Shown in pieces: positions 1 through 64,000 of a stretch of 64,000 bases of DNA. Under the pieces are notes generated by a model. The model was given only the letters and a program-made list of their open reading frames with translations, was not told the origin of the DNA and searched no databases. This stretch comes from an uncultured Flavobacteriales bacterium (lineage in GTDB: Bacteria > Bacteroidota > Bacteroidia > Flavobacteriales > Crocinitomicaceae). Made by a program: the position numbers and the translations under genes. Location of the stretch: positions 37,576-101,575 of the forward strand of contig CAMLRS010000014.1 of the NCBI GenBank assembly GCA_946482515.1, in the 5' to 3' direction. Within the stretch, counting starts at the first letter, position 1, and the number at the start of each line of letters is the position of its first letter.

Positions 1-237
1 CTGGCACAGAAATCCGTTCGTGAGCGACTGGCATATTCGTTATTGCTGCTCGAAGACATTTACCGCGACGGACCGATTAACCTCTCGCGCGAAGACCTCG
101 CCAATTTTGTAGGAACGGCCACCGAAACGCTTATCCGGCTGTTGCGCGAGCTGAAAGAAGAAGGACTGATACACATCCAGACGCGCAAGCTCACCATCCT
201 CGATCGCGAAAAGCTCAAACGCCTCGCCGGAACGTAA
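1..237 (+). CDS. Crp/Fnr-family transcription regulator, C-terminal part
   Basis: Open frame running in from the left edge; 78 residues are visible. It reads as the end of the dimerisation helix (QKSVRERLAYSLLLL) followed by a winged helix-turn-helix: INLSREDLANFVGTATETL is the HTH with the recognition helix, then RLLRELKEEGLIHIQ and a short wing ending in LAGT. This matches the Crp/Fnr DNA-binding half; the cyclic-nucleotide or sensor domain lies outside the window. Its effector and targets cannot be judged from what is visible. A tract of CAACTT words follows the stop codon. Confidence 0.85.
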   Translation: MAQKSVRERLAYSLLLLEDIYRDGPINLSREDLANFVGTATETLIRLLRELKEEGLIHIQTRKLTILDREKLKRLAGT

Positions 238-240
238 GTT

Positions 241-312
241 TACAGTTACCAACTTCAAACCAGCAACTTCTAACTTCCAACTAGCAACTTCTAACTTCCA
301 ACTTCCAACTAC
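241..312 (+). repeat. CAACTT word-repeat block
   Basis: About 70 bases built from the words CCAACTT, AGCAACTT and CTAACTT, almost without G on the plus strand. The units are irregular in length. The same vocabulary returns at 16978-17140, 21831-21890, 38941-39027, 40605-40660, 63675-63770 and 63921-63958. It lies between two plus-strand genes. Confidence 0.7.
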
Positions 313-409
313 CCACCATACCTCATTTGCAGTATTTTAATCATAATCTCACCTAATTGACTGTTTAATAACAGGATTTCCGCTAGCTTTAGCTCAAACA
401 ACGAAACCA

Positions 410-1183
410 ATGAAAACGATCTTATTGACCTGCCTGCTGCTGTTGATCGGTGGCCAGGTATTTGCCCAGGATGGGAAACTCACGATTAAATGGACCTATC
501 TTAATGTAGTCGAAGGCTTCGATCACGAGAACAAAATTGCCGTCTGGATCGATGGAAACAGAGTAGGAGAATCGGGTTCTTACAAGGAAACGGAAACCGG
601 TACCTACAACTTGACAGTTCCTACAGGTATGCACCGCATTAAAGTGATCGGATATGCCTATTACGAAGGACAATGGGAAGAACATACGATCGAAAACGAT
701 TACTCGGTCGACGCGATCGTGGAGGAAGACTACAGTTTTGCCAAGAAAAACACGCTCACGATCGCCTGGGATATCGACATGGAGAAGACCAAGATTACGT
801 TCAAAGGCGGAAAAGCTCCTAAAGCAAATTCGAAGGAAGAAGGTACCCTGGTTGTCAACTGGGTGTACACGGGTGTTAATGAAGGATACGACCACACCTG
901 CCGTACAAAAGTCTATGTGGATAACAAGCTCGTGGCTACGTCAGGCGAGCAGCTCCAGTCTAAGAAAGGAAAGCTGCAGGTGGCTGTGCCGACCGGGCGT
1001 CACAAGGTGCGTATTGTGAATGAATCGTATTACGAGGGGAAATGGGAGGAACACAAGAAGGAAAACGACTATTCGGTAGACGCTATAACCGAAGAGACGA
1101 TCGAGCTTAAATCGAAAAACACCGTGACAATGATATTCGATATTACATCGGAAGAAACCACTGTCACCTGGGATAAGAAATAG
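410..1183 (+). CDS. Secreted protein with two tandem copies of a ~110-residue domain
   Basis: 257 residues with a clear signal peptide (MKTILLTCLLLLIGGQVFAQ, cut after AQ). The mature part is two homologous units of about 110 residues. Each has a TIKW/VVNW strand, an EG[FY]DH motif, an internal VPTG[MR]H turn, a YYEG[QK]WEEH motif and an ENDYSVDAI motif, and ends in a short strand (LTIAWDI, VTMIFDI). This is an internal duplication of a probable beta-sandwich. I do not recognise the family. It stands alone, with a convergent methyltransferase gene downstream across a long palindrome. Periplasmic or surface location is inferred from the signal peptide; there is no T9SS signal and no lipobox. 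Confidence 0.8.
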   Translation: MKTILLTCLLLLIGGQVFAQDGKLTIKWTYLNVVEGFDHENKIAVWIDGNRVGESGSYKETETGTYNLTVPTGMHRIKVIGYAYYEGQWEEHTIENDYSVDAIVEEDYSFAKKNTLTIAWDIDMEKTKITFKGGKAPKANSKEEGTLVVNWVYTGVNEGYDHTCRTKVYVDNKLVATSGEQLQSKKGKLQVAVPTGRHKVRIVNESYYEGKWEEHKKENDYSVDAITEETIELKSKNTVTMIFDITSEETTVTWDKK

Positions 1184-1188
1184 ATTTT

Positions 1189-1261
1189 AGGACTTTAGGA
1201 TATCAGGACAGAATGACTGGAGACCCCAAAAAGTCCTGAAGTCTTCATATCCTGAAGTCCT
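1189..1261. terminator. Imperfect palindrome between convergent genes (AGGACTTCAGGA words)
   Basis: AGGACTTTAGGATAT at 1189-1203 pairs with ATATCCTGAAGTCCT at 1247-1261 (15 bp with one G-T wobble). A second CAGGAC/GTCCTG stem (1204-1209/1233-1238) lies inside. It sits between two convergent stop codons, where a bidirectional terminator is expected. There is no strong U-tract, so termination is an inference. The words recur at 38899-38920, 40488-40505 and 59059-59094. Confidence 0.55.
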
Positions 1262-1270
1262 GACGTCCAA

Positions 1271-1849
1271 TCAACATTTGGTCTTTCTCGCTATCACAAA
1301 CAATTCCGTGCCCATACGAGGAGCAATGGAATTGAAGCACGGTTCCAGTTTCCAGGTGCAGAAATGCGTTTTGAGGTATTGTTCGTATTCCTGCGTGGAA
1401 CCGCCGAATGGTGGTCCGCCGGGGAAATCGCGGTTAAAAAGTACGCCGACATATTTCCCGTTTTCGGCCAGTAATTCGTACACTTTCGTCACATACTCGA
1501 TGCGGCGTGACGGATGAATGGCACAGAACAGCGTTTGTTCAAGGATGAGGTCGTAGCTGCCGTGGTATTCGAAAAAATCGCCGATAACGATCTTCACCGA
1601 AGGTGCGGCATTGCGTAATCCGGTAACGGCGTCTTCTACCAGATCAATGACCGTTACATCCGTGAATCCGTGCTCGGCAAGGTAATGTGCTTCGTGCCCG
1701 AATCCGCAGCCGGGAATCAGAATGCGAATCGTTTTGTCTTTGAGCTGATCAATGTATTCCTTCAACGGGCGGGAAACCGTTCCGACATCCCATCCTGTTG
1801 CCTGTTCATCGTAGCGTGCCTGCCAGAAATCCTGGTCGAGTTCGTTCAT
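1271..1849 (-). CDS. SAM-dependent methyltransferase, TPMT-like
   Basis: 192 residues. The N-terminus DFWQARYDEQATGWDVGTVSRPLKEYID is the hallmark opening of thiopurine S-methyltransferase-like enzymes (WxxRYxxxxTGWDxG). SAM-binding motif I follows as LIPGCGFGHEA, then the acidic motif II region VTVIDLV and motif IV DLILEQTLFCAI. Such enzymes methylate small thiol or similar acceptors in the cytoplasm; the substrate here is unknown. The start codon overlaps the stop of the upstream HD-hydrolase gene by four bases (ATGA), so the two are translationally coupled. The length is normal for the family. Confidence 0.85.
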   Translation of the reverse strand: MNELDQDFWQARYDEQATGWDVGTVSRPLKEYIDQLKDKTIRILIPGCGFGHEAHYLAEHGFTDVTVIDLVEDAVTGLRNAAPSVKIVIGDFFEYHGSYDLILEQTLFCAIHPSRRIEYVTKVYELLAENGKYVGVLFNRDFPGGPPFGGSTQEYEQYLKTHFCTWKLEPCFNSIAPRMGTELFVIARKTKC

Positions 1850-2457
1850 GGCGTCAATGTATTAAGTTCCCATTCCAGGTTGATATGCGCTTGCTGTTCA
1901 CACCTGTCGCGGAACAAATCCGTTTTATAAATAATTCCGTTTCCTAACAGATGTTTCAGCACAGCAGCTCTGCCGGGATTGTACAATTCATCCGGATACA
2001 TCGCGTATTCCTTCCGAATGTCAGCTGCGTACTGGCGGTATGTTTCCGGATCGCTTCCGAGTGTAGCGAGATCGGCATCGATGAATAGGTTCGTATCAGC
2101 CGAATCACTGGCTTCGTGGCGTTTGGTTGCCAAAATGTGTTGCACGCAGCGGGCTATCGTGTTTTCATGAAAACCAGCTTCTGTTAACCGAATCCGGGCC
2201 AGCTCGGCGCTCTGTTCTTCGTTGTCTTTAGCGGTCGGATCGTAGATCGCATCGTGGTAAAAAGCCGCCAGCCAGATGGCATTCGCATCATCGAACGCAG
2301 GCACCATTTCCAGGTTTTGGATCACGGCAGCAATGTGCTCCAGCGTGTGGTAAAATCGCCCCGGCTCGTTATAATGCGTTTCCAGTTCCAGCCAGTAGTT
2401 TTCGATAGCAATAGCCGAATTGGTTTGCTGAAAAAGGGAAGTGAACAACTGTTTCAT
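1846..2457 (-). CDS. HD-superfamily metal-dependent phosphohydrolase (COG4339-like)
   Basis: 203 residues from the ATG at 2457. A longer frame opens 27 codons upstream, but its N-terminal extension overlaps the lipoprotein gene and looks non-native. The HD metal ligands are visible: FYHTLEHI near residue 38 and AAFYHDAIYDP near 68, with later acidic residues in the ATKRHEASDSADTNLFIDADL segment. This is the pattern of predicted HD phosphohydrolases; the substrate is unknown. The gene is followed by the methyltransferase with an ATGA overlap and preceded by the lipoprotein gene 11 bases away, so all three probably form one transcript. Confidence 0.8.
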   Translation of the reverse strand: MKQLFTSLFQQTNSAIAIENYWLELETHYNEPGRFYHTLEHIAAVIQNLEMVPAFDDANAIWLAAFYHDAIYDPTAKDNEEQSAELARIRLTEAGFHENTIARCVQHILATKRHEASDSADTNLFIDADLATLGSDPETYRQYAADIRKEYAMYPDELYNPGRAAVLKHLLGNGIIYKTDLFRDRCEQQAHINLEWELNTLTP

Positions 2458-2468
2458 GCTGAAGCTGT

Positions 2469-2912
2469 TCACGGGCAAACCGTTTTGATGAGCACAGGCC
2501 CGGCATTGAATTTCAGCTTGTCGGGATTGCTGAACCACATTTTGCCGTTTTTCTCGGTCATTTCGCCCGTTCCGTCGCGGAAAGTCGTTCCTTTTTTCTT
2601 GAAAGCCACTTGCCGGCGGGAAATCACGCCTTCCGACCGGAATGTGTAATCGGCCAGGAGCACGTCTTCGCGCATGCTGCCTACAATTGTTCCTGAATTG
2701 CGGTCTTTGCCGTCGAGCTGGTAAATGAGCTTGCCGGAAACCGAGCCGTTTTTCTCACGCAGGTTGAGCAAAATGGTGTCGCCATTGCCGGTGTAAACAT
2801 AGCAACCAGTCACGCTGCTTTTGATGGTGGAAATGCCTTTGTCGCGCTGCACGGGATTTCCCGAACAGGCCACACAACCAAGCACAAAGCTGAATACCAG
2901 GAGCCGTTTCAT
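2469..2912 (-). CDS. Small predicted lipoprotein, unknown function
   Basis: 147 residues. The N-terminus MKRLLVFSFVLGCVACSGN is a lipoprotein signal with a VAC lipobox. The mature part contains GCYVYTGNGDTILLNLREKNGSVSGKLIYQLDGKDRNSGTI-like beta-strand alternation typical of small all-beta lipoproteins, and a TGEMTEKNGKMWFSNPDKLKF tail (quoted in pieces). I do not recognise the family with certainty. It is the first gene of a likely three-gene minus-strand transcript with the HD hydrolase and the methyltransferase. The 58-base gap to the epimerase gene upstream leaves room for its own promoter. Confidence 0.75.
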   Translation of the reverse strand: MKRLLVFSFVLGCVACSGNPVQRDKGISTIKSSVTGCYVYTGNGDTILLNLREKNGSVSGKLIYQLDGKDRNSGTIVGSMREDVLLADYTFRSEGVISRRQVAFKKKGTTFRDGTGEMTEKNGKMWFSNPDKLKFNAGPVLIKTVCP

Positions 2913-2970
2913 CGCGTTCTTTTGTTAAATGTAAGTGGATTCCTGTTCAATTCCAATCCGCTTGAGCGGA

Positions 2971-3885
2971 TTATTGCTTTACGAGATTTTCAAGGCATTT
3001 TTCGATGGTCGGAAACGCAAAGTTAAAACCGGCTTGTTGCAAACGGGCCGGCAGCACGAAGCGGCTTTTGAGGATCAATTCGGTTTCTGTTCCGATGAGC
3101 TTTGCCCCGAATTCCAGCAGCCATTTCGGTTGCGGAATGCCGAAAGGAACGCGTAGACGATTACGCAGAACGCGTAGAAAATGGTCGTTCGTCACCGGAT
3201 TTGGCGCGCTCAGGTTGTAAACACCGGAAGTTGCTTCGTTTTCGATGAGAAAAGCGATCGCCCGGCACACATCGCGTTCGTGGATCCAGCTGAATTGCTG
3301 ATCGCCGTTGCCCATTTTGCCGCCCAATCCGAATCGGACAAGACGTTTGAACGGCGTCATAACACCGCCGGTTTGTCCCAGGACGATAGCTGTTCGCAGA
3401 ACGATCTGTCGCGTTTCCGGTTGTTTGTAGGTGGCAAAACAGGCTTCCCATCGCTGACAAACATCGACGGAAAAACCCGTGCCGATGATGCCGTTTTCTT
3501 CCGTATTCGGACGATCGGTTGAATGAGCGTAAATCGTTGCGCTGGCAGCGTTGATCCAGACTTTTGGCTTGTTGGCACACAAACGGATTGCTTCACCGAT
3601 TGCTGCCGTGCTTTCCAGTCGGGAAGCGTAAATGGCCGCTTTGTTTTCTTCGTTATAGCGGCAATTAACGGATTTCCCGGCGAGGTTGATCACGGCCAGC
3701 GCACCGTCTAAATCGACCGACCAGCTGCCCACGGTATGTCCGTCCCAGACCCGGTATTTGACATCAGCAGTAGAAGCTTGCGGTTTGCGCACCAGGGCGA
3801 CGATACGGTAATGTTCTTTGAAAAAATCGACTAAGCTGCGACCGATAAAGCCGTTGGCGGCAGCGATAACAATGGTGGGTTTCAT
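2971..3885 (-). CDS. TIGR01777-family NAD(P)-dependent epimerase/dehydratase-like protein
   Basis: 304 residues. The Rossmann opening is IAAANGFIGRSL near residue 7. The substrate-domain segment GALAVINLAGKSVNCRYNEENK is the TIGR01777 signature (LAG..I..RW). Next come the extended-SDR catalytic region and the C-terminal DUF1731 segment (PFGIPQPKWLLEFGAKLIGTETELILKSRFVLP, in parts). Family members (YfcH in E. coli) are cytoplasmic and of unclear substrate. The start overlaps the stop of the DCC-protein gene by four bases, so both belong to the cluster next to the GbsR-type regulator. Confidence 0.88.
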   Translation of the reverse strand: MKPTIVIAAANGFIGRSLVDFFKEHYRIVALVRKPQASTADVKYRVWDGHTVGSWSVDLDGALAVINLAGKSVNCRYNEENKAAIYASRLESTAAIGEAIRLCANKPKVWINAASATIYAHSTDRPNTEENGIIGTGFSVDVCQRWEACFATYKQPETRQIVLRTAIVLGQTGGVMTPFKRLVRFGLGGKMGNGDQQFSWIHERDVCRAIAFLIENEATSGVYNLSAPNPVTNDHFLRVLRNRLRVPFGIPQPKWLLEFGAKLIGTETELILKSRFVLPARLQQAGFNFAFPTIEKCLENLVKQ

Positions 3886-4709
3886 AGGGCAAAAGCAAAA
3901 GGGTAAATCAATAAACGGAAAACAATCCAGGAAACACTCAGCCAGCCGCTGATGTGGAGTAATTGGAGGCGACGCATGTGTTCATAGAACATGAACAGGT
4001 AAACCAGGCCGTAGCAGAAAGGCTGCAGCATTTCGGTGCTCATCCCGACGAAGTTCAGGAACGTCAGTCCGAGGTGGAAGAACAACAGGAGCAAGCCACC
4101 CAGCAAACTGATGAAAGCGAGATTGCCGGCATAATCAGCGAAGCCGTTTCGGTGAAACAATCGGAAAACCAGGAACTGGAACCCGAATTGTGCGAGGAAT
4201 AATACGAGATCGGTATAAACCGGGTGACCGATGAAATAGTCTCCGAGCTGTTGTGTAAAATAAATACCCGTCGTGAGGTTCACGATCCAGCAGCAGAAAG
4301 CAATGAAAGCGATCCGCCAGCTAATGGAAAGGGTAGGAGCACAAGCGCAGCGATCGTTGCAATCGGACGGAGCGACCATTTTCCGGTTGTAGCTGATGAA
4401 GCTGTACAATTGTTCCAGCAACCAGTGAATACCCGGCAGACGGCCAATTTTGGGAATGAGCGGAAAACGGTTGCCCAAAACGGTCAACAAACTGTCGACG
4501 CCGTATTCGACTGTTCCTTTCACCGGATCGACCAGCGCGATCTTGTTGCGGGAAACGGTGATGTCGAATGTCAATCCGGGTTGTTCGACGGCTTCGCTGT
4601 AGGGGAGGCGCCCGGCAGGAGCAAGGAAACCATGACGAATGAAAGCACCTGTATACCAGTTACACAGCGGACAGTCTTTGTCGTAAAGCAGAATGTGTGT
4701 CGGTTTCAT
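3882..4709 (-). CDS. DCC-family (DUF393) thiol-disulfide-oxidoreductase-like membrane protein
   Basis: 275 residues from the ATG at 4709. The upstream alternative would cover the palindrome at 4733-4750, so it was rejected. The start LLYDKDCPLCNWYTGAF is the DCC motif with its CxxC pair. The first ~130 residues form the DUF393 domain. The rest is a membrane part with about four hydrophobic segments (for example WRIAFIAFCCWIVNLTTG, LVLFLAQFGFQFLVF and FISLLGGLLLLFFHLG). The redox role is suggested by the CxxC only. It overlaps the epimerase gene by four bases and is preceded by a palindrome also found at the GbsR gene start, so control by that regulator is likely. Confidence 0.85.
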   Translation of the reverse strand: MKPTHILLYDKDCPLCNWYTGAFIRHGFLAPAGRLPYSEAVEQPGLTFDITVSRNKIALVDPVKGTVEYGVDSLLTVLGNRFPLIPKIGRLPGIHWLLEQLYSFISYNRKMVAPSDCNDRCACAPTLSISWRIAFIAFCCWIVNLTTGIYFTQQLGDYFIGHPVYTDLVLFLAQFGFQFLVFRLFHRNGFADYAGNLAFISLLGGLLLLFFHLGLTFLNFVGMSTEMLQPFCYGLVYLFMFYEHMRRLQLLHISGWLSVSWIVFRLLIYPFAFAL

Positions 4710-4732
4710 AAAGCTAATTTTAGTTTCTAAAC

Positions 4733-4750
4733 TTTCAATAAAAATTGAAA
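4733..4750. promoter_or_regulatory. Palindromic operator upstream of the DCC/epimerase genes
   Basis: TTTCAATAAAAATTGAAA: two perfect 7-bp arms (TTTCAAT/ATTGAAA) around AAAA, 24 bases upstream of the DCC start codon. It matches the site at 5317-5334, in front of the GbsR/MarR gene, at 16 of 18 positions. A site of this size and symmetry suits a dimeric MarR-fold regulator. Confidence 0.7.
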
Positions 4751-4760
4751 TACCCAATCA

Positions 4761-4787
4761 AAAAGAAACGGCTCTTTTGCCGCTTCG
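4761..4787 (-). terminator. Intrinsic terminator after the GbsR-type gene
   Basis: On the minus strand an AAGCGGC stem, AAAAGA loop and GCCGTTT stem are followed by CTTTTT. It lies eight bases past the regulator stop and before the operator of the next gene, so the regulator and the DCC/epimerase pair are probably separate transcripts. Confidence 0.7.
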
Positions 4788-4794
4788 TGTTTTC

Positions 4795-5298
4795 TTATTT
4801 AAAGAACTGAATGATCTTCCCGAAGAAGACATGCTCGTCAGCTTTCATCAACGTATCAGATAATCCATCGAGACGGGAAACCAGTCGTTGCAGGTCGGTG
4901 ATCGTATCGGTGAAAGCTTCTTTTTCTGCTGAGTCCGGACCTTCTACAGCTGACAATTCAGCCAGGTGTTGTTGCAAAGGTTCGATCTCACGGCGTTTGC
5001 GCTCTTTGGTAATGCGTTTGGCGATTTCCCACACATCTTTTTCAGCACGGAAATACTCGCGACGATCGCCCGGAAACGTTTCCTTGTAAACCAGGTTCCA
5101 GTTCATCAGCTCGCGGATGTTCATATTAGCGTTCCCGCGAGAAATGGAGAGTGTTTCCATGATTTCCTCCGTGCAAAGCGACTTAGTACTGGTCAGCAGC
5201 AGGGCATGCACCTGGGCCATCGAGCGGTTAATTCCCCACTGGGAACCGAAGTTCCCCCAGAGCTGAATGAATTGTTGTTTTGCTGTTTCGAGTTCCAT
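4795..5298 (-). CDS. GbsR/MarR-family transcription regulator
   Basis: 167 residues. A winged-helix core is visible: MAQVHALLLTSTKSLCTEEIMETLSISRGNANMNIRELMNWNLVYK (in parts), where LSISRGNANMNIREL is the recognition helix typical of GbsR-like COG1510 proteins. The wing contains ETFPGDRREYFRAEKDVW. The helical C-terminus is probably for dimerisation. In Bacteroidota this family is often found beside DCC and TIGR01777 genes, as here. An 18-bp palindrome plus an extra half-site lies directly upstream of its start codon, pointing to autoregulation. The ligand is unknown. Confidence 0.9.
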   Translation of the reverse strand: MELETAKQQFIQLWGNFGSQWGINRSMAQVHALLLTSTKSLCTEEIMETLSISRGNANMNIRELMNWNLVYKETFPGDRREYFRAEKDVWEIAKRITKERKRREIEPLQQHLAELSAVEGPDSAEKEAFTDTITDLQRLVSRLDGLSDTLMKADEHVFFGKIIQFFK

Positions 5299-5299
5299 A

Positions 5300-5334
5300 T
5301 TTCAAATATACAGAATTTTCAATAATATTTGAAA
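5300..5334. promoter_or_regulatory. GbsR promoter/operator: 18-bp palindrome plus half-site
   Basis: TTTCAATAATATTTGAAA at 5317-5334 is nearly the same as the site before the DCC gene (16/18). A further half-site TTTCAAATAT at 5300-5309 is perfectly inverted to ATATTTGAAA at 5325-5334. On the minus strand the half-site contains TATATTTG (5303-5310), a match to the Bacteroidota -7 element TAnnTTTG, just before the ATG. A regulator bound here would block its own promoter. Confidence 0.7.
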
Positions 5335-5373
5335 GTTTTGAATTGTTTTTTCATACAACTCAATTTAGTTGAG

Positions 5374-5462
5374 GGACAGCCTCCTCCCTTGAGGACTGAG
5401 GAAGGTGGTTTTCTAATAGAATCGTGCTGGCCACCCCCTTTTATTCCCCCTCAAGGGGGAAG
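5374..5462. repeat. CCTCAAGG-type palindromic element after the B12 operon
   Basis: Contains CCTCCTCCCTTGAGGACTGA, GGAAGGTGG/CCACCCCCTT and a perfect TTCCCCC-TCAA-GGGGGAA hairpin (5444-5461) four bases beyond the stop of the last B12-operon gene. A related piece (CCCCCTTTGGAGAAGGATGA) lies at 46387-46406. It probably acts as the 3' boundary of the operon, but no U-tract follows. Confidence 0.55.
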
Positions 5463-5465
5463 CAG

Positions 5466-6446
5466 TTATAAAAGTCGAATCAACTGCCGAACGGCCTTTC
5501 CACTCGCGTTTTCCGCCACAACGAAGTAAACGCCTTTGTCCAGCTCTTGCGAGAAAGAAAACGTGCTGTTATCGGTATGCTCATACGTACTCACGAGCTG
5601 GCCCATCGCATTCATAACGGAAACGGTAGCTGTTCCAGGGAGTGCTAAGCTAAAATGATCGCTTGCCGGATTTGGATACAACTGCACCGCGAGCTCGTTT
5701 TCTTCCACATTGAGGAAAACATTGATCACGCCAACGGCATCAAGATCGAAACCACAGGAGGAAAATGGGGTTGGATACGGATCGTTGATCACAGTGTCGT
5801 TCTGGTCGGTTGTACCCGTTCCGGTAATGGCACCAATGGCGTCGATGATGCGGATGTGCGTGATCATTTCAGTGTTCAGCAAAGCATCAACAGGCAGGTC
5901 GGCGAGATCGAAAGGTGTTCCGAAACCGCGCTTGTATTTGCCAGCCAGGTTGTTCACATAACGGCAATCGGAGGTGGAAGAATTGCTGAGCTGTACATCC
6001 GTCGGGATTTCCGAGGTGGACGGGAAACGGAAAAAATGAACGCCGTCGCTGCTCACTTCTACATGACCCAATTCCATGTAATGATCCACAAATCCGTTTT
6101 CGAAAATGGCAAAGTCAAAGCCCGGACCGTCAGTGATCAGCTGGTCGAACGTCAGGGTTACGATGCCGCTGTCGCCCAACGAAACAGCGGAAGTGATATC
6201 GCCCTCAGCCGGTCCGAACGCGTTTTCGATGGAACCAAACGTAGCACGATTGCTGTCGTCGAATTCCATTGTCGTGTCATTGATATCGATGTAGCCGCGT
6301 GAAATCGTTCCGTTGGTTGCCCAGGCGATAAAGCAGGAGCTGTCTTTCGGAATAGCCGTTGAGCCCGGCTGACCGTATTCCGGGGCGAATGATTGTGCTG
6401 CCGCAGCAAAGGGCAGGAGAGAAAGTATAAAAAGGATCTTATTCAT
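5466..6446 (-). CDS. T9SS-sorted surface protein, last gene of the B12 operon
   Basis: 326 residues. Signal peptide MNKILFILSLLPFAAAAQ. The mature domain has PEYGQPGSTAIPKDSSCFIAWA, GGSVTLTF-like strands and the motif DGPGFDFAIFENGF, which I associate with a surface-protein family often encoded beside BtuB-like receptors. The last ~85 residues are a T9SS type A sorting domain (VQLYPNPASDHFSLALPG, then KGVYFVVA and KAVRQLIRLL). It should therefore be exported by T9SS and anchored at the cell surface. Its start overlaps the beta-propeller gene stop by eight bases, so it is the fourth member of the riboswitch operon. A role in cobalamin capture is inference from context only. Confidence 0.8.
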   Translation of the reverse strand: MNKILFILSLLPFAAAAQSFAPEYGQPGSTAIPKDSSCFIAWATNGTISRGYIDINDTTMEFDDSNRATFGSIENAFGPAEGDITSAVSLGDSGIVTLTFDQLITDGPGFDFAIFENGFVDHYMELGHVEVSSDGVHFFRFPSTSEIPTDVQLSNSSTSDCRYVNNLAGKYKRGFGTPFDLADLPVDALLNTEMITHIRIIDAIGAITGTGTTDQNDTVINDPYPTPFSSCGFDLDAVGVINVFLNVEENELAVQLYPNPASDHFSLALPGTATVSVMNAMGQLVSTYEHTDNSTFSFSQELDKGVYFVVAENASGKAVRQLIRLL

Positions 6447-7500
6447 AGACTAATAATTTGGAGGGATTGAGCCCAACGTGGTAGCTGCGCTCAAAACTGC
6501 CGGCTGCCGTAAACAGGTGGATGTAACCGGAATTGGTGTACCCGTTGGCATCAGCGCAATAAATTTTGTTGGTAACAGGCGAATAGGTAATACCATATAA
6601 AGTGGTAATAGAAGCGGTCGAAATGAAATTCGGAGTAATCAGCTGTTCGGTCAGGGCATTGAAGAGGCCAATGGCGCTGGTTTGATCATTGAAGTTGTAA
6701 TAGCTGATCAGCAATTGGTCGTTCATACGGGTAATGCCGCTGGCATCGAAGGTGTAGCTTTCCACTTTGGTGTCGGTTACCGGATCGATGCGGTGCATGC
6801 GGGAAGGAATGCTGCCGTAATTGCCGCGACTGATCACATACACATCGCCTTCGCTATCGGTGCAGACCGCTCCCGGGTTTTCACCCACGGTAATGCGATC
6901 GAGTTCTTGCAGACTAGCCAGGCTGATGACTGAAACCGTACTGTCTTTTACGGTGTTCAATCCGCCGGAATTGGCTACATACAGTTTGCCGTTGCTGATG
7001 TCGAGTCCTTCAGGATTACTTCCAACAGCAATGCGCTGTGTAACGGTCAGCGAAGTAGTATCGATCACGTCCACATAGCCGTCGAAGCAGCTTACAAAAG
7101 CACGTGAGCCATCGAAAACGATGTAACGCGGTTGCTTTGCAACACCGCCGTGGATCATGGAAATCTGTGTGATCGGATCGCCGGTAAGCGCGTCGAGGAC
7201 TTCGATCGTGCTGGATACGTTTACGATGATGTAGATCTTATTTCCGTAACGGGCAATGTCGTTGCCGGTATCGCCCAGTCCGCGATTGGTTTTGTCTTCG
7301 AAAAAGGTCGTGTTGACCGTATGATCGTTGGTATTTACCCAGCACAAGGTTGAATTGTTGAGCTGAAACAAGCCTTCGTTCAGAACCAGCAAGCCGTGTT
7401 CGAGAACCGCCGGTGCAGGTGCTTCCGGCTCGGGCTTTTTCTTTTTGCACGACAGCAGCGCCATTCCCAGGCAAGCGATCAGTAAAATCTTAGAATTCAT
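6439..7500 (-). CDS. Beta-propeller surface lipoprotein (DUF5074/YncE-like), BtuG-like
   Basis: 353 residues. Lipoprotein signal MNSKILLIACLGMALLSCKKKK with an LSC lipobox followed by a charged run. The mature part holds repeated blades: ALTGDPITQISM, SRAFVSCFDGYVDVIDT, VGSNPEGLDISNGKLYVANSGG and VGENPGAVCTDSEGDVYVISRG, ending GLNPSKLLVYE. This is the seven-bladed YncE/DUF5074 pattern. In Bacteroides the DUF5074-like lipoprotein BtuG binds vitamin B12 very tightly and caps BtuB. Position directly after a BtuB-like gene (11-base overlap) and under a cobalamin riboswitch supports the same role here. B12 binding is inferred, not shown by residues. Confidence 0.85.
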   Translation of the reverse strand: MNSKILLIACLGMALLSCKKKKPEPEAPAPAVLEHGLLVLNEGLFQLNNSTLCWVNTNDHTVNTTFFEDKTNRGLGDTGNDIARYGNKIYIIVNVSSTIEVLDALTGDPITQISMIHGGVAKQPRYIVFDGSRAFVSCFDGYVDVIDTTSLTVTQRIAVGSNPEGLDISNGKLYVANSGGLNTVKDSTVSVISLASLQELDRITVGENPGAVCTDSEGDVYVISRGNYGSIPSRMHRIDPVTDTKVESYTFDASGITRMNDQLLISYYNFNDQTSAIGLFNALTEQLITPNFISTASITTLYGITYSPVTNKIYCADANGYTNSGYIHLFTAAGSFERSYHVGLNPSKLLVYE

Positions 7501-9424
7501 AGCTTAAACGAAAAAGGACATTTCTGCCGGGCATGATGAAAAAACGAATGTAATCATAGTAGCGGTCGGTGAGGTTATTTACAGCCAAACGAGCGGTGAG
7601 CTTGTGTCGTCCGAAAGCAGTGGTGTAAAACAGCGAGCAATCGAACAGCAGGAAATCTTCCACGAGGTTCGCACGGATGTTTTCGTTCAGCGCATAGCGT
7701 TCGCCCTGGTAAGTCGTCAGAAAGCTGATTCCCCAGTGTTTGCGTTCGTAGTTCAGCTCGGCAGTTCCTGCGTGGATTGGAGAATATGCCAGGATATGAC
7801 CGTAAGTTGGGCCATCCGGGTTGCTGAGATCCTGCGTGTATTGAAACGTATAATTCACATTCAAACTGAGCTGCGCCTTGTCGAAATGGTAATAGATTCC
7901 CTGTGTGCATTCCACGCCCAAAGCTTGTGATTTCCCTACATTCTGGATCGACCAGATGAAGAGGTTTTTGGTTGGAATGGCCAGGATTTTATCCGTAGCG
8001 TAGACATAGAACGGTTGTAGATTGCTTCTGAAAATCAGGTTTTTGACACTTTTTCTCATATCCAGTCGAATCCAAGCCATGTGTGCTTTTTCGGGAACCA
8101 GATCGTCGTTGCCCACCTGGTTGTAATACAATTCGTTGAACGACGGCTGTCTCACGGTATAGCGGTAACCGGTGGAAAACAGGAAGCCGCGTCCCAGGGG
8201 AATCATCCAGTCGATCATCGGCAGAAAAGCAAACGTATGGCGCGTACTGATCGGACGATTCTGATCGTTGACGTATTGGATGCCCAATTGGGTCGATAAT
8301 TCCCCGAAATACTTGAATGTCCCGGCCAGTAAGCCATCTGTAGACGCGCGGTAAGGTATACGCTCAAACGAAGCTGTGCGCAATTGTTCGAAGCGTTGTC
8401 CGGCTCCGGCCAGCAGCTTGATTTTCGTTCCAGGCGAGTAGCTCCATTGCGTTTGTCCTTCGAGCTGTTGCGACAGGTAGTGACTGTGCAGGAAGCCTTC
8501 TGCATTCAGGTAATTCGAATCAACGTAATCGAGCGAATTTTGCTGGTAGGAAACGGTCGTGGCGTTTTGCCATTTCTGACGGCTGAATGCGTGGCGCAGG
8601 CTCAGCAGGTTGTTGACGCCGTATAAGCGTTGTCCGGCAGTTTCGTTGTAAAAAACCACGGCTCCGGGCAAACCTTTATTGAACTGCGCGCCGGAATAAC
8701 TCAGCCGGATTTCCTGTTTTGCTGTCGGAGACCACGTAATTGCAGCTGTTCCGAAAGCATCTTTGAGATCACCGTTGTGCCGGCGGGTGCTCACTTCCGT
8801 TGATCCGTTGAGATAAGTAAAGGGATAATCGCCTTCAAACATCCGTCCTTTTCCGGAAAGGGAAAAGCGCCACTTGGACAATTGCTGCCCCACGAAAACA
8901 TGCGCGTCGTATTGCTGAAACGAACCGGCCTGTATACCTGCAACTAATTGAAAGGAATCGTTTGGTTGCGCTGCATGACGCGTTTCAATGGCAATGACCT
9001 GTCCGGCAAGCTTGGCGTGTACGGGATAATCGATCGAAGTAGCTGCCGATTGAACGGATGACAGACTTTTGATGAAATCGGCCGGTAATTGACCAAGATC
9101 AGTCTGACCGCTTTGGGTTTGCGCCAGGGCAAAGTTGTCGAGCACAACGCTCGTATGTCCGGCGCCAAGACTGCGGAACGTAACGGTTTTCATGCCGCCC
9201 AGTCCGCCGTAGCTGCGCAATTGCATGCCCGGAAACAGAACAAGCAGCTGCCCGATGTCGTTTGCCATACGCCGCTCAATTTGTCGTTTGTTCAGCGTAA
9301 TCAGACCCGGACGGCTGCTTGTCGGTGTGCCGAATACCACAACGGAGTCAATAGTCGTTTCCGGTCCCTGTGCAAATGCGACAGAGAAGGAACACAACAA
9401 TCCGATGCAGATCAGCGCTTTCAA
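7490..9424 (-). CDS. btuB: TonB-dependent outer-membrane receptor, BtuB-like
   Basis: 644 residues. Signal peptide MKALICIGLLCSFSVAFAQ, then a TonB-box-like TTIDSVVVFG. The plug domain runs over about residues 35-140 (LLVLFPGMQLRSYGGLGGMKTVTFRS in parts, SVVLDNFALAQTQ). The rest is a 22-strand-type barrel with many alternating aromatic strands, ending in LFRLSYEF with the terminal Phe expected for outer-membrane insertion. BtuB imports cobalamin using TonB energy. The size (small for a TonB receptor) and the upstream cobalamin riboswitch support BtuB. Gene order is DUF4465 - this gene - beta-propeller - T9SS protein, with a 26-base gap on one side and an 11-base overlap on the other. Confidence 0.88.
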   Translation of the reverse strand: MKALICIGLLCSFSVAFAQGPETTIDSVVVFGTPTSSRPGLITLNKRQIERRMANDIGQLLVLFPGMQLRSYGGLGGMKTVTFRSLGAGHTSVVLDNFALAQTQSGQTDLGQLPADFIKSLSSVQSAATSIDYPVHAKLAGQVIAIETRHAAQPNDSFQLVAGIQAGSFQQYDAHVFVGQQLSKWRFSLSGKGRMFEGDYPFTYLNGSTEVSTRRHNGDLKDAFGTAAITWSPTAKQEIRLSYSGAQFNKGLPGAVVFYNETAGQRLYGVNNLLSLRHAFSRQKWQNATTVSYQQNSLDYVDSNYLNAEGFLHSHYLSQQLEGQTQWSYSPGTKIKLLAGAGQRFEQLRTASFERIPYRASTDGLLAGTFKYFGELSTQLGIQYVNDQNRPISTRHTFAFLPMIDWMIPLGRGFLFSTGYRYTVRQPSFNELYYNQVGNDDLVPEKAHMAWIRLDMRKSVKNLIFRSNLQPFYVYATDKILAIPTKNLFIWSIQNVGKSQALGVECTQGIYYHFDKAQLSLNVNYTFQYTQDLSNPDGPTYGHILAYSPIHAGTAELNYERKHWGISFLTTYQGERYALNENIRANLVEDFLLFDCSLFYTTAFGRHKLTARLAVNNLTDRYYDYIRFFIMPGRNVLFRLSYEF

Positions 9425-9450
9425 CCTAAATCAGGTGGTGAATAGTGGAG

Positions 9451-10407
9451 TCAACGTTTGATCAGCGTAGAACGCGTCACGCCTGTTGCATTGGTCAGCT
9501 CGACAAAATAGCAGCCAGAGTTCCAATTTTCAGTGGACAGGGTTAGGAGTCCTTCAGAAGCGCCATTCCAGATCAGTGATCCGGTTGCGCTGTAGATGCG
9601 AATGTTGCCGGCTTGTCCGTCGATCGTCATGTGATCGTTTGCCGGGTTCGGGTACATGCTGAAAGCAGGAATTGCGTGCTCCGTCAGTCCAACCGTACCG
9701 AATTTCAGGTTGTCCATCGCGAAGTAGCCCGGTGTGTTGATGTAACCGAACGACATATCGGATGATTCGAGCGCGAAGCTCAGGTAGCTCACTTCACCTA
9801 ACTCAGAAAGGTCAACCGTTTCCCAGGTATCTACGATGTAATCCTGCGTGCTGTCAGCAAAACGGTAGTCTGCCAGGTAGAATGTTACCGTATCGATAGC
9901 GTTCGTATCGGCGTCGCAACCAATGATCAGCAGTCGGAAATAATCTGCACCGTTGGTGCCATCCGGCTCGCCATTGGCGTTGTTTGGTGAGCCAAATACT
10001 TTTCCGAACTGGTCGCCGTTCAGCATGGAAAGTGCAGCCCAGGTTGTATTCGTAATCTGAACGCTTTCCAGCACGCGTGGAACGCCCAGGTGGAGATAAC
10101 CGCTGTAGTTAACACCGTAAGTTGCACTTCCGTTCCCGCCGCTACCGGCATAAGCGCTGTATTGGTTGGCAGCACCTTGCTGCGTAGTGTTTGTTTTGTT
10201 GGAATACGACCATCCGGACCAGTAATCGAACTCGTCGTTGTAATTGTTGGTAAAAGTCAAACCGCCTGAAACAAATTCTCCTGCGAGGTCAGACCCGTTG
10301 TAGAACGTATCCGCCGGAATCGTCAGATCTTCAAAAGTGATGGTTGTTGTTTGTGCCGAAACACCGGTTGCGGCCAGAACGGCCATAGCGAGTAATGTTT
10401 TTTTCAT
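9451..10407 (-). CDS. DUF4465 surface protein with T9SS sorting domain (BtuH-like)
   Basis: 318 residues. Signal peptide MKKTLLAMAVLAATGVSAQ. The DUF4465 pattern is clear: TFEDLTIPADTFYNG, FVSGGLTFTNNYNDEFDYW, WSGWSYSN, NQYSAYAGSGG, YFRLLIIGCDADTNAIDTV and VDTWETVDLSELGEVSYLSF. The C-terminus is a T9SS type A domain (MYPNPANDHMTIDG ... SGCYFVELTNATG). As I recall, surface-exposed B12-binding BtuH proteins of Bacteroides fall in or near this family, but those are lipoproteins; here a T9SS signal replaces the lipid anchor. First gene after the cobalamin riboswitch. B12 binding is inference from family and context. Confidence 0.82.
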   Translation of the reverse strand: MKKTLLAMAVLAATGVSAQTTTITFEDLTIPADTFYNGSDLAGEFVSGGLTFTNNYNDEFDYWSGWSYSNKTNTTQQGAANQYSAYAGSGGNGSATYGVNYSGYLHLGVPRVLESVQITNTTWAALSMLNGDQFGKVFGSPNNANGEPDGTNGADYFRLLIIGCDADTNAIDTVTFYLADYRFADSTQDYIVDTWETVDLSELGEVSYLSFALESSDMSFGYINTPGYFAMDNLKFGTVGLTEHAIPAFSMYPNPANDHMTIDGQAGNIRIYSATGSLIWNGASEGLLTLSTENWNSGCYFVELTNATGVTRSTLIKR

Positions 10408-10472
10408 TGCTTTTAACGCATTTAAAAATGAATAATAAACAGCAAATGAAAAAATCAGAATAGAAGAAACAG

Positions 10473-10495
10473 AACCGGATGCGCGCCAGCCGGTA
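10473..10495 (-). promoter_or_regulatory. Possible expression-platform hairpin
   Basis: On the minus strand ACCGG ... CCGGT enclose CTGGCGCGCAT and are followed by TCTGTTTCTTCT. It lies between the riboswitch aptamer and the first gene of the operon. It could be the terminator part of the expression platform, though the U-tract is broken. Translational control is equally possible. Confidence 0.35.
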
Positions 10496-10538
10496 ATGAA
10501 TCGGACTTTAATCTGAAGTCTTCATTCAAATAATTAAA

Positions 10539-10705
10539 GGCAGGTATTCTGACTTCCCTCTGCCGATTTTGCCTTCCCACTCCGATTTTCGGAACAGTGA
10601 CATTTTTAAAATCAGCATTAACAAGGGTTTACAGCTGCAGATACAGTTCCGGAGTTACACCGGATTCCCTTTTTCATTCCGACCAGGTCGGAAACCAATA
10701 ACCGG
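10539..10705 (-). promoter_or_regulatory. Cobalamin (adenosylcobalamin-class) riboswitch
   Basis: Read on the minus strand the conserved core is present in the right order: AAGGGAATCCGGTGTAACTC (from about 10673), CCGGAACTG, then CTGTAAACCC (10625-10634), a GTCACTG segment, GGGAAGGC (10571-10578) and the closing ATACCTGCC (10539-10547). These are the hallmark elements of the cobalamin aptamer. The B12-uptake genes start 130 bases downstream. Bound cobalamin is expected to turn the operon off. Confidence 0.93.
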
Positions 10706-10707
10706 CT

Positions 10708-10740
10708 CAAAGATAGGAATTAAAGTCATTGTAACAAAAG
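10708..10740 (-). promoter_or_regulatory. Promoter of the B12 operon
   Basis: On the minus strand TTG (10735-10737) - 19 bases - TATCTTTG (10708-10715), a full match to the Bacteroidota housekeeping promoter TTG-N19-TAnnTTTG. Transcription would start about ten bases later, right at the 5' edge of the riboswitch. Confidence 0.8.
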
Positions 10741-10835
10741 TGTGAAAATACCTGATGCTATCCTTTTCAACCATCGGTTGTAGATAACCGGTTGCGACTT
10801 TCGCGCAAAGACGGATCGACTTATCAAAAAAAGAT

Positions 10836-10843
10836 TACTTTTG
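10836..10843 (+). promoter_or_regulatory. -7 element of the TPR-ribH transcript
   Basis: TACTTTTG matches TAnnTTTG and lies 20 bases before the ATG at 10864. No TTG is visible at the usual spacing. Confidence 0.5.
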
Positions 10844-10863
10844 CAACGCTTAAACTTGTACTA

Positions 10864-11505
10864 ATGGCGAATACCATCAATACCAACAACCTGAAACAAC
10901 AGTTTAAAGAAAACAAGCAATTGCGCATGATCACCTTTGCAATCGGAGGTGTATTGCTGTTGCTGGTAGGCTACCTGCTCTACCGTCAGTTTATTTTCGG
11001 ACCGAAAAATGACAAATCGAAAGGTGTTTTCCACACGGGATTGAACTATGCGGCAAAAGACTCTACCGATCAGGCAATTGATGCATTGCTTCCTGTAGTA
11101 AAGAAATACGACGGAACAGTTGGAGGTGAAAACGCTCAGTTTATCCTCGGTCGTCAGTACATGGAGAAAGGTAACTTCAAGAAAGCACTCGAAGCACTCG
11201 AAGGCGTAAAAGTTTCCGACACGTATGTACGCGTTTATGCAGTTGGTCTGCAAGGCGATTGCTACAGCGAGCTGGGTAAATACCAGGAAGCGATGGACAA
11301 GTACGAAGAAGCGGCTTCCATCAACGAAAACGACAAAACATCACCGGAATACCTGTTCAAAGCTGCATTGGTGGCTGAACACCTGAAGCAATTTGAGAAA
11401 GCAACGGAGCTTTACGAAAAGATCCGCGATACTTACAGCGTATTTGGACAAATGAAAGCGATCGATAAATACATTGCTCGCGCGAAAAACTCTAAAGTGA
11501 AATAA
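10864..11505 (+). CDS. Membrane-anchored tetratricopeptide-repeat protein (YfgM-like)
   Basis: 213 residues from the ATG at 10864. The upstream in-frame ATG at 10792 is rejected because the -7 element at 10836-10843 lies between them. A short hydrophilic start is followed by one membrane helix (ITFAIGGVLLLLVGYLLYRQF, residues ~22-42) and then helical repeats: AKDSTDQAIDALLPVVKKYD, NAQFILGRQYMEKGNFKKAL, VGLQGDCYSELGKYQEAMDK and LKQFEKATELYEKI. Such proteins expose TPRs to the periplasm and bind partner proteins; the exact partner is unknown. It lies one base upstream of the ribH start, an arrangement I associate with Flavobacteriia. Confidence 0.85.
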   Translation: MANTINTNNLKQQFKENKQLRMITFAIGGVLLLLVGYLLYRQFIFGPKNDKSKGVFHTGLNYAAKDSTDQAIDALLPVVKKYDGTVGGENAQFILGRQYMEKGNFKKALEALEGVKVSDTYVRVYAVGLQGDCYSELGKYQEAMDKYEEAASINENDKTSPEYLFKAALVAEHLKQFEKATELYEKIRDTYSVFGQMKAIDKYIARAKNSKVK

Positions 11506-11506
11506 C

Positions 11507-12001
11507 GTGGCAACAAGTCTGAAAAACTTATCAGCTTACGACAAACAAGCCATTCCTAACAGTGCCGATTGCAAGATCGGCATTGTTGTTTCTGAATGGA
11601 ACGATCATATCACGCACAAGCTGCTGGAAGGCGCTGTAACGACCTTTCTTGAAAACGGCATGAAAGAAGAACAGCTCTTCATTCACCACGTTCCGGGAGC
11701 ATTTGAATTGCCGCTGGGAGCGCAATGGCTGCTCGAAAATCAGAATCATGCACTGGATGGCGTATTGGTGATCGGTGTGGTGATCCAGGGTGAGACCCGC
11801 CATTTTGATTTCGTGTGCCACGGTGCCACGCAGGGCATTATGGACGTGATGCTGAAAACCAGCAAACCGCTTTCGTTCTGTCTGCTCACCGACAACACCG
11901 AACAGCAGTCGCTCGACCGTTCGGGAGGCAAGCACGGTAACAAAGGCATCGAATGCGCGGTGACTTTATTGAAAATGATCGGATTGAAAAAATCCCTCTA
12001 A
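11507..12001 (+). CDS. ribH: 6,7-dimethyl-8-ribityllumazine synthase
   Basis: 164 residues. Catalyses the next-to-last step of riboflavin synthesis in the cytoplasm. Family motifs: SEWNDHIT near residue 27 (pyrimidine binding), VPGAFELP near 61, VIGVVIQGETRHFDFVC near 85 with the catalytic His in the TRHFDF segment, and LTDNTEQQSLDRSGG near 126. GTG start at 11507, one base after the TPR gene's stop, so coupled. Length is typical. No other rib genes are in the window. Confidence 0.95.
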   Translation: MATSLKNLSAYDKQAIPNSADCKIGIVVSEWNDHITHKLLEGAVTTFLENGMKEEQLFIHHVPGAFELPLGAQWLLENQNHALDGVLVIGVVIQGETRHFDFVCHGATQGIMDVMLKTSKPLSFCLLTDNTEQQSLDRSGGKHGNKGIECAVTLLKMIGLKKSL

Positions 12002-12011
12002 ATAATTTCCT

Positions 12012-13397
12012 ATGACATTGATTAAATCCATTTCCGGGATCCGCGGAACGATTGGAGGTCAGCCGGGCGATGGCCTGACACCTATTGATGCTGTACAATT
12101 TGCGGCTGCTTACGGGACCTGGCTGCAAAAGCGATTCGGTCAGCAGCGCTTGAAAGTAGTTGTGGGCCGCGATGCGCGCCTTTCCGGCGAAATGATTTCC
12201 CAGCTGGTAACCAATACACTCACCGGCTTGGGAATTGATGTGATCCAATTGGGGCTTTCCACTACGCCAACCGTTGAAATGGCGGTTCCGGAATTGAAAG
12301 CCAATGGCGGCATCATTCTCACGGCCAGCCACAATCCTAAGCAATGGAACGCTTTGAAACTGCTCAACGAAAAAGGCGAGTTCATTTCCGGCGCGGAAGG
12401 TGAGGAGCTGATGAAGATCGCCGAAGCCGGTGCGTTCCATTTTGCAGAAGTCGACAACCTGGGAACAGTTACGAACGACAACGGCGCGATCGAACGTCAC
12501 ATCGACGCCATCCTGGCATTGCCGGATGTTGATGCAGCAGCTATTGCAAAAGCTGATTTTTCTGTAGTCGTTGATGCGGTGAATTCCACTGGCGGTATTG
12601 CTGTTCCTGCTTTGCTGAAGCGTTTGGGTGTCACAAAAGTAACGGAGCTTTACTGCGATCCGACCGGACATTTTCCACATAATCCTGAGCCTTTGCCGGA
12701 GCATTTGACCGATCTTTCAGCGAAAATCCGTGAAACAGGAGCACAGGTCGGCATTACCGTCGATCCGGATGTAGACCGCCTGGCGCTTGTTTGCGAAGAC
12801 GGTTCCATGTTCGGTGAAGAATACACGCTCGTTGCTGTTGCCGATTACATTCTGTCGCGCCGCAAAGGAGCAACCGTTTCCAATCTTTCGTCCACACGTG
12901 CCCTGCGCGATATTACGGAGGAAGTTGGAGCAGAGTACCACGCAGCTGCAGTAGGCGAGGTGAACGTGGTCGAAAAAATGAAAGCTGTGAATGCTGTCAT
13001 TGGTGGTGAAGGAAACGGTGGAATTATTTTCCCGGATCTGCACTACGGTCGTGACTCGCTGGTAGGAATTGCCTTGTTCCTGACACACCTGGCAAACAAA
13101 GGCGTTTCCATGACAGCGCTTCGTGCTTCGTACCCGAATTACGAAATGGCCAAGAAAAAAATCGAGCTCACACCGGGAATCGATACCGATGGAATCCTGC
13201 GTACGATGGCCGATCGCTATAAAAATGAAGAAGTAGACACGACCGATGGCGTCAAAATCTACATCGGTAAAGAATGGGTGCATTTGCGCAAAAGCAACAC
13301 CGAGCCCATCATTCGTATTTACACCGAAAGCAAAGACGCACAGGCCGCTTCTGACCTGGCGGATCGCATTATTGCTGAGATCAAAGCATTGATCTGA
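12012..13397 (+). CDS. glmM: Phosphoglucosamine mutase-type phosphohexomutase
   Basis: 461 residues. Phosphoserine loop TASHNPKQWN with catalytic Ser106, metal loop DPDVDRLALV near residue 252, sugar-binding GEGNGGIIFP near 337, and phosphate-binding RKSNTEPIIRIY near 422. The start SISGIRGTIGG fits the family. GlmM converts glucosamine-6-phosphate to glucosamine-1-phosphate for peptidoglycan and LPS. Ten bases after ribH, thus probably co-transcribed; a strong terminator follows. A second phosphohexomutase of another subfamily lies at 40698-42107. Confidence 0.9.
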   Translation: MTLIKSISGIRGTIGGQPGDGLTPIDAVQFAAAYGTWLQKRFGQQRLKVVVGRDARLSGEMISQLVTNTLTGLGIDVIQLGLSTTPTVEMAVPELKANGGIILTASHNPKQWNALKLLNEKGEFISGAEGEELMKIAEAGAFHFAEVDNLGTVTNDNGAIERHIDAILALPDVDAAAIAKADFSVVVDAVNSTGGIAVPALLKRLGVTKVTELYCDPTGHFPHNPEPLPEHLTDLSAKIRETGAQVGITVDPDVDRLALVCEDGSMFGEEYTLVAVADYILSRRKGATVSNLSSTRALRDITEEVGAEYHAAAVGEVNVVEKMKAVNAVIGGEGNGGIIFPDLHYGRDSLVGIALFLTHLANKGVSMTALRASYPNYEMAKKKIELTPGIDTDGILRTMADRYKNEEVDTTDGVKIYIGKEWVHLRKSNTEPIIRIYTESKDAQAASDLADRIIAEIKALI

Positions 13398-13416
13398 TCA
13401 ATGAAAAATAGAATGG

Positions 13417-13445
13417 AAGGCAGTCTCAACAGGCTGCCTTTTTTT
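13417..13445 (+). terminator. Intrinsic terminator after glmM
   Basis: AAGGCAG (13417-13423), loop, CTGCCTT (13434-13440), then a T run to 13445. Standard rho-independent form for the TPR-ribH-glmM transcript. Confidence 0.85.
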
Positions 13446-13534
13446 GTGAGGAATAACGGGCGTTAACAAGATTTTAAGAACTTCCTCCTGAACCAATTCT
13501 TCGTTCATAGGTACTGCGACAAAATTTTAGCCCT

Positions 13535-15211
13535 ATGAATAAGATAACTGGTTTAATAAGTGCTCTGTGTCTAACCTTCTTCAGTTTTGCCGCTGATAAA
13601 GAAACCATCAAGTCCACCATTTCGGAAGTAACGGTTTACACCCAGGGAGCACAGGTGTTCCGTAAAGCAAACTACACAGTAAAAGCAGGAGTCACGCAAT
13701 TGGTGATCGAAGGCATCAGCCCGGATATCGATCCCAAAAGCCTGCAGGTGAAAGCACTGGGAAATGTGGTGCTGATCGATTCCAAATACTCGCTGTACTA
13801 CCCGCAGCCTGAGCCGGTAAAACTGGAGGGATTACCGCTCAAAGTGAAAAAAGACATCCAGCTGTTGCAGGATTCCATCACCAACCTCGATTACGAAATC
13901 CGCGAATTGCAGGACGAGATCGATGTACTGGCCGCCAGCAAAACCATTCTTGCCAACAACGGCTCCGTTCGCGGACAAGGCAAAGTGAACGACTCCATTC
14001 CGCTGCTCAAAATGACGATGGATTACTACACGCTCAAAATGAACGAGATCAATAAGAAAATGCTCGGACTGGCGCGCAAGAAAGCCGAAAAAGAGGCACG
14101 TCGTTCAGGCATGCATACCCGTATGTCCGATCTGAAAAACTACCAGTCGTCTGCTGCGCCACCGGCTCCGAAAGGACCGATTCACCAGATTGTGATCACC
14201 GTTCAGGCAAAAGAAGCCACAACCGGCAAGCTCAATGTTTCCTACCTTGTTTCCAATGCCAGCTGGGTGCCGATGTACGATCTGCGCAGCGATATCGCTA
14301 CCGGAAAAGTAAACCTGACGTATAAGGCACATGTGAGCCAGACGACAGGCGAGGACTGGGATGATGTACGCCTGTCCGTTTCTACCAACAATCCGTATCA
14401 GAACAAAACGCGCCCGGTGTTGCACCCGTGGTACATCGACTATTATGTAGCTGCAACGTATTACGATGTGAATACCATGTATTCCAATGCACCGGTGCCG
14501 CAGGTCATGAACAAGGAAGCCAAGGCGGAGGCTGCAAGAGAGCTCGAAGATGCGGAATTGACAGCGGGAGGTGATGCCAGTGATTTCACTACGATGATTG
14601 ACCGCGTGCTTTCAGCTGAATTTAAAATCGATCTGCCGTATTCCATCAAGAGCAACGGAGAAGAGCACATGGTACTGGTGAAAAACGTAGACCTGAATGC
14701 GACTTACAAGCACATTTGCGTACCGAAGCTCGATCCGGGAGCTTACCTGGTGGCACAGATCGTGAAGCTGGATGAATTGCAATTGGTTCCTGCTACGGCC
14801 AATATTTTCTTCGATGGCAGCTACATTGGCGAAACCTACCTCGACCCGACAACCATGGATGACACGCTTTCACTGAGCCTTGGAAAAGACCCGAACATCA
14901 TTGTGAAACGCACCCTGCTGAAGAAAGACCTGAAAGAGAAGATCGTAGGGAATACCAAAGAGCGCACGATGTCGTATGAGATTGAAATAAAAAACCTGAA
15001 GTCCACAACGATTGAGCTGATTGTGAAAGACCAGTTACCTGTAACACAGAATGCCGACATCCAGATCGAAGCGATCAATCTCGACAGGGCGAATTACAAC
15101 GAAGTGACGGGTATCCTGAACTGGGAATTCGACCTGAAAACGAAGGAAAGCAAGAAGATCCATTTCAGCTACCGTGTCAAACACAACAAAGATCAGAACG
15201 TAGCGCTGTAA
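13535..15211 (+). CDS. DUF4139/DUF4140 (mucoidy inhibitor MuiA-like) exported protein
   Basis: 558 residues. Signal peptide MNKITGLISALCLTFFSFA. The N-terminal DUF4140 domain shows SEVTVYTQGAQVFRKANY and GISPDIDPKSLQVK. A coiled coil follows (LLQDSITNLDYEIRELQDEI, about residues 108-140). The DUF4139 domain then runs from about residue 210 (LNVSYLVSNASWVPMYDLRS, VNLTYKAHVSQTTGEDW, VRLSVSTNNP) to the end (DLKTKESKKIHFSYRVKH). The family's function is poorly known; overexpression of a member affects mucoidy in other bacteria. Single gene with its own terminator; no T9SS signal. Confidence 0.9.
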   Translation: MNKITGLISALCLTFFSFAADKETIKSTISEVTVYTQGAQVFRKANYTVKAGVTQLVIEGISPDIDPKSLQVKALGNVVLIDSKYSLYYPQPEPVKLEGLPLKVKKDIQLLQDSITNLDYEIRELQDEIDVLAASKTILANNGSVRGQGKVNDSIPLLKMTMDYYTLKMNEINKKMLGLARKKAEKEARRSGMHTRMSDLKNYQSSAAPPAPKGPIHQIVITVQAKEATTGKLNVSYLVSNASWVPMYDLRSDIATGKVNLTYKAHVSQTTGEDWDDVRLSVSTNNPYQNKTRPVLHPWYIDYYVAATYYDVNTMYSNAPVPQVMNKEAKAEAARELEDAELTAGGDASDFTTMIDRVLSAEFKIDLPYSIKSNGEEHMVLVKNVDLNATYKHICVPKLDPGAYLVAQIVKLDELQLVPATANIFFDGSYIGETYLDPTTMDDTLSLSLGKDPNIIVKRTLLKKDLKEKIVGNTKERTMSYEIEIKNLKSTTIELIVKDQLPVTQNADIQIEAINLDRANYNEVTGILNWEFDLKTKESKKIHFSYRVKHNKDQNVAL

Positions 15212-15240
15212 AGAGTTTTCATTGTTCGTTTCTATAGTTG

Positions 15241-15278
15241 CAATCCCGTCCGCCTTAGGTGTGACGGGATTGTTTTTT
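15241..15278 (+). terminator. Intrinsic terminator after the DUF4139 gene
   Basis: CAATCCCGTC (15241-15250) pairs perfectly with GACGGGATTG (15263-15272), followed by TTTTTT. Confidence 0.88.
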
Positions 15279-15305
15279 GATAAAAATTTAGAAACAGCAA
15301 GGCAT

Positions 15306-15332
15306 AAAAAAAGGGACTCTTTCGAATCCCTT
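15306..15332 (-). terminator. Intrinsic terminator of the minus-strand T9SS gene
   Basis: On the minus strand AAGGGA ... TCCCTT with seven T residues after it. It faces the plus-strand terminator just upstream, so the two convergent transcripts end separately. Confidence 0.8.
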
Positions 15333-15354
15333 TCTCTCCGATAGTCGGATAAAA

Positions 15355-16233
15355 TTATTGCTTCACGAATGTGCTGCTTACAGTTTCACCGCTTGTAGTG
15401 GTGATAGCGTAGAGGTACATTCCTGCGTTCAGCGTAGTAACGTCGATAGAACCGGATACACCGTTTACTGCTTCAGTAAGGAGCAGTTTACCATCGAGTG
15501 AGTAAACGTTGATTGCTGTAGCTTCTGTTCCGTTCAGCTCGAACTTCAGATCTGTTGTAGCCGGGTTAGGGAAGATACGGGAAGAAGTCAGCTTGTTCTC
15601 GTTCACACCCACATAACCGTTTACTTCGAATGCATCCAGCCACAGTGTGCTTCCTGGCTGTGGAAGGCTTGTACCGAAGATACCTCCGATAGAAGAAGAA
15701 CCGAGGATAACCATCTGGTTAGCTGTTCCTGTGTTCGTTGGGTGAGCTGTCAGGGTAACAGTACCTGGTGTCCATGCAGCAAGTGTAGCGTTGATGGAAA
15801 CAACACCCTGGAACAACAATACGTCATCGTTGAAACCAGCAGCGAGTGTATCGTAGATTTCAACAACGATAACAGCACTGTCACCGCTTGCAGCAGTATA
15901 CTTTGCCATAAAGTCAACTGTGATATCGCCAGCATCAGTGATTTCGCCGTCGATAACCTGACCGATAACTCCTGCGAGTGTATCGGAAGGTCTCTGAAGA
16001 GCTGCAGCCAATGTAGGGTTAACGATAGTGATCAATTTCGCAGATTGTGCACCTTCACCTGGAGCAGCAGTTTCACCTTTGTAGATGTTCACTCCCCAAC
16101 CAGCTGTGCTGGAAACGTCCGGGAAAGTTGGGTATGGATTCGTGATTGGCGCCTCGAAATTACCATTCGCCAACTGAGCAGTTACGCTCCCTGCAAGCAA
16201 AACACCTGCGATCAATGTGTAGATTTTTTTCAT
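15355..16233 (-). CDS. T9SS-sorted extracellular protein, beta-sandwich type
   Basis: 292 residues. Signal peptide MKKIYTLIAGVLLAGSVTA. The mature part starts LANGNFEAPITNPYP and continues with carbohydrate-binding-module-like beta strands (GWGVNIYKGE, DITVDFMAKYTAASGDSAVIVVEIYD in parts, STLWLDAFEVNGY). The C-terminal ~80 residues are a T9SS type A sorting domain (RIFPNPATTDLKFEL, LDGKLLLTEAVNG, AGMYLYAITTTSGE, STFVKQ). It is expected to be exported across the outer membrane and anchored or released. No catalytic motif is visible, so it may be adhesive or ligand-binding. Transcribed alone with its own terminator. Confidence 0.82.
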   Translation of the reverse strand: MKKIYTLIAGVLLAGSVTAQLANGNFEAPITNPYPTFPDVSSTAGWGVNIYKGETAAPGEGAQSAKLITIVNPTLAAALQRPSDTLAGVIGQVIDGEITDAGDITVDFMAKYTAASGDSAVIVVEIYDTLAAGFNDDVLLFQGVVSINATLAAWTPGTVTLTAHPTNTGTANQMVILGSSSIGGIFGTSLPQPGSTLWLDAFEVNGYVGVNENKLTSSRIFPNPATTDLKFELNGTEATAINVYSLDGKLLLTEAVNGVSGSIDVTTLNAGMYLYAITTTSGETVSSTFVKQ

Positions 16234-16389
16234 AGTTTTTTATTAAAATATGATTAATAGTGTCCCAAAAATAACCACAACACGTATTCGGTCCAAATAA
16301 AAGAACAGGAATATTATGAAAGGTAAATTGTTGATTTGTTGTAGTAATAGCTGAATAAGCCTCTAAGACTAGCTAATTAGTAGATTATA

Positions 16390-16785
16390 TCAGATACTCC
16401 GTCTATGATCGGCCTTCGCATTGGGATCGTAATGAAAGAAAAAATTGGCCCAGATAATCTTGGATAAGGCATAAAAATAAGGTGCCGCTGCCAGTGATAA
16501 GGCACTAATAATGGCAATCTGCCAGCCGGTGGAAATGGTTGGAAGGAATAAATTAAACCCCACCCAGCAAGCCACAAATAATCCGACACCTAATCCGTAG
16601 GAAACATACATCGCGCCGTAGTAAAAACCTGGTTCTTTGGAATAGGCGAGTCCGCATTCAGAACATTCCTTGTGGGTATTGCCCACTCTCTTCAGGTCGT
16701 AAGCGCCCGACACAAAAAAGTCGCCTTCCTGGCACCGCGGACATTTAAATCGCAGAATACTGTAGAGTTTGCTGCCTTTTCGCAT
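16390..16785 (-). CDS. DUF983 zinc-ribbon membrane protein
   Basis: 131 residues from the ATG at 16785; a longer frame adds 21 residues that look non-native. Starts MRKGSKLYSILRFKCPRCQEGDFF, with CxxC at the N-terminus and a second pair CSECGL about 29 residues later, forming a zinc-ribbon. Then EPGFYYGAMYVSYGLG and two membrane helices (LGVGLFVACWVGFNLF, WQIAIISALSLAAAPYFYAL). This is the DUF983 family, common in Bacteroidota and alphaproteobacteria; function is unknown. Stand-alone gene, no obvious partners. Confidence 0.88.
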   Translation of the reverse strand: MRKGSKLYSILRFKCPRCQEGDFFVSGAYDLKRVGNTHKECSECGLAYSKEPGFYYGAMYVSYGLGVGLFVACWVGFNLFLPTISTGWQIAIISALSLAAAPYFYALSKIIWANFFFHYDPNAKADHRRSI

Positions 16786-16940
16786 GATGGATTTTTGCTG
16801 CAAAAATACCCTTTTTAAAGGCATTAAGCGGCCAGCCCTCCGGAACAAAAAAAATGAAATGGTATTTTTTGAAACCTTTTTCAGGAAGTGGCGTTAGAAG
16901 AAGCAACGGATCAATTATTAACATCTACAGGTTAAGGGAG

Positions 16941-16975
16941 AAAGGCTGTTCAGAAATGGACGGCCTTTTTCTTTT
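16941..16975 (+). terminator. Orphan intrinsic terminator
   Basis: AAAGGCTGTTC, loop AGAAAT, GGACGGCCTT then TTTCTTTTT on the plus strand. No plus-strand gene lies upstream in this gap (16786-17229); the nearest, DUF983, is on the other strand. It may end an unannotated small RNA. Confidence 0.6.
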
Positions 16976-16977
16976 TA

Positions 16978-17140
16978 GTTCGAAGTTGGAAGTTGCTAGT
17001 TGGAAGTTGGTTTCCAACTCAACAACTCCTCAACCCAGCAACTCACAAGCTCATCAACTCACAAGCTCATCAACTCAACAACTCACAAACTCATCAACCC
17101 AGCAACTAATTAACTCAAAACTTCCAACTTCCAGCTCATC
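16978..17140 (+). repeat. CAACTC word-repeat block with an inverted start
   Basis: The first part is the reverse form (GAAGTTGGAAGTTGCTAGTT), then the forward form (TTCCAACTCAACAACTCCTC and many CTCATCAACTCACAAG units) up to 17130. It can fold on itself at the junction near 17010. Units are irregular, so it is not an exact tandem repeat. It lies in the divergent gap before the C25 peptidase gene. Confidence 0.7.
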
Positions 17141-17229
17141 CGTGCATCTATTGAAATGCAAGAATGACCTCATAAAGTGTTTGGCAGAACAGCGTTAAAA
17201 ATTGTAAATTGCGACAGCAAACCATGCAA

Positions 17230-19470
17230 ATGAAAAAAACATTCCTCCTCTCCGGGCTGCTTTTTGCAGCTACTTTCTCCTTTTCCCAGTCCATTGAGCT
17301 GCATTCACAGACCGATCAGGATGTCACGCTGACGCATCAGCTGAAGCAGCTTCCGTTCGAAATGCGAACCATCAACGGACAATCGTGTATCGATTTCGGG
17401 CGTACATACGAAGTCCTTTCCATGGAAAATGGCGCGCCTGCTCTTCCGCTTTTTCATACGTCCATTCAATTGCCAGACAAAGGCAATACGGTATTGGTGG
17501 TGGAATACGATCAGGTGACTGAAATTCAGAATGTTTCCGTTGCACCTTCCAAAGGCAACCTGAAGCGAAATATTGATCCGTCAAGTGTTCCATATACGTT
17601 TGGTGAAGTCTACAACCAGGATGCTTTTTATCCTGCAAATGTGGCAACGCTGAATACACCGTTCGTATGGCGGGCTGCGCGCGGGCAGGTAATCACCCTT
17701 TCGCCGTACCAGTACAACCCGGTGACGAAAGTATTGCGCATCCACGAAAACCTGCGCGTACGGGTTATTTTCCAGTCGGATGTACAAGGATTGAACGAAA
17801 TCGCAACGCCGCAAGCCGATCCGGTAATGGCCGCAGCTTATAAAGAAATCTTCATCAATCCGACTTCAGAAAAGTATGCACCTGTTGACGAAGAAGGTGA
17901 ATTGCTCATCATCGCGGATCCGAACCTGACAGATGCGCTTACACCATTCGTTCGATGGAAAACCGCAAAAGGGATCAAAACAACTTTACGCACCACCAAT
18001 GATACCGGAACAACAGATACGCAGATCAAATCTTATATTCAGACATTCTACGGTCAAAACCCAGGTTTGGCTTATGTGCTGCTCGTAGGTGATCACGGAC
18101 AGATTCCGGCGCACACTTACGGGACTACCGGTGCGGGCGAAGAACTGTGGAGCGATTCCTACTACGGACAGCTGGCCGGCGGTGTGAATGATTTCTACCC
18201 GGAAGTTTTCGTTGGCCGTTTCCCTGCTGCATCTGCTGCACAAGCTGAGCTGATGGTTGATCGTACCATTGATTATGAGCTTACACCAGCTCCGGGCAAC
18301 TGGATGGAAAAAGCCATCGGGCTTGCTTCCAACGAAGGCGATGGCATTGGTGACGACGGTGAAATCGACTACGAGCACATGCGCAACATCCGCACGCGTC
18401 TCATGTCGTTCGGTTATTCAGCAGTATACGAATTCTACGAGGGCTCACAAGGTGGCCAGGATGTAGGTGGCAATCCAAACTCTACCATCATTCTTCCGGC
18501 CATCAACGAAGGTGTTGGCTTGTTCAACTACACCGGACACGGCTCACAGAATATGTTCGTAACCGGGAACTTTACTTCGACCAACATCAACCAGGCAACG
18601 AACGTGGGTATGTACCCGTTTGTGATTTCTGTAGCCTGCAACAACGGAACATTTACCGACGGAAGCTGTCTTGGTGAGTCTTTCCTGCGCGCCGATGACA
18701 ATAACGCACCCGCCGGAGGTATTGCTTTCGCTGGTTCGTCTATCCTGATGGCCTGGGCACCGCCTATGCAAACGCAGGATGAAATGACGGAGATCATCGC
18801 AGAAGCGTATCCGAACAACCGAAAAACAACGCTTGGTGGCTTGTTCTACAACAGCCAGATGAGCATGCTCGAAGAATATCCGGGCGAAAATGGCGAAGAA
18901 GTGATGCAGACATGGGTACTTTTCGGAGATCCGTCAACTGTTTTCCGCAACCGCCAGACGATGAACCTGAATGTGACCCACGTGGGGAATGTTCCGCTTG
19001 GCACGACTTCTCTTACCGTAAACTGCGATGTAGACGGTGCTGAAGTAGCGATTTCACAGAACCATGTATTGATCGGCAAAGGGACCGTTTCAGGTGGTAA
19101 CGTGCAAATTCCATTCGACGCATTGGTGTCTGATCAGCCATTGACCGTAACAGCTACGAAACAGAACTACCGTCCTTATCAGGGACCTGTACAAGTTGGA
19201 AACGGACCGCTGGGTGTTTCAGAAGAGCTTGCAGCAACCGTATTGATTTATCCGAACCCTGCTTCAGCGATCTTCACCGTAGAAGGTATCAACAACACAG
19301 TTGAAAGCGCCGAATTGTTCACCATTGCAGGCCAGTCTGCCGGAATTGCTGCCCAAGGAATTAACGGAACTGTACAGCTGGATGCTTCGGCTGTAGCAGC
19401 GGGAAGCTACCTGTTGCGCATCGTTACACCAAAAGGTGTTGCGATGAAGCGTATCGAGATTTTGCGATAA
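17230..19470 (+). CDS. Gingipain-like C25 cysteine peptidase with T9SS sorting domain
   Basis: 746 residues from the ATG at 17230 (the ATG at 17224 would add two). Signal peptide MKKTFLLSGLLFAATFSFS. A propeptide-like region precedes the peptidase domain, which starts near residue 225 (LLIIADPNLTDALTPFVRWK). Catalytic His437 is in NYTGHGSQNMF and Cys470 in VISVACNNGTF, the C25 dyad. An Ig-like domain (about residues 577-660) is followed by a T9SS type A domain (VLIYPNPASAIFTVEG ... MKRIEILR). It is too short to be the T9SS sortase PorU, so it is a secreted protease substrate of the system. Single gene with a strong terminator. Confidence 0.93.
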   Translation: MKKTFLLSGLLFAATFSFSQSIELHSQTDQDVTLTHQLKQLPFEMRTINGQSCIDFGRTYEVLSMENGAPALPLFHTSIQLPDKGNTVLVVEYDQVTEIQNVSVAPSKGNLKRNIDPSSVPYTFGEVYNQDAFYPANVATLNTPFVWRAARGQVITLSPYQYNPVTKVLRIHENLRVRVIFQSDVQGLNEIATPQADPVMAAAYKEIFINPTSEKYAPVDEEGELLIIADPNLTDALTPFVRWKTAKGIKTTLRTTNDTGTTDTQIKSYIQTFYGQNPGLAYVLLVGDHGQIPAHTYGTTGAGEELWSDSYYGQLAGGVNDFYPEVFVGRFPAASAAQAELMVDRTIDYELTPAPGNWMEKAIGLASNEGDGIGDDGEIDYEHMRNIRTRLMSFGYSAVYEFYEGSQGGQDVGGNPNSTIILPAINEGVGLFNYTGHGSQNMFVTGNFTSTNINQATNVGMYPFVISVACNNGTFTDGSCLGESFLRADDNNAPAGGIAFAGSSILMAWAPPMQTQDEMTEIIAEAYPNNRKTTLGGLFYNSQMSMLEEYPGENGEEVMQTWVLFGDPSTVFRNRQTMNLNVTHVGNVPLGTTSLTVNCDVDGAEVAISQNHVLIGKGTVSGGNVQIPFDALVSDQPLTVTATKQNYRPYQGPVQVGNGPLGVSEELAATVLIYPNPASAIFTVEGINNTVESAELFTIAGQSAGIAAQGINGTVQLDASAVAAGSYLLRIVTPKGVAMKRIEILR

Positions 19471-19493
19471 ACTGAAACGAATAAAATAGATTA

Positions 19494-19531
19494 GGGCGGT
19501 TCCGATAGCCATCGGAATTCCGCCCTTTTTT
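19494..19531 (+). terminator. Intrinsic terminator after the C25 peptidase gene
   Basis: GGGCGG-TTCCGAT, loop, ATCGGAA-TTCCGCCC, then six T. Very stable stem. Confidence 0.9.
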
Positions 19532-19566
19532 GTTTACTGATCCAAAAAGATGCTGATCTTTGCCGC

Positions 19567-20787
19567 ATGCAGGAATGGGATGTTATTGTGATCGGTGGGG
19601 GAGCGGCAGGTTGTTTTGCGGCAATCCAGGCCGGTGAACATTTTCCGGGAGCCAGCATTCTGTTGCTGGAAAAAAGTGCGAGACCGCTGGCGAAAGTGAA
19701 AATTTCGGGAGGTGGACGCTGTAACGTGACCAATCAGCTGTCCGATCCGGAAGAGCTTTCGCGCAATTACCCGCGGGGCAATCGGTTTCTCAAGAAAGCA
19801 TTCTATACCTTTTCTTCGGAACACATGGTGCGCTGGCTGGCCGATAAAGGCATTCCGCTGCGTTTGTATCCCGAAGGCTGTTTGTTTCCCGAAACGAACG
19901 ACTCCCAGACCATTATCGATTGTTTCCTGTCGGAGCTGAAGCGTTTGAGCATTCCTCTGAAAACAGAAGTGCGCGTGGACCAGCTGATGCAGAAGGACGG
20001 AAAATGGCACATTCAATCGTCTGTCGGGGATTTTATGGCTAAGTCGGTCATCGTAACAACCGGCGGACAACCCAAAGCGAGTGGTTTCAAAATGCTGGAT
20101 TCGCTGGAGCTCGACATCGTTTCGCCTTTGCCATCGTTGTTTACCTTCAATATGCCCGATGAGCCTGTTCGCGAGCTGATGGGTATTGTGGTGGAACAAG
20201 CTTCGGTGAAAATTGCAGGGGAAAAGTGGTCGAGCGATGGTCCGTTGCTGATCACCCATTGGGGCATGAGCGGCCCGGCTGTGTTGAAATGCTCGGCATT
20301 CGGAGCTCGGATCCTGGCCGGAAAGAACTACGAAACCACTGTTTTTGTGAACTGGACAGGCGATCGCAAGCCGGACCAGATCAGGGAAGCGCTTTCAGAA
20401 ATTCTGCGTTCGGCCAAAAAGACGGGCAATACGCCGCAGTTTGGTATTAAATCGCGTTTGTGGACGTTCCTGTTGACTAAAGCCGGCATCAATCCTGAAG
20501 CGCCGTGGACAGAAACCGGCCCGAAACAACAGAATCGCTTCGTTGAATTGTTGTATGCCGATCCTTACCAGATGAAAGGCAAAACGACCTTCAAGGAAGA
20601 ATTCGTAACAGCCGGTGGAATCGATCTCGGTGGCATCGATGTGCAGACCATGCAGTCGAAAAAATATCCCGGCCTGTTTTTTGCCGGGGAAGTACTGGAT
20701 ATAGACGGCATCACCGGCGGATACAACTTCCAGGCTGCCTGGACAACCGCTTTTATTGCCGGGAAATCCGTATTATTGAATCATTAA
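19567..20787 (+). CDS. BaiN/HI0933-family FAD-dependent oxidoreductase
   Basis: 406 residues. FAD-binding VIVIGGGAAGCFAAIQAGE at residues 6-24, then the HI0933 signature VKISGGGRCNVTNQ near 43. Further family marks are YPEGCLFPETNDSQTIIDC, VIVTTGGQPKASGF near 161 and FFAGEVLDIDGITGGYNFQAA at the C-terminus (in parts). Members are cytoplasmic flavoproteins; some reduce steroid or other unsaturated substrates, most have no known substrate. The lipoprotein gene starts 13 bases after its stop, so it may head a three-gene transcript with that and the HPP gene. Confidence 0.9.
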   Translation: MQEWDVIVIGGGAAGCFAAIQAGEHFPGASILLLEKSARPLAKVKISGGGRCNVTNQLSDPEELSRNYPRGNRFLKKAFYTFSSEHMVRWLADKGIPLRLYPEGCLFPETNDSQTIIDCFLSELKRLSIPLKTEVRVDQLMQKDGKWHIQSSVGDFMAKSVIVTTGGQPKASGFKMLDSLELDIVSPLPSLFTFNMPDEPVRELMGIVVEQASVKIAGEKWSSDGPLLITHWGMSGPAVLKCSAFGARILAGKNYETTVFVNWTGDRKPDQIREALSEILRSAKKTGNTPQFGIKSRLWTFLLTKAGINPEAPWTETGPKQQNRFVELLYADPYQMKGKTTFKEEFVTAGGIDLGGIDVQTMQSKKYPGLFFAGEVLDIDGITGGYNFQAAWTTAFIAGKSVLLNH

Positions 20788-20800
20788 TTTTGAACACACT

Positions 20801-21148
20801 ATGGCACGAGGAATCACAAAAATAACAACAGGTCTTTTTTTCCTGCTGGCGATCAGTCTTCAGGCATGTAAACCTGTGGAGGAAGCAGTTGTCGTAGATC
20901 ACGGATCAGCACCGAGCACATCCGAGCGACTGATCGGAACGGTTCGAAACGACAGCGGCTGTGGCTATGTCATCGACGTGACTCAGGGCGATGTGATGAA
21001 AAGCTATTATCCCGTAAACCTTGAAGATAAATACAAGAAAGAAGGAATGCGGCTCAAATTTGCCTGGAGCAAATCTTTGAATGAAATGACCGGCGATTGC
21101 AGCTACCTGATTCCGATCGAGATTTCCGACGTGACGCCCATGCGATGA
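20801..21148 (+). CDS. Small predicted lipoprotein
   Basis: 115 residues. N-terminus MARGITKITTGLFFLLAISLQACKPVEE carries an LQAC lipobox. The mature part of about 90 residues includes RLIGTVRNDSGCGYVIDV and YYPVNLEDKYKKEGMRLKFAW, an OB-like or small beta fold with two cysteines (CGY, GDCSYLIPI) that could pair. I do not recognise a named family. The start of the HPP gene overlaps its stop by four bases (ATGA), so both are coupled. Confidence 0.75.
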   Translation: MARGITKITTGLFFLLAISLQACKPVEEAVVVDHGSAPSTSERLIGTVRNDSGCGYVIDVTQGDVMKSYYPVNLEDKYKKEGMRLKFAWSKSLNEMTGDCSYLIPIEISDVTPMR

Positions 21149-21693
21149 AAAAACGCATCAACCGCACGTTTCGCAGAGCCAAATACGTCGTTTATCGACA
21201 GACGATTCTCGAGCCCATTGATCACTTGTGGACCTTTATTGGAGCATTTGCCGGTATCGGGCTCATTGGCTGGATACAAAGCTACATGCTGCCCGACCAG
21301 GACAATGTCTTCCTGATCGGATCATTCGGAGCCAGTGCTGTACTGGTTTTCGGCGCTACGAACAGTCCGCTGGCGCAACCGCGCAACCTGGTATTTGGGC
21401 ATTTGTTTTCGGCGTTCGTAGGTGTAAGCGTTCACTGGCTTTTTCCGGATGAAATGTGGCTTTCCGCAGCATTAGGCGTTTCATTGGCCATAGTTGCCAT
21501 GCAGATCACCAAAACCATGCATCCACCAGGTGGTGCAACCGCATTGATCGCCACGATCGGTTCGGCAAAAATTCAATCATTGGGATTTTTGTATGTCCTG
21601 ACACCCGTACTTAGCGGCGTCACCATTCTGTTGTTTGTGGCGTTGATCGTGAACAACATTCCGCGGCATCGGAGCTATCCGTATCGGAAGTGA
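21145..21693 (+). CDS. HPP-family membrane protein
   Basis: 182 residues from the ATG at 21145, which overlaps the previous stop. Four hydrophobic segments: FIGAFAGIGLIGWIQSYM, FLIGSFGASAVLVFGATNSP, SAALGVSLAIVAMQIT and FLYVLTPVLSGVTILLFVALI. The family motif MHPPGGATALIATIG lies between the third and fourth. HPP proteins are inner-membrane proteins; cyanobacterial and plant members transport nitrite. The substrate here is not known. Ends in the RSYPYRK tail typical of the family. Confidence 0.9.
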   Translation: MKKRINRTFRRAKYVVYRQTILEPIDHLWTFIGAFAGIGLIGWIQSYMLPDQDNVFLIGSFGASAVLVFGATNSPLAQPRNLVFGHLFSAFVGVSVHWLFPDEMWLSAALGVSLAIVAMQITKTMHPPGGATALIATIGSAKIQSLGFLYVLTPVLSGVTILLFVALIVNNIPRHRSYPYRK

Positions 21694-21764
21694 ATCAAGT
21701 TTTGGTAAAAGAAAAAGAAATTGAAATGGATTTCATCCAGTCATAATGGGGGCTGTTCGTAATA

Positions 21765-21890
21765 TCTAGAATTCTAGAATTCCAAAATTTTCAAATTCCC
21801 GAATTTCCTTCCAAACCGGTTTTCAATGGAACCCAGCAACTCATCAACCCAATAACTCAAAAACTCACAACTCAATAACTCACCAACCCT
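21765..21890. repeat. TCTAGAATTC and CAACTC word repeats between convergent genes
   Basis: First AATATCTAGAATTCTAGAAT (overlapping XbaI/EcoRI-like palindromes) with CCAAAATTTTCAAATTCCC words, then CCCAGCAACTCATCAACCC / AATAACTCAAAAACTC units that run up to the stop codon of the peptidase gene at 21891. No coding potential seen. Confidence 0.6.
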
Positions 21891-22829
21891 CTACAACTCC
21901 CTCATCAACACCTTATACAATTCCACCATCGCCACAATATCCGATTTAAAAACCTTTTCATCAGGCGTATGAACATTGTCTTCAGCCGCACCGATAAAGC
22001 ACCAGTCGATGGGAAGATCCGATTTTTGCAGCACAGATCCGTCGCTTCCCCCAGCCGATTCAACTTCCAACTGAAAAGGAACACCAGAGCGTTCAGCAAT
22101 AGCAATAATGCGATCGAGGTAGCTTTTTCGTGGCAGCATGCTGTCGCGCATGGAAATCGCTACACCGCCTCCGTGAACAACACCGTATGTAACCCACGTG
22201 ATATCACAGATCAGTGCTTGCAAAACGCCATAATGCTTTAACAGGTAGCGCGCGCAATTCCCCACCGAGTTGCCGCCATGTTCTTCGTAAGTGGAAAATA
22301 CAATTGCTCCGTTTTCCAGTGTTTCGGCCACTTGTAAAGCCGTCCATACGCCCAGGCGGTTGTCGAGGTAAGGCGATTGAATGTATTCTTCGGTTTCCCG
22401 GAAATTGGGTTTGAACGACAACAGCGTCCCGCGATCGATTTCCCGCGAAGCGACGTAGTTGATACGTGTGCCACCATGATCGTCTTCGATCACCATAACT
22501 TCGGCTTCGCACTCACCCTGTGTATCCCGACCAACAAGTGCCGTACCATCGATGTTACGTGGGCCACCCACGCGGATGAGGTCTTTGTTGTAGCCTGCCG
22601 AATAGCCGATCGTATCCATATGGGCGTAAATAGCAGTGCGCGGCGTTCCGAAAACGAGGATGATCGTATCCTGGAATCCCGGTCCGTGAATGATTTCCGG
22701 GATAGTTTTCCACTGCTGCTTGTTGCGATCGATGTAATCGAGCAGGAAGGCTTTGATACGGCTTTCGTCGCTGGCTACGCCCTGAATGGTGATCAATTCT
22801 TCCAGCAGTGCTTTATGCTTTAATTCCAT
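21891..22829 (-). CDS. M42/M28-like metallo-aminopeptidase family protein
   Basis: 312 residues. Metal-binding motifs of the MH clan: AIYAHMDTIGY near residue 66 (first His-x-Asp), YLDNRLGVWTAL near 155 (bridging Asp), STYEEHGGNSVG near 179 (catalytic Glu pair) and the metal-binding Asp in LICDITWVTYG near 207. A late VHTPDEKVFKSD supplies the last His. It probably removes residues from peptides in the cytoplasm; no signal peptide. It overlaps the yigZ stop by 17 bases. Confidence 0.85.
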   Translation of the reverse strand: MELKHKALLEELITIQGVASDESRIKAFLLDYIDRNKQQWKTIPEIIHGPGFQDTIILVFGTPRTAIYAHMDTIGYSAGYNKDLIRVGGPRNIDGTALVGRDTQGECEAEVMVIEDDHGGTRINYVASREIDRGTLLSFKPNFRETEEYIQSPYLDNRLGVWTALQVAETLENGAIVFSTYEEHGGNSVGNCARYLLKHYGVLQALICDITWVTYGVVHGGGVAISMRDSMLPRKSYLDRIIAIAERSGVPFQLEVESAGGSDGSVLQKSDLPIDWCFIGAAEDNVHTPDEKVFKSDIVAMVELYKVLMREL

Positions 22830-23427
22830 GTTGAATGAGTGTTACGCCTTCCAATCCTGAAAGCCTGTTCAGCCCGGCTTCGTTTGAAACGGGGATTTCG
22901 CAGACAATCCGGCAGGAAAGCTCAAGTTGTTGTTCGGTGATGGTCAATTGAAGCGCTTTCAGTGTCGACATCACGGCTGGCATGGCTTCGTAGGAAAAAA
23001 GCAGCTCGATCGTATAAGTGTCTTCCTGCTCAACGATCGTTGCTTGTTCCAGGGCATCTTTTGCAGCTGTTCGATACGCATTGACTAGGCCGCTGGCGCC
23101 GAGGTTCGTTCCGCCATAATAGCGCACTACGGCGATGAGAATGTTGGTCAGATCGAACGATTGAATTTGCCCCAGGATAGGAGGGCCGGCCGTGTTGGAA
23201 GGCTCACCGTCGTCGCTGGAACGAAACCGTTTCTTATCGCTTCCGAAACGAAAAGCGTAGCACACATGGCATGCCTGCGGATGCTCCTTGCGCCAACCGG
23301 CCAGCAATGTTTTGACTTGTTCTTCGGTTGTGCAGGGAACGGCAAAAGCCAGGAAGCGTGATCCTTTTTCTTTGTAGAATCCTTCACTGGCTTGTTGAAG
23401 CGTACGATATGTGTTTGATTTTGTCAG
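22813..23427 (-). CDS. yigZ: YigZ/IMPACT family protein, probable CTG start
   Basis: 204 residues if read from CTG at 23425-23427. An internal TTG (23307) would give 164 residues but would cut off the conserved N-terminus that is readable in frame upstream (SEGFYKEKGSRFLAFAVPC). Between the in-frame stop at 23434-23436 and this segment there is no ATG, GTG or TTG; CTG is the only good near-cognate codon and gives the usual family length. The IMPACT core is present: CHVCYAFRFG, SDDGEPSNTAGPPIL and VVRYYGGTNLGASGLVNAY, then a C-terminal ferredoxin-like domain. The family function is uncertain (translation or nucleotide related). Confidence 0.85.
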   Translation of the reverse strand: MTKSNTYRTLQQASEGFYKEKGSRFLAFAVPCTTEEQVKTLLAGWRKEHPQACHVCYAFRFGSDKKRFRSSDDGEPSNTAGPPILGQIQSFDLTNILIAVVRYYGGTNLGASGLVNAYRTAAKDALEQATIVEQEDTYTIELLFSYEAMPAVMSTLKALQLTITEQQLELSCRIVCEIPVSNEAGLNRLSGLEGVTLIQHGIKA

Positions 23428-23438
23428 CTGCTTTTATT

Positions 23439-23455
23439 TACTTTTGTCAAAAATA
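23439..23455. promoter_or_regulatory. Two face-to-face -7 elements for divergent genes
   Basis: Plus strand TACTTTTG (23439-23446), with TTTG at 23414-23417 as the -33 element; minus strand TATTTTTG (23448-23455). They are one base apart and serve the lipoprotein gene (23466) and yigZ (23427). The two polymerase footprints must overlap. Confidence 0.55.
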
Positions 23456-23465
23456 GCACGTGTAT

Positions 23466-23996
23466 ATGCAGTTCCGCACCCTCAGCGCCATACTTTTCAC
23501 AGGTCTTCTGTTGACAGTCTCTTGTAAGAAAGAAGAAGATCCTGAAATTAATCCCTGTATGAATGGTCAGCTCGATCCGGGAGAAACGGCTATCGATTGT
23601 GGTGGAAGCTGTGGCCCTTGCCCGTCGACAGAGTTCCCGACAGCCGGTTTTGAAATAAACCTGTATGGCGAAAACGATTCAGATATCAGTGCTTCGATTC
23701 GCGAGCTAACGGCTAATGGAAACTGGATCCTGCGTGTTGGTAATGACAGTATCGACGTTCACATGAACCTTGGAAATACAGGAATGACCGGTACGTTTGC
23801 TATGAGCCCGACAGGTTCGTATGCTGCTTACAACGGTGTGAATTACCCGACGTTGTCTTCAGGTCTGTACACGATCAGTGCTCACAATACCACTACCGAC
23901 AAAATGAGCGGTTTTTTCCACGGTAAGTTTTCACGCGGTGTGGCAGGAGATACGCTGTATATTACCAACGGATATTTCGAATACCTCCCGTATTGA
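23466..23996 (+). CDS. Predicted lipoprotein with a cysteine-rich linker
   Basis: 176 residues from ATG 23466 (an in-frame GTG two codons earlier is possible). Signal MQFRTLSAILFTGLLLTVSCKK with a VSC lipobox. Then the compact segment CMNGQLDPGETAIDCGG and SCGPCPST, a Cys-rich motif (C..G..DPGETA.DCGG.CGPC) seen at the mature N-terminus of many Bacteroidota lipoproteins. The remaining ~125 residues are predicted all-beta (LTANGNWILRVGND, GTFAMSPTGSYAAYNG). Function unknown. Single gene. Confidence 0.8.
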   Translation: MQFRTLSAILFTGLLLTVSCKKEEDPEINPCMNGQLDPGETAIDCGGSCGPCPSTEFPTAGFEINLYGENDSDISASIRELTANGNWILRVGNDSIDVHMNLGNTGMTGTFAMSPTGSYAAYNGVNYPTLSSGLYTISAHNTTTDKMSGFFHGKFSRGVAGDTLYITNGYFEYLPY

Positions 23997-24010
23997 TGGT
24001 TGATGCTTAA

Positions 24011-24048
24011 TGTTTGATTTTTGATGAGTGTAAATCAAAAATCAAACA
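24011..24048. terminator. Perfect palindrome between convergent genes (ATCAAAAATCAAACA)
   Basis: TGTTTGATTTTTGAT (24011-24025) and ATCAAAAATCAAACA (24034-24048) are perfect 15-bp arms around GAGTGTAA. It lies between the ends of the lipoprotein gene (+) and the SPFH gene (-) and probably stops transcription both ways. Confidence 0.65.
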
Positions 24049-24055
24049 TCCAAAA

Positions 24056-24988
24056 TCAAGAATCCTTCGTATTATCGTTCAGCTTCTGACCGAGAAACGT
24101 TCCCTGGATGATTTCCTGCTGGTAATCTTTCATCGCTCCCGGTGAATGCGGGATCAGGATAGAGGAGTTCTTGGAATTCGCACCGATATCCTTGATCGTA
24201 TCGAAGTATTGAGTCATGAGTACGAACTGCATAACTTCTTCGTGTGTTACCGTTTGCAGTGACTGCTGGAAGTCAGCCACGGATTCCTTGAAACCACGAA
24301 CGATCTCGAGTCGCTGAGCTGCGATACCCTCTCCGGCCAGGCGCTTGGATTCTGCTTCTGCCTCCGCTTCCTTGATGATACGGATCTTTTTCGCTTCGGC
24401 CTCCTGTAAAGCGGCCTCTTTTTCACGCTTGGCGGCGTTGATGCGGTTCATGGATTCCTTCACTTTGTGATCCGGATCGATATCAGTGATGAGCGCCTTG
24501 ATGATCGTGTAGCCGAAGATTTCCATGCTCTCGGAAATGTTTTCCTGAACAGCCATGGCAATGTCTTCTTTCTTGGCGAATACGTTGTCGAGCTCAAGCT
24601 TTGGTACTTCTGCGCGCACGTCGTCGAAAATGTAGGAAGCGATCTGTCCTTTCGGGTTGTCGAGCGAGTAGTAAGCTGTCTGAACGTTGGCCCTACCGAT
24701 CTGGTACTGCACGGAAACCTGCAGGTTTACGAATACGTCGTCGAAGGATTTGGTCTCAATGGTCACATCCAGCTGCTGTACGCGCAGGTTCACTACAGCT
24801 ACTTTGCGGTCGATGAACGGAATCAGCAAACCGAATCCCGGCTGTGCCACGCGCTGGAATTTCCCGAGTCGCTCGATAACAAGCGCGGTTTGTTCGCGAA
24901 CAATGATGAAGGATTTTAAAATGAGCAGCAGCCCTAAAACGCCGATTACACCATAGAGGATCAATTCATTGGGATTTGCAGTGTTCAT
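24056..24988 (-). CDS. SPFH/band-7 (stomatin/QmcA-like) membrane protein
   Basis: 310 residues from the ATG at 24988. N-terminal membrane helix ILYGVIGVLGLLLILKSFIIV (about residues 9-29), then the SPFH domain opening REQTALVIERLGKFQRVAQPG and PFIDRKVAVVNLRVQQLDV. The centre is helical (EAKKIRIIKEAEAEAESKRL, oligomerising coiled coil), and a C-terminal GTFLGQKLNDNTKD tail follows. These proteins form large ring or cage assemblies around membrane patches and modulate proteases. No NfeD partner gene is adjacent. Downstream of dnaA but separated from it by a terminator. Confidence 0.9.
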   Translation of the reverse strand: MNTANPNELILYGVIGVLGLLLILKSFIIVREQTALVIERLGKFQRVAQPGFGLLIPFIDRKVAVVNLRVQQLDVTIETKSFDDVFVNLQVSVQYQIGRANVQTAYYSLDNPKGQIASYIFDDVRAEVPKLELDNVFAKKEDIAMAVQENISESMEIFGYTIIKALITDIDPDHKVKESMNRINAAKREKEAALQEAEAKKIRIIKEAEAEAESKRLAGEGIAAQRLEIVRGFKESVADFQQSLQTVTHEEVMQFVLMTQYFDTIKDIGANSKNSSILIPHSPGAMKDYQQEIIQGTFLGQKLNDNTKDS

Positions 24989-25010
24989 GGTCGTGTGTTT
25001 TGAGTGAAAT

Positions 25011-25041
25011 AAAAAAAGCCCCGACAATGAATGTCGAGGCC
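25011..25041 (-). terminator. Intrinsic terminator after dnaA
   Basis: On the minus strand GGCCTCGACA, TTCA loop, TTGTCGGGGC then seven T. Ends the dnaA transcript before the SPFH gene. Confidence 0.85.
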
Positions 25042-25048
25042 GCAGTTA

Positions 25049-26479
25049 TCATTGAATGGTCAATTTCTTTTCCAGGTCTTCCAGGTATACGCGGAACTGT
25101 TTATCCGTTTCTGAAAGGTTCATTACTGTACGGCAGGCGTGCAGTACGGTTGCGTGGTCTTTTCCGCCGCAATGCGCTCCGATGCTTGCCAGGGAAGATT
25201 TGGTCATCTTCTTGGAGAAGTACATGGAAATCTGACGGGCTTGTACAACCTCGCGCTTACGTGTTTTCGACTTCAGCATTTCGATAGGCAGATCGAAGTA
25301 ATCGCACACCACTTTCTGGATGTAGTCGATGGAAACTTCGCGGGCCGTGTTTTTCACGAACTTGTCGATCATCTGCTTGGCCAGCTCCAGCGTAATGGCT
25401 TTTTTGTTCAGGGAAGCCTGCGCCAGGAGGGAAGTCAATGCGCCTTCCATCTCACGGATGTTGGTGTTGATGCTGTAAGCAAGGTATTCCACCACTTCAC
25501 GCGGAAGCTCGATGCCGTTGCCGTACATCTTTTTCTCCATGATGGCGATGCGCGTTTCCAGATCCGGTGTGCTCAGATCGGCTGACAAGCCCCACTTGAA
25601 GCGGGAAAGCAGACGCTGTTCCATGCCCTGCATTTCCACCGGTGGTTTGTCGGAAGTCAGAATGATCTGCTTGCCGTTCTGGTGCAAATGGTTGAAGATA
25701 TGGAAGAACACATCCTGCGTTTTCTCTTTGCCGGAGAAGAACTGCACGTCATCGATGATCAATACGTCGATCATCTGGTAGAAGTGGATGAAGTCGTTTG
25801 TTGTCTGGTTTTTCAGCGCATCGATGAACTGGTGGGCGAATTTCTCCGATCCGACATACAGAACGGTTTTATTCGGCGACTGGTTCTTGATACCGATACC
25901 GATAGCGTGAGCGAGGTGGGTTTTACCCAAGCCTACGCCTCCGTAGATCAACAGCGGGTTGAAGGCTGTTCCGCCCGGTTTGTTCGCAACAGCGTAACCG
26001 GCAGAGCGTGCCAGACGGTTGCAGTCACCTTCCACGAAGTTCTCGAAAGAATACGCTGGATTCAGGTTGGAATCCACGTTTACTTTCTTCAGTCCCGGAA
26101 TGATGAACGGGTTTTTGATCGGATTATCGCTGATATTGATCGGCATGTTCACAGGAGCGTTTTTCACCGCTTTGCTGTTGGATGCCGGAAGTTTCACCGT
26201 GTAAGGTGCAGAATTGCTGGCACTGTTTTCCATAACAATACTGTATTCCAGGTGTCCCTCTGCGCCCAGTTCTTTTTTGACCACCTTCTTCAAAAGCGTG
26301 ACATAATGTTCCTCGAGCCATTCGTAAAAGAAATGGGAAGGAACCTGGATCATCAGCACATTGTTTTCAATGCGTACGGGAACAATGGGTTCGAACCACG
26401 TTTTGTAAGCTTGGAGCGGGATGTTGTCTTTGATCACTCGCAGACAAGAATTCCATACAGCGTCATGGTTGGCACTCAT
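25049..26479 (-). CDS. dnaA: Chromosomal replication initiator DnaA
   Basis: 476 residues. Domain I (SANHDAVWNSCLRVIKDN, KTWFEPIVPV), a linker, then the AAA+ domain from about residue 145 (NPAYSFENFVEGDCNRLARS) with Walker A GGVGLGKTHLAHAIG and Walker B VLIIDDVQFFSGKEKTQ, and Arg-rich EQRLLSRFKWG. Domain IV contains the DnaA-box reader IGAHCGGKDHATVLHACRTV near the C-terminus. It melts the origin and loads the helicase. Divergent from the thioesterase gene across a 358-base gap. Confidence 0.97.
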   Translation of the reverse strand: MSANHDAVWNSCLRVIKDNIPLQAYKTWFEPIVPVRIENNVLMIQVPSHFFYEWLEEHYVTLLKKVVKKELGAEGHLEYSIVMENSASNSAPYTVKLPASNSKAVKNAPVNMPINISDNPIKNPFIIPGLKKVNVDSNLNPAYSFENFVEGDCNRLARSAGYAVANKPGGTAFNPLLIYGGVGLGKTHLAHAIGIGIKNQSPNKTVLYVGSEKFAHQFIDALKNQTTNDFIHFYQMIDVLIIDDVQFFSGKEKTQDVFFHIFNHLHQNGKQIILTSDKPPVEMQGMEQRLLSRFKWGLSADLSTPDLETRIAIMEKKMYGNGIELPREVVEYLAYSINTNIREMEGALTSLLAQASLNKKAITLELAKQMIDKFVKNTAREVSIDYIQKVVCDYFDLPIEMLKSKTRKREVVQARQISMYFSKKMTKSSLASIGAHCGGKDHATVLHACRTVMNLSETDKQFRVYLEDLEKKLTIQ

Positions 26480-26837
26480 TATTACAGACAGTTTTAGCTT
26501 GTTATGTAAATTAAATCAATTAGTGTCTTACAATTAAGCTCTTGTGCATAGCGGGCACGGGGGGAACTTTAGACAGGAGCAAATATTTACAGAAAAAAGT
26601 GAAAAAAAAAATCGCGCAGGGGTTGATTATTTGAAATGTTTTACTTCGGTTTAAGTGATGCTTTAATTAAAAATTAATAATCCCTTTACCGCGCATTCAT
26701 GTTCGACGAAAACTATCTTTAAAAAGATGAGTGAATTAAAATGCTAGGCGAATATAACGATTTTTTGTGACGCGTAAACCGACGGTTGTGTGAAAATTGT
26801 TGCGATTTTAGCAGATAAATCCAATTGAGCTCAATAA
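26480..26837. other. dnaA-thioesterase divergent intergenic region
   Basis: 358 bases, AT-rich with A-tracts (26606-26614), a TTTAATTAAAAATTAATAA stretch near 26661-26680 and a small ATCTTT-AA-AAAGAT hairpin near 26715-26730. No TTATCCACA-type DnaA box is visible on either strand and no DUE-like 13-mer array, so there is no support for an origin here. Promoters of both flanking genes must lie inside but no clear TAnnTTTG match was found. Confidence 0.5.
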
Positions 26838-27257
26838 ATGAAAGTTGCCTTCTCCCATAAGACCAAAATCCGTGTCCGTTACGGCGAAACCGACCAGATG
26901 GGTTATTGCTATTATGGCAATTATGCATCGTATTTTGAAGTGGGAAGGGTAGAAGCGCTGCGCTCGCTCGGGATGTCGTACCGCGCGCTGGAAGAGGAAG
27001 GTGTGATGCTGCCCGTGAGCCGCTTTGAAGTGGATTACAATCGCCCGGCGCTGTATGACGACGAGCTGACAGTCACCACCACCATTGTGGAAGTAGCCGG
27101 TGCGCGCCTGTTCTTCGAATACGAAATCCACAATCCGGCAGGAGAATTGATCTCGCGGGCAAAGACCACACTGGTATTCGTGGCGAAGACAAACATGCGT
27201 CCGATCGCACCGCCACCACATTTTATGGAGTTAATTCAGCAGTATGAAGTACAGTGA
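26838..27257 (+). CDS. Acyl-CoA thioesterase, YbgC/4HBT family
   Basis: 139 residues. Hotdog-fold 4HBT signature VRYGETDQMGYCYYGNYASY with the catalytic Asp near residue 18, then FEVGRVEALRSLGMSYRALE and PVSRFEVDYNRPALYDDELT. It hydrolyses acyl-CoA thioesters in the cytoplasm; chain-length preference cannot be told. The arginase-family gene starts inside its last codons (14-base overlap), so the two are co-transcribed. A thioesterase divergent from dnaA is, to my knowledge, a common arrangement in Bacteroidota. Confidence 0.92.
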   Translation: MKVAFSHKTKIRVRYGETDQMGYCYYGNYASYFEVGRVEALRSLGMSYRALEEEGVMLPVSRFEVDYNRPALYDDELTVTTTIVEVAGARLFFEYEIHNPAGELISRAKTTLVFVAKTNMRPIAPPPHFMELIQQYEVQ

Positions 27258-28224
27258 GCATTTCCATTTTTGTTTCCCCGATGAAGCGATCTGTTCCCGC
27301 TGGATCAGCACCAGGGAAGGCGAAACACGTCTTGGACAGCAGGTGTTGTTCCGCGATGCAACCGACAGCTGGACCTCCCGTCGCTACCACATTCTGGGCA
27401 TAACGGAAGACATTGGCCCGCGGGCGAACGGCGGATTGGGTGGGGCAGACAAAGCTTTCTTCGCTTTCATTCAACGCTTTATGGCTGTTCAGAGCAATCG
27501 TTACCTGAAAGGTGATACGATTGCCATACACGGTTATATGGTTCCTTCAGGTGTTACTTCAGAAATGTCGCTGCAAGATCTTGTCAATGAATTGGATAGG
27601 ATCGTTTCTGACTGGACGGAATCGGTGGTGAAAGCCGGAGGCATTCCGATCGTGATCGGCGGCGGACACAACAACGCTTATGGATTGATCAAAGGCACGA
27701 GCCAGGCCCTGCAACAGCCGCTTTCCGTCATCAATCTCGATCCCCATGCCGATACGCGCGATCCGGAAGGCCGTCATTCGGGCAATCCGTTTACTTATGC
27801 GTGGCAGGAAAAATGGTTGAAACACTACACCGTGCTCGGATTGCACGAGTCCTATAACAATGAAGCGATCCTGCGACGCCTGGAAGAAATGCACGCGCAT
27901 ACGGTGTTCTTAGAAACATGGATCGACGATCCGTCGAAGTTCCATAAAGACGTAGCAGCAGCTGCGGAACATTTGGAAGACGTGCCGCTGGGCATCGAGC
28001 TGGACCTCGACAGCATGGCTTTTATGCCGAGCAGTGCTTATACACCAAGCGGCATTACCGTAGAACAAGCCCGTTATTACATCCGGAAACTGGCCGCTTC
28101 GAAGCAGGTTTGTTACCTGCATTTACCGGAAGGCGCACCGAAAACCGATCGCGAGGAAGCAATTGTGGGCAAAACCCTGGCTTACCTCGTTACGGATTTT
28201 ATCAAATGCCATAGCGGTGTTTGA
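27244..28224 (+). CDS. Arginase-family hydrolase, probable formimidoylglutamase
   Basis: 326 residues. Ureohydrolase metal motifs: IVIGGGHNNAYG near residue 139, NLDPHADTRDPEGRHSGNPF near 162 and GIELDLDSMAF near 249. The SGNPF element after DxHxD and the GGGHNN form are those of the formimidoylglutamase-like branch common in Flavobacteriia. It would hydrolyse N-formimidoyl-glutamate in histidine breakdown or a related guanidino compound. No other hut genes are in the window, so the substrate is uncertain. It overlaps the thioesterase gene by 14 bases. Confidence 0.82.
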   Translation: MKYSEHFHFCFPDEAICSRWISTREGETRLGQQVLFRDATDSWTSRRYHILGITEDIGPRANGGLGGADKAFFAFIQRFMAVQSNRYLKGDTIAIHGYMVPSGVTSEMSLQDLVNELDRIVSDWTESVVKAGGIPIVIGGGHNNAYGLIKGTSQALQQPLSVINLDPHADTRDPEGRHSGNPFTYAWQEKWLKHYTVLGLHESYNNEAILRRLEEMHAHTVFLETWIDDPSKFHKDVAAAAEHLEDVPLGIELDLDSMAFMPSSAYTPSGITVEQARYYIRKLAASKQVCYLHLPEGAPKTDREEAIVGKTLAYLVTDFIKCHSGV

Positions 28225-28246
28225 AAAGGATTCGTATTTTTAGAAT

Positions 28247-30496
28247 ATGTCCACAAAAGAACGCGTCCGGAAAGGTTTTAACACCGTCCGGTACTTTTTT
28301 CCGCTGGTTCTCATCTTCAGTCATTTGAAGTACAACCTGGTAGCAATGCTCTACTGGGTGTTTTTCTTTGCGGTGGTGACCGATCATTTAGGGCGGGCAT
28401 TTGGCGTTCCTTTTCTGTTTCTTTCACCTGAATACCAGGGAAGTGTGAATGTCTGGTCGTTCGGACTACTGGGCTTTTCACTCGGCGGCATGACCATGGC
28501 CTTCAATTCGTACAGCTACATCCGGCTGGGGCCGCGTTTTCCGTTCCTGGCAACTGTTCACAAGCCTTTTGTGAAGTTCTGTATGAACAACTCGGTCATC
28601 CCGATGGTGTTCAATATCGTGTACCTCATTTCGATGGCGCGTTTCCAGCGGGTGGAAGAATATGCGACTTCGGGCGATATCGCCGGTTATGTTTTGGCCT
28701 ACAGTATCGGCTATCTGCTCTTCATCGCGATTTCGATTGCCTATTTCTTCCCAACGAATAAGAATTTCTTCGATCTGCTGATCCGCACAAAACGTCCGGA
28801 TGGCCCGCAGCCACGCTGGTCGCGGCTCAGCCAGGGGAAAACGATGCGCTATTCCGCCGATGCGAAAAATCCGCTGTACTGGTATTTCGGGCGCTATTTC
28901 CGTGTGCAGCAATGCCGTTCGACGCGTCATTACAGTGCAACGCTGCTGCAAAACGTCTTTGCACAGAACCGTATTTCAACCACGGTATTCGAGATCACAA
29001 CCGTTGTTACCTTCGTTTTACTGGGATTGCTGGGTGGTGCAGCTGTGTTCGATGTGCCTGCGGCTATGAGCATCGTCTTGCTGCTGACCATTATCCTGAT
29101 GCTGTTCAGCGCCCTGATTTCCTGGATGAAAGGCTGGACCTACCTGTTGATCATCGTTGTGTTTGGGATCATGGATATCGGTTCGGTAGAATGGAATGCC
29201 TTTCAGTTTGAAAACCAGGCTTATGGTCTGAATTATGATTTTGAAAAACGCGAGCCGTACAACAACGCCGCCATCATTGCCAATTGTTCCGACAAAGCAG
29301 CTTCCACACGCGATTCGCTGGCGTATATCCGGTTGCTGAACAACTGGAAAAAACGCACGGGCGACACCAAGCCGCTGCTCATCCTGGTGAACACCTCCGG
29401 TGGTGGCTCGCGCAGCGCTTCGTGGGTGTTTGAAGTCATGCGCTACTGTGATTCCATTTCGAAAGGCGATTTTACGCGTCATACAGCCGTTGTTACAGGC
29501 GCTTCCGGCGGAATGATAGGTGCCAGCTATTACCGGGCGTTATTGCTCGAAAAACAGCGCGGTAAAAAAATCGATCTGAACGATCCGGAGTATTACGCCG
29601 CTATTTCGGAAGATTTACTGAACAAGCTCAGCTTTGCGGCGTCGACCAACGACATCTTTTTCAGGTATCACACCAGCTCAGGAAACGGGACTTCCTATAA
29701 TTACGATCGCGGAATGGCCTTCGAAGGCGATCTGAACGAAAACACCGGAAATATCCTGAATCACCAGCTGGGGTACTATAAAAAGCCCGAGCAACAGGGG
29801 GAAATCCCGGTGATCATCTATTCTCCTACGATTGTAAACGACGGCCGACGGTTGTTCATTTCCTCGCAGTCGCTGAATTTCATGACGCAGAACAATTCCA
29901 AGTTGGCCGGTATGTCGAGCTCGTATGAGAACATTGATATCCACCAGCTGCTGCGCAATAACAACGTCGACAACATGCGCTATACCAGTGTGCTGCGTAT
30001 GAGCGCAACCTTCCCGTTCGTGCTGCCGATGGTGACGCTTCCTACTTCGCCGTCTATCCAGGTGATGGATGCCGGTACACGCGACAACTTCGGGGTGAAA
30101 ACATCGATGCAGTGGTTATTTGCCCTGCGTGAATGGATTCGGGAAAATACGTCGGGCATATTGTTCGTGCAGATCCGCGACACGAAAAAGATGCTTACCG
30201 GGCAGGAAATTCAGAAAGTGACTTTCCTTGATAAGTTCACGCTGCCGTTTGCCAATGTATACGGAAATTTCCCGCGTACGCAGGATTTCGACCAGGAAGA
30301 GCTGCTGAAAATGTTCTCTGTCAAGCAGGAAATCCCGATGTATTTCGTTTCGGTGAACCTGCGCGAGTTTGCCCGCAACCGCATTTCGTTGTCGTTCCAC
30401 CTCACCACGCGTGAAAAAGTGAAGATCCGGCAAGCGATCCACACGGAAGGCAATCAGGCTGCAATTAACGTTATTCGAAAGCAATTAAGGCAGTGA
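28247..30496 (+). CDS. Patatin-like phospholipase with multi-span membrane N-terminus
   Basis: 749 residues. The first ~330 residues hold about six to eight hydrophobic helices (YNLVAMLYWVFFFAVVTDH, VWSFGLLGFSLGGMTMAF, GYVLAYSIGYLLFIAISIAY, ITTVVTFVLLGLLGGAAVF, AMSIVLLLTIILMLFSALIS, WTYLLIIVVFGIMDI). The patatin domain follows: oxyanion loop NTSGGGSRSA near residue 383, nucleophile Ser420 in TGASGGMIGASYYR and Asp608 in VMDAGTRDNFG. It is predicted to be a membrane-anchored lipid acyl hydrolase. Fusion of patatin to a polytopic membrane domain is less usual than soluble forms. Confidence 0.87.
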   Translation: MSTKERVRKGFNTVRYFFPLVLIFSHLKYNLVAMLYWVFFFAVVTDHLGRAFGVPFLFLSPEYQGSVNVWSFGLLGFSLGGMTMAFNSYSYIRLGPRFPFLATVHKPFVKFCMNNSVIPMVFNIVYLISMARFQRVEEYATSGDIAGYVLAYSIGYLLFIAISIAYFFPTNKNFFDLLIRTKRPDGPQPRWSRLSQGKTMRYSADAKNPLYWYFGRYFRVQQCRSTRHYSATLLQNVFAQNRISTTVFEITTVVTFVLLGLLGGAAVFDVPAAMSIVLLLTIILMLFSALISWMKGWTYLLIIVVFGIMDIGSVEWNAFQFENQAYGLNYDFEKREPYNNAAIIANCSDKAASTRDSLAYIRLLNNWKKRTGDTKPLLILVNTSGGGSRSASWVFEVMRYCDSISKGDFTRHTAVVTGASGGMIGASYYRALLLEKQRGKKIDLNDPEYYAAISEDLLNKLSFAASTNDIFFRYHTSSGNGTSYNYDRGMAFEGDLNENTGNILNHQLGYYKKPEQQGEIPVIIYSPTIVNDGRRLFISSQSLNFMTQNNSKLAGMSSSYENIDIHQLLRNNNVDNMRYTSVLRMSATFPFVLPMVTLPTSPSIQVMDAGTRDNFGVKTSMQWLFALREWIRENTSGILFVQIRDTKKMLTGQEIQKVTFLDKFTLPFANVYGNFPRTQDFDQEELLKMFSVKQEIPMYFVSVNLREFARNRISLSFHLTTREKVKIRQAIHTEGNQAAINVIRKQLRQ

Positions 30497-30517
30497 ACGG
30501 GGTGATGCACTAGATTG

Positions 30518-30652
30518 GTTCCCCGCGAATGAACGAATACACGAATGCTTTTTTGCTGATGGTATTAATGGACGCGAATAGTTGCCAGCCATGCTGACAA
30601 CTGGTGAAAATTCACTTCAATCCTCATTCTCCGATCTCATTCTCATTCTGAA
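30518..30652. repeat. CGCGAAT/ACGAATG word repeat
   Basis: CCCCGCGAATGAACGAATAC, ACGAATGC, ATTAATGGACGCGAATAG and a GCTGACAAC segment; the same words recur at 54401-54493. Followed by TCTCATTCTCATTCTG. No gene seen. Confidence 0.55.
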
Positions 30653-31252
30653 TCAATCGTGGTCCCATTTGCGGCGCTGCGTGCCCTGGGTTTGAATGAC
30701 TGTCCAGTGCTGTCTTTTGGCTTCTTTGAGAACGAATTTTCGCAACCGGCGCGGGTAGAAGAAACGGCGCAGCATTTTTCCTTCGCTTTTTTCGGGGAAA
30801 ACGGAAGCTACCGATAGCAAGTGGTAGCAGGCTGCAGCACAGCGCATCCCGAAAAACGCGTACGGATAAGGCGCTTGTTCCAGGAAACGGTCACTGATGG
30901 CTGCTAAGCTGTCGCTGCCAGTTGTCGTTATCGGAATGCGGACTTGCAGCGTTTTGATCGTGTCGCAGCCAAACGTGCAGTAAAATCCTTCGACTGTCGA
31001 TTCAACAAAATTTCCGGGCGATGATTTTCTCCGAAAAGCTTTCACTTGTCCGGCGGGATTGAAATGAATAACGCGATCGGGAGCAATTTCCAGCCCGACG
31101 TGTCCGCCGAGTTTACCACCAAACCAGCTGGTTTCGCCGGGTGCTTTCGGTTTGGAGCCGTAAATCACGTGTACGGTGGCATAGAGCGTGTCTTGTGCGA
31201 AAACGGGCAAAAACAAGACAATAGAAACGAAAAGAAGCAGGAGGTTTTTCAT
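30653..31252 (-). CDS. Secreted protein with His/Cys pair, possible permuted papain-fold (NlpC/LRAT-like)
   Basis: 199 residues. Signal peptide MKNLLLLFVSIVLFLPVFAQ. His51 is in GGKLGGHVGLEIAPDRVIHF, a layout typical of permuted NlpC/P60 or LRAT-like enzymes, where the His strand comes before the Cys helix. Cys138 is in YAFFGMRCAAACYHLL at the start of a helix. Two further Cys (YCTFGC) may form a disulfide. It may cleave amide or ester bonds in the periplasm. The basic C-terminal tail (RRFFYPRRLRKFVLKEAKR) is unusual. Family assignment is inferred from motif order only. Divergent from corA. Confidence 0.55.
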   Translation of the reverse strand: MKNLLLLFVSIVLFLPVFAQDTLYATVHVIYGSKPKAPGETSWFGGKLGGHVGLEIAPDRVIHFNPAGQVKAFRRKSSPGNFVESTVEGFYCTFGCDTIKTLQVRIPITTTGSDSLAAISDRFLEQAPYPYAFFGMRCAAACYHLLSVASVFPEKSEGKMLRRFFYPRRLRKFVLKEAKRQHWTVIQTQGTQRRKWDHD

Positions 31253-31290
31253 AGGTTATTGTTTAATTTAGAATCCGGAAGACAAACACT

Positions 31291-32301
31291 ATGCAGCAAA
31301 AACCGGTCCAGCAATATCAGTACGACGCCGAAATACTTACCATTACCAAGGAAGATGAAGCGTATTTTGCCGAACATTTCCGCCCGGAACTGGCGCCCGA
31401 TAAGATGCATTGGCTGAATTACCATTCGATGGCCGACCGGGAGCAGATCACGAAATTGTGCGAGCGGCTCGATATTGATAAACTGACGGTTGAAGATCTG
31501 TTCAAAGGCACGAAACGGCCGCGGCTGGAAGAATATCCGACCTACATTTTCTTTTCCATCCTGTCGGCACTGCCCGAAGACCGGGCGAATTTCACGTTGA
31601 AAGAAGAGCGGGTGAGCTTCATCATGGGCCAGAATTTTCTGATTTCCTTCCAGGAACGCAGCTCAGACCATTTCCCCGATGTGCGCGAGCGACTTGAAAT
31701 GCGCAAAGGAAAATTGCGGTTCAAAGGCCCGGATTACCTGTTGTTCCGCATGCTCGAAGCCATTATCGACAACTACATGGAAGTGGTGGACGAGATTTCC
31801 GGAAAGATCGAAGACATGGAAAAGCTCATCGTTCGGTACGTCAAAAGCGATACGCTGCGACAGATCGAATGGCAGAAACGCAAGCTCATGGAGCTCCGCA
31901 AGATCGTGCAGCCGATGCGCGAGCTCGTAACCCAGCTCGAACGGGTGGAAAACAACCTGTTTGCGGCAGAGAATAATCATTATTACGACGACCTGAAAGA
32001 CAGCTGTTTGAGTGTGATCGACGAGATCGATGTGCAGAAGCAGATCCTGGAAGGGATCACCAACCTCTATTACGCAGTTCAGGGGCAGAAAATGAACGAG
32101 ATCATGAAGGTGCTCACGGTTTTCACGGTCATTTTCATCCCGCTGACCTTCATCGTGGGTGTTTACGGAATGAACTTCGACTTCATGCCTGAGCTGAAGT
32201 GGAAATACGGTTACTTCTTCGTGCTGGGAATCATGGCGCTGATCGCCGGCGGATTGATCTTTGTATTCTACAAGCGCGGCTGGCTGAGACGTAAATCATA
32301 G
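31291..32301 (+). CDS. corA: CorA-family Mg2+/Co2+ channel
   Basis: 336 residues. A cytoplasmic N-terminal funnel domain with long helices (LRQIEWQKRKLMELRKIVQP, about residues 190-215), then two C-terminal membrane helices: VLTVFTVIFIPLTFIVGVYG ending in the pore signature GMNF and YGYFFVLGIMALIAGGLIFVF. The MPEL loop after GMN is normal for the family. It passes Mg2+ (and Co2+ or Ni2+) through a pentameric pore in the inner membrane. Followed by a long hairpin before parE. Length is typical. Confidence 0.95.
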   Translation: MQQKPVQQYQYDAEILTITKEDEAYFAEHFRPELAPDKMHWLNYHSMADREQITKLCERLDIDKLTVEDLFKGTKRPRLEEYPTYIFFSILSALPEDRANFTLKEERVSFIMGQNFLISFQERSSDHFPDVRERLEMRKGKLRFKGPDYLLFRMLEAIIDNYMEVVDEISGKIEDMEKLIVRYVKSDTLRQIEWQKRKLMELRKIVQPMRELVTQLERVENNLFAAENNHYYDDLKDSCLSVIDEIDVQKQILEGITNLYYAVQGQKMNEIMKVLTVFTVIFIPLTFIVGVYGMNFDFMPELKWKYGYFFVLGIMALIAGGLIFVFYKRGWLRRKS

Positions 32302-32312
32302 AGGCAACAGGC

Positions 32313-32362
32313 AATAGTGAACAGGCAATGATTCACCTATTTACTATTGCCTGTTCACTATT
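32313..32362. terminator. Long hairpin between corA and parE
   Basis: AATAGTGAACAGGCAAT (32313-32329) and ATTGCCTGTTCACTATT (32346-32362) are perfect 17-bp arms with a 16-base loop. The sequence is built of AACAGGCAATAG words. It ends before the parE promoter at 32408; likely the corA terminator, though there is no U-tract. Confidence 0.6.
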
Positions 32363-32407
32363 CACTGAATTCACCGTTAAACGTTCATAACTCGTGCGTT
32401 CCGGCCG

Positions 32408-32437
32408 TTGAGAATGCGCTGATCACTGTTATATTTG
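32408..32437 (+). promoter_or_regulatory. Promoter of parE-parC
   Basis: TTG (32408-32410) - 19 bases - TATATTTG (32430-32437): full match to the Bacteroidota housekeeping promoter. Start of transcription expected near 32444, twenty bases before the parE ATG at 32464. Confidence 0.8.
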
Positions 32438-32463
32438 TTACTTGCGCAATCTGTAGATTTATT

Positions 32464-34365
32464 ATGGCCGAAAATCAATATACGGAAGACAATATACGGT
32501 CGCTCGACTGGAAGGAACACATCCGCCTCCGTCCGGGAATGTACATCGGGAAACTGGGTGATGGTTCTGCCGCCGATGATGGTGTGTATATACTTGTGAA
32601 GGAAGTTATCGACAACTGTATCGACGAATTCGTCATGGGTAACGGGAAGAAAGTCGATGTGAAGGTCAAAGACGGAAAAGTCAGTGTTCGAGACTACGGC
32701 CGCGGGATCCCGCTCGGGAAAGTGGTTGAAGTCGTTTCCAAAATGAACACCGGTGGTAAGTACGATTCCAAAGCCTTCAAGAAATCGGTTGGTTTGAACG
32801 GGGTCGGAACGAAAGCCGTGAACGCCCTGAGCGAATACTTCATGGTTTATTCTGTGCGCGACGGCGAAAAGAAACAGGCTGTCTTTTCCAAAGGCGAGCT
32901 GGTAGAAGAATCGAAGCTCGAAAAAACGAGCGAAGCCAATGGTACGTATGTGGAATTCATGCCCGACGATACCATTTTCAAGAAATACAGCTTCAGGATG
33001 CAATACCTGGAGAAAATGATCTGGAATTATTGCTACCTGAACCGCGGGCTGGCCATTTACTTCAACGGCGAGAAATTCCAGTCGAAAGATGGTCTGAAGG
33101 ATTTGCTCGAGAACAACATGGACGGCGATCCGCTGTACCCGATTATCCACATGGAAGACGAGGACATCGAAGTGGCGTTCACTCACGGAAAAACGTATGG
33201 GGAAGATTACTATTCCTTCGTCAACGGTCAGCACACCACGCAAGGTGGTACGCATCAGGGCGCTTTCCGGGAAGCCGTGGCGAAAGTCATCCGCGATTTT
33301 TACAACAAGAACTACGATGCGTCGGATATTCGCCAGTCGATCGTTGCGGCCATTGCCGTAAAAGTGATCGAGCCGGTATTCGAATCGCAGACCAAAACCA
33401 AGCTGGGTTCGCAGGAAATGGAGCCGGGCGGGAAATCCGTTCGTACGTTCATCAATGACTTCCTGAAGGAAAAGCTCGACAATTACCTGCACCGCAACCC
33501 GGATGTAGCCGAAACGCTCGAAAAGAAGATCAGGCAATCAGAGCGCGAGCGCAAAGAGCTTTCCGGAATTCGCAAGCTGGCACGTGATCGTTCGAAAAAA
33601 GCCAGTTTGCACAACAAGAAGCTGCGCGACTGCCGCATTCACCTGACCGACGAAAAAGACGAACGCCGTGAAATGACCACTTTGTTCATCACCGAGGGGG
33701 ATTCCGCCAGCGGTTCGATTACCAAATCGCGCGATGTGAACACCCAGGCTGTATTCTCGCTTCGCGGAAAGCCGCTCAACTGTTACGGGCTCACGAAAAA
33801 GATCGTGTACGAGAACGAAGAGTTCAATCTCATTCAGGCCGCGCTCGACATAGAGGAAGATATGGACAACCTGCGTTACAACAACATTGTGATCGCTACC
33901 GATGCCGATGTCGACGGGATGCACATCCGTTTGCTGCTGCTGACGTTCTTCCTCCAGTTCTTCCCTGATCTGGTGAAGCGGAACCACGTATACGTGCTGC
34001 AAACGCCGCTTTTCCGCGTGCGGAACAAGAAAAAGACCATTTACTGCTATTCCGAGCAGGAACGCCGCGATGCGATTATTGAGCTGGGGAAAAATCCGGA
34101 GATCACGCGATTCAAAGGATTGGGTGAGATTTCACCCGACGAATTCCAGCATTTCATCGGCGATGATATCCGCCTCGAGCCCGTGATCCTCACCAAGGAT
34201 GCATCCATCGATTCCATTTTGTCCTACTTCATGGGCAAAAACACGCAGGAGCGCCAGGATTTCATCATCGATAACCTGCGCGTAGAGAAAGATCCGGATC
34301 CGAAGGACGACGAAGCGGCAGAAGAAGACAACGACAACGAAGAACTCATTGAAAAAGCGTCATAA
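32464..34365 (+). CDS. parE: DNA topoisomerase IV subunit B (type IIA, ATPase)
   Basis: 633 residues from the ATG at 32464; an in-frame ATG 117 bases upstream is rejected because the promoter lies between. GHKL ATPase motifs: [28 protein letters not shown] and [19 protein letters not shown]. The Toprim domain has [17 protein letters not shown] and [20 protein letters not shown]. Ends in an acidic tail ([17 protein letters not shown]). With ParC it decatenates chromosomes. parC follows after two bases. It lacks a gyrase-type insertion, supporting ParE rather than GyrB. Confidence 0.93.
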
Positions 34366-34367
34366 CT

Positions 34368-37079
34368 ATGATCGAAGACGATGACAAAATGCCCGGCACA
34401 CCGGACGATAATGAGGAAAATCTGTCTACCGGAGAGGCAGGCGACAACGGAACCGATCATCCTGAAAATGAAAAGCGACACGCGGATGAGAACATCATCC
34501 CACTCAGCGGTTTGTATGAAAACTGGTTCCTCGATTACGCATCTTATGTAATTCTCGAACGCGCCGTTCCTTCGTTATACGACGGTTTCAAACCCGTGCA
34601 GCGACGGATCATGCACTCCATGAAAGAGCTCGACGATGGCCGCTACAACAAAGTGGCGAACGTGATCGGGAACACGATGAAATACCACCCGCACGGTGAT
34701 GCTTCGATCGGTGATGCCATGGTGGCGCTCGGTCAGAAAGACTTGCTTATCGATTGCCAGGGAAACTGGGGAAATACGCTTACCGGCGACGGTGCAGCAG
34801 CTCCGCGTTACATCGAGGCGCGATTGTCCAAATTTGCCAATCACGTCGTCTTCAACCCGAAAACAACCAAGTGGCTGGCCAGCTACGATGGACGTAATAA
34901 AGAGCCGGACAACCTGCCGGTGAAATTCCCTATCCTGCTGGCGCAGGGCGCGGAAGGAATCGCCGTGGGAATGGCTTGTAAAATCCTGCCGCACAACTTC
35001 AACGAGCTGATCGAACAATCCATTAACCACTTGCGTGGCAAGAAAGTCGAGATTTTTCCCGACTTCATGAACGGTGGAATGGCCGATTTTACCAATTACA
35101 ACGACGGTTTGCGCGGCGGAAAAGTGCGCGTGCGGGCGAAGATCAAGAAGGTTGACAATAAAACCCTCATGATCAACGAAATCCCGTTCGGTACGACCAC
35201 GACCTCGCTGATCGAATCGGTGCTGAAGGCCAACGAAAAAGGGAAGATCAAGCTCAAAAAGATCGAAGACAATACCGCTGCCGAAGCGGAAATCGTGATT
35301 CACCTGGCACCAGGCGTTTCACCGGATAAAACCATTGATGCGCTTTATGCATTCACGGATTGTGAAGTATCCATTTCGCCGAACGCCTCGGTGATCGATG
35401 GCGATTCGCCCCGCTTTATGGGCGTTTCCGAGATCCTGCGAACGAATACCGATAATACATTAGCATTACTGAAGCTGGAGCTCGAGATCCGCCTGGCGGA
35501 ATTGCAGCAGCAATGGCATTTCGCCTCGCTCGAAAAGATCTTCATCCGCGAGGAAATGTACATCGATTTCAAGCATTACTCGGACAAGGAATCGCTCTAT
35601 GCGTATTTGTATGGACGTTTTAAGCCATTCCGCAAAGAACTGCTCCGCGATATCGTTGATGAAGACCTGCACCGACTCACGCAGATCCCGATGATCCGCA
35701 TTACGCGTTTCGATTCATCCAAAGCCGATGAGCTCATCGCGAAGCTGGAAGCAGAAATGGAAGAGGTGAAGCGCAACCTGGAAAACCTCGTTGAATTTGC
35801 CATCGAATACTTCAAAGACCTGAAAAAGCGCTTCGGTGTTGGTCGCGATCGCAAGACCGAAATGAAAGTGTTCGACAACATCGCGGCATCGAAAGTGATC
35901 ATTGCCAACCGCAAATTGTACGTGGATATAGAGGAAGGCTTCATTGGCTGGGGATTGAAAAAGACCGAAGCGGTGAACGATTGCTCCGAAATCGACGACA
36001 TCATCGTGTTCTTCGACACCGGAAAATTCATGATCACGAAAGTGGCCGAGAAGAAATTCGTGGGCAAAGGAATCGTTCACGCCGACGTTTGGAAAAAAGG
36101 CGACAAGCGCACGATCTACCACGTGATGTACCAGGACGGCCTGGGCGGTGCCACGATGATGAAGCGTTTCTTTGTGAATTCCGTTACCCGCGATACCGAA
36201 TACGATCTGACACGTGGCCTGAAAGGCTCCAAATTGCTGTACTTCTCCGTGCATCCGAACGGCGAGCGGGAAGTCGTGACCATTCACCTGCGCCCGCGTC
36301 CGCACCTCAAGCGCCTGCGTTTCGATATCGATCTCGGCGACCTGCTCATCAAAGGGCGCCAGTCGGCCGGAAACCGCGTAACGAAAGAAATCGTACAGAA
36401 AATCACCCAGAAGGAAGTCGGCGGCTCAACGCTGGCGGCCCGCAAAATCTGGTACGATACTGTTGTTGGTCGTTTGAACGACGAAGGCCGCGGTAAATTC
36501 CTCGGCTCGTTCAAAGGCGAGGACCGCATCCTTACGCTCTACAAAAACGGTGAATACCGCTTGTCGACTTTTGACCTGTCGACTCACTTTGATGAAGACA
36601 TGGTTCACATCGAAAAATGGGTTCCGGACAGAGCGATCTCGGCTGTTTACTACGACGGCGAGAAGGAATTGCATTACGTGAAGCGCTTCCTGTGTGAGAT
36701 CACCAGCGACAAGCGCGTGAGCTATATTTCCGAATCCGCCGGTTCGTACCTGGATGTCGTATCAACGGCTTACCGTCCGAAAGTGCGCATCGTTTACAAC
36801 AAGCTGCTGAAGGAAACGAAAAACCTGCCGGACAATGAAATCCAGGTTGCTGATTTCATCGAAGTGAAAGGTATGAAAGCACAGGGCAATCAGCTCACCA
36901 AGCTCAAAGTGAAAGAAGTGGTGCTGATGCACGAAATCGAAGGTGATGAACCGTGGCCGCAGGAAGAATCAGCAGCTGCAGAATCGGTTGATGAAACAGA
37001 AGGTGAAGATGGTGCAACGATCGAGTGGGATTTCACCAAAGACGATGACGAGAACCAGCCAACGTTATTTGATGCTTGA
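34368..37079 (+). CDS. parC: DNA topoisomerase IV subunit A-type protein
   Basis: 903 residues. An acidic N-terminal extension of ~45 residues precedes the breakage-reunion domain (NWFLDYASYVILERAVPSLYDGFKPVQRRI in parts). Catalytic Tyr148 is in GAAAPRYIEARLSKF. A coiled-coil gate follows (EMEEVKRNLENLVEFAIEYFKDL in parts). The C-terminal half is a divergent beta-pinwheel-like domain without an obvious GyrA box, which fits ParC. Long for ParC because of N- and C-terminal acidic extensions (SVDETEGEDGATIEWDFTKD near the end). Two bases after parE: a strict operon. Ends before a perfect palindrome. Confidence 0.92.
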   Translation: MIEDDDKMPGTPDDNEENLSTGEAGDNGTDHPENEKRHADENIIPLSGLYENWFLDYASYVILERAVPSLYDGFKPVQRRIMHSMKELDDGRYNKVANVIGNTMKYHPHGDASIGDAMVALGQKDLLIDCQGNWGNTLTGDGAAAPRYIEARLSKFANHVVFNPKTTKWLASYDGRNKEPDNLPVKFPILLAQGAEGIAVGMACKILPHNFNELIEQSINHLRGKKVEIFPDFMNGGMADFTNYNDGLRGGKVRVRAKIKKVDNKTLMINEIPFGTTTTSLIESVLKANEKGKIKLKKIEDNTAAEAEIVIHLAPGVSPDKTIDALYAFTDCEVSISPNASVIDGDSPRFMGVSEILRTNTDNTLALLKLELEIRLAELQQQWHFASLEKIFIREEMYIDFKHYSDKESLYAYLYGRFKPFRKELLRDIVDEDLHRLTQIPMIRITRFDSSKADELIAKLEAEMEEVKRNLENLVEFAIEYFKDLKKRFGVGRDRKTEMKVFDNIAASKVIIANRKLYVDIEEGFIGWGLKKTEAVNDCSEIDDIIVFFDTGKFMITKVAEKKFVGKGIVHADVWKKGDKRTIYHVMYQDGLGGATMMKRFFVNSVTRDTEYDLTRGLKGSKLLYFSVHPNGEREVVTIHLRPRPHLKRLRFDIDLGDLLIKGRQSAGNRVTKEIVQKITQKEVGGSTLAARKIWYDTVVGRLNDEGRGKFLGSFKGEDRILTLYKNGEYRLSTFDLSTHFDEDMVHIEKWVPDRAISAVYYDGEKELHYVKRFLCEITSDKRVSYISESAGSYLDVVSTAYRPKVRIVYNKLLKETKNLPDNEIQVADFIEVKGMKAQGNQLTKLKVKEVVLMHEIEGDEPWPQEESAAAESVDETEGEDGATIEWDFTKDDDENQPTLFDA

Positions 37080-37111
37080 TTATGATTATTGATATGTTTG
37101 ATGATGAATAC

Positions 37112-37150
37112 TTGATGTTGGATTTCAGATCATCAAAAATCCAACATCAA
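37112..37150. terminator. Perfect palindrome between convergent genes (TTGATGTTGGATTT)
   Basis: TTGATGTTGGATTT (37112-37125) and AAATCCAACATCAA (37137-37150) are 14-bp perfect arms. It lies between the stops of parC (+) and the membrane-protein gene (-). Words are related to the palindrome at 24011-24048 (ATCAAAAATCAAACATC). Confidence 0.6.
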
Positions 37151-37153
37151 TAA

Positions 37154-37657
37154 TTATCTTCTTGCCGAGACAGGATTGTAAGGCACAAGACGCAAGGTCG
37201 AATGTTCGGTGATCTTGGAAATTAACGACTGCATTTTACCGTGATCCTCGCTTGAAAACAGGAACAGCCGCTGCGTGTGTGATGGATTCATGATATACAG
37301 CTCATAGAAATAGCCGGTTACCAATTCGTCTACTATAACATGGCGGCTACCACCAGCTCCGCGAACCTGTGTTTTAGACCCCCGTTTTTTCAGAAGTACC
37401 AGCTCGTGTTCGGAATGATAAGATTTCCATTCGCCACTAACGCTGCCCAGGAACGATTTGAATTTTCGGTAGTGCTGCTGTTCGAAATCAAGCTCGACAC
37501 CCGATCGGACGGTAAGAAGGACAAATGCGGGAAGACAAAGTGCATAGAATGCCGGATGCATCGTCAGGCCTAATAAGAAGCCTGGAACAAGTGCGGCAAC
37601 AAAACTCAGAATGGAAAGCTTCAGCAGCTCGTTATTTCCGATGGAAAGTCGGGACAT
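37154..37657 (-). CDS. Small membrane protein, unknown function
   Basis: 167 residues. Two adjacent hydrophobic segments near the start (LLKLSILSFVAALVPGFLLGL and AFYALCLPAFVLLTVRSG), then a soluble ~105-residue domain with ELDFEQQHYRKFKSFLGSV and VIVDELVTGYFYELYIMNP, reminiscent of a PH-like domain used by other two-helix bacterial proteins. The family is not recognised with confidence. Its start is ten bases after the desaturase stop, so it is co-transcribed with the desaturase. Confidence 0.7.
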   Translation of the reverse strand: MSRLSIGNNELLKLSILSFVAALVPGFLLGLTMHPAFYALCLPAFVLLTVRSGVELDFEQQHYRKFKSFLGSVSGEWKSYHSEHELVLLKKRGSKTQVRGAGGSRHVIVDELVTGYFYELYIMNPSHTQRLFLFSSEDHGKMQSLISKITEHSTLRLVPYNPVSARR

Positions 37658-37667
37658 CCAAAATCAA

Positions 37668-38819
37668 TTAAGATTCAGCGGTCTCTTCGACTAATACTGC
37701 TGCTTGTTCAAATTCGGCTGAAACAACTGTTTCTTCCACAGCAACATCCGGTTTGCCCAGGCGCTTCATGTGCCGGAAATGCGAAGCCAGTGCTTCACGC
37801 ATGGTCGGGTAGTGGCGGTATTTCACATCGAAGTCGGCGCAGGTTTTCTGAACAATCTTCTGGATTTCCGGGTAATGAACGTGCGAAATGCGCGGGAACA
37901 AATGGTGTTCGACCTGGTAATTCAGTCCGCCGAGGAACCAGCTTACGATCTTATTGCGCGGAGCGAAATCGCTCGTTGTCTCGATCTGGTGAACGGCCCA
38001 TTCGTTTTCGATCATCGTGAAATCCCCGTGGGTGTGCTCGAATTCGACATTTTCCACTACGTGTGCCAATTGGAAGACGAATGACATCACCATTCCCAGC
38101 ATCGCGTGCATGATCACAAAACCGACGATCGTTGGCACAACGCCCCAGACCATGATCGGCAAGGCGAGGTAGAGCCCGAAATAAACGATCTTGGTGAACC
38201 AGAACATCAGGTGGTCGTTGCGTTTCATCTTCGCTACTTCCACATTAAAGCGCTTCCCGACGAAATAATCCTGGAAATCCTTGATCAATACCCAGTAAAG
38301 CGTACTGATCGCATACAGGAACGTGAGATAGATATGTTGAATGCGGTGTGCCTTGAAACGCGGTTGCGATTCGCTCATGCGCAGCAAAGGCGTTTTAGCG
38401 ATATCGTCATCGGCTCCGTCGATATTCGTATAAGTATGGTGAACCACATTGTGTTTCTGTCGCCACATAAACGCATCGCTTCCGAGAGCGTTCATCGAGA
38501 GACCGAAAAAGTAGTTGACATTTTTCTTCGTGCTGAAAGCATCGTGACAGGCATCGTGCATGATGTTGAAGCCAATAAAAGCCTGCAATATGCCCATTGT
38601 TCCGGCAATAACGGCTGCAAGCCACATCGGTACGGGCAAGAGCATAACTGCTGCAAAACAAGCAAGGTAAGAAGTAATCAGGATACCGGCTTTCCAGTAA
38701 AGGTGGGCGTTTCCGGATGACTTCAGCTGTTGCTCATCGAAGTACTGCTGAACAGATTTGCGGAGCGTGGAAAAAAAATCACTGCTCGGGCGGGAAAATT
38801 GAATAATAGCCAAATCCAA
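37668..38819 (-). CDS. Membrane fatty-acid desaturase, front-end/linoleoyl-CoA type
   Basis: 383 residues. Three diiron histidine boxes: HDACHDAF near residue 89, HNVVHHTYTN near 123 and QVEHHLFPRI near 305, the last being the Q-box of front-end acyl desaturases. Hydrophobic pairs (ILITSYLACFAAVMLLPVPM, IVYFGLYLALPIMVWGVVPT) flank them. It introduces a double bond into acyl chains in the membrane. The acidic C-terminal ~35 residues lack homology to a cytochrome b5, so electrons must come from elsewhere. A paralogue is at 50828-51955. Confidence 0.92.
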   Translation of the reverse strand: MDLAIIQFSRPSSDFFSTLRKSVQQYFDEQQLKSSGNAHLYWKAGILITSYLACFAAVMLLPVPMWLAAVIAGTMGILQAFIGFNIMHDACHDAFSTKKNVNYFFGLSMNALGSDAFMWRQKHNVVHHTYTNIDGADDDIAKTPLLRMSESQPRFKAHRIQHIYLTFLYAISTLYWVLIKDFQDYFVGKRFNVEVAKMKRNDHLMFWFTKIVYFGLYLALPIMVWGVVPTIVGFVIMHAMLGMVMSFVFQLAHVVENVEFEHTHGDFTMIENEWAVHQIETTSDFAPRNKIVSWFLGGLNYQVEHHLFPRISHVHYPEIQKIVQKTCADFDVKYRHYPTMREALASHFRHMKRLGKPDVAVEETVVSAEFEQAAVLVEETAES

Positions 38820-38898
38820 CGTTTAGTTGTGCAAAGATACGGTAAAAAGACGGTCGCCTCCGGTTTTTAATTTCAACAATCGTGGTTTCATAACGCTG

Positions 38899-39060
38899 GA
38901 CTTCAGGATGTCAGGACTTTGTGATATTAGGGCTTCAAGATACAAGTTGAAACAACAACTCTGCAACTCATAACTCATAACTCATAACTCGCAACTCGCA
39001 ACTCCCCAACTCATAACTCAACAACTAGCTCTATGTGTTCTATTGTGTTCTATGTGGTTA
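38899..39060. repeat. Block of three word families (AGGACTTCAGGA, CAACTC, CTATGTG)
   Basis: GACTTCAGGATGTCAGGACT (38899-38918), then CTCATAACTCATAACTC and GCAACTCGCAACTCCCC units (38941-39027), then CTATGTGTTCTATTGTGTTC and TATGTGGTTAACC (39032-39063). Same block order as at 59041-59150 and 63883-63990. It fills the divergent gap (38820-39207) between the desaturase and rocD; the rocD promoter lies just after it. Confidence 0.7.
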
Positions 39061-39080
39061 ACCGGAAGACCGCCCGACTT

Positions 39081-39109
39081 TTGATCTTCAAAAATCTTCT
39101 TTATCTTTG
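39081..39109 (+). promoter_or_regulatory. Promoter of rocD
   Basis: TTTTG with TTG at 39081-39083, 18 bases, then TATCTTTG (39102-39109), the Bacteroidota promoter form. Leader of about 90 bases to the ATG. Confidence 0.7.
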
Positions 39110-39207
39110 CTGTTCTTCGGATGATTTCTCTCCGTCCACCGGTAAATGAGGAAAGGATGATTGCTCTCCGCGACGAGCAAAAACAACAACCCAAAATGTT
39201 TGATTAA

Positions 39208-40446
39208 ATGGAAACAATGGAGAAATTGTCGTCGCAGCAATTGATGCAGCTGGAAGATCAGTATGGAGCCCACAATTACCACCCGTTGCCGGTTGTACTG
39301 GCGAAAGGCGATGGTGTATACGTGTGGGACGTTGAAGGAAAACGCTATTATGACTTTCTTTCGGCTTACTCGGCCGTGAATCAGGGGCATTGCCATCCGA
39401 AGATCGTTGATGCGATGGTAGAACAGGCAAAAACGCTTGCACTCACTTCGCGTGCGTTCTACAACGATTCGCTGGGCGTTTACGAGCAGTTCATCACCCG
39501 CTATTTCGGGTTCGATAAAGTGCTGCCGATGAATACCGGGGCCGAAGCCGTGGAAACAGCTATCAAGCTGGCGCGCAAATGGGGCTACGAAAAACGCAAC
39601 ATCGCTGAAAACGAAGCAAAGATCATTGTGTGCGAAGGCAACTTCCACGGTCGTACCACTACTATTATTTCATTTTCCAGCGATCCGGATGCCAGCACGC
39701 ATTTCGGACCGTATACACCGGGTTTTATCCGCATTCCATACGACGATACCACAGCACTCGAAGCAGCTTTGAAGCAGCCGGGAGTCGTTGGTTTCCTTGT
39801 TGAGCCTATCCAGGGCGAAGCAGGCGTTTACGTTCCGCAGCAAGGCTACCTGGCGAAAGCGAAGCAATTGTGCGAAGCCAACAACGTACTCTTCATCGCC
39901 GATGAGGTACAGACCGGTATTGCCCGTACAGGAAAATTGCTGGCTGTCGACCACGAAAACGTGAAGCCCGACATTCTCATTCTCGGAAAAGCACTTTCTG
40001 GTGGTATGTATCCGGTTTCTGCGGTTTTGGCCAACGACGAGATCATGATGGTCATTCAACCCGGACAGCACGGTTCTACCTTCGGTGGCAACCCGATTGC
40101 AGCGAAAGTGGCCATTGCAGCGCTGAACGTAATCACCGATGAGCACCTGGCTGAAAATGCCGAGCGCCTGGGCGAGCTCTTCCGTAAGGAAATGAATCGC
40201 ATCATCGGCAACACTTCTTTGATCAAAAGCGTGCGCGGAAAAGGGTTGCTCAACGCGATCATCGTAAACGATTCCCCTGAAAGTAAAACGGCGTGGAATC
40301 TCTGCGTGCTGATGAAAGAAAATGGCCTGCTCGCCAAGCCAACTCACGGCAACATCATTCGCTTCGCACCACCATTGGTCATGAACGAAGAGCAGCTGAT
40401 GGATTGCGTCTCCATCATCGAAAAATCGATTTCAGCTTACAACTAG
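39208..40446 (+). CDS. rocD: Ornithine--oxo-acid aminotransferase
   Basis: 412 residues. Class-III PLP aminotransferase with the OAT signature YGAHNYHPLPVVLAKGDG near residue 18 and DFLSAYSAVNQGHCHPKI near 49. Schiff-base Lys261 is in ILGKALSGGMYPVSAVLAN; cofactor DEVQTGIARTG near 232. It moves the delta-amino group of ornithine to 2-oxoglutarate, giving glutamate semialdehyde and so linking arginine and proline metabolism. An in-frame ATG at 39217 is an alternative start. Single gene with its own promoter and terminator. Confidence 0.95.
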   Translation: METMEKLSSQQLMQLEDQYGAHNYHPLPVVLAKGDGVYVWDVEGKRYYDFLSAYSAVNQGHCHPKIVDAMVEQAKTLALTSRAFYNDSLGVYEQFITRYFGFDKVLPMNTGAEAVETAIKLARKWGYEKRNIAENEAKIIVCEGNFHGRTTTIISFSSDPDASTHFGPYTPGFIRIPYDDTTALEAALKQPGVVGFLVEPIQGEAGVYVPQQGYLAKAKQLCEANNVLFIADEVQTGIARTGKLLAVDHENVKPDILILGKALSGGMYPVSAVLANDEIMMVIQPGQHGSTFGGNPIAAKVAIAALNVITDEHLAENAERLGELFRKEMNRIIGNTSLIKSVRGKGLLNAIIVNDSPESKTAWNLCVLMKENGLLAKPTHGNIIRFAPPLVMNEEQLMDCVSIIEKSISAYN

Positions 40447-40453
40447 CATACAG

Positions 40454-40477
40454 ACCCGGTGAAAGCCGGGTTTTTTG
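40454..40477 (+). terminator. Intrinsic terminator after rocD
   Basis: CCCGG (40455-40459), loop TGAAAG, CCGGG (40466-40470), then six T. Confidence 0.85.
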
Positions 40478-40487
40478 TTGCTGAATA

Positions 40488-40660
40488 TTAAGATTTCAGG
40501 ACGTTGGTTTTACCGCAGAGGACGCAAAGTTTTTTTGAGCAGTAAGGCTTTTCTTTAGCATGTATCAGAGACCGAACGACTGCGGACTAAATGACCGGAG
40601 ACTCATCAACTCAAAAACTCACTAACTCAAAAACTCGTCAACTCTGCAACTTCCAACTAA
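40488..40660 (+). repeat. Word-repeat block (AGGACGTT, CGCAGAGGACGCAAAG, GACCGGAGAC, CAACTC)
   Basis: Pieces in order: ATTTCAGGACGTTGG, CCGCAGAGGACGCAAAG, CCGAACGACTGCGGAC with GACCGGAGAC, then CTCATCAACTCAAAAACTC units to 40660. No gene. It ends five bases before the -7 element of the mutase gene. Confidence 0.6.
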
Positions 40661-40664
40661 TACT

Positions 40665-40672
40665 TATATTTG
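40665..40672 (+). promoter_or_regulatory. -7 element of the mutase-aroC operon
   Basis: TATATTTG matches TAnnTTTG, 26 bases before the TTG start codon at 40698. The upstream sequence is CAACTC repeat; no TTG at -33 is visible. Confidence 0.55.
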
Positions 40673-40697
40673 GAGACGTTAACAAACGAAACCAGCA

Positions 40698-42107
40698 TTG
40701 GCAACAAAAATCAAATTCGGAACAGACGGTTGGCGCGCGATCATCGCGGAGGAATTCACAACCGAAAATGTCGCACGCGTAGCATACGCAACAGCGCAAT
40801 GGCTTAAAACTTCAGGACATCCGCAACGCATCGCTCTTGGGCATGATTGTCGTTTTGCAGGTGAATTGTTTGCCGAAACGGCGGCCAAAGTGTTGCTGAA
40901 CGAAGGCATCGAAGTAAAAATGTCGCGTGGTTTTGTTTCTACACCTATGATCTCCCTGGCGGCTGTTCAGCTTTCCTGCGGATTGGGTGTGATCATTACG
41001 GCAAGTCACAACCCGCCAGGCTATAACGGTTACAAGCTGAAAGCGCATTTTGGCGGACCGCTGCAACCGGAAAAAGTACAGGAAATCGAAGACATCATTC
41101 CGGAAGCCGTTCCGTTTGATTATGCAGCGATTTCACTCGACAGTTATATTCAATCCGGTAAGCTCGAGATCGTTGATTTCGAAACGCGTTATGTACAGCA
41201 TATTGAAGCGAATTTCGACCTGGAAGCGATCCGTAAATCCGGGCTGAATCTGGTGTATGACGCCATGTACGGCGCTGGTCAGAATGTGATCCGTCGCATT
41301 TTGCCGGATGTGCAACTGCTGCACTGCGAGCACAATCCTTCATTCTACGGACAGGCTCCCGAGCCGATTGCCAAAAACCTGCAACCGCTCGAGCGTTATA
41401 TCCGTGAGAAGGGAAACATCGACTGCGCGCTGGCTACGGATGGCGATGCGGATCGTATCGGACTCTACAACGGAAAAGGCGAATTCATCGATTCTCATCA
41501 TATTATCCTGCTGTTGATGCACTACCTGGTGAAATACAAAGGACTGAGCGGTAAAGCCGTTACAGCTTTCAGTACGACACCGCGTGTGGGCAAAATGGCA
41601 CAACACTACGGCTTGCCGTTCGAAGTGGTGAAAATCGGCTTCAAATACATTGCCGGCCTCATGGTCGAAGAAGACGTGCTGATCGGCGGCGAAGAATCGG
41701 GTGGTATTGCTGTGAAAGGCCATATTCCTGAGCGCGACGGGATTTGGATGGGACTTATCGTCTGGGAATTCCTCGCGAAATCCGGCAAAACGCTCGACCA
41801 GCTGATCGAAGAAGTGTACGAGATCGTTGGTGCTTTCAAATTTGAACGGAACGACTTACACATTACGGAATCATTGAAGCAACAGATTGTAGCGAATTGT
41901 AATTCAGGAAGCTACAAGACTTTTGGTAAATACACCGTGAGCGAGCTGCAAACCATCGACGGCTGGAAGTATTTCTTCGACAGCGATCGCTGGGTGATGA
42001 TTCGTGCTTCCGGAACCGAGCCGGTGCTCCGTACGTACGCTGAAGCACCTACGATGGAGGAAGTCCGCGAAATCCTCAAGATTACGGAACAAACGATCTG
42101 CAACTGA
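40698..42107 (+). CDS. Phosphoglucomutase/phosphomannomutase family protein
   Basis: 469 residues with TTG start at 40698 giving [17 protein letters not shown], the usual N-terminus of this subfamily. Phosphoserine loop [13 protein letters not shown] with Ser103, metal loop [12 protein letters not shown] near residue 246, [19 protein letters not shown] near 331 (sugar specificity) and [14 protein letters not shown] near 435. It interconverts hexose-1- and hexose-6-phosphates in the cytoplasm. The preference for glucose or mannose cannot be fixed. Its stop shares one base with the aroC start (TGATG). Confidence 0.88.
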
Positions 42108-43177
42108 TGGCCGGTTCATCCTTCGGAACGATCTTTACGCTGACTTCGTTCGGAGAATCGCACGGCGCAGCTATTGGTGGTGTGATCGATGGTGTTCCTG
42201 CGGGCATTCTGCTCGATATGGAAGCCATCAACAACGAATTGGCGCGTCGTCGCCCCGGGCAATCGGCTATTGTAACGCAGCGCAAGGAAGACGACAGCGT
42301 GGAATTTCTTTCAGGGATTTTCCAGGGGAAAACTACCGGAACTTCCATCGGTTTCATTGTGCGCAACACCGACCAGAAATCACAGGATTACGAAACGTTT
42401 AAGGCCAGCTATCGTCCGTCGCATGCTGATTTTACTTTCGACCAGAAATACGGTTTCCGCGATCACCGTGGTGGCGGTCGATCCAGCGCCCGTGAAACAA
42501 TTGCCCGCGTAGTAGCCGGTGCAATTGCGAAACAGGCATTGTCTACAATCGGAATCACTATTGAAGCATTTGTAGATCAGGTGGGCAACCTGCGCTGGGA
42601 AGGCGAGTGGAAGCCCGAGCTGGCAGCCGTTCGTGAAAGCAATCCTGTGCGCGTTCCCGACGCCGCAACGGCTGAACAAATGGAGGCATTGATTCGCGAA
42701 GTCCGGAAAGACGGCGATACGATTGGCGGCTGTGTTCGCTGCATCGTTACCGGCGTTCCAACCGGATTGGGAGAGCCTGTTTTCGATAAATTACACGCCG
42801 ATCTCGGCAAAGCGATGTTGTCGATCAACGCCGTGAAAGGCTTTACCATCGGCTCCGGGTTTGAAGGCGTTTCCCTGCGCGGCTCCGAACACAACGATCC
42901 GTTTGAAGCGGGTGGCAGAACGAAAACCAATCATTCCGGCGGGATCCAGGGCGGTATTTCCAACGGTATGCCGATCGATTTCCGTGTAGCGTTTAAGCCG
43001 GTAGCGACCATCATGCGTGAACAGCAAACCATCGATAGCGAGCTGGAGCCTTCAACCATTACCGGCAAAGGCCGACACGACCCATGTGTGGTGCCGAGAG
43101 CCGTTCCGATTGTGGAAGCAATGGCAGCCATGGTCATTTTAGACGCTTATCTGCGCAACCGAGCATCGAAGTGGTGA
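42107..43177 (+). CDS. aroC: Chorismate synthase
   Basis: 356 residues. Family signatures: [20 protein letters not shown] near residue 13, [19 protein letters not shown] near 126 and the FMN/substrate loop near [19 protein letters not shown] in the C-terminal part. It converts EPSP to chorismate using reduced FMN, the last step of the shikimate pathway. Coupled by a one-base overlap to the mutase gene and by a four-base overlap (GTGA) to the following membrane-protein gene. No other aro genes are near. Confidence 0.96.
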
Positions 43178-44985
43178 AAAAGACGATACGAACAATCTGG
43201 ACGGTCCTGAATCACAAAGCCTTTTTTGTGTTCTTCATCGTATGCCTGGCTTGTTTGTATGGTACGAAATCCGATCGCTGGTACGGCTGGACCAATCCCA
43301 AAGTCAAGAAAGGCGAACCCATTTTTGCAGATGGCGCCGGTTATTACGCCTGGATGCCGCAATGGTTCGTTTACAAAACCGACCGCTTTCAGTTCATCGC
43401 CGACATCGAGAAAAAATACCCGCAATCGCGGTTTTCGGATAACATTTACGGCGATCACAAGCTGAAACCGGAAGGCAACAAATATTTCACCGGATCTGCC
43501 ATCGCCATGACGCCGTTTTTCCTCACGGCCCACGTCTACGCGCTGAATACCTGGCACGCCGCTGATGGTTACAGCAAGCCGTATTTGTTCATGGTTTCAG
43601 TCGCGATGATCTTTTACCTGTTGCTGGGCTGCATCGGCATCTATTATTTCCTTCGTCGTTTTGGAATTGACCGCATCTGGATCATCGGCGTGTTGTGCGC
43701 GATTGCATTGGGAACCAATATTGGTTTTTACACTTACGTTTACCTCCCGTATTCGCACCTGTTTTCCTTTGCTGTTGTAGCATGGCTGCTGTATGCGGCT
43801 AAACGCTGGTCGGAACAACACTCGGCGGTTTCCTTTCTGTTCCTGTGTGCGTTGTCAGGACTGGCTTTCATCATTCGACCAACGAACCTGATTGTACTGC
43901 TCTCAGTGCCGTTTTTCTTTTCTTCGACACGGTTGTTTTTAGGTCGATTGAGAAGCCTTTTTACGGATCATTGGAAACACGCGGCGATGGGAATGCTATC
44001 GTTCGCGCTGTTTGTCTTCATTCAGCTCTGGAATGTGCACACGGAATCGGGGAACTGGACGCTGAACACGTATTCGGGTGAATCGTTCGAATTCCTGTTC
44101 AATCCAATGATCAAAGAAGTGCTCTTTGATTGGGGCAAAGGATTGTTCATTTTCTGTCCGGTACTTTTACTGCTCTTTCCCGGCTGGATCGTTTTGTTTC
44201 GCGAAAACCGCCGCTTGTTCTGGGGAACGCTGTTGCTGTTTGCCGTCTTTACCTGGATTACCGCTTCGTGGTGGTGCTGGTGGTACGGTGGCGGATTGGG
44301 CATGCGTCCGTATATCGATATTTTTCCGGTACTGGCACTGCCGATCGCTTTTTTGCTGCAATACAGTCGCGTGTGGTTGAAGCTGTTCCTGATTCCCGTG
44401 CTCGTCATCGGTTGCTGGATGGGGCAGGTGTACGAATTCCAGATGAAGCACAACATCCTGCACTACGATAAAATGACGTATGAGCAATACTGGAATGTAT
44501 TCATGGATAAAGGCCTCCGCTATGCCTGGGGAATGCACTTGCAGTATGAGCAATTGCCGGAGCAGCAATCTGTACATTCCGTAAATGTTCCATTCAAAAG
44601 CAAAGGAAAGGCGATTCCGGACAACACCTTCCTAAAATTGCTCGGCGACGATTGGGGCGATAACCCGGTAGCGATGATCATTTCGCAGCCGCAGGATTCA
44701 CTGTTGCGCTTCGGTGCGAAAATCAAAGGCGAAGTTTTCCTCTATTCTGAAGATACCAACCCGTCGTTCCACATTGTGTACTTCGATGAGGGCCAGCCCG
44801 TGCGCGACAACCGCTACTTCGTAGGCCAGTTTATCCGCAAACCCGAAACGTTGCAGGAAGTCGAAATTGAACTGTATCCTGATTTGCAGTACAAATCCTT
44901 CGATTCCGTGAAAGTGGAATTTGAAGAGGGAAATACGTTCACGGGAATGAAAAACCTTCAGTTGAAGCAGCTTAGCTACCGTTAA
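43174..44985 (+). CDS. Polytopic membrane protein, probable GT-C-type glycosyltransferase
   Basis: 603 residues from GTG at 43174, which overlaps the aroC stop; the upstream frame within aroC was rejected. One N-terminal helix ([16 protein letters not shown]), a loop with [15 protein letters not shown] that resembles the acidic first loop of GT-C enzymes, then about nine more helices up to ~residue 430 ([85 protein letters not shown]). The C-terminal ~170 residues are soluble and extracytoplasmic. It may add sugars from lipid carriers to envelope glycans. No specific family could be fixed. Confidence 0.7.
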
Positions 44986-45098
44986 TTTTTAGCATCCTGA
45001 TCGACTCCCTTTTCGACTGTGAAAATTCGTTAAAATCACCGCAACTTTTAGCCTTCTTTAGGACATCGGGAACGACTTGGTGACTACCTTTAAAGCAT

Positions 45099-46373
45099 AT
45101 GAAACGCAAGAGAATAGTTATCATCGGAGGCGGTTTCGCCGGGTTGAACCTGGCACGAAAATTAGCCAAAGCCAACCTGTACGATATCGTGCTGGTCGAC
45201 AAACAAAATCACCATATGTTTCAACCGCTGTTCTACCAGGTCGCCAGCGCGCGATTGGAGCCGTCGAGCATTTCGTTCCCGTTCCGGGCCTTGTTTCGTC
45301 GACGTAAAACAGTGGAATTCCGCTATGCGACCGTAGAGAAGATCGATCCCGAAAAACACTGTGTTCAGACATCGATGGGTGATATTCCCTACGATAAGCT
45401 TGTGATCGCTACCGGCTGCCGCACCAATTTCTTTGGGAATGACAACCTGAAGCAGCATACGATGGCAATGAAAACGACTCAGCAAACAACGCACATCCGC
45501 AACGCCATACTCGCCAAATTCGAAAAGATCATTTTTGTGGACGACCGTGAAAAGGAAGAGCTGATGAACCTGGTGATCGTTGGAGCCGGCCCTACAGGCG
45601 TGGAGCTTTCCGGGGCTTTTGCAGAAATGAAGCGCAACGTCCTCCCGAAAGATTATCCGAACCACGACTTTTCGAAACTGAAAATCATTCTGCTCGAGGG
45701 CGGTCCGGCCACGTTGGGTGCTATGAGTGAACAATCACAGCGCTGGTCACAACGCTACCTCGAGCAAATGGGCGTGGAAGTGCGCACCAATACCGTTGTT
45801 GACGATTACGATGGTCATATATTGAAGCTAAAATCCGGTGAGGAAATTCCAACCCAATCGGTGATCTGGGCTGCCGGTGTAAAAGGCAACCTGCTGCCAG
45901 GAATTCCCGAAGAAGTTACCATTCGCTCGCGTTACCGTGTGAACCGCTTTTCCCAGGTGGAAAACCATCCGGATATTTACGCCATCGGCGATATTTCCTA
46001 CATGGAATCGCCGAAATACCCACAGGGAATGCCGCAGCTGGCCAACGTTGCCATCAACCAGGGACGCAATCTTGCGCGGAATTTTGTACGCGAACACAAA
46101 GGACAGGAGCTGGAAGCGTTCGAATACAAAGACAAAGGAACCATGGCCACCATCGGTAAACACAAAGCCGTTGTTGAGCTGCCTTTCCTGAAAATGCAGG
46201 GCTATTTCGCCTGGCTGATCTGGATGGCGCTGCACCTCATGCTGATCCTGAGCGTCCGCAACAAGCTCATCGTATTCTACAACTGGGCGTGGCATTATAT
46301 CACCGGCGACAGCTCGCTGCGACTCATTCTCAAAGACGAAAAAGATCGGGAAGCGCCCCGTTCCAATGAATAG
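45099..46373 (+). CDS. ndh: Type II NADH:quinone dehydrogenase (NDH-2)
   Basis: 424 residues. FAD-binding Rossmann motif IVIIGGGFAGLNLARKLAKA at residues 6-25, second dinucleotide (NADH) motif LVIVGAGPTGVELSGAF near 159, and the membrane-anchoring C-terminus (YFAWLIWMALHLMLILSVRN) typical of NDH-2. YAIGDISYMESPKYPQGMPQ near 297 is the FAD-contact segment. It feeds electrons from NADH to quinone without proton pumping. Followed by a DUF4293 gene and an ABC-F gene on the same strand. Confidence 0.92.
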   Translation: MKRKRIVIIGGGFAGLNLARKLAKANLYDIVLVDKQNHHMFQPLFYQVASARLEPSSISFPFRALFRRRKTVEFRYATVEKIDPEKHCVQTSMGDIPYDKLVIATGCRTNFFGNDNLKQHTMAMKTTQQTTHIRNAILAKFEKIIFVDDREKEELMNLVIVGAGPTGVELSGAFAEMKRNVLPKDYPNHDFSKLKIILLEGGPATLGAMSEQSQRWSQRYLEQMGVEVRTNTVVDDYDGHILKLKSGEEIPTQSVIWAAGVKGNLLPGIPEEVTIRSRYRVNRFSQVENHPDIYAIGDISYMESPKYPQGMPQLANVAINQGRNLARNFVREHKGQELEAFEYKDKGTMATIGKHKAVVELPFLKMQGYFAWLIWMALHLMLILSVRNKLIVFYNWAWHYITGDSSLRLILKDEKDREAPRSNE

Positions 46374-46376
46374 AAC

Positions 46377-46425
46377 GAGATTTATTCCCCCTTTGGAGAA
46401 GGATGAAGGGGCAGGATGTATCAAT
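46377..46425. repeat. CCCCCTTTGGAGAAGGATGA element
   Basis: ATTCCCCCTTTGGAGAAGG ATGAAGGGGCAGG, related in words to the 5374-5462 element (CCCTTGAGGACTGAGGAAGG). Lies between ndh and the -7 element of the next gene. Confidence 0.45.
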
Positions 46426-46430
46426 TTCCC

Positions 46431-46438
46431 TACCTTTG
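46431..46438 (+). promoter_or_regulatory. -7 element of the DUF4293 gene
   Basis: TACCTTTG matches TAnnTTTG, 15 bases before the ATG at 46454. No clear -33 TTG. Confidence 0.5.
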
Positions 46439-46453
46439 CAAAAAACAAACAGC

Positions 46454-46933
46454 ATGATCCAACGCGCACAGACCGTTTATTTCGTTATCGCCATCCTCGC
46501 TTTGCTTGTTCCACTCGCCGGACTGGACCTTTTCACCATTGGCAACGAAGAAGTGAACCAGCACATTACCTTTTTCGGCAATGAGCTGGAGAAAGACGCA
46601 ACTGTTCCGAACGAATTGCTGTTGCCGTCGCTGCCGTTTTTCTGGCTGAACCTGGCGTGTATCCTGTTGCTCGTGGTAACCATCTTCTCGTTCAGAAACC
46701 TGAAAGGACAGCTTCGTCTCGGGCGATTTACACTGATCATTATTTTCATCGTGTTGATCGTTTTCTGTGCGGCGGCTTATTATTACGGACAATTCCTCGT
46801 CATTCTGAAGCCTGCAACAAGCTTCGGACTGGGCTTTTACATGGTACTCGGCAGCCTTGTATTTGTATTGCTGGGCAACTGGGGCATTAAACGCGACATC
46901 AAACTGCTCGAATCCCTGAATCGCCTGCGTTAA
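46454..46933 (+). CDS. DUF4293 family membrane protein
   Basis: 159 residues from the ATG at 46454; a longer in-frame start upstream would cover the -7 element and is rejected. Begins MIQRAQTVYFVIAILALLVP, the fixed start of DUF4293 proteins. Four membrane helices follow (one in that start, then LPFFWLNLACILLLVVTIFSF, FTLIIIFIVLIVFCAAAYY and FYMVLGSLVFVLLGNWGI) and a basic tail. The family is confined to Bacteroidota and has no known function. The ABC-F gene starts two bases after its stop. Confidence 0.9.
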   Translation: MIQRAQTVYFVIAILALLVPLAGLDLFTIGNEEVNQHITFFGNELEKDATVPNELLLPSLPFFWLNLACILLLVVTIFSFRNLKGQLRLGRFTLIIIFIVLIVFCAAAYYYGQFLVILKPATSFGLGFYMVLGSLVFVLLGNWGIKRDIKLLESLNRLR

Positions 46934-46935
46934 TC

Positions 46936-48798
46936 ATGAATTATTTATCGGTTGAAAATCTCACCAAATCGTTTGGTGACCGTATCCTGTTTAAAGACCT
47001 GACCTTCGGGATCGATCTCGGACAAAAGGTAGCCATTGTTGCGAAAAACGGCAGTGGAAAAACGACTTTGCTGCGCTGTCTGATGGACATCGAGCCGTAT
47101 GATAGCGGCCGCATCGTTTACCGGAACGACATTCGCATCGCGTTCATGGAACAAAGCGAGAACCTCGACGAAAACCATACGATCCTAGAAGCTGTTTTTG
47201 CCCACGATCTCCCGGAAATACAAGCGGTAAAACGCTATAACCAGGCGCTCCGAAACGGCGATGAAGAAGCGGTGAATGACTGTTTTCAGTTGCTTACGGA
47301 GCTCAACGCCTGGGATGTCGAAGTACGTGTGAACCAGATTCTCAGCGTGCTGAAGCTCGACAATACCAATCTGAAGATCGCCAGTCTTTCCGGTGGACAG
47401 AAAAAACGCGTGGCGCTGGCAAAAGTCCTCGTTGCTGAAGCTGATTTTCTGCTGCTGGATGAGCCTACCAATCACCTCGATCTCGATATGATCGAATGGC
47501 TGGAAGAATACCTGTCGAAATCCAAATCCACCATCCTGATGGTGACCCACGACCGCTACTTCCTCGAAGTGGTGTGCGATACGATCCTGGAGCTTGAAGA
47601 CCAGACGATTTACCGCTACAAAGGCAATTTCTCGTATTACCTCGATAAAAAAGCCGAACGCCAGGAGCAATTGCAATCGACGATCGATAAGGCGCGGAAT
47701 ACGTTTAAAAAAGAACTGGAATGGATCCGTCGTCAGCCGAAAGCTCGTGGGACCAAGCAAAAAGCGCGCATCGAGTCGTTCCAGGACGTCAAGAAAGTTG
47801 CCAGTCAGCGCATCAACGAAGACGAGATCGATATTCCGGTAAAAATGGAACGCCTCGGCACCAAGATCGTGGAACTACACAAGATCAGCAAGGCGTTTGG
47901 CGATAAACAAATCCTGGATTCGTTCTCCTACCATTTCAACCGTCGCGAGCGTTTGGGAGTCGTAGGAAACAACGGAACGGGCAAGTCCACGTTTCTGAAT
48001 GTCATCCAGGGATTGGAACCACTCGACGGTGGTAAAGTCGTGATCGGCGACACAGTTGTGTTTGGCTATTACAGCCAGGAGTTGATCCAGGTCGACGATT
48101 CCAAAAAAGTGATCGATGTGATCCGCGACATCGCCGAGTTCATTCCGCTTGAAAAAGGACGCCAGCTGTCGGCTGCGCAATTCCTGGAAAAATTCCTGTT
48201 CCCACGCGACATGCACTACAATTACGTGTACAAGCTCAGCGGGGGAGAAAAGCGCCGTTTGAAGCTCATGACCGTGCTGATGGCCAATCCGAATTTCCTG
48301 ATTCTCGACGAGCCGACCAACGACCTCGATATCTTCGTGATGAGCGTGCTGGAAGACTATCTGCGCACCTTCGAAGGCTGCCTGATTGTTGTTTCACACG
48401 ACCGTTACTTCATGGATAAAATGGTCGATCATGTGTTTGTGTTCGAAGGAAACGGAAAGATCAAAGATATCCTGGGCAATTATACCGAATACCGCAAACA
48501 GCTCACGGATGACAAACGCGCTGCAAAAGCCGAACAGAAAAGTGAACCTGCGAAAGTTGTGCAACCGGTTGTTCAGGCAGAAAAGAAAAAGCTGTCGTTC
48601 AAGGAAAAACAGGAATTCGAACAGCTGGAAAAAGACCTCGAACGCTTCGAAGAAGAAAAACTGGCTTATACGGCCATTCTTTCCGACGGTGCATCAACCA
48701 ATGAAGCGATCATGGAAGCGGGAACGAAGCTCGCTGAAATCGTCACGAAAATCGACGCGGCAACGGAGCGCTGGATGGAGCTGGCAGAATACGTTTAA
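46936..48798 (+). CDS. uup: ABC-F ATPase, Uup type
   Basis: 620 residues, no membrane span. Two ABC domains: Walker A VAKNGSGKTTLLR and GNNGTGKSTFLN; signature LSGGQKKRVALAK and LSGGEKRRLKL; Walker B LLLDEPTNHLDLD and LILDEPTNDLDIF. A linker with RRQPKARGTKQKARI lies between them. The C-terminal ~90 residues form a charged coiled coil (KLSFKEKQEFEQLEKDLERF), the mark of Uup rather than EttA. ABC-F proteins act on the ribosome; Uup is linked to ribosome rescue or DNA transposition stability. Two bases after the DUF4293 gene. Confidence 0.9.
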   Translation: MNYLSVENLTKSFGDRILFKDLTFGIDLGQKVAIVAKNGSGKTTLLRCLMDIEPYDSGRIVYRNDIRIAFMEQSENLDENHTILEAVFAHDLPEIQAVKRYNQALRNGDEEAVNDCFQLLTELNAWDVEVRVNQILSVLKLDNTNLKIASLSGGQKKRVALAKVLVAEADFLLLDEPTNHLDLDMIEWLEEYLSKSKSTILMVTHDRYFLEVVCDTILELEDQTIYRYKGNFSYYLDKKAERQEQLQSTIDKARNTFKKELEWIRRQPKARGTKQKARIESFQDVKKVASQRINEDEIDIPVKMERLGTKIVELHKISKAFGDKQILDSFSYHFNRRERLGVVGNNGTGKSTFLNVIQGLEPLDGGKVVIGDTVVFGYYSQELIQVDDSKKVIDVIRDIAEFIPLEKGRQLSAAQFLEKFLFPRDMHYNYVYKLSGGEKRRLKLMTVLMANPNFLILDEPTNDLDIFVMSVLEDYLRTFEGCLIVVSHDRYFMDKMVDHVFVFEGNGKIKDILGNYTEYRKQLTDDKRAAKAEQKSEPAKVVQPVVQAEKKKLSFKEKQEFEQLEKDLERFEEEKLAYTAILSDGASTNEAIMEAGTKLAEIVTKIDAATERWMELAEYV

Positions 48799-48817
48799 GC
48801 TAATTATCAATTTTTAA

Positions 48818-48850
48818 ATTATGAATTATCAAGGCGTTATAATTCATAAT
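48818..48850. terminator. Palindrome between convergent genes (ATTATGAATTAT)
   Basis: ATTATGAATTAT (48818-48829) and ATAATTCATAAT (48839-48850) are perfect 12-bp arms, inside a larger region of TAATTATCAATTTT words. It separates uup (+) from the dikinase-like gene (-). Confidence 0.55.
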
Positions 48851-48859
48851 TGATCATTG

Positions 48860-50746
48860 CTAATTATTATAGATTCGGACCTGTTTAATATACAACTGCC
48901 GCGTTTCCTTGTCCAGCTTGAATTCCATGTCGAGACCAAATTCTTCATACTGTTCACCCGGCTTGCGCTTGTAATGGTGCTTCCAGTAATATTTTTTGAT
49001 GCGCTCCAATTCGGTTTGCAGTAATTCCAGCTCTTCTTTCGACATCACCAGTTGACCGTTTTCCGTGAGATTGGAGGTCGTAATGACTTCGATTGTGCTT
49101 TGAAAGCCCGATAATTCATTCGCCGGATACAACACCAGCTGATCGCAGATCACGCCCGGTTCCGGAGCCACCACGCTGGCATCGCCAAGCTGCACGTTGA
49201 CTACAAATCCTGCATACGAAGCGCGGTAAACGTTTTCTGTAATTGCTACGCCATTTGCTGCTTCGTCGGGAAAGGAACGGTGAACGAGAATACCCATCGC
49301 AATGTCTTCCTGCGCAATGTGGTAAAAGCTGCGCTCCATATAAGCTTCATACGACCACAGGCTGGCCCAGACCTTTTGCAAAGCTTCTTCGGCTGTTTTG
49401 CCCGGATCGGTGAGATCGACGGTTTTCGAGTCGTACAGACCCGCGCCTGAGAAACCGGCTGCGTCTTCGGCGTTGGTCGACGAACGGAAACGGAACGTCA
49501 GATAGCCTGATTGCGTTAGTCGCTGGTGAATGAGCGAACGCAATGCCGAATCAATGGAAGTATTCCTGATTGCATCGCGGATGGTTTTCAAAGCGGCTTT
49601 TAAGGAATCCTGATCGGTCGGTGGATGAGCTACCAGCTTCGCAATCAGTTTTTCGGCGCCGGATCGCCCAAGGTGTTGTTCGTAGCGTGCAAACGGAATA
49701 GCAAAAGATGCTTCGGGAGTTTTGTAACGACCATTCTTTGCGAGCTTTACCAGGAGACCGAAATTAGCGGCTTTGTTTCCCACAGTTCCTGCCAAAGCAG
49801 GTGAGAGGTTCTCACCGCTGATCAACGAATCGATCTCGAGGTTTTTCCGCAAATGAATCGAAGGAACCGTAGCCACAGAGCCCGTTTCACTGGCTGTTGG
49901 AATGATCTGGAACGTATCGGAAGTGATAATCAGTCGTACCCATTGACGATCGAGCTTTTGCAGCACCGGATTTTCAAACGCTTTGGTCGAAACGGCGATC
50001 GGCACGCCCCGGTTTTGCCCCAGGATTACTAAATGGCTCAACGGTGTCTGGATTTCGGTCAAAACCATCCCACGCACAAGTGGAAGATACTGTGGCGTTT
50101 TGGTCGTAATGAGAATATCGTTCGGTTGCAAAGGCTCGGAAAGCGAATCCAGCGATGCTTCCAGTCGCAGACGGCCGCTTACGTTGCCTTCCGAGATGGA
50201 TTGGAAATCGAGCCGGGCATAAATATCGGCCGGAGTGGCGGTCGCAATTTGCTTGCTGAGCGATTCCCGCAATTTCATCAAGCGATCGGTATTGAGCAGG
50301 AAAACCAGTTTTTCACCGCTGAACATGCTCGATTTTACCGCTTTAAACAATTGCACGATGCGTTCTTCGGGCATGAGATCGAACACCGACAAATCGATGT
50401 AATAGCTGTTGGAAGCTTCATTCCAGTTGACGTTCGCCAGCAGGTAATCGCGGTGTCCCGATTTGCTGTAATTCAGTTCGTTGAAGATCGTCAGATCGTA
50501 GGAACAACCCAGCTGCCGCGTTGCAAAATCGTAATGGTAGCGGTACAGATAGGACTGTATATAATACAGTTTTTTAGTCGACGTTTCGAGGATCACTTTC
50601 ACCGAGGCCACATCGCCGTATTTGGAGCTCAGCGGTTTGCCGGCCAGCTTGCGAAAAGCCGCTTCCGACGTCACAGACGTGGTAAATTTCTGTGCAGAGC
50701 AAATAACAGGCAGCAAGAGCAAGAATGTGAAAGCAAGGTATTTCAT
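48860..50746 (-). CDS. Exported PPDK/GWD-like protein: swivel domain before ATP-binding domain
   Basis: 628 residues from the ATG at 50746. Signal peptide MKYLAFTFLLLLPVICSAQ. Residues ~205-285 look like a phosphohistidine swivel domain: LTEIQTPLSHLVILGQNRGV with His238 (compare LSH in glucan water dikinases and TSH/TCHAA in PEP synthase). Residues ~320-628 are a PEP/pyruvate-binding ATP-grasp domain: GNKAANFG with Lys324, FRSSTNAEDAAGFSGAGLYD (Arg421), and GLDMEFK with Glu608 followed by IKQVR with Gln622. The order swivel-then-ATP domain is that of plant GWD, not of PpsA or PPDK. The N-terminal ~185 residues are unassigned. The substrate is unknown. Export of a phosphotransferase that needs ATP is odd. 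Head-to-tail with a desaturase gene 81 bases upstream. Confidence 0.8.
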   Translation of the reverse strand: MKYLAFTFLLLLPVICSAQKFTTSVTSEAAFRKLAGKPLSSKYGDVASVKVILETSTKKLYYIQSYLYRYHYDFATRQLGCSYDLTIFNELNYSKSGHRDYLLANVNWNEASNSYYIDLSVFDLMPEERIVQLFKAVKSSMFSGEKLVFLLNTDRLMKLRESLSKQIATATPADIYARLDFQSISEGNVSGRLRLEASLDSLSEPLQPNDILITTKTPQYLPLVRGMVLTEIQTPLSHLVILGQNRGVPIAVSTKAFENPVLQKLDRQWVRLIITSDTFQIIPTASETGSVATVPSIHLRKNLEIDSLISGENLSPALAGTVGNKAANFGLLVKLAKNGRYKTPEASFAIPFARYEQHLGRSGAEKLIAKLVAHPPTDQDSLKAALKTIRDAIRNTSIDSALRSLIHQRLTQSGYLTFRFRSSTNAEDAAGFSGAGLYDSKTVDLTDPGKTAEEALQKVWASLWSYEAYMERSFYHIAQEDIAMGILVHRSFPDEAANGVAITENVYRASYAGFVVNVQLGDASVVAPEPGVICDQLVLYPANELSGFQSTIEVITTSNLTENGQLVMSKEELELLQTELERIKKYYWKHHYKRKPGEQYEEFGLDMEFKLDKETRQLYIKQVRIYNN

Positions 50747-50827
50747 CCTGTGGATTCGTTGGTTGAAAGTAGTACAAACTTTCGACCAAAAAGTTGAAGA
50801 CAGCGCAGGAATAAGCAAGAATTTACC

Positions 50828-51955
50828 TCATGCTTCTTGGGAACGCGGTTTTCTTCCCAGTCTTTTCAGCATTTTGACGTGTCCGCGAAGGGCTTTCCAG
50901 AAGGTGCTTTCTACGTGATAAGTTACACCGAATTCAGCTGCAGTTTGTTGAACGATTGGAGCAAGCTTTGGATAATGGACGTGACAGATTCCGGTAAATA
51001 AATGGTGTTCGATCTGGTAATTCAACCCGCCGATAAACCAGGTGAGAAAGCCTTTTCCGGGCGCAAAGTCGCTCGTGTTTTCTACTTCGTGAATGGCCCA
51101 GGTGTCTTCCATCTCGTGTTTTCCGTCTGTTTCTACCGGTAGCTCAAATGTGGACGATTCTACGACGTGCGAAGGCTGAAAAATACAGGAAAGCACCAGC
51201 CCGGCTGTGAAGTGCATGAACAGGAATCCCAATAATACATGGTACCACGCCATTCCGGAAAAAAGAATGGGCAATACGATCACATAGCTGTAATAAAAGA
51301 TCTTGTACAGGCTTATTCTGAAGATCGCTTGTCCCAACGAAACATGGTGGCGCACGAGCAGATCGTGTTGCTTGTAGCGAACCACTTGTAAGTAGTCTTT
51401 CGCAGTCATCCAGTAAAGCGTCATCATCATGTAAAAGAACCACGCATACAGGTATTGATAGCGGTGAAACCAGTAATACGGCTGGCGTGGCGAAAAGCGC
51501 AGGTATTTGATGCTGTCAAGGTCTTCGTCCAGTCCGGCGATGTTGGTGTACGTGTGGTGAAGCTGGTTATGCTGGATTTTCCAGGTAACGGTGTAGCCGC
51601 CGATGATCTCCAGTATGGAACCGATAAACGTGTTGACTTTCTGGTTCGGAGAATAAGTCCCGTGATTGGCGTCGTGCATCACAGAAGTGCCGATGCCGAT
51701 CATTCCCCAGCCCATCAGGAACCAACAACCGAAAAACAGCCATAGACTGTCCGATGTAGCACCTGAAACCATGATTCCATAAGGAGCAAAATAGAGCGAC
51801 AGCATGACGAATGTTTTTAGCCACATTTTTCCATTAGCATAAGGAGAAAGTCCTTTTTCTCTGAAATAAGTGTTCACCCGGGCAATGATCGTTTCGTGGA
51901 AATTGCCTTTGCCTGCGCGGGCGAATTGAACTGTTTTTAAGGTTTTTGCGGTCAC
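50828..51955 (-). CDS. Membrane fatty-acid desaturase, second paralogue
   Basis: 375 residues. His boxes HDANHGTYS near residue 93, HNQLHHTYTN near 128 and QIEHHLFTGI near 312. Four or more hydrophobic helices (MLSLYFAPYGIMVSGATSDSLW, LFFGCWFLMGWGMIGIG, YVIVLPILFSGMAWYHVLLG). Same front-end-type layout as 37668-38819 but clearly diverged, so the two may act at different positions or chain lengths. The basic C-terminal tail KMLKRLGRK resembles the MKRLGKP tail of the other protein. It precedes the dikinase-like gene on the same strand; a shared transcript is possible. Confidence 0.92.
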   Translation of the reverse strand: MTAKTLKTVQFARAGKGNFHETIIARVNTYFREKGLSPYANGKMWLKTFVMLSLYFAPYGIMVSGATSDSLWLFFGCWFLMGWGMIGIGTSVMHDANHGTYSPNQKVNTFIGSILEIIGGYTVTWKIQHNQLHHTYTNIAGLDEDLDSIKYLRFSPRQPYYWFHRYQYLYAWFFYMMMTLYWMTAKDYLQVVRYKQHDLLVRHHVSLGQAIFRISLYKIFYYSYVIVLPILFSGMAWYHVLLGFLFMHFTAGLVLSCIFQPSHVVESSTFELPVETDGKHEMEDTWAIHEVENTSDFAPGKGFLTWFIGGLNYQIEHHLFTGICHVHYPKLAPIVQQTAAEFGVTYHVESTFWKALRGHVKMLKRLGRKPRSQEA

Positions 51956-52092
51956 TTTAAAAGCTCTTGTTGTTAATCGTCAAGTTAGTTAAATACAGAA
52001 GGGCCTAGGGTCAATAAACGTTAAAGCAAGTCTTTATTTCATAAAATTTAGCTTTGTCTAAAAATTATTTTCATCAATCCATTTATTCTGTT

Positions 52093-52100
52093 TAAGTTTG
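52093..52100 (+). promoter_or_regulatory. -7 element of the TonB receptor gene
   Basis: TAAGTTTG matches TAnnTTTG, 14 bases before the ATG at 52115. No TTG at the -33 distance. Confidence 0.45.
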
Positions 52101-52114
52101 TCAAAAAAAGAAAC

Positions 52115-54394
52115 ATGATCCGTTTAGTACGCTGTCTGATAATCTGTTTCCCATTAGTGGCTTTTGCTCAACAGGCAAGGATTGAAGGACAGTTGACTGG
52201 TGAAAACCGCCCGGTTTCGCTGACGAGGATCGTGTTGCAGCCACAGAATCTGCAAACCATCACGGATAAAGAAGGAAAATTCGTCTTTGACAACATTAAG
52301 CCGGGAAAAATCAGCTTGTATTGCTATCCGATCGGTTTTTCTGCCGATAGTATGGAATTGACACTGGCCGCTGGTGCCGTTCAGACGGTTCAATGGGTGG
52401 TGTATCCGCAAGCCCTTGACCTAAACGATGTAGTGGTAACCGGAACACGAACCGTACGCCGCAAGCTGGATTCGCCGATCGCGGTGAACATTCTCGATGC
52501 CAAAACCTTTCAGCGCACACAATCCGTTTGTTTATCAGACGGACTCGCATTTCAACCGGGATTGCGGATGGAAACCGATTGTCAGACCTGTAACTATTCG
52601 CAGCTGCGGATGAACGGCCTGGGAGGTTCATACTCACAGATCCTGATCAACGGCCGACCTTTGTTTTCCTCATTGATGGGACTGTACGGCCTCGAACAAA
52701 TTCCTTCCAACGCCATCAGCAGAGTAGAAGTGGTACGAGGCAGCGGTTCCGTTTTGTACGGTTCGAATGCGATTGCAGGAACGATCAACGTGATTACCAA
52801 ATTGCCCGAAAGAGACGGATTATCTGTGCAGGTCAGCGATGGTTGGATTGCCACACAAGCCCACGATCTGAATATCCAGGCGAATTGCGTAGCGGTTAAC
52901 GATTCCGCAACGGCCGGTTTGACCATTTTTACCGGGATCCGGAAGCGTTCGGTTTTCGACGCCAACGACGACGGTTATTCCGAAATGCCTTCGCTGAATG
53001 GTTATTCCGTTGGGTTGAATGCGTTCCTGAAGACATCGAAGCAAACCATTCTCGAAGCCGGATTCTGGCAGATCAACGAAGAACGTCGTGGCGGAAATGC
53101 CTTTGATCGTCGTCCGGACCAGGCCGATCAATCCGAATACCGTTTGCAGAACAGCAGCATTGCCCAACTGAGCTTTACCTGGAATGCGCGGAATAACAAA
53201 ACGAGTGTACAGGCATTTTCCGGCGGACAATTGACCCAGCGAACGCATTACACGGGAATCGATCAGGCAGACGGCTGGGGAAAAACCCACAATACAACGA
53301 TGCAATCGGGCGTGCAGCTTACGCGCCGTTTCCAGTGGTCGCGAATGGGCAAAATGGAGCTCAATTCGGGCGTAGAACATTTGTTCGATGTAATCGACGA
53401 CCGCATTCCGGGCTACAACTTTGTGATCGATCAAACGATAAACCAACTGGGGATTTACCTGCAATCCGACTGGGAGCTGACGAAGAAATGGACATTGCTG
53501 GCCGGCGTTCGTGCCAACGAGCACAGCTTGCTCGATCATTGGGTGTTCACACCGCGTTTCAGTCTCTTGTACAAACCGATCAGAGCTTTGCAATTGCGGG
53601 CCGGTTATGGTCGCGGATTCAAAGCACCGCAGGCTTTCGAAACGGATATGCACATTGCTTTTGCTTCAGGTGGCGTAGCAACCATTCAGCGCAGTCCGGA
53701 CCTGCAAAGTGAGCTTTCCGACAGCTGGTCGTTTTCAGCCGACTACAACCACAAGTTCGGAAGGCAATTGGTAGGGGCGACGATGTCGCTGTTCACCACC
53801 ACGCTGCACAATGTATTTGTGCTCACGGAAATCGGGCAGGATACGTTCGGAAATACCAACCTGTTGCGCGATAACGGTGGTACCGCCCAGGTGTATGGCG
53901 TCACGCTTGAAGGAAGATGGAAATGGTCGAAGTGGCTGCAAGCCGATGCCGGCTACACCTTTCAGCGTTCCTATTACAACAATGCAGTAGCGTGGAGCGA
54001 TGCGCTTCCGGCCGAAAAACGCTTCCTGCGAACGCCTGATGCTTACGGTTTTGCTAACCTGACGTTATTGCCCGATCAACGCTGGTCGGGAACGATTGCC
54101 GGGGTTTATACCGGTCCGATGCTCGTACCGCATTTCGGTGGCGCGCCCGGAGTGCCTGAAGATGTGGTCATCCGTTCGCCTCAGTTCTTCGATTGCACGT
54201 TGCGACTGGCCTACAATTGCCACTTGCACCGGGTGGAGCAGAACATCGAAATTGCGCTCGGTGTACAGAATGTGCTGAACCAGTACCAGCAGGATTTTGA
54301 CACCGGCAAAAACCGTGACAGCAACTACATTTACGGCCCGCCGAAACCACGTACCGTTTTCCTTTCACTGAAGTGGTCGGGCGGCGATCATTGA
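52115..54394 (+). CDS. TonB-dependent receptor with CxxC in the plug
   Basis: 759 residues. Signal peptide MIRLVRCLIICFPLVAFA, then a carboxypeptidase-regulatory-like domain (GQLTGENRPVSLTRIVLQPQ, FVFDNIKPGKISLYCYPIGF) up to about residue 95, a TonB-box-like LNDVVVTGTRTVR, and a plug domain (VNILDAKTFQRTQ, GGSYSQILINGRPLFSSLMG, GSGSVLYGSNAIAGTINVI). Cys156 and Cys159 form a DCQTCNYSQ motif inside the plug, seen in a subgroup of Bacteroidota receptors; metal or thiol binding is possible. The rest is the barrel. Substrate not known; not part of the B12 operon and no riboswitch upstream. Single gene. Confidence 0.88.
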   Translation: MIRLVRCLIICFPLVAFAQQARIEGQLTGENRPVSLTRIVLQPQNLQTITDKEGKFVFDNIKPGKISLYCYPIGFSADSMELTLAAGAVQTVQWVVYPQALDLNDVVVTGTRTVRRKLDSPIAVNILDAKTFQRTQSVCLSDGLAFQPGLRMETDCQTCNYSQLRMNGLGGSYSQILINGRPLFSSLMGLYGLEQIPSNAISRVEVVRGSGSVLYGSNAIAGTINVITKLPERDGLSVQVSDGWIATQAHDLNIQANCVAVNDSATAGLTIFTGIRKRSVFDANDDGYSEMPSLNGYSVGLNAFLKTSKQTILEAGFWQINEERRGGNAFDRRPDQADQSEYRLQNSSIAQLSFTWNARNNKTSVQAFSGGQLTQRTHYTGIDQADGWGKTHNTTMQSGVQLTRRFQWSRMGKMELNSGVEHLFDVIDDRIPGYNFVIDQTINQLGIYLQSDWELTKKWTLLAGVRANEHSLLDHWVFTPRFSLLYKPIRALQLRAGYGRGFKAPQAFETDMHIAFASGGVATIQRSPDLQSELSDSWSFSADYNHKFGRQLVGATMSLFTTTLHNVFVLTEIGQDTFGNTNLLRDNGGTAQVYGVTLEGRWKWSKWLQADAGYTFQRSYYNNAVAWSDALPAEKRFLRTPDAYGFANLTLLPDQRWSGTIAGVYTGPMLVPHFGGAPGVPEDVVIRSPQFFDCTLRLAYNCHLHRVEQNIEIALGVQNVLNQYQQDFDTGKNRDSNYIYGPPKPRTVFLSLKWSGGDH

Positions 54395-54400
54395 CTATTT

Positions 54401-54493
54401 TCCCGCGAACCCGCCTGTCGGCGGACAGGTGCACGAATGTTGCGCTAATTGCTTGGTGTTTAATTGATGCGAATGCTGTCAGCAAGCTGACAG
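54401..54493. repeat. CGCGAAC/ACGAATG words with two embedded hairpins
   Basis: CCTGTC-GGCG-GACAGG (54414-54429) and CTGTCAGC-AA-GCTGACAG (54476-54493) are perfect hairpins within words shared with 30518-30600 (CCGCGAA, ACGAATG, TTAATTGATGCGAATG). May end the receptor transcript, without a U-tract. Confidence 0.55.
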
Positions 54494-54608
54494 GTTGGAG
54501 CTTATTCATAATGTTCATGAAGTTATTCGTTGGAAATCACACAACATGGCTGGCAAGCATAGGTATTAAAGCTGAATTCTTTACATTTAAGACCGTAAAC
54601 GATTTGCT

Positions 54609-55130
54609 ATGAACGGTCTACGCTACATCCTGGTTTTAACGGTTTTGTTTCCTCTGTCGCTGCTGTCGCAAAACGATTCTACGGAATGGCGGCAAACGTT
54701 GCCCTCACATGAGCTGATCAAAGGCGTAGGACTCGATTTCGGGGTCGATATTTCCGGTCAGACGGCTGTTCGGTTCGGCTATGCGATCACGGAAGAAAGA
54801 GCTGGTGGTATTTGCGCTTTCGGCTATTTCTTTCGCGGAACTGCCGTTGGTATTACCATCAATCCCGCTTTGGAAAGCTACGGCTTGTATGTCAATCGCT
54901 GGGTTTCTGTCGGAACGGTTTTCACCATGGGCGTTAAAGGCGCCTACGAAGTAGGTCCACGTAGCAGCTGGTTTTCGGCACAGCCGCAGATTGGGATCGG
55001 CAATGGTCGTTTTCGATTGCTTTACAGCTATACCGTTCCGATGTTCCTGGAACGAAAAACGCTTGTTCCCCGTCATGCGTTCACACTCGCGTTTACGCCC
55101 TTCTCGATGCCATTCGGTGAGCGGCGGTGA
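54609..55130 (+). CDS. Exported protein of unknown function, probable small beta-barrel
   Basis: 173 residues. Signal peptide MNGLRYILVLTVLFPLSLLS (cut after SQ). The mature part alternates short hydrophobic strands (GVGLDFGVDISGQTAVRFGYA, GGICAFGYFFRGTAVGITIN, FTMGVKGAYEVG, PQIGIGNGRFRLLYSYTVP), the look of an eight-stranded outer-membrane barrel. It ends FTPFSMPFGERR without the usual terminal aromatic residue. No family recognised. Stands alone. Confidence 0.65.
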   Translation: MNGLRYILVLTVLFPLSLLSQNDSTEWRQTLPSHELIKGVGLDFGVDISGQTAVRFGYAITEERAGGICAFGYFFRGTAVGITINPALESYGLYVNRWVSVGTVFTMGVKGAYEVGPRSSWFSAQPQIGIGNGRFRLLYSYTVPMFLERKTLVPRHAFTLAFTPFSMPFGERR

Positions 55131-55285
55131 TCTGTGATAGTGATTTTTTCATCTGCCGCGGCGGATGAAAAGATTCCCCTTCAAACTTGATAGTCAATCA
55201 GATTCATTTGGAACGCCATATTGACTCAAAAAACCGGCATTTTATTCCATCCGCAATAGCTATTTTTAAAGGAAATACATGACTC

Positions 55286-55618
55286 ATGAGCTGGATATTA
55301 TTGATCATTGCCGGACTGTTCGAAGTTGGATTTGCGACTTGCCTTGGAAAATCGCGTGAAACGGAAGGCACGACTTCTTACTGGTGGCTTACCGGTTTCT
55401 TCGTTTGCCTGGCGATCAGCATGTACCTGCTCATGAAAGCCACAGAAGAATTGCCGATCGGGACCGCTTATGCCGTCTGGACGGGCATTGGTGCTGTCGG
55501 AACGGTGATCATGGGGATTTTCATCTTCCAGGAGCCGGTTACGTTCTGGCGTTTGTTTTTCCTGATGACACTGATTGCTTCCATCGTAGGCCTGAAAGCG
55601 ATTTCGTCCAGTCATTAA
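55286..55618 (+). CDS. Small multidrug resistance (SMR) transporter, SugE/Gdx-like
   Basis: 110 residues, four membrane helices. Catalytic Glu13 lies in IAGLFEVGFATCLGKS; helix 3 signature PIGTAYAVWTGIGAVGTVIMG; helix 4 FLMTLIASIVGLKAI. The TAYAVWTGIGAVG form is shared with the SugE/Gdx guanidinium exporters, but assignment to substrate is not certain. No guanidine riboswitch is visible upstream. Its stop lies two bases from the stop of the convergent DUF1573 gene. Confidence 0.9.
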   Translation: MSWILLIIAGLFEVGFATCLGKSRETEGTTSYWWLTGFFVCLAISMYLLMKATEELPIGTAYAVWTGIGAVGTVIMGIFIFQEPVTFWRLFFLMTLIASIVGLKAISSSH

Positions 55619-55620
55619 CG

Positions 55621-56037
55621 CTATTGCGTACAGGGAACATTCCCTTTGAATCTGAAAGGAATCGAGCTACCGTCTGAAAGGTCGAATCCCATGGTTTTAT
55701 TGAACGGTCCGCAGCGTTGTGAAAAGCATACCTTGAACGTATACGTTTTTCCCTGCATGAGCGGCTCTTTCGGGTATTCGCAGATGAAATGCGGATCTGA
55801 TGTCCAGCTGCGCGTGATCACTACCGGTTCTTTGCCTGTGTATTTGAACGATTTGGCAAAGCGGGAAGGAAACGCTGCTATCGTCCCGAAATCGATAGTA
55901 AAGCCATCTGTCGCGATGCCGTGAAGCGTATCGGAGAAAACCGGTTCCTGTGGCGCAACGGATTTATTTCCTGAAAATTCCTTGCCCGGAACCAAGAGGA
56001 ACAGCGGAAAAATGATCGAAAGGACGAGCGCGTTCAT
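55621..56037 (-). CDS. DUF1573-like exported protein
   Basis: 138 residues from the ATG at 56037; twelve further upstream residues are possible but not supported. Signal peptide MNALVLSIIFPLFLLVPG. The core resembles DUF1573: IDFGTIAAFPSRFAKSFKYTGKEPVVITRS (in parts), where FGTI and FKYTGKEPV match the family, followed by two cysteines (FICEYP, FSQRCGPF). These domains resemble Ig-like ASPM-SPD-2-Hydin folds. Function unknown. Convergent with the SMR gene with only two bases between stops. Confidence 0.7.
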   Translation of the reverse strand: MNALVLSIIFPLFLLVPGKEFSGNKSVAPQEPVFSDTLHGIATDGFTIDFGTIAAFPSRFAKSFKYTGKEPVVITRSWTSDPHFICEYPKEPLMQGKTYTFKVCFSQRCGPFNKTMGFDLSDGSSIPFRFKGNVPCTQ

Positions 56038-56355
56038 GTGCTTTTTTCCGGAAAATAGCCAATCGTTCAACACATTGTTTCAACATTAACGCTTCGGTAA
56101 CGAAGTGCCGATTCCAATCATTCATGCTTACCTGACTTTCCAGCTTCAACGCTTCACAATCTGCCTTGTTTTTGTGTAGATACAATTGGATTAGTTTTAT
56201 ATAAAACATTCTGTTAGAGCCAATTTCATTAAAAAAATGCATTAATATTCTTTAGTTCTACCTAAATATTCAATCGTACTGCGTGTGGGCTCATTTGCGT
56301 AAGCGTTGTGCGTGTTTAATGCGTCTATCGTATACCTGTTAAACTCACACAATTA
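56038..56355. other. Divergent intergenic region
   Basis: 318 bases between divergent genes. Contains CTTCGGTAACGAAG (small hairpin near 56092-56105), a perfect GTTTTATATAAAAC palindrome (56194-56207) and AT-rich stretches near 56220-56270. No gene, no RNA and no TAnnTTTG promoter clearly assignable. Confidence 0.45.
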
Positions 56356-56685
56356 ATGAAAGGCTTACTACTCACGGTGCTACTAAGCGCGTGTTCGTCA
56401 TTTTGTGGCGCTCAGCAATATAACTACCAATTTCAAGTCGGTAACGTCGATAACATTGGTCTGGCAAAACCTCTGGTTGCGGCCATGCGTGAACACTTCA
56501 ACACGCCGGAAGAACCCAGACGATTCTCTCCGAAATTCGACGATGCGGCAGACCAATTCATTGCCACATCCGCATTATTGGTAACAGAAGAAGAGCTGAC
56601 GGCGTTTTTCCAGGAATACGCTTATGAGCTCAGCGTGTTCGAGCGTACGACCGTAACCATTGAAACCCAGAAAGAAGATGAGTAA
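56356..56685 (+). CDS. Small exported protein, unknown function
   Basis: 109 residues. Signal peptide MKGLLLTVLLSACSSFCGAQ; the early cysteines do not form a convincing lipobox because the cut after GAQ fits better. The mature ~88 residues contain YNYQFQVGNVDNIGLAKPLVAAM and FQEYAYELSVFER, an alpha/beta layout that brings to mind HMA-like or docking folds but is not identifiable. The next gene starts inside its last eight bases, so the two are translated together. Confidence 0.7.
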   Translation: MKGLLLTVLLSACSSFCGAQQYNYQFQVGNVDNIGLAKPLVAAMREHFNTPEEPRRFSPKFDDAADQFIATSALLVTEEELTAFFQEYAYELSVFERTTVTIETQKEDE

Positions 56686-58024
56686 GCGTTTATTTCTGGG
56701 AATCAGCTTGCTGGCAGCAGGTTGGTTTCATGCGTCTGCTCAGTCCGATCTCTGTTCCGGAGCGCCTTTGCTGAATGTCGGTACAGGTTGTACGAGTGTT
56801 GGCTATACGCTGTCAGGAGGCTGGGGAGCTGAAATGCCGTCACCAACCTGTGGCGTCAACAACCGCGACGGGTTTTTCCGTTTTGTGGCGACTTCCACAC
56901 AGACTTCTGTTCAGCTAACAGATGGCTCGGGAGGACCTGATCCTATCCTGGTGATATACAGCGGTTCCTGCGGAAGCCTCGTGGAAATGGACTGTTCGAA
57001 CGAAGGAAACAACGACAATGAAGATGTAACTGTTGCCACAACGATCGGTCAAACCTATTATGTAGCCATTATGCGCCATAATAACGCATCTGCGAATAAC
57101 ATCAATGGTCAGATCTGTGTGAAACAGGGGAGTGCTCCACCACCGAATACAGACTGCGACAATGCGACACAGGTTTGCAATACAGCTGCTTTTGGTGGAA
57201 ATGCCAACGGTTTCGGCGTTGATGAGCTGACTTCAGCTACGGATGGATGCTTGGGCGGTGAAAACCAATCTTCGTGGTACTATTTCCAGGCTGCAACTGC
57301 GGGAACGGTGACATTTACCATCCAAACGAATGCAGATTATGACTTCGCCGTGTGGAACAATGGTTGTGCCAGTCTCGGTGCACCTATTCGCTGTTCGTAC
57401 TCAGGTAATACCGGAAATACGGGATTGCAGGTCGGAGCAGGCGACGATACAGAAGATGCCGGTGGCAATCGTTTTGTGAATGCATTGGACGTAATCGCAG
57501 GACAGACCTACATTTTGCTCGTAGATAATTTCGACGAAGACAATACGCCGTTCAATATCGCCTGGAATTTCACCAATGGCGCCACGCTGAACTGCAACCC
57601 GGTAGCGTTGCCGGTAGACATCGTGGATTTCACCGGAACAAAGGGAAGCAGCTACAATGAGCTTTCATGGATCACTGCTTCGGAGCGCGACAACGATCAT
57701 TTTACAATCGAGCGTTCTGTCGATGGGATCGTATGGCAGGTGATCGCCAAGCCTGACGGAGCGGGTAATACGATGGTTACGACCGAATACGATTACATCG
57801 ATTACGATTACGAAGAAAATGCGGTGAACTACTACCGCCTGAGTCAGACCGATCTGAACGGCGATACGGAAACTTATTACAAGCTGGTTTCAGTTGATAA
57901 CCGATTGGACAAGAAAGCCATTGTCAAACGTTATAACCTGCTTGGTCAGGAAGTAGGAGAAGACTATAATGGCCTTGTGATCCTGCAGTTTGAAGATGGC
58001 AGCTGCCTGAAAGTCCATCAGTAA
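56678..58024 (+). CDS. Exported multi-domain surface protein with variant C-terminal sorting-like tail
   Basis: 448 residues from the ATG at 56678 (overlapping the previous stop by eight bases). Signal peptide MSKRLFLGISLLAAGWFHASAQ. Two repeated pre-peptidase-like beta domains: SDLCSGAPLLNVGTGCTSVG ... VYSGSCGSLVEMDCSN (paraphrased positions 22-140), and DCDNATQVCNTAAFGGNANGF ... SSWYYFQAATAGTVTFTIQT (150-305). Then an LPVDIVDFTGTKGSSYNELSWIT domain that ends many T9SS-exported proteins. The final tail RYNLLGQEVGEDYNGLVILQ is a shortened sorting-domain form without the YPNPA start. Export by T9SS is likely but unproven. Confidence 0.75.
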   Translation: MSKRLFLGISLLAAGWFHASAQSDLCSGAPLLNVGTGCTSVGYTLSGGWGAEMPSPTCGVNNRDGFFRFVATSTQTSVQLTDGSGGPDPILVIYSGSCGSLVEMDCSNEGNNDNEDVTVATTIGQTYYVAIMRHNNASANNINGQICVKQGSAPPPNTDCDNATQVCNTAAFGGNANGFGVDELTSATDGCLGGENQSSWYYFQAATAGTVTFTIQTNADYDFAVWNNGCASLGAPIRCSYSGNTGNTGLQVGAGDDTEDAGGNRFVNALDVIAGQTYILLVDNFDEDNTPFNIAWNFTNGATLNCNPVALPVDIVDFTGTKGSSYNELSWITASERDNDHFTIERSVDGIVWQVIAKPDGAGNTMVTTEYDYIDYDYEENAVNYYRLSQTDLNGDTETYYKLVSVDNRLDKKAIVKRYNLLGQEVGEDYNGLVILQFEDGSCLKVHQ

Positions 58025-58030
58025 CTATTT

Positions 58031-58219
58031 CTTCACCACAAAAGGCACAAAAGGTAAGGTTACGTACTTGCATAGTTGAAAGCGCCATCCGCTTTCGCGG
58101 CTGTCTACAAAAGAGATAGTATATCAGTATACAACTTTTGTGTAATCCCGATGCAATCGGGATGCTTGAAGCCGTACACAGCACATCCAAATTATTCTTT
58201 TGTGCCTTTTGTGGTGAAG
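58031..58219. repeat. MITE-like element with 23-bp perfect inverted ends
   Basis: Left end CTTCACCACAAAAGGCACAA AAG (58031-58053) and right end CTTTTGTGCCTTTTGTGGTG AAG (58197-58219) are exact inverse complements, 189 bases overall, with an internal ATCCCGATGCAATCGGGAT palindrome near 58145-58163. No coding sequence inside. It lies between two plus-strand genes. A partial copy of the end (TTTTTGTGGTGAAAAG) lies near 59972-59990. Confidence 0.65.
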
Positions 58220-58338
58220 AATCTAAACACCGATTTAAGTAAGAATCTCCACTCGAATTGTCTGTTTTCAATTATTAACAGTCGCCGCGGATTGCACGAA
58301 CGAAAATGCTGTATTTTCAACCTGTTAAGTGCAGGAGT

Positions 58339-59040
58339 ATGGAAGAACAGCATCAGAATTTTGAGTGGGACCGGCTTTTGTTCAACGAGCTTCCCGCAGA
58401 GTTCCTGCTCGAGGTCATTTTCAGGTCCATCATCATGTTTGTCGTTGTGCTGCTGGCGTTGCGCATGACAGGTAAGCGCGGCGTAAGACAGCTGTCAATC
58501 TTTGAGACTGTGCTCATCATCGCTTTGGGTTCTGCGGCCGGCGATCCGATGTTTTACGATGATGTCGGGATGATTCCCGCACTGATGGTCTTCCTGGTAA
58601 TCATTTTCCTGTACCGTTTTGTGACCTGGCTCACAGGGAAAAGCAAGCGCTTCGAAGAATTTGTAGAAGGTGTGCCCGTTTGCCTGATCCGTGAAGGACA
58701 ATTCGCCTACGAGAATTTCAAAAAGGAAGTCCTTGCACAGGACGAATTCTTCACCGAATTGCGCATAAAAAGCGTGGAACACCTCGGACAGGTGCGCAAT
58801 GCCTACCTCGAACCATCGGGTGAGCTCAGCATCTATTATTACGAAGACAAGGATGTTCGCTACGGTTTGCCGCTGCGCCCGGAATTATTTGCCGATAAGA
58901 TCAGGCAGGTTGTTGTCGCCGGACAGTATGCCTGCACGTTTTGTGGCTCGGTTGTCGAGCTGGAATCGGGACCAGCTACCTGCACCAAATGTGGAAACAA
59001 GGAGTGGGTAAAAGCATTGAATACAAGGCGAATCGCTTAA
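58339..59040 (+). CDS. YetF/DUF421 membrane protein with C-terminal zinc ribbon
   Basis: 233 residues from the ATG at 58339, which is preceded by CAGGAG. Three helices (FRSIIMFVVVLLALRMTGKRG, LSIFETVLIIALGSAAGDPMF and MIPALMVFLVIIFLYRFVTWL) form the YetF membrane part; the motifs RMTGKRG and ALGSAAGDP are typical. A soluble domain follows (EGVPVCLIREGQFAYENF, LAQDEFFTELRIKSVEHLGQV). The last ~40 residues hold two CxxC pairs (CTFCGSVVELE, CTKCGNKEW), a zinc ribbon, an extension less common in the family. Function unknown (sporulation-linked in Bacillus). Confidence 0.85.
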   Translation: MEEQHQNFEWDRLLFNELPAEFLLEVIFRSIIMFVVVLLALRMTGKRGVRQLSIFETVLIIALGSAAGDPMFYDDVGMIPALMVFLVIIFLYRFVTWLTGKSKRFEEFVEGVPVCLIREGQFAYENFKKEVLAQDEFFTELRIKSVEHLGQVRNAYLEPSGELSIYYYEDKDVRYGLPLRPELFADKIRQVVVAGQYACTFCGSVVELESGPATCTKCGNKEWVKALNTRRIA

Positions 59041-59160
59041 GAGGGAAGTTGATTTTAAGACTTCAGGACATCAGGATCTTAGGACTCCAGCATCCTGGTG
59101 TGATCAAGACAGGAGATTCTTATGTGCTCTATGTGTCTATGTGGTTTAAAAATCAATATC
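59041..59160. repeat. Word-repeat block (CTTCAGGACATCAGGA, CTATGTG)
   Basis: GACTTCAGGACATCAGGATC with TTAGGACTCCAGCATCCTGG (59059-59098), then GTGCTCTATGTGTCTATGTGG (59122-59142, shown in part). Same blocks and order as at 38899-39060. It lies directly upstream of the methyltransferase gene. Confidence 0.6.
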
Positions 59161-59169
59161 ATTGTTATC

Positions 59170-59964
59170 ATGGAACACAACGATTACCTGAATAAGAATA
59201 AAGCGGCCTGGAATGCGAAAACGACCGTGCACATCGATTCAGACTTTTACGATATGCCGTCGTTTCTGCGTGGCGAGTCGACGCTGAAGAAACCCGAGCT
59301 GGGTTTGCTGGGCGATGTAACCGGCAAGCGCATTCTGCATTTGCAATGTCATTTCGGGCAGGATACGCTTTCACTGGCACGTATGGGCGCTGAAGTCACT
59401 GGCGTGGATTTATCCGATGCAGCAATCGCCAAGGCGCGTGAGCTGACCGAAACGCTTGAACTGAAGGCAAATTTTGTCTGCTGTGATATCTACAGTCTGA
59501 AAGAGCATTTGAACGAAACCTTCGATATTGTATTCACCAGTTACGGAACAATTGGCTGGCTGCCGGATCTCGATCGCTGGGCGGCTATCGTACAGCATTT
59601 CCTCAAGCCGGGTGGAACATTCGTCATGGTGGATTTCCATCCCGTTATCTGGATGTTCGACGAGCATTTCCGCGAGGTACGCTATTCGTACTTCAACACG
59701 GAAACAATTGTGGAACAGGAGGAAGGCTCGTATGCCGACCGCGAAGCTGCTATTGCCTACGAAACCGTTTCGTGGAACCATCCGACGTCTGAATTACTGC
59801 AAAGCCTCATCGATGCCGGTATGACGCTGCAACAATTCCGCGAATGGGATTATTCGCCGTATGCCTGTTTCCGCGGGCTGCGCGAAGACGAGCCTGGCGT
59901 TTACCGCATCAGCCACCTCGACGCCAAATTACCTATGATGTATGGGATTGTGGCAACTAGATAA
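59170..59964 (+). CDS. SAM-dependent class I methyltransferase
   Basis: 264 residues from the ATG at 59170; the upstream frame runs into the CTATGTG repeat and is rejected. Starts MEHNDYLNKNKAAWNAKT, then SAM motif I RILHLQCHFGQDTLSLARMG near residue 56, motif II EVTGVDLSDAAIAKARELTE near 76, and motif IV DIVFTSYGTIGWLPDL near 119. KPGGTFVMVDFHPVIWMF near 151 is motif VI. Substrate not known; it may act on a small molecule such as a quinone precursor or a thiol. Single gene. Confidence 0.87.
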   Translation: MEHNDYLNKNKAAWNAKTTVHIDSDFYDMPSFLRGESTLKKPELGLLGDVTGKRILHLQCHFGQDTLSLARMGAEVTGVDLSDAAIAKARELTETLELKANFVCCDIYSLKEHLNETFDIVFTSYGTIGWLPDLDRWAAIVQHFLKPGGTFVMVDFHPVIWMFDEHFREVRYSYFNTETIVEQEEGSYADREAAIAYETVSWNHPTSELLQSLIDAGMTLQQFREWDYSPYACFRGLREDEPGVYRISHLDAKLPMMYGIVATR

Positions 59965-60120
59965 GTTTGCTTTTTGTGGTGAAAAGTTTTCCATCCAAAA
60001 CCACCCATCGTTTTGCAAACCGTAAATAGCTTACGTACTCCCGGAAGTATCTTTGTTTCAGCTCAAGAGGCAAAGAAATTACCTGCCGGATAACCATCAG
60101 AACAGGTACCTAACCACCCA

Positions 60121-60158
60121 AAACGACAAAAGAGGATTCCGGCCCTCTTTTGTCGTTT
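60121..60158. terminator. Strong hairpin after clpB
   Basis: AAACGACAAAAGAGG (60121-60135) and CCTCTTTTGTCGTTT (60144-60158): perfect 15-bp arms with an 8-base loop, 12 bases beyond the clpB stop. T residues follow on the minus strand; the plus strand side has only a few, so it mainly ends clpB. Confidence 0.75.
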
Positions 60159-60169
60159 CCATACGTTGC

Positions 60170-62791
60170 TTATTTCAGTATTTCTTCATCTTCCGAGATG
60201 GCTTTTCGGAAAACGATCTTGCCATCGAAGATATCCATGACCACCGTTTGAGCAGTGTCGATCGTACCGGCCAGCAGTGCTTTCGAAAGCTCGTTGAGCA
60301 CTTGTTTCTGGATCACCCGTTTTACCGGTCGCGCACCGAATTGCGGATCGTAACCCGTTTCAACGATATGCGCTTTCGCTTCCTGTGTGATGTGCAGCTG
60401 AATACCGCGGTCTTCGAGCAAATCCACCAGCTGGTCGAGCTGCAGTTGAACGATTTCGCGCAGGTAATGCTTGTTCAGCGGCGTGAAGATGATCATCTCG
60501 TCGATGCGGTTCAGGAATTCCGGACGAATGGTTTGCTTGAGCAATTCCGTTACTTTGAACTTCGCATCTTCGATCGCTTCGGCCATTTCGTTTTCCTTCA
60601 CGCCCTCGAAGCTCTCCTGGATCAGGTGTGAGCCCAGGTTGGAGGTCATGATGATGATCGTGTTCTTGAAGTTCACCGTGCGGCCTTTGTTGTCTGTCAA
60701 GCGGCCGTCGTCGAGTACCTGCAGCAAGATGTTGAAGACATCCGGATGCGCTTTCTCTATCTCGTCGAGCAGGACGATGGAGTAGGGCTTGCGTCGAACG
60801 GCCTCGGTCAGCTGACCGCCTTCTTCGTAGCCAATGTATCCCGGAGGCGCACCAACGAGCCGGCTTACCGTGTGTTTTTCCTGGTATTCCGACATATCGA
60901 TCCGCGTCATCGCGTTCTCATCGTTGAACAGGTAATCAGCGAGCGCTTTGGCCAGCTCGGTTTTACCCACACCGGTAGGTCCGAGGAAAATGAACGATCC
61001 GATTGGCTTGCGCATATCCTGTAATCCGGCACGGCTGCGACGAACGGCATCCGAAAGGGCCGTAATGGCTTCTTCCTGTCCTACGACGCGTTTGCCCAGT
61101 TCTTCTTCCATGCGGAGCAGCTTGGCTTTCTCGCTTTCGATCATTTTGGACACAGGAATACCGGTCCATTTGGAAACTACGTCGGCGATTTCTTCAGCAC
61201 CCACTTCTTCCCGGATCATTTTGCTGGCGCTTTGCAATTCGGTGAGCTGACCTTTCAGCGTTTCGAGCTTGGTCTCAGCTTCCTTGATGCGTCCGTAGCG
61301 GATTTCGGCTACTTTACCGTAATCGCCTGAACGCTCGGCCTGGTCAGCTTCGAGCTTGTACTGTTCGATCGATTCCTTGATCTGCTGAACCTCGTCGACG
61401 ATGTTTTTTTCGGCCTGCCAGCGTGCTTTGAAGGCGTTGCGCTGTCCTTCCAGCTCTGAAAGCTCTTTGCCGAGTCCTTCCAGTTTCACGGTATCGTTTT
61501 CGCGCTTGATCGCTTCACGTTCGATTTCCAGCTGCATGATGCGGCGTTCCAGCTCATCGAGTTCTTCCGGCTTGGAGTTGATCTCCATGCGCAGCTTCGA
61601 TGCGGCTTCGTCGATGAGGTCAATCGCTTTATCCGGCAAATGACGCTCGGTAATGTAACGCTGCGACAACTCCACCGCGGCAATAATCGCAGCATCTTTG
61701 ATCAGCACTTTGTGGTGATTTTCGTATTTCTCCTTGATCCCGCGCAGGATAGAAATCGCATCTTCGGTGTCCGGCTCATCAACCAGTACCGGCTGGAAAC
61801 GTCGAACGAGCGCTTTGTCTTTTTCGAAGTACTTCTGGTACTCGTTCAGCGTCGTCGCACCAACGGCGCGCAATTCGCCACGTGCCAGCGCTGGTTTGAG
61901 AATGTTCGCGGCATCCATCGCACCTTCACCGCCACCGCCGGCTCCAACCAGCGTGTGGATCTCATCGATGAAGAGAATGATCTCGCCATCAGCGCTGGTT
62001 ACTTCTTTCACGACGGCTTTGAGTCGTTCCTCGAATTCACCTTTGTATTTGGCGCCGGCAATCAGCGCCCCCATATCGAGCGAGTACACGATCTTCGATT
62101 TCAGGTTTTCCGGAACATCGCCGTCGATGATACGGTGGGCGATGCCTTCTGCGATCGCTGTTTTACCAACGCCCGGCTCACCAATGAGAATCGGGTTGTT
62201 TTTGGTGCGGCGCGTCAGGATCTGCAATACGCGCCGGATTTCATCGTCGCGGCCGATCACCGGGTCGAGCTTTCCTTCACGGGCAAGCTCATTCAGGTTC
62301 TTGGCGTATTTCTCCAATGATTTGTAGGTGCCTTCCTGTTGGTTGGAAGTAACGTTTTCACCGTTTCTTAAGTTCATAATGGTATTGAGTACGTTTGATT
62401 TTGTGAGTTTAGTGTCTTTTAAAAGTTGAGAAGTCTGATCGCTCCCTTCCAATAAAGCCAGGAAGAGCATTTCCACGGAAACGTACTCGTCTCCCTGTTT
62501 TTTGGCCAGCGAAACAGCCTGCTGCAAAGTCGTTTGTGCTTTCGGGGAAAGATAGATCTGTCCGCCCGAAACTTTTGAGTAAGTAGAAAGAATGCGTTCA
62601 AGCGCCTGTTCCACCATTTCCTGGTTGACATTCAGCTGCTTGAGGATATAAGGAACCACATCCTTGTCTTCACTGAAAATACCTTTGAGCAGATGGGCGT
62701 TTTCAACGGCCTGGTGCCCTGCTTCCATAGCGGTTTGTTGTGCCGACTGGATGACTTCCTGTGTTTTTATCGTGAATTGATTGCTATCCAT
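60170..62791 (-). CDS. clpB: ClpB disaggregase (AAA+ HSP100 chaperone)
   Basis: 873 residues. N-terminal Clp repeat domain (FTIKTQEVIQSAQQTAMEAG, residues ~5-145), AAA1 with Walker A GEPGVGKTAIAEGIAHR and Walker B IILFIDEIHTLVGAGG, the long M-domain coiled coil (about residues 410-535, ELDELERRIMQLEIEREAIK), AAA2 with GPTGVGKTELAKALADYLF and SIVLLDEIEKAHPDVFN, and the sensor-2 C-terminus. With DnaK it pulls proteins out of heat-damaged aggregates. No HrcA/CIRCE or sigma-32-like box is visible in the short upstream gap. Full length. Confidence 0.97.
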   Translation of the reverse strand: MDSNQFTIKTQEVIQSAQQTAMEAGHQAVENAHLLKGIFSEDKDVVPYILKQLNVNQEMVEQALERILSTYSKVSGGQIYLSPKAQTTLQQAVSLAKKQGDEYVSVEMLFLALLEGSDQTSQLLKDTKLTKSNVLNTIMNLRNGENVTSNQQEGTYKSLEKYAKNLNELAREGKLDPVIGRDDEIRRVLQILTRRTKNNPILIGEPGVGKTAIAEGIAHRIIDGDVPENLKSKIVYSLDMGALIAGAKYKGEFEERLKAVVKEVTSADGEIILFIDEIHTLVGAGGGGEGAMDAANILKPALARGELRAVGATTLNEYQKYFEKDKALVRRFQPVLVDEPDTEDAISILRGIKEKYENHHKVLIKDAAIIAAVELSQRYITERHLPDKAIDLIDEAASKLRMEINSKPEELDELERRIMQLEIEREAIKRENDTVKLEGLGKELSELEGQRNAFKARWQAEKNIVDEVQQIKESIEQYKLEADQAERSGDYGKVAEIRYGRIKEAETKLETLKGQLTELQSASKMIREEVGAEEIADVVSKWTGIPVSKMIESEKAKLLRMEEELGKRVVGQEEAITALSDAVRRSRAGLQDMRKPIGSFIFLGPTGVGKTELAKALADYLFNDENAMTRIDMSEYQEKHTVSRLVGAPPGYIGYEEGGQLTEAVRRKPYSIVLLDEIEKAHPDVFNILLQVLDDGRLTDNKGRTVNFKNTIIIMTSNLGSHLIQESFEGVKENEMAEAIEDAKFKVTELLKQTIRPEFLNRIDEMIIFTPLNKHYLREIVQLQLDQLVDLLEDRGIQLHITQEAKAHIVETGYDPQFGARPVKRVIQKQVLNELSKALLAGTIDTAQTVVMDIFDGKIVFRKAISEDEEILK

Positions 62792-62924
62792 AATTCGTCG
62801 TTTTGTGTTGTGCTATCGTCAAAGGCTGCACCAAAACGAAAAATCGGAAAAAATGGCATGAGAGTCAACCCTTTTAAGGGGATTTAACTGAAAAAATGGC
62901 AGGCTCCGAATTCAGAAAGGGGCC

Positions 62925-63602
62925 TCAAAAACGCCAGGCGTAGCCAAAACGTACGGAATAGAACTGAAGCTCATTGATGATCGTTTTCTGCGAAGCGGGA
63001 AGACCGTACGACCCAAACTGCATCTGCAGGTACAGAAGCGAGCGTTCGCCAATTCTATAGCCAGCCGACCAGGATAAAAACAACTTGTAACTAACCCCGC
63101 CGCCGGTCATGCGTTTGCTATAGACATTGTCGATCCGTTTTTGCCCGAGCGGATGCAGATTCCAAGTTGTCTGTTCTTCCAGTGGCAAACAGACGGACAG
63201 TCCTCCGCCGAGACCAAAATCAAAGCGATCAGATTTTACGATATTGATATTTGTATAAAGAAACTGAAGCGGAATTTCGAAGTACCGATGGGTGTTGTTT
63301 ATCGAATAGGTTGTATCGGCATTATTGGGATCGGAAACCTTTTCCAGCTGAAAAGTGCGGTTATACAATTGCACTTGTTGACTGGAATAAGCTGTTCCAA
63401 GCTGGAATCGCCATTTAGGCAAGCTATACGAAAACGCCAGACCGGTCTCATACGAATAGGCGTTTCTGGTGTAAGTATAATTGCCGGACGTTTCACAAAA
63501 GCCGGGAGCATAATATACGTGTGCGGCCCATGGATAAACAGGCTCCTGGCCATAAGCGCAGGACGAGAGAATAAAAATCAGGAAAAGAGCGGCAAACTTC
63601 AT
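62925..63602 (-). CDS. Probable outer-membrane beta-barrel protein
   Basis: 225 residues. Signal peptide MKFAALFLIFILSSCAYGQ. The mature part shows alternating amphipathic strands: AYSYETGLAFSYSLPKWRFQLG, RYFEIPLQFLYTNINIVKSD, FDFGLGGGLSVCLPLEEQTTW, KLFLSWSAGYRIG and SLLYLQMQFGSYG. It ends LQFYSVRFGYAWRF, a terminal aromatic strand typical of outer-membrane insertion. It resembles the PorT/outer-membrane-beta-barrel group, without a firm family. Ends 133 bases before clpB begins on the same strand. Confidence 0.75.
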   Translation of the reverse strand: MKFAALFLIFILSSCAYGQEPVYPWAAHVYYAPGFCETSGNYTYTRNAYSYETGLAFSYSLPKWRFQLGTAYSSQQVQLYNRTFQLEKVSDPNNADTTYSINNTHRYFEIPLQFLYTNINIVKSDRFDFGLGGGLSVCLPLEEQTTWNLHPLGQKRIDNVYSKRMTGGGVSYKLFLSWSAGYRIGERSLLYLQMQFGSYGLPASQKTIINELQFYSVRFGYAWRF

Positions 63603-63624
63603 TTCGGTGGTATCGATTTGAAAA

Positions 63625-63632
63625 CAAAGATA
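63625..63632 (-). promoter_or_regulatory. -7 element of the outer-membrane protein gene
   Basis: TATCTTTG on the minus strand, 22 bases before the start codon at 63602. Good match to TAnnTTTG. Confidence 0.5.
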
Positions 63633-63663
63633 AAATCAACCGGTTAAATTTTGCTGATAAAAC

Positions 63664-63671
63664 TACTTTTG
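63664..63671 (+). promoter_or_regulatory. -7 element facing the 33-residue gene
   Basis: TACTTTTG matches TAnnTTTG on the plus strand. The transcript would start near 63679 and carry the CAACTC repeat as a ~95-base leader before the ATG at 63774. Confidence 0.4.
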
Positions 63672-63674
63672 TCT

Positions 63675-63770
63675 TATCCAAACTTCCAAACTTCCAAACT
63701 TCCAACTAGCAACTCATCAACTCATCAACTCATCAACTCTGAAACTCTGAAACTCATCAACTCTGAAACT
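63675..63770 (+). repeat. CAACTC/CTTCCAAA word-repeat leader
   Basis: CAAACTTCCAAACTTCCAAAC, then CTCATCAACTCATCAACTC and CTCTGAAACTCTGAAACTC units, ending four bases before the ATG of the small gene. Confidence 0.7.
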
Positions 63771-63773
63771 CAA

Positions 63774-63875
63774 ATGAAAAAGCTGTACAAAAAATACTTC
63801 CCTTACTTCGTCGATGTGTGGCAATACATTGTTATCATCCTGATCTTTATCATCGCAGCCATCTTTATTTTGTAG
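63774..63875 (+). CDS. Small single-span membrane peptide (33 residues)
   Basis: 33 residues: MKKLYKKYFPYFVDVWQYIV followed by IILIFIIAAIFIL. A positively charged start and one long hydrophobic helix give an N-in single-span peptide. Three facts favour a real gene: a -7 promoter element upstream, a basic start followed directly by a helix, and no frame disruption. Its shortness and the low-complexity leader argue for caution. It might be a subunit-sized helper such as those of cytochrome or transporter complexes; this is speculation. Confidence 0.45.
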   Translation: MKKLYKKYFPYFVDVWQYIVIILIFIIAAIFIL

Positions 63876-63882
63876 TCTCCAG

Positions 63883-63990
63883 TCATTCGGTCTACAGTCT
63901 CCAGTTCGCAGTCTTCCGGCCAACTCAGAAACTCCTTAACTCTACAACTCACCAACTCTCTATGTGCCCTATGTGTCTATGTGGTTAACT
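63883..63990. repeat. Word-repeat block (GACTGGAGAC, CAACTC, CTATGTG) at the right edge
   Basis: CCAGTCATTCGGTCTACAGT and CTCCAGTTCGCAGTCTTCC (inverse of the GACTGGAGAC words near 1211), then AACTCAGAAACTCC units, then CTATGTGCCCTATGTGTCTA and TGTGGTTAACTAG. Same block order as 38899-39060. Confidence 0.6.
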
Positions 63991-64000
63991 AGTCAGTCTC

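Follow-up and report, generated by a model that had tools for sequence, protein, structure and literature searches.

The usual view of phosphohistidine dikinases is that they depend on ATP and work in the cytosol or plastid, and the scarcity of ATP outside the cytoplasm counts against a dikinase acting beyond it. The closest described systems to the protein considered here are the plant enzymes PWD (GWD3) and GWD (EC 2.7.9.4/2.7.9.5), for which a starch-binding module at the N-terminus is defining and in which, on comparison of ten PWD sequences, a swivel domain with an LSH motif precedes a C-terminal ATP-grasp domain. The same two folds are used by PEP synthase and PPDK, with the ATP domain first, then the His domain and then the PEP/pyruvate domain; the central position of the His domain is described in PMC4844700, where the rifampin phosphotransferase is given as having its ATP domain first and its His domain at the C-terminus. 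The latter enzyme and the two-component small-molecule dikinases (HpeHI) are reported in PMC12167813 to act on substrates such as rifampin and phenolics.

The window analysed here, a stretch of 64,000 nucleotides from an uncultured Flavobacteriales bacterium, carries on its minus strand (48860..50746, ATG start) a gene for a predicted exported phosphohistidine dikinase-like protein of 628 amino acids. Directly readable at its N-terminus is a signal peptide ending in VICSAQ (residues 1-19, 50690..50746), followed by an N-terminal domain that matches no known fold with confidence (residues 20-177, 50216..50689), a phosphohistidine swivel domain assigned by fold (residues 178-284, 49895..50215) and a C-terminal ATP-grasp domain of the PPDK_N type (residues 304-628, 48863..49837). 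The swivel scores weakly when the single sequence is the query; the Pfam model GWD1_pHisD matched 12 of 27 family members at E≤1 (best 9.9e-6), the window protein itself not being among them, and is precomputed for 2 of 120 listed relatives. No PEP/pyruvate barrel was found in the window protein by Pfam scan. Within the N-terminal domain H71, N89, N92, Y93, N105 and N107 are invariant in 27 sequences. The original prediction was that this part may bind the glycan, a suggestion that gained no backing from a Pfam scan at E≤1, which returned no carbohydrate-binding or starch-binding module, or from a fold search, which gave no confident match.

Upstream of the gene lies a fatty-acid desaturase on the same minus strand (50828-51955), which is missing beside the dikinase gene in the closest relative and is thus no stable partner; downstream is a convergent ABC-transporter-type ATPase (46936-48798), with DUF4293 and an NDH-2-type oxidoreductase beyond it. 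DUF4956, CotH and a histidine phosphatase were all not found among the window genes scanned. The closest relative in a search of named genomes was a Flavobacteriales MAG, whose best-matching segment is 84% identical at the protein level, and the named sources among the 120 listed protein relatives were Fluviicola, Flavobacteriia and Bacteroidales, most listed entries being without a name.

The swivel-first, ATP-grasp-last order, for which the original prediction had drawn a parallel with plant GWD and PWD, was borne out. The ten PWD sequences, aligned from 120 listed, carry LPHLSHLGVRARQE ahead of their ATP domain, and a profile comparison of the window's family with PWD was collinear over the swivel and ATP domains (436 columns, probability 99.5, E 6.3e-23); the equivalent comparison for a sister subfamily, described below, gave a probability of 97.8 and E 1.1e-12, PWD being the sole partner in both. 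The signature RFRSSTNAED…SGAGLYDS (residues 419-440, 49427..49492) is common to PWD and absent from PEP synthase: the pattern RS[ST]-x-N-x-ED followed by [GA]AGLY-x-S occurs in 17 rows of the window's family, five of the sister subfamily and ten of PWD, whereas 12 PEP-synthase-type rows have RSSA[TS][AS]ED and SFAG. A tree of the ATP domain (48 rows, 335 columns) placed both exported groups with PWD, apart from the PEP synthases, with support of 97/90. Neither outcome that would have counted against the earlier proposal, a missing swivel match or an ATP domain clustering with PpsA, was observed, although forcing PWD together with PEP synthase cost only 6.35 log units (AU p 0.072), so that this alternative is not rejected, and long branches meet at that point. 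Two smaller trees each recovered every group as single but were rooted on PEP synthase and are thus blind to this split, and an HMM of the PWD ATP domain did not discriminate (PEP synthases 49-105 bits, window's family 57-77 bits). Kinship with PWD is favoured by domain order and signature, and is not proven by the tree alone. Unlike PWD and GWD, the window protein is bacterial, apparently exported, only 628 amino acids long and provided with a different N-terminal domain; its domain order is reversed relative to PEP synthase and PPDK, and also to rifampin phosphotransferase and the small-molecule dikinases, which have a central substrate domain and the His domain last.

Constancy of the active site was assessed over 168 rows, comprising 120 database proteins and 48 open reading frames from fetched loci, with both subfamilies included and some genes counted twice. 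The predicted phosphohistidine, His238 in QTPLSHL (50033..50035), is H in 166 rows with two gaps; the ATP-loop lysine, Lys325 in GNKAANF (49772..49774), is K in all 168; and the two metal ligands predicted from the superfamily, Glu608 (48923..48925) and Gln622 (48881..48883), are E in 166 rows with two gaps and Q in 164 rows with four. Likewise unsubstituted, the rest being gaps, are H71, R421, S423, N425, E427, D428, G434, A435, W464, R472, K610 and R624, while variation occurs at R246 (157 R, 8 D, 1 N), L437 (7 I), H489 (1 N) and R419 (1 K). Against a close relative (L001), the window protein gave dN 0.099 and dS 1.41 for residues 205-612 (86% identical) and dN 0.169 and dS 1.11 for residues 1-209 (76% identical) by the NG86 method, a dN/dS of about 0.07-0.15. 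Purifying selection acts on each half, contrary to what a relic would show, and the exported swivel-first family appears to be catalytically intact.

A signal-like N-terminal stretch, called by a simple hydropathy rule and not by SignalP, is present in 108 of the 120 listed proteins, the window protein included, versus none of 12 PEP-synthase controls, and 40 of the 120 have a lipobox-like motif. The sister subfamily, detected at E ~1e-76, likewise places its swivel ahead of its ATP domain and bears a type IX secretion system (T9SS) sorting domain, so these dikinase-like proteins would cross the outer membrane. In its short form the sorting domain (PF18962/TIGR04183) scored above the curated cut-off in both L010 and L022 (838 amino acids each; two longer proteins of the subfamily scanned alongside ended at the locus edge), and in a long form of 1312-1337 amino acids with CARDB and SprB-type repeats it was found in all five full-length proteins scanned. 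It is precomputed in 117 of the 120 proteins listed for L022, whose named sources are Fluviicola, Crocinitomicaceae, Saprospiraceae and Flavobacteriales. The Pfam scan found no such domain in the window protein, and the proteins of its own subfamily probably reside in the periplasm or are attached by a lipid anchor. Export, as claimed in the original prediction, is well supported by these sequence features.

All 16 loci of the long T9SS form, which come from 15 genomes, have a histidine-phosphatase gene immediately upstream of the dikinase gene and in the same orientation (seven loci from the search of the Flavobacteriales order and nine from that of the closest relative's family). The encoded phosphatases contain an RHxE motif and start with a signal-like or lipobox-like stretch, and His_Phos_1 was matched by Pfam in all five that were scanned (8.8e-11 to 7.2e-14). 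The gap to the dikinase open frame is less than 260 bp in 14 of these loci and 343 bp in L145; L016 ends at a contig end, and in L013 the dikinase gene is split by an in-frame stop, its intact start lying 26 bp from the phosphatase in the open-reading-frame table (L034). The long-form gene of this last genome (G054) may be broken. Another genome, G093, holds two long-form genes (L011 and L017), each with its own phosphatase. For the long T9SS form the phosphatase-dikinase operon can be regarded as firm; no upstream histidine phosphatase was present in any of nine loci of the short form (828-856 amino acids), and scanning of the window's subfamily turned up no such operon either. We infer that the exported phosphatase may undo the work of the dikinase.

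A second set of neighbours concerns DUF4956, a membrane protein; PMC7112168 describes it next to pel genes, in the company of CotH and a polyphosphate polymerase. Across 36 dikinase loci (31 of the window's form and five of the T9SS form), DUF4956 lies tail-to-tail with the dikinase gene in eight, the ends being -3 to +47 bp apart, and is not adjacent in the other 28. Six of the eight are syntenic, and the flanks of the other two (L027 and L028, four genes per side) share no cluster with them, so the pair has been kept in three backgrounds. VTC, a polyphosphate polymerase, was found in none of the 36 loci. Of 17 genomes with either dikinase form, all have DUF4956 and nine have VTC; the eight without VTC are precisely those whose single DUF4956 abuts the dikinase gene, and seven of these eight gave no CotH match. 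Co-occurrence itself says little, since DUF4956 is common (160 of 200 genomes in the closest relative's family). In the remaining nine DUF4956 loci that were read, VTC was always present and in eight of them immediately adjacent to DUF4956; CotH was detected in four. All 44 genomes with VTC among 148 of the Flavobacteriales order also have DUF4956; a further nine have DUF4956 without VTC, adjoined by the dikinase in four and not in five, two of which have a CotH gene near it. The dikinase gene was also seen about 9 kb from DUF4956 on the same contig in two genomes (G613:C30 and G634:C33), and genes for a T9SS-tailed alpha-amylase-like protein and a sulfotransferase-like protein (L143:845-3607 and L143:4336-5697) occur near a VTC-less DUF4956.

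The CotH proteins resemble the present family in being exported kinases with T9SS tails that adjoin DUF4956, several in the same genomes, although their fold is unrelated to that of the dikinases. A gene of the CotH-LTD-T9SS type stands divergently beside the dikinase gene in three syntenic loci of the 36 (L111, called by Pfam, and L113 and L128, by similarity); as the host genomes hold six to eight CotH genes, the chance of such adjacency is small but real. CotH was not found in the other 33 loci by a single-sequence search of low sensitivity. The links of DUF4956 and CotH to the dikinase, confined to a minority of loci and few lineages, are a good lead and not proof. In L130-L138, L140 and L141, DUF4956 lies beside VTC, often near a T9SS-tailed CotH gene and a DUF2490 outer-membrane protein; DUF4956, VTC, CotH and DUF2490 make up a recurrent, putative envelope module. 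In seven other loci (L119, L120, L122, L123, L124, L125 and L129) the dikinase gene directly follows a gene that we take to be YaaA-like, and several of these loci also have an SLC13-like transporter gene close by.

Matches at 1e-30 were obtained in 9 of 395 Bacteroidota genomes, in 12 of 148 of the Flavobacteriales order (five of the window's form and seven of the T9SS form) and in 43 of 200 of the closest relative's family, both forms counted; the first look scored three to eight candidates per genome, so these counts are lower bounds. The family is broad: for the window's subfamily the 120th relative on the list still scores E 1.4e-156, and for the T9SS subfamily E 1.5e-245. The totals of 2713 and 4202 matches, respectively, each among about 8000 scored candidates, are not family sizes, as other PPDK_N proteins may be included. 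Six genomes (G180, G253, G192, G216, G167 and G224) hold two or three PPDK_N genes (~1060, 590 and 1010 amino acids) close together.

The architecture, active-site constancy, purifying selection and two kinds of export signal computed here are best accommodated, in our judgement with a fair measure of probability, by a catalytically intact phosphohistidine dikinase that would work outside the cytoplasm on a surface or periplasmic acceptor. By analogy with the superfamily, the C-terminal ATP-grasp domain would bind the nucleotide, presumably ATP, and phosphorylate His238 of the swivel, which would then turn and deliver its phosphoryl group to an acceptor bound at the N-terminal domain, with AMP and Pi as overall products; the sister subfamily would be carried over the outer membrane by type IX secretion. 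That the fold instead survives as a pseudo-enzyme, a sensor binding nucleotide, phosphate or polyphosphate with no transfer, would accord with the weak single-sequence swivel score and with there being no known ATP supply beyond the cytoplasm, but a mere binder needs no phosphohistidine, and His238, Lys325, Arg421, Glu427, Asp428, Glu608 and Gln622 are nonetheless unsubstituted; the phosphatase gene accompanying the long T9SS form also speaks for activity, and we hold this explanation to be unlikely. The alternative in the original prediction, a lost activity kept for binding, likewise sits poorly with the unsubstituted catalytic residues and the low dN/dS.

A true bacterial glucan or glycan water dikinase, phosphorylating an extracellular polysaccharide bound by its N-terminal domain, would fit the PWD-like order, the ATP-loop signature and the grouping in the tree, and sugar-related genes do lie some kilobases off, namely phosphoglucomutase/phosphomannomutase in the window (40698-42107, ~6.8 kb from the dikinase gene) and glucosamine-6-phosphate isomerase/PIG-L in L025. 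With no recognisable carbohydrate-binding module or N-terminal fold, no adjacent glucan gene in the loci scanned and the placement of PWD with PEP synthase still tenable at AU p 0.072, it is more doubtful again, and no evidence in these sequences supports a glucan substrate; the family may work like PWD and GWD but is not classed with them, since no starch-binding part turned up and any substrate is putative. Less probable still is a different donor, the exported dikinase being charged by polyphosphate or another phosphate carrier instead of ATP. A cytoplasmic enzyme with a hydrophobic N-terminus misread for export is the least plausible, and very improbable: 12 of the 120 listed proteins do lack a clear signal-like stretch, but several of these look start-misplaced or truncated on reading, and the lipobox-like motifs and T9SS tails point the other way.

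For the extracytoplasmic dikinase favoured here, the genomic associations suggest that it may act together with DUF4956, VTC and CotH in a single machinery of envelope phosphorylation. A wider Bacteroidota circuit, in which a DUF4956 membrane module, coupled to VTC where present, supplies energy-rich phosphate beyond the inner membrane for use by CotH and the swivel-first dikinase, with exported histidine phosphatases reversing it, is a speculative proposal that we would not expect to hold as a whole; were it true, this would be the first phosphohistidine dikinase acting outside the cytoplasm, and possibly one not fed by ATP. The family also provides compact bacterial proteins related to PWD, whose enzyme class is described in PMC12892837 as being without a high-resolution structure, and a clue to what DUF4956 does. 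That so broad a family combines an intact active site with export signals of two kinds prompts the question of which energy source serves phosphorylation outside the bacterium.
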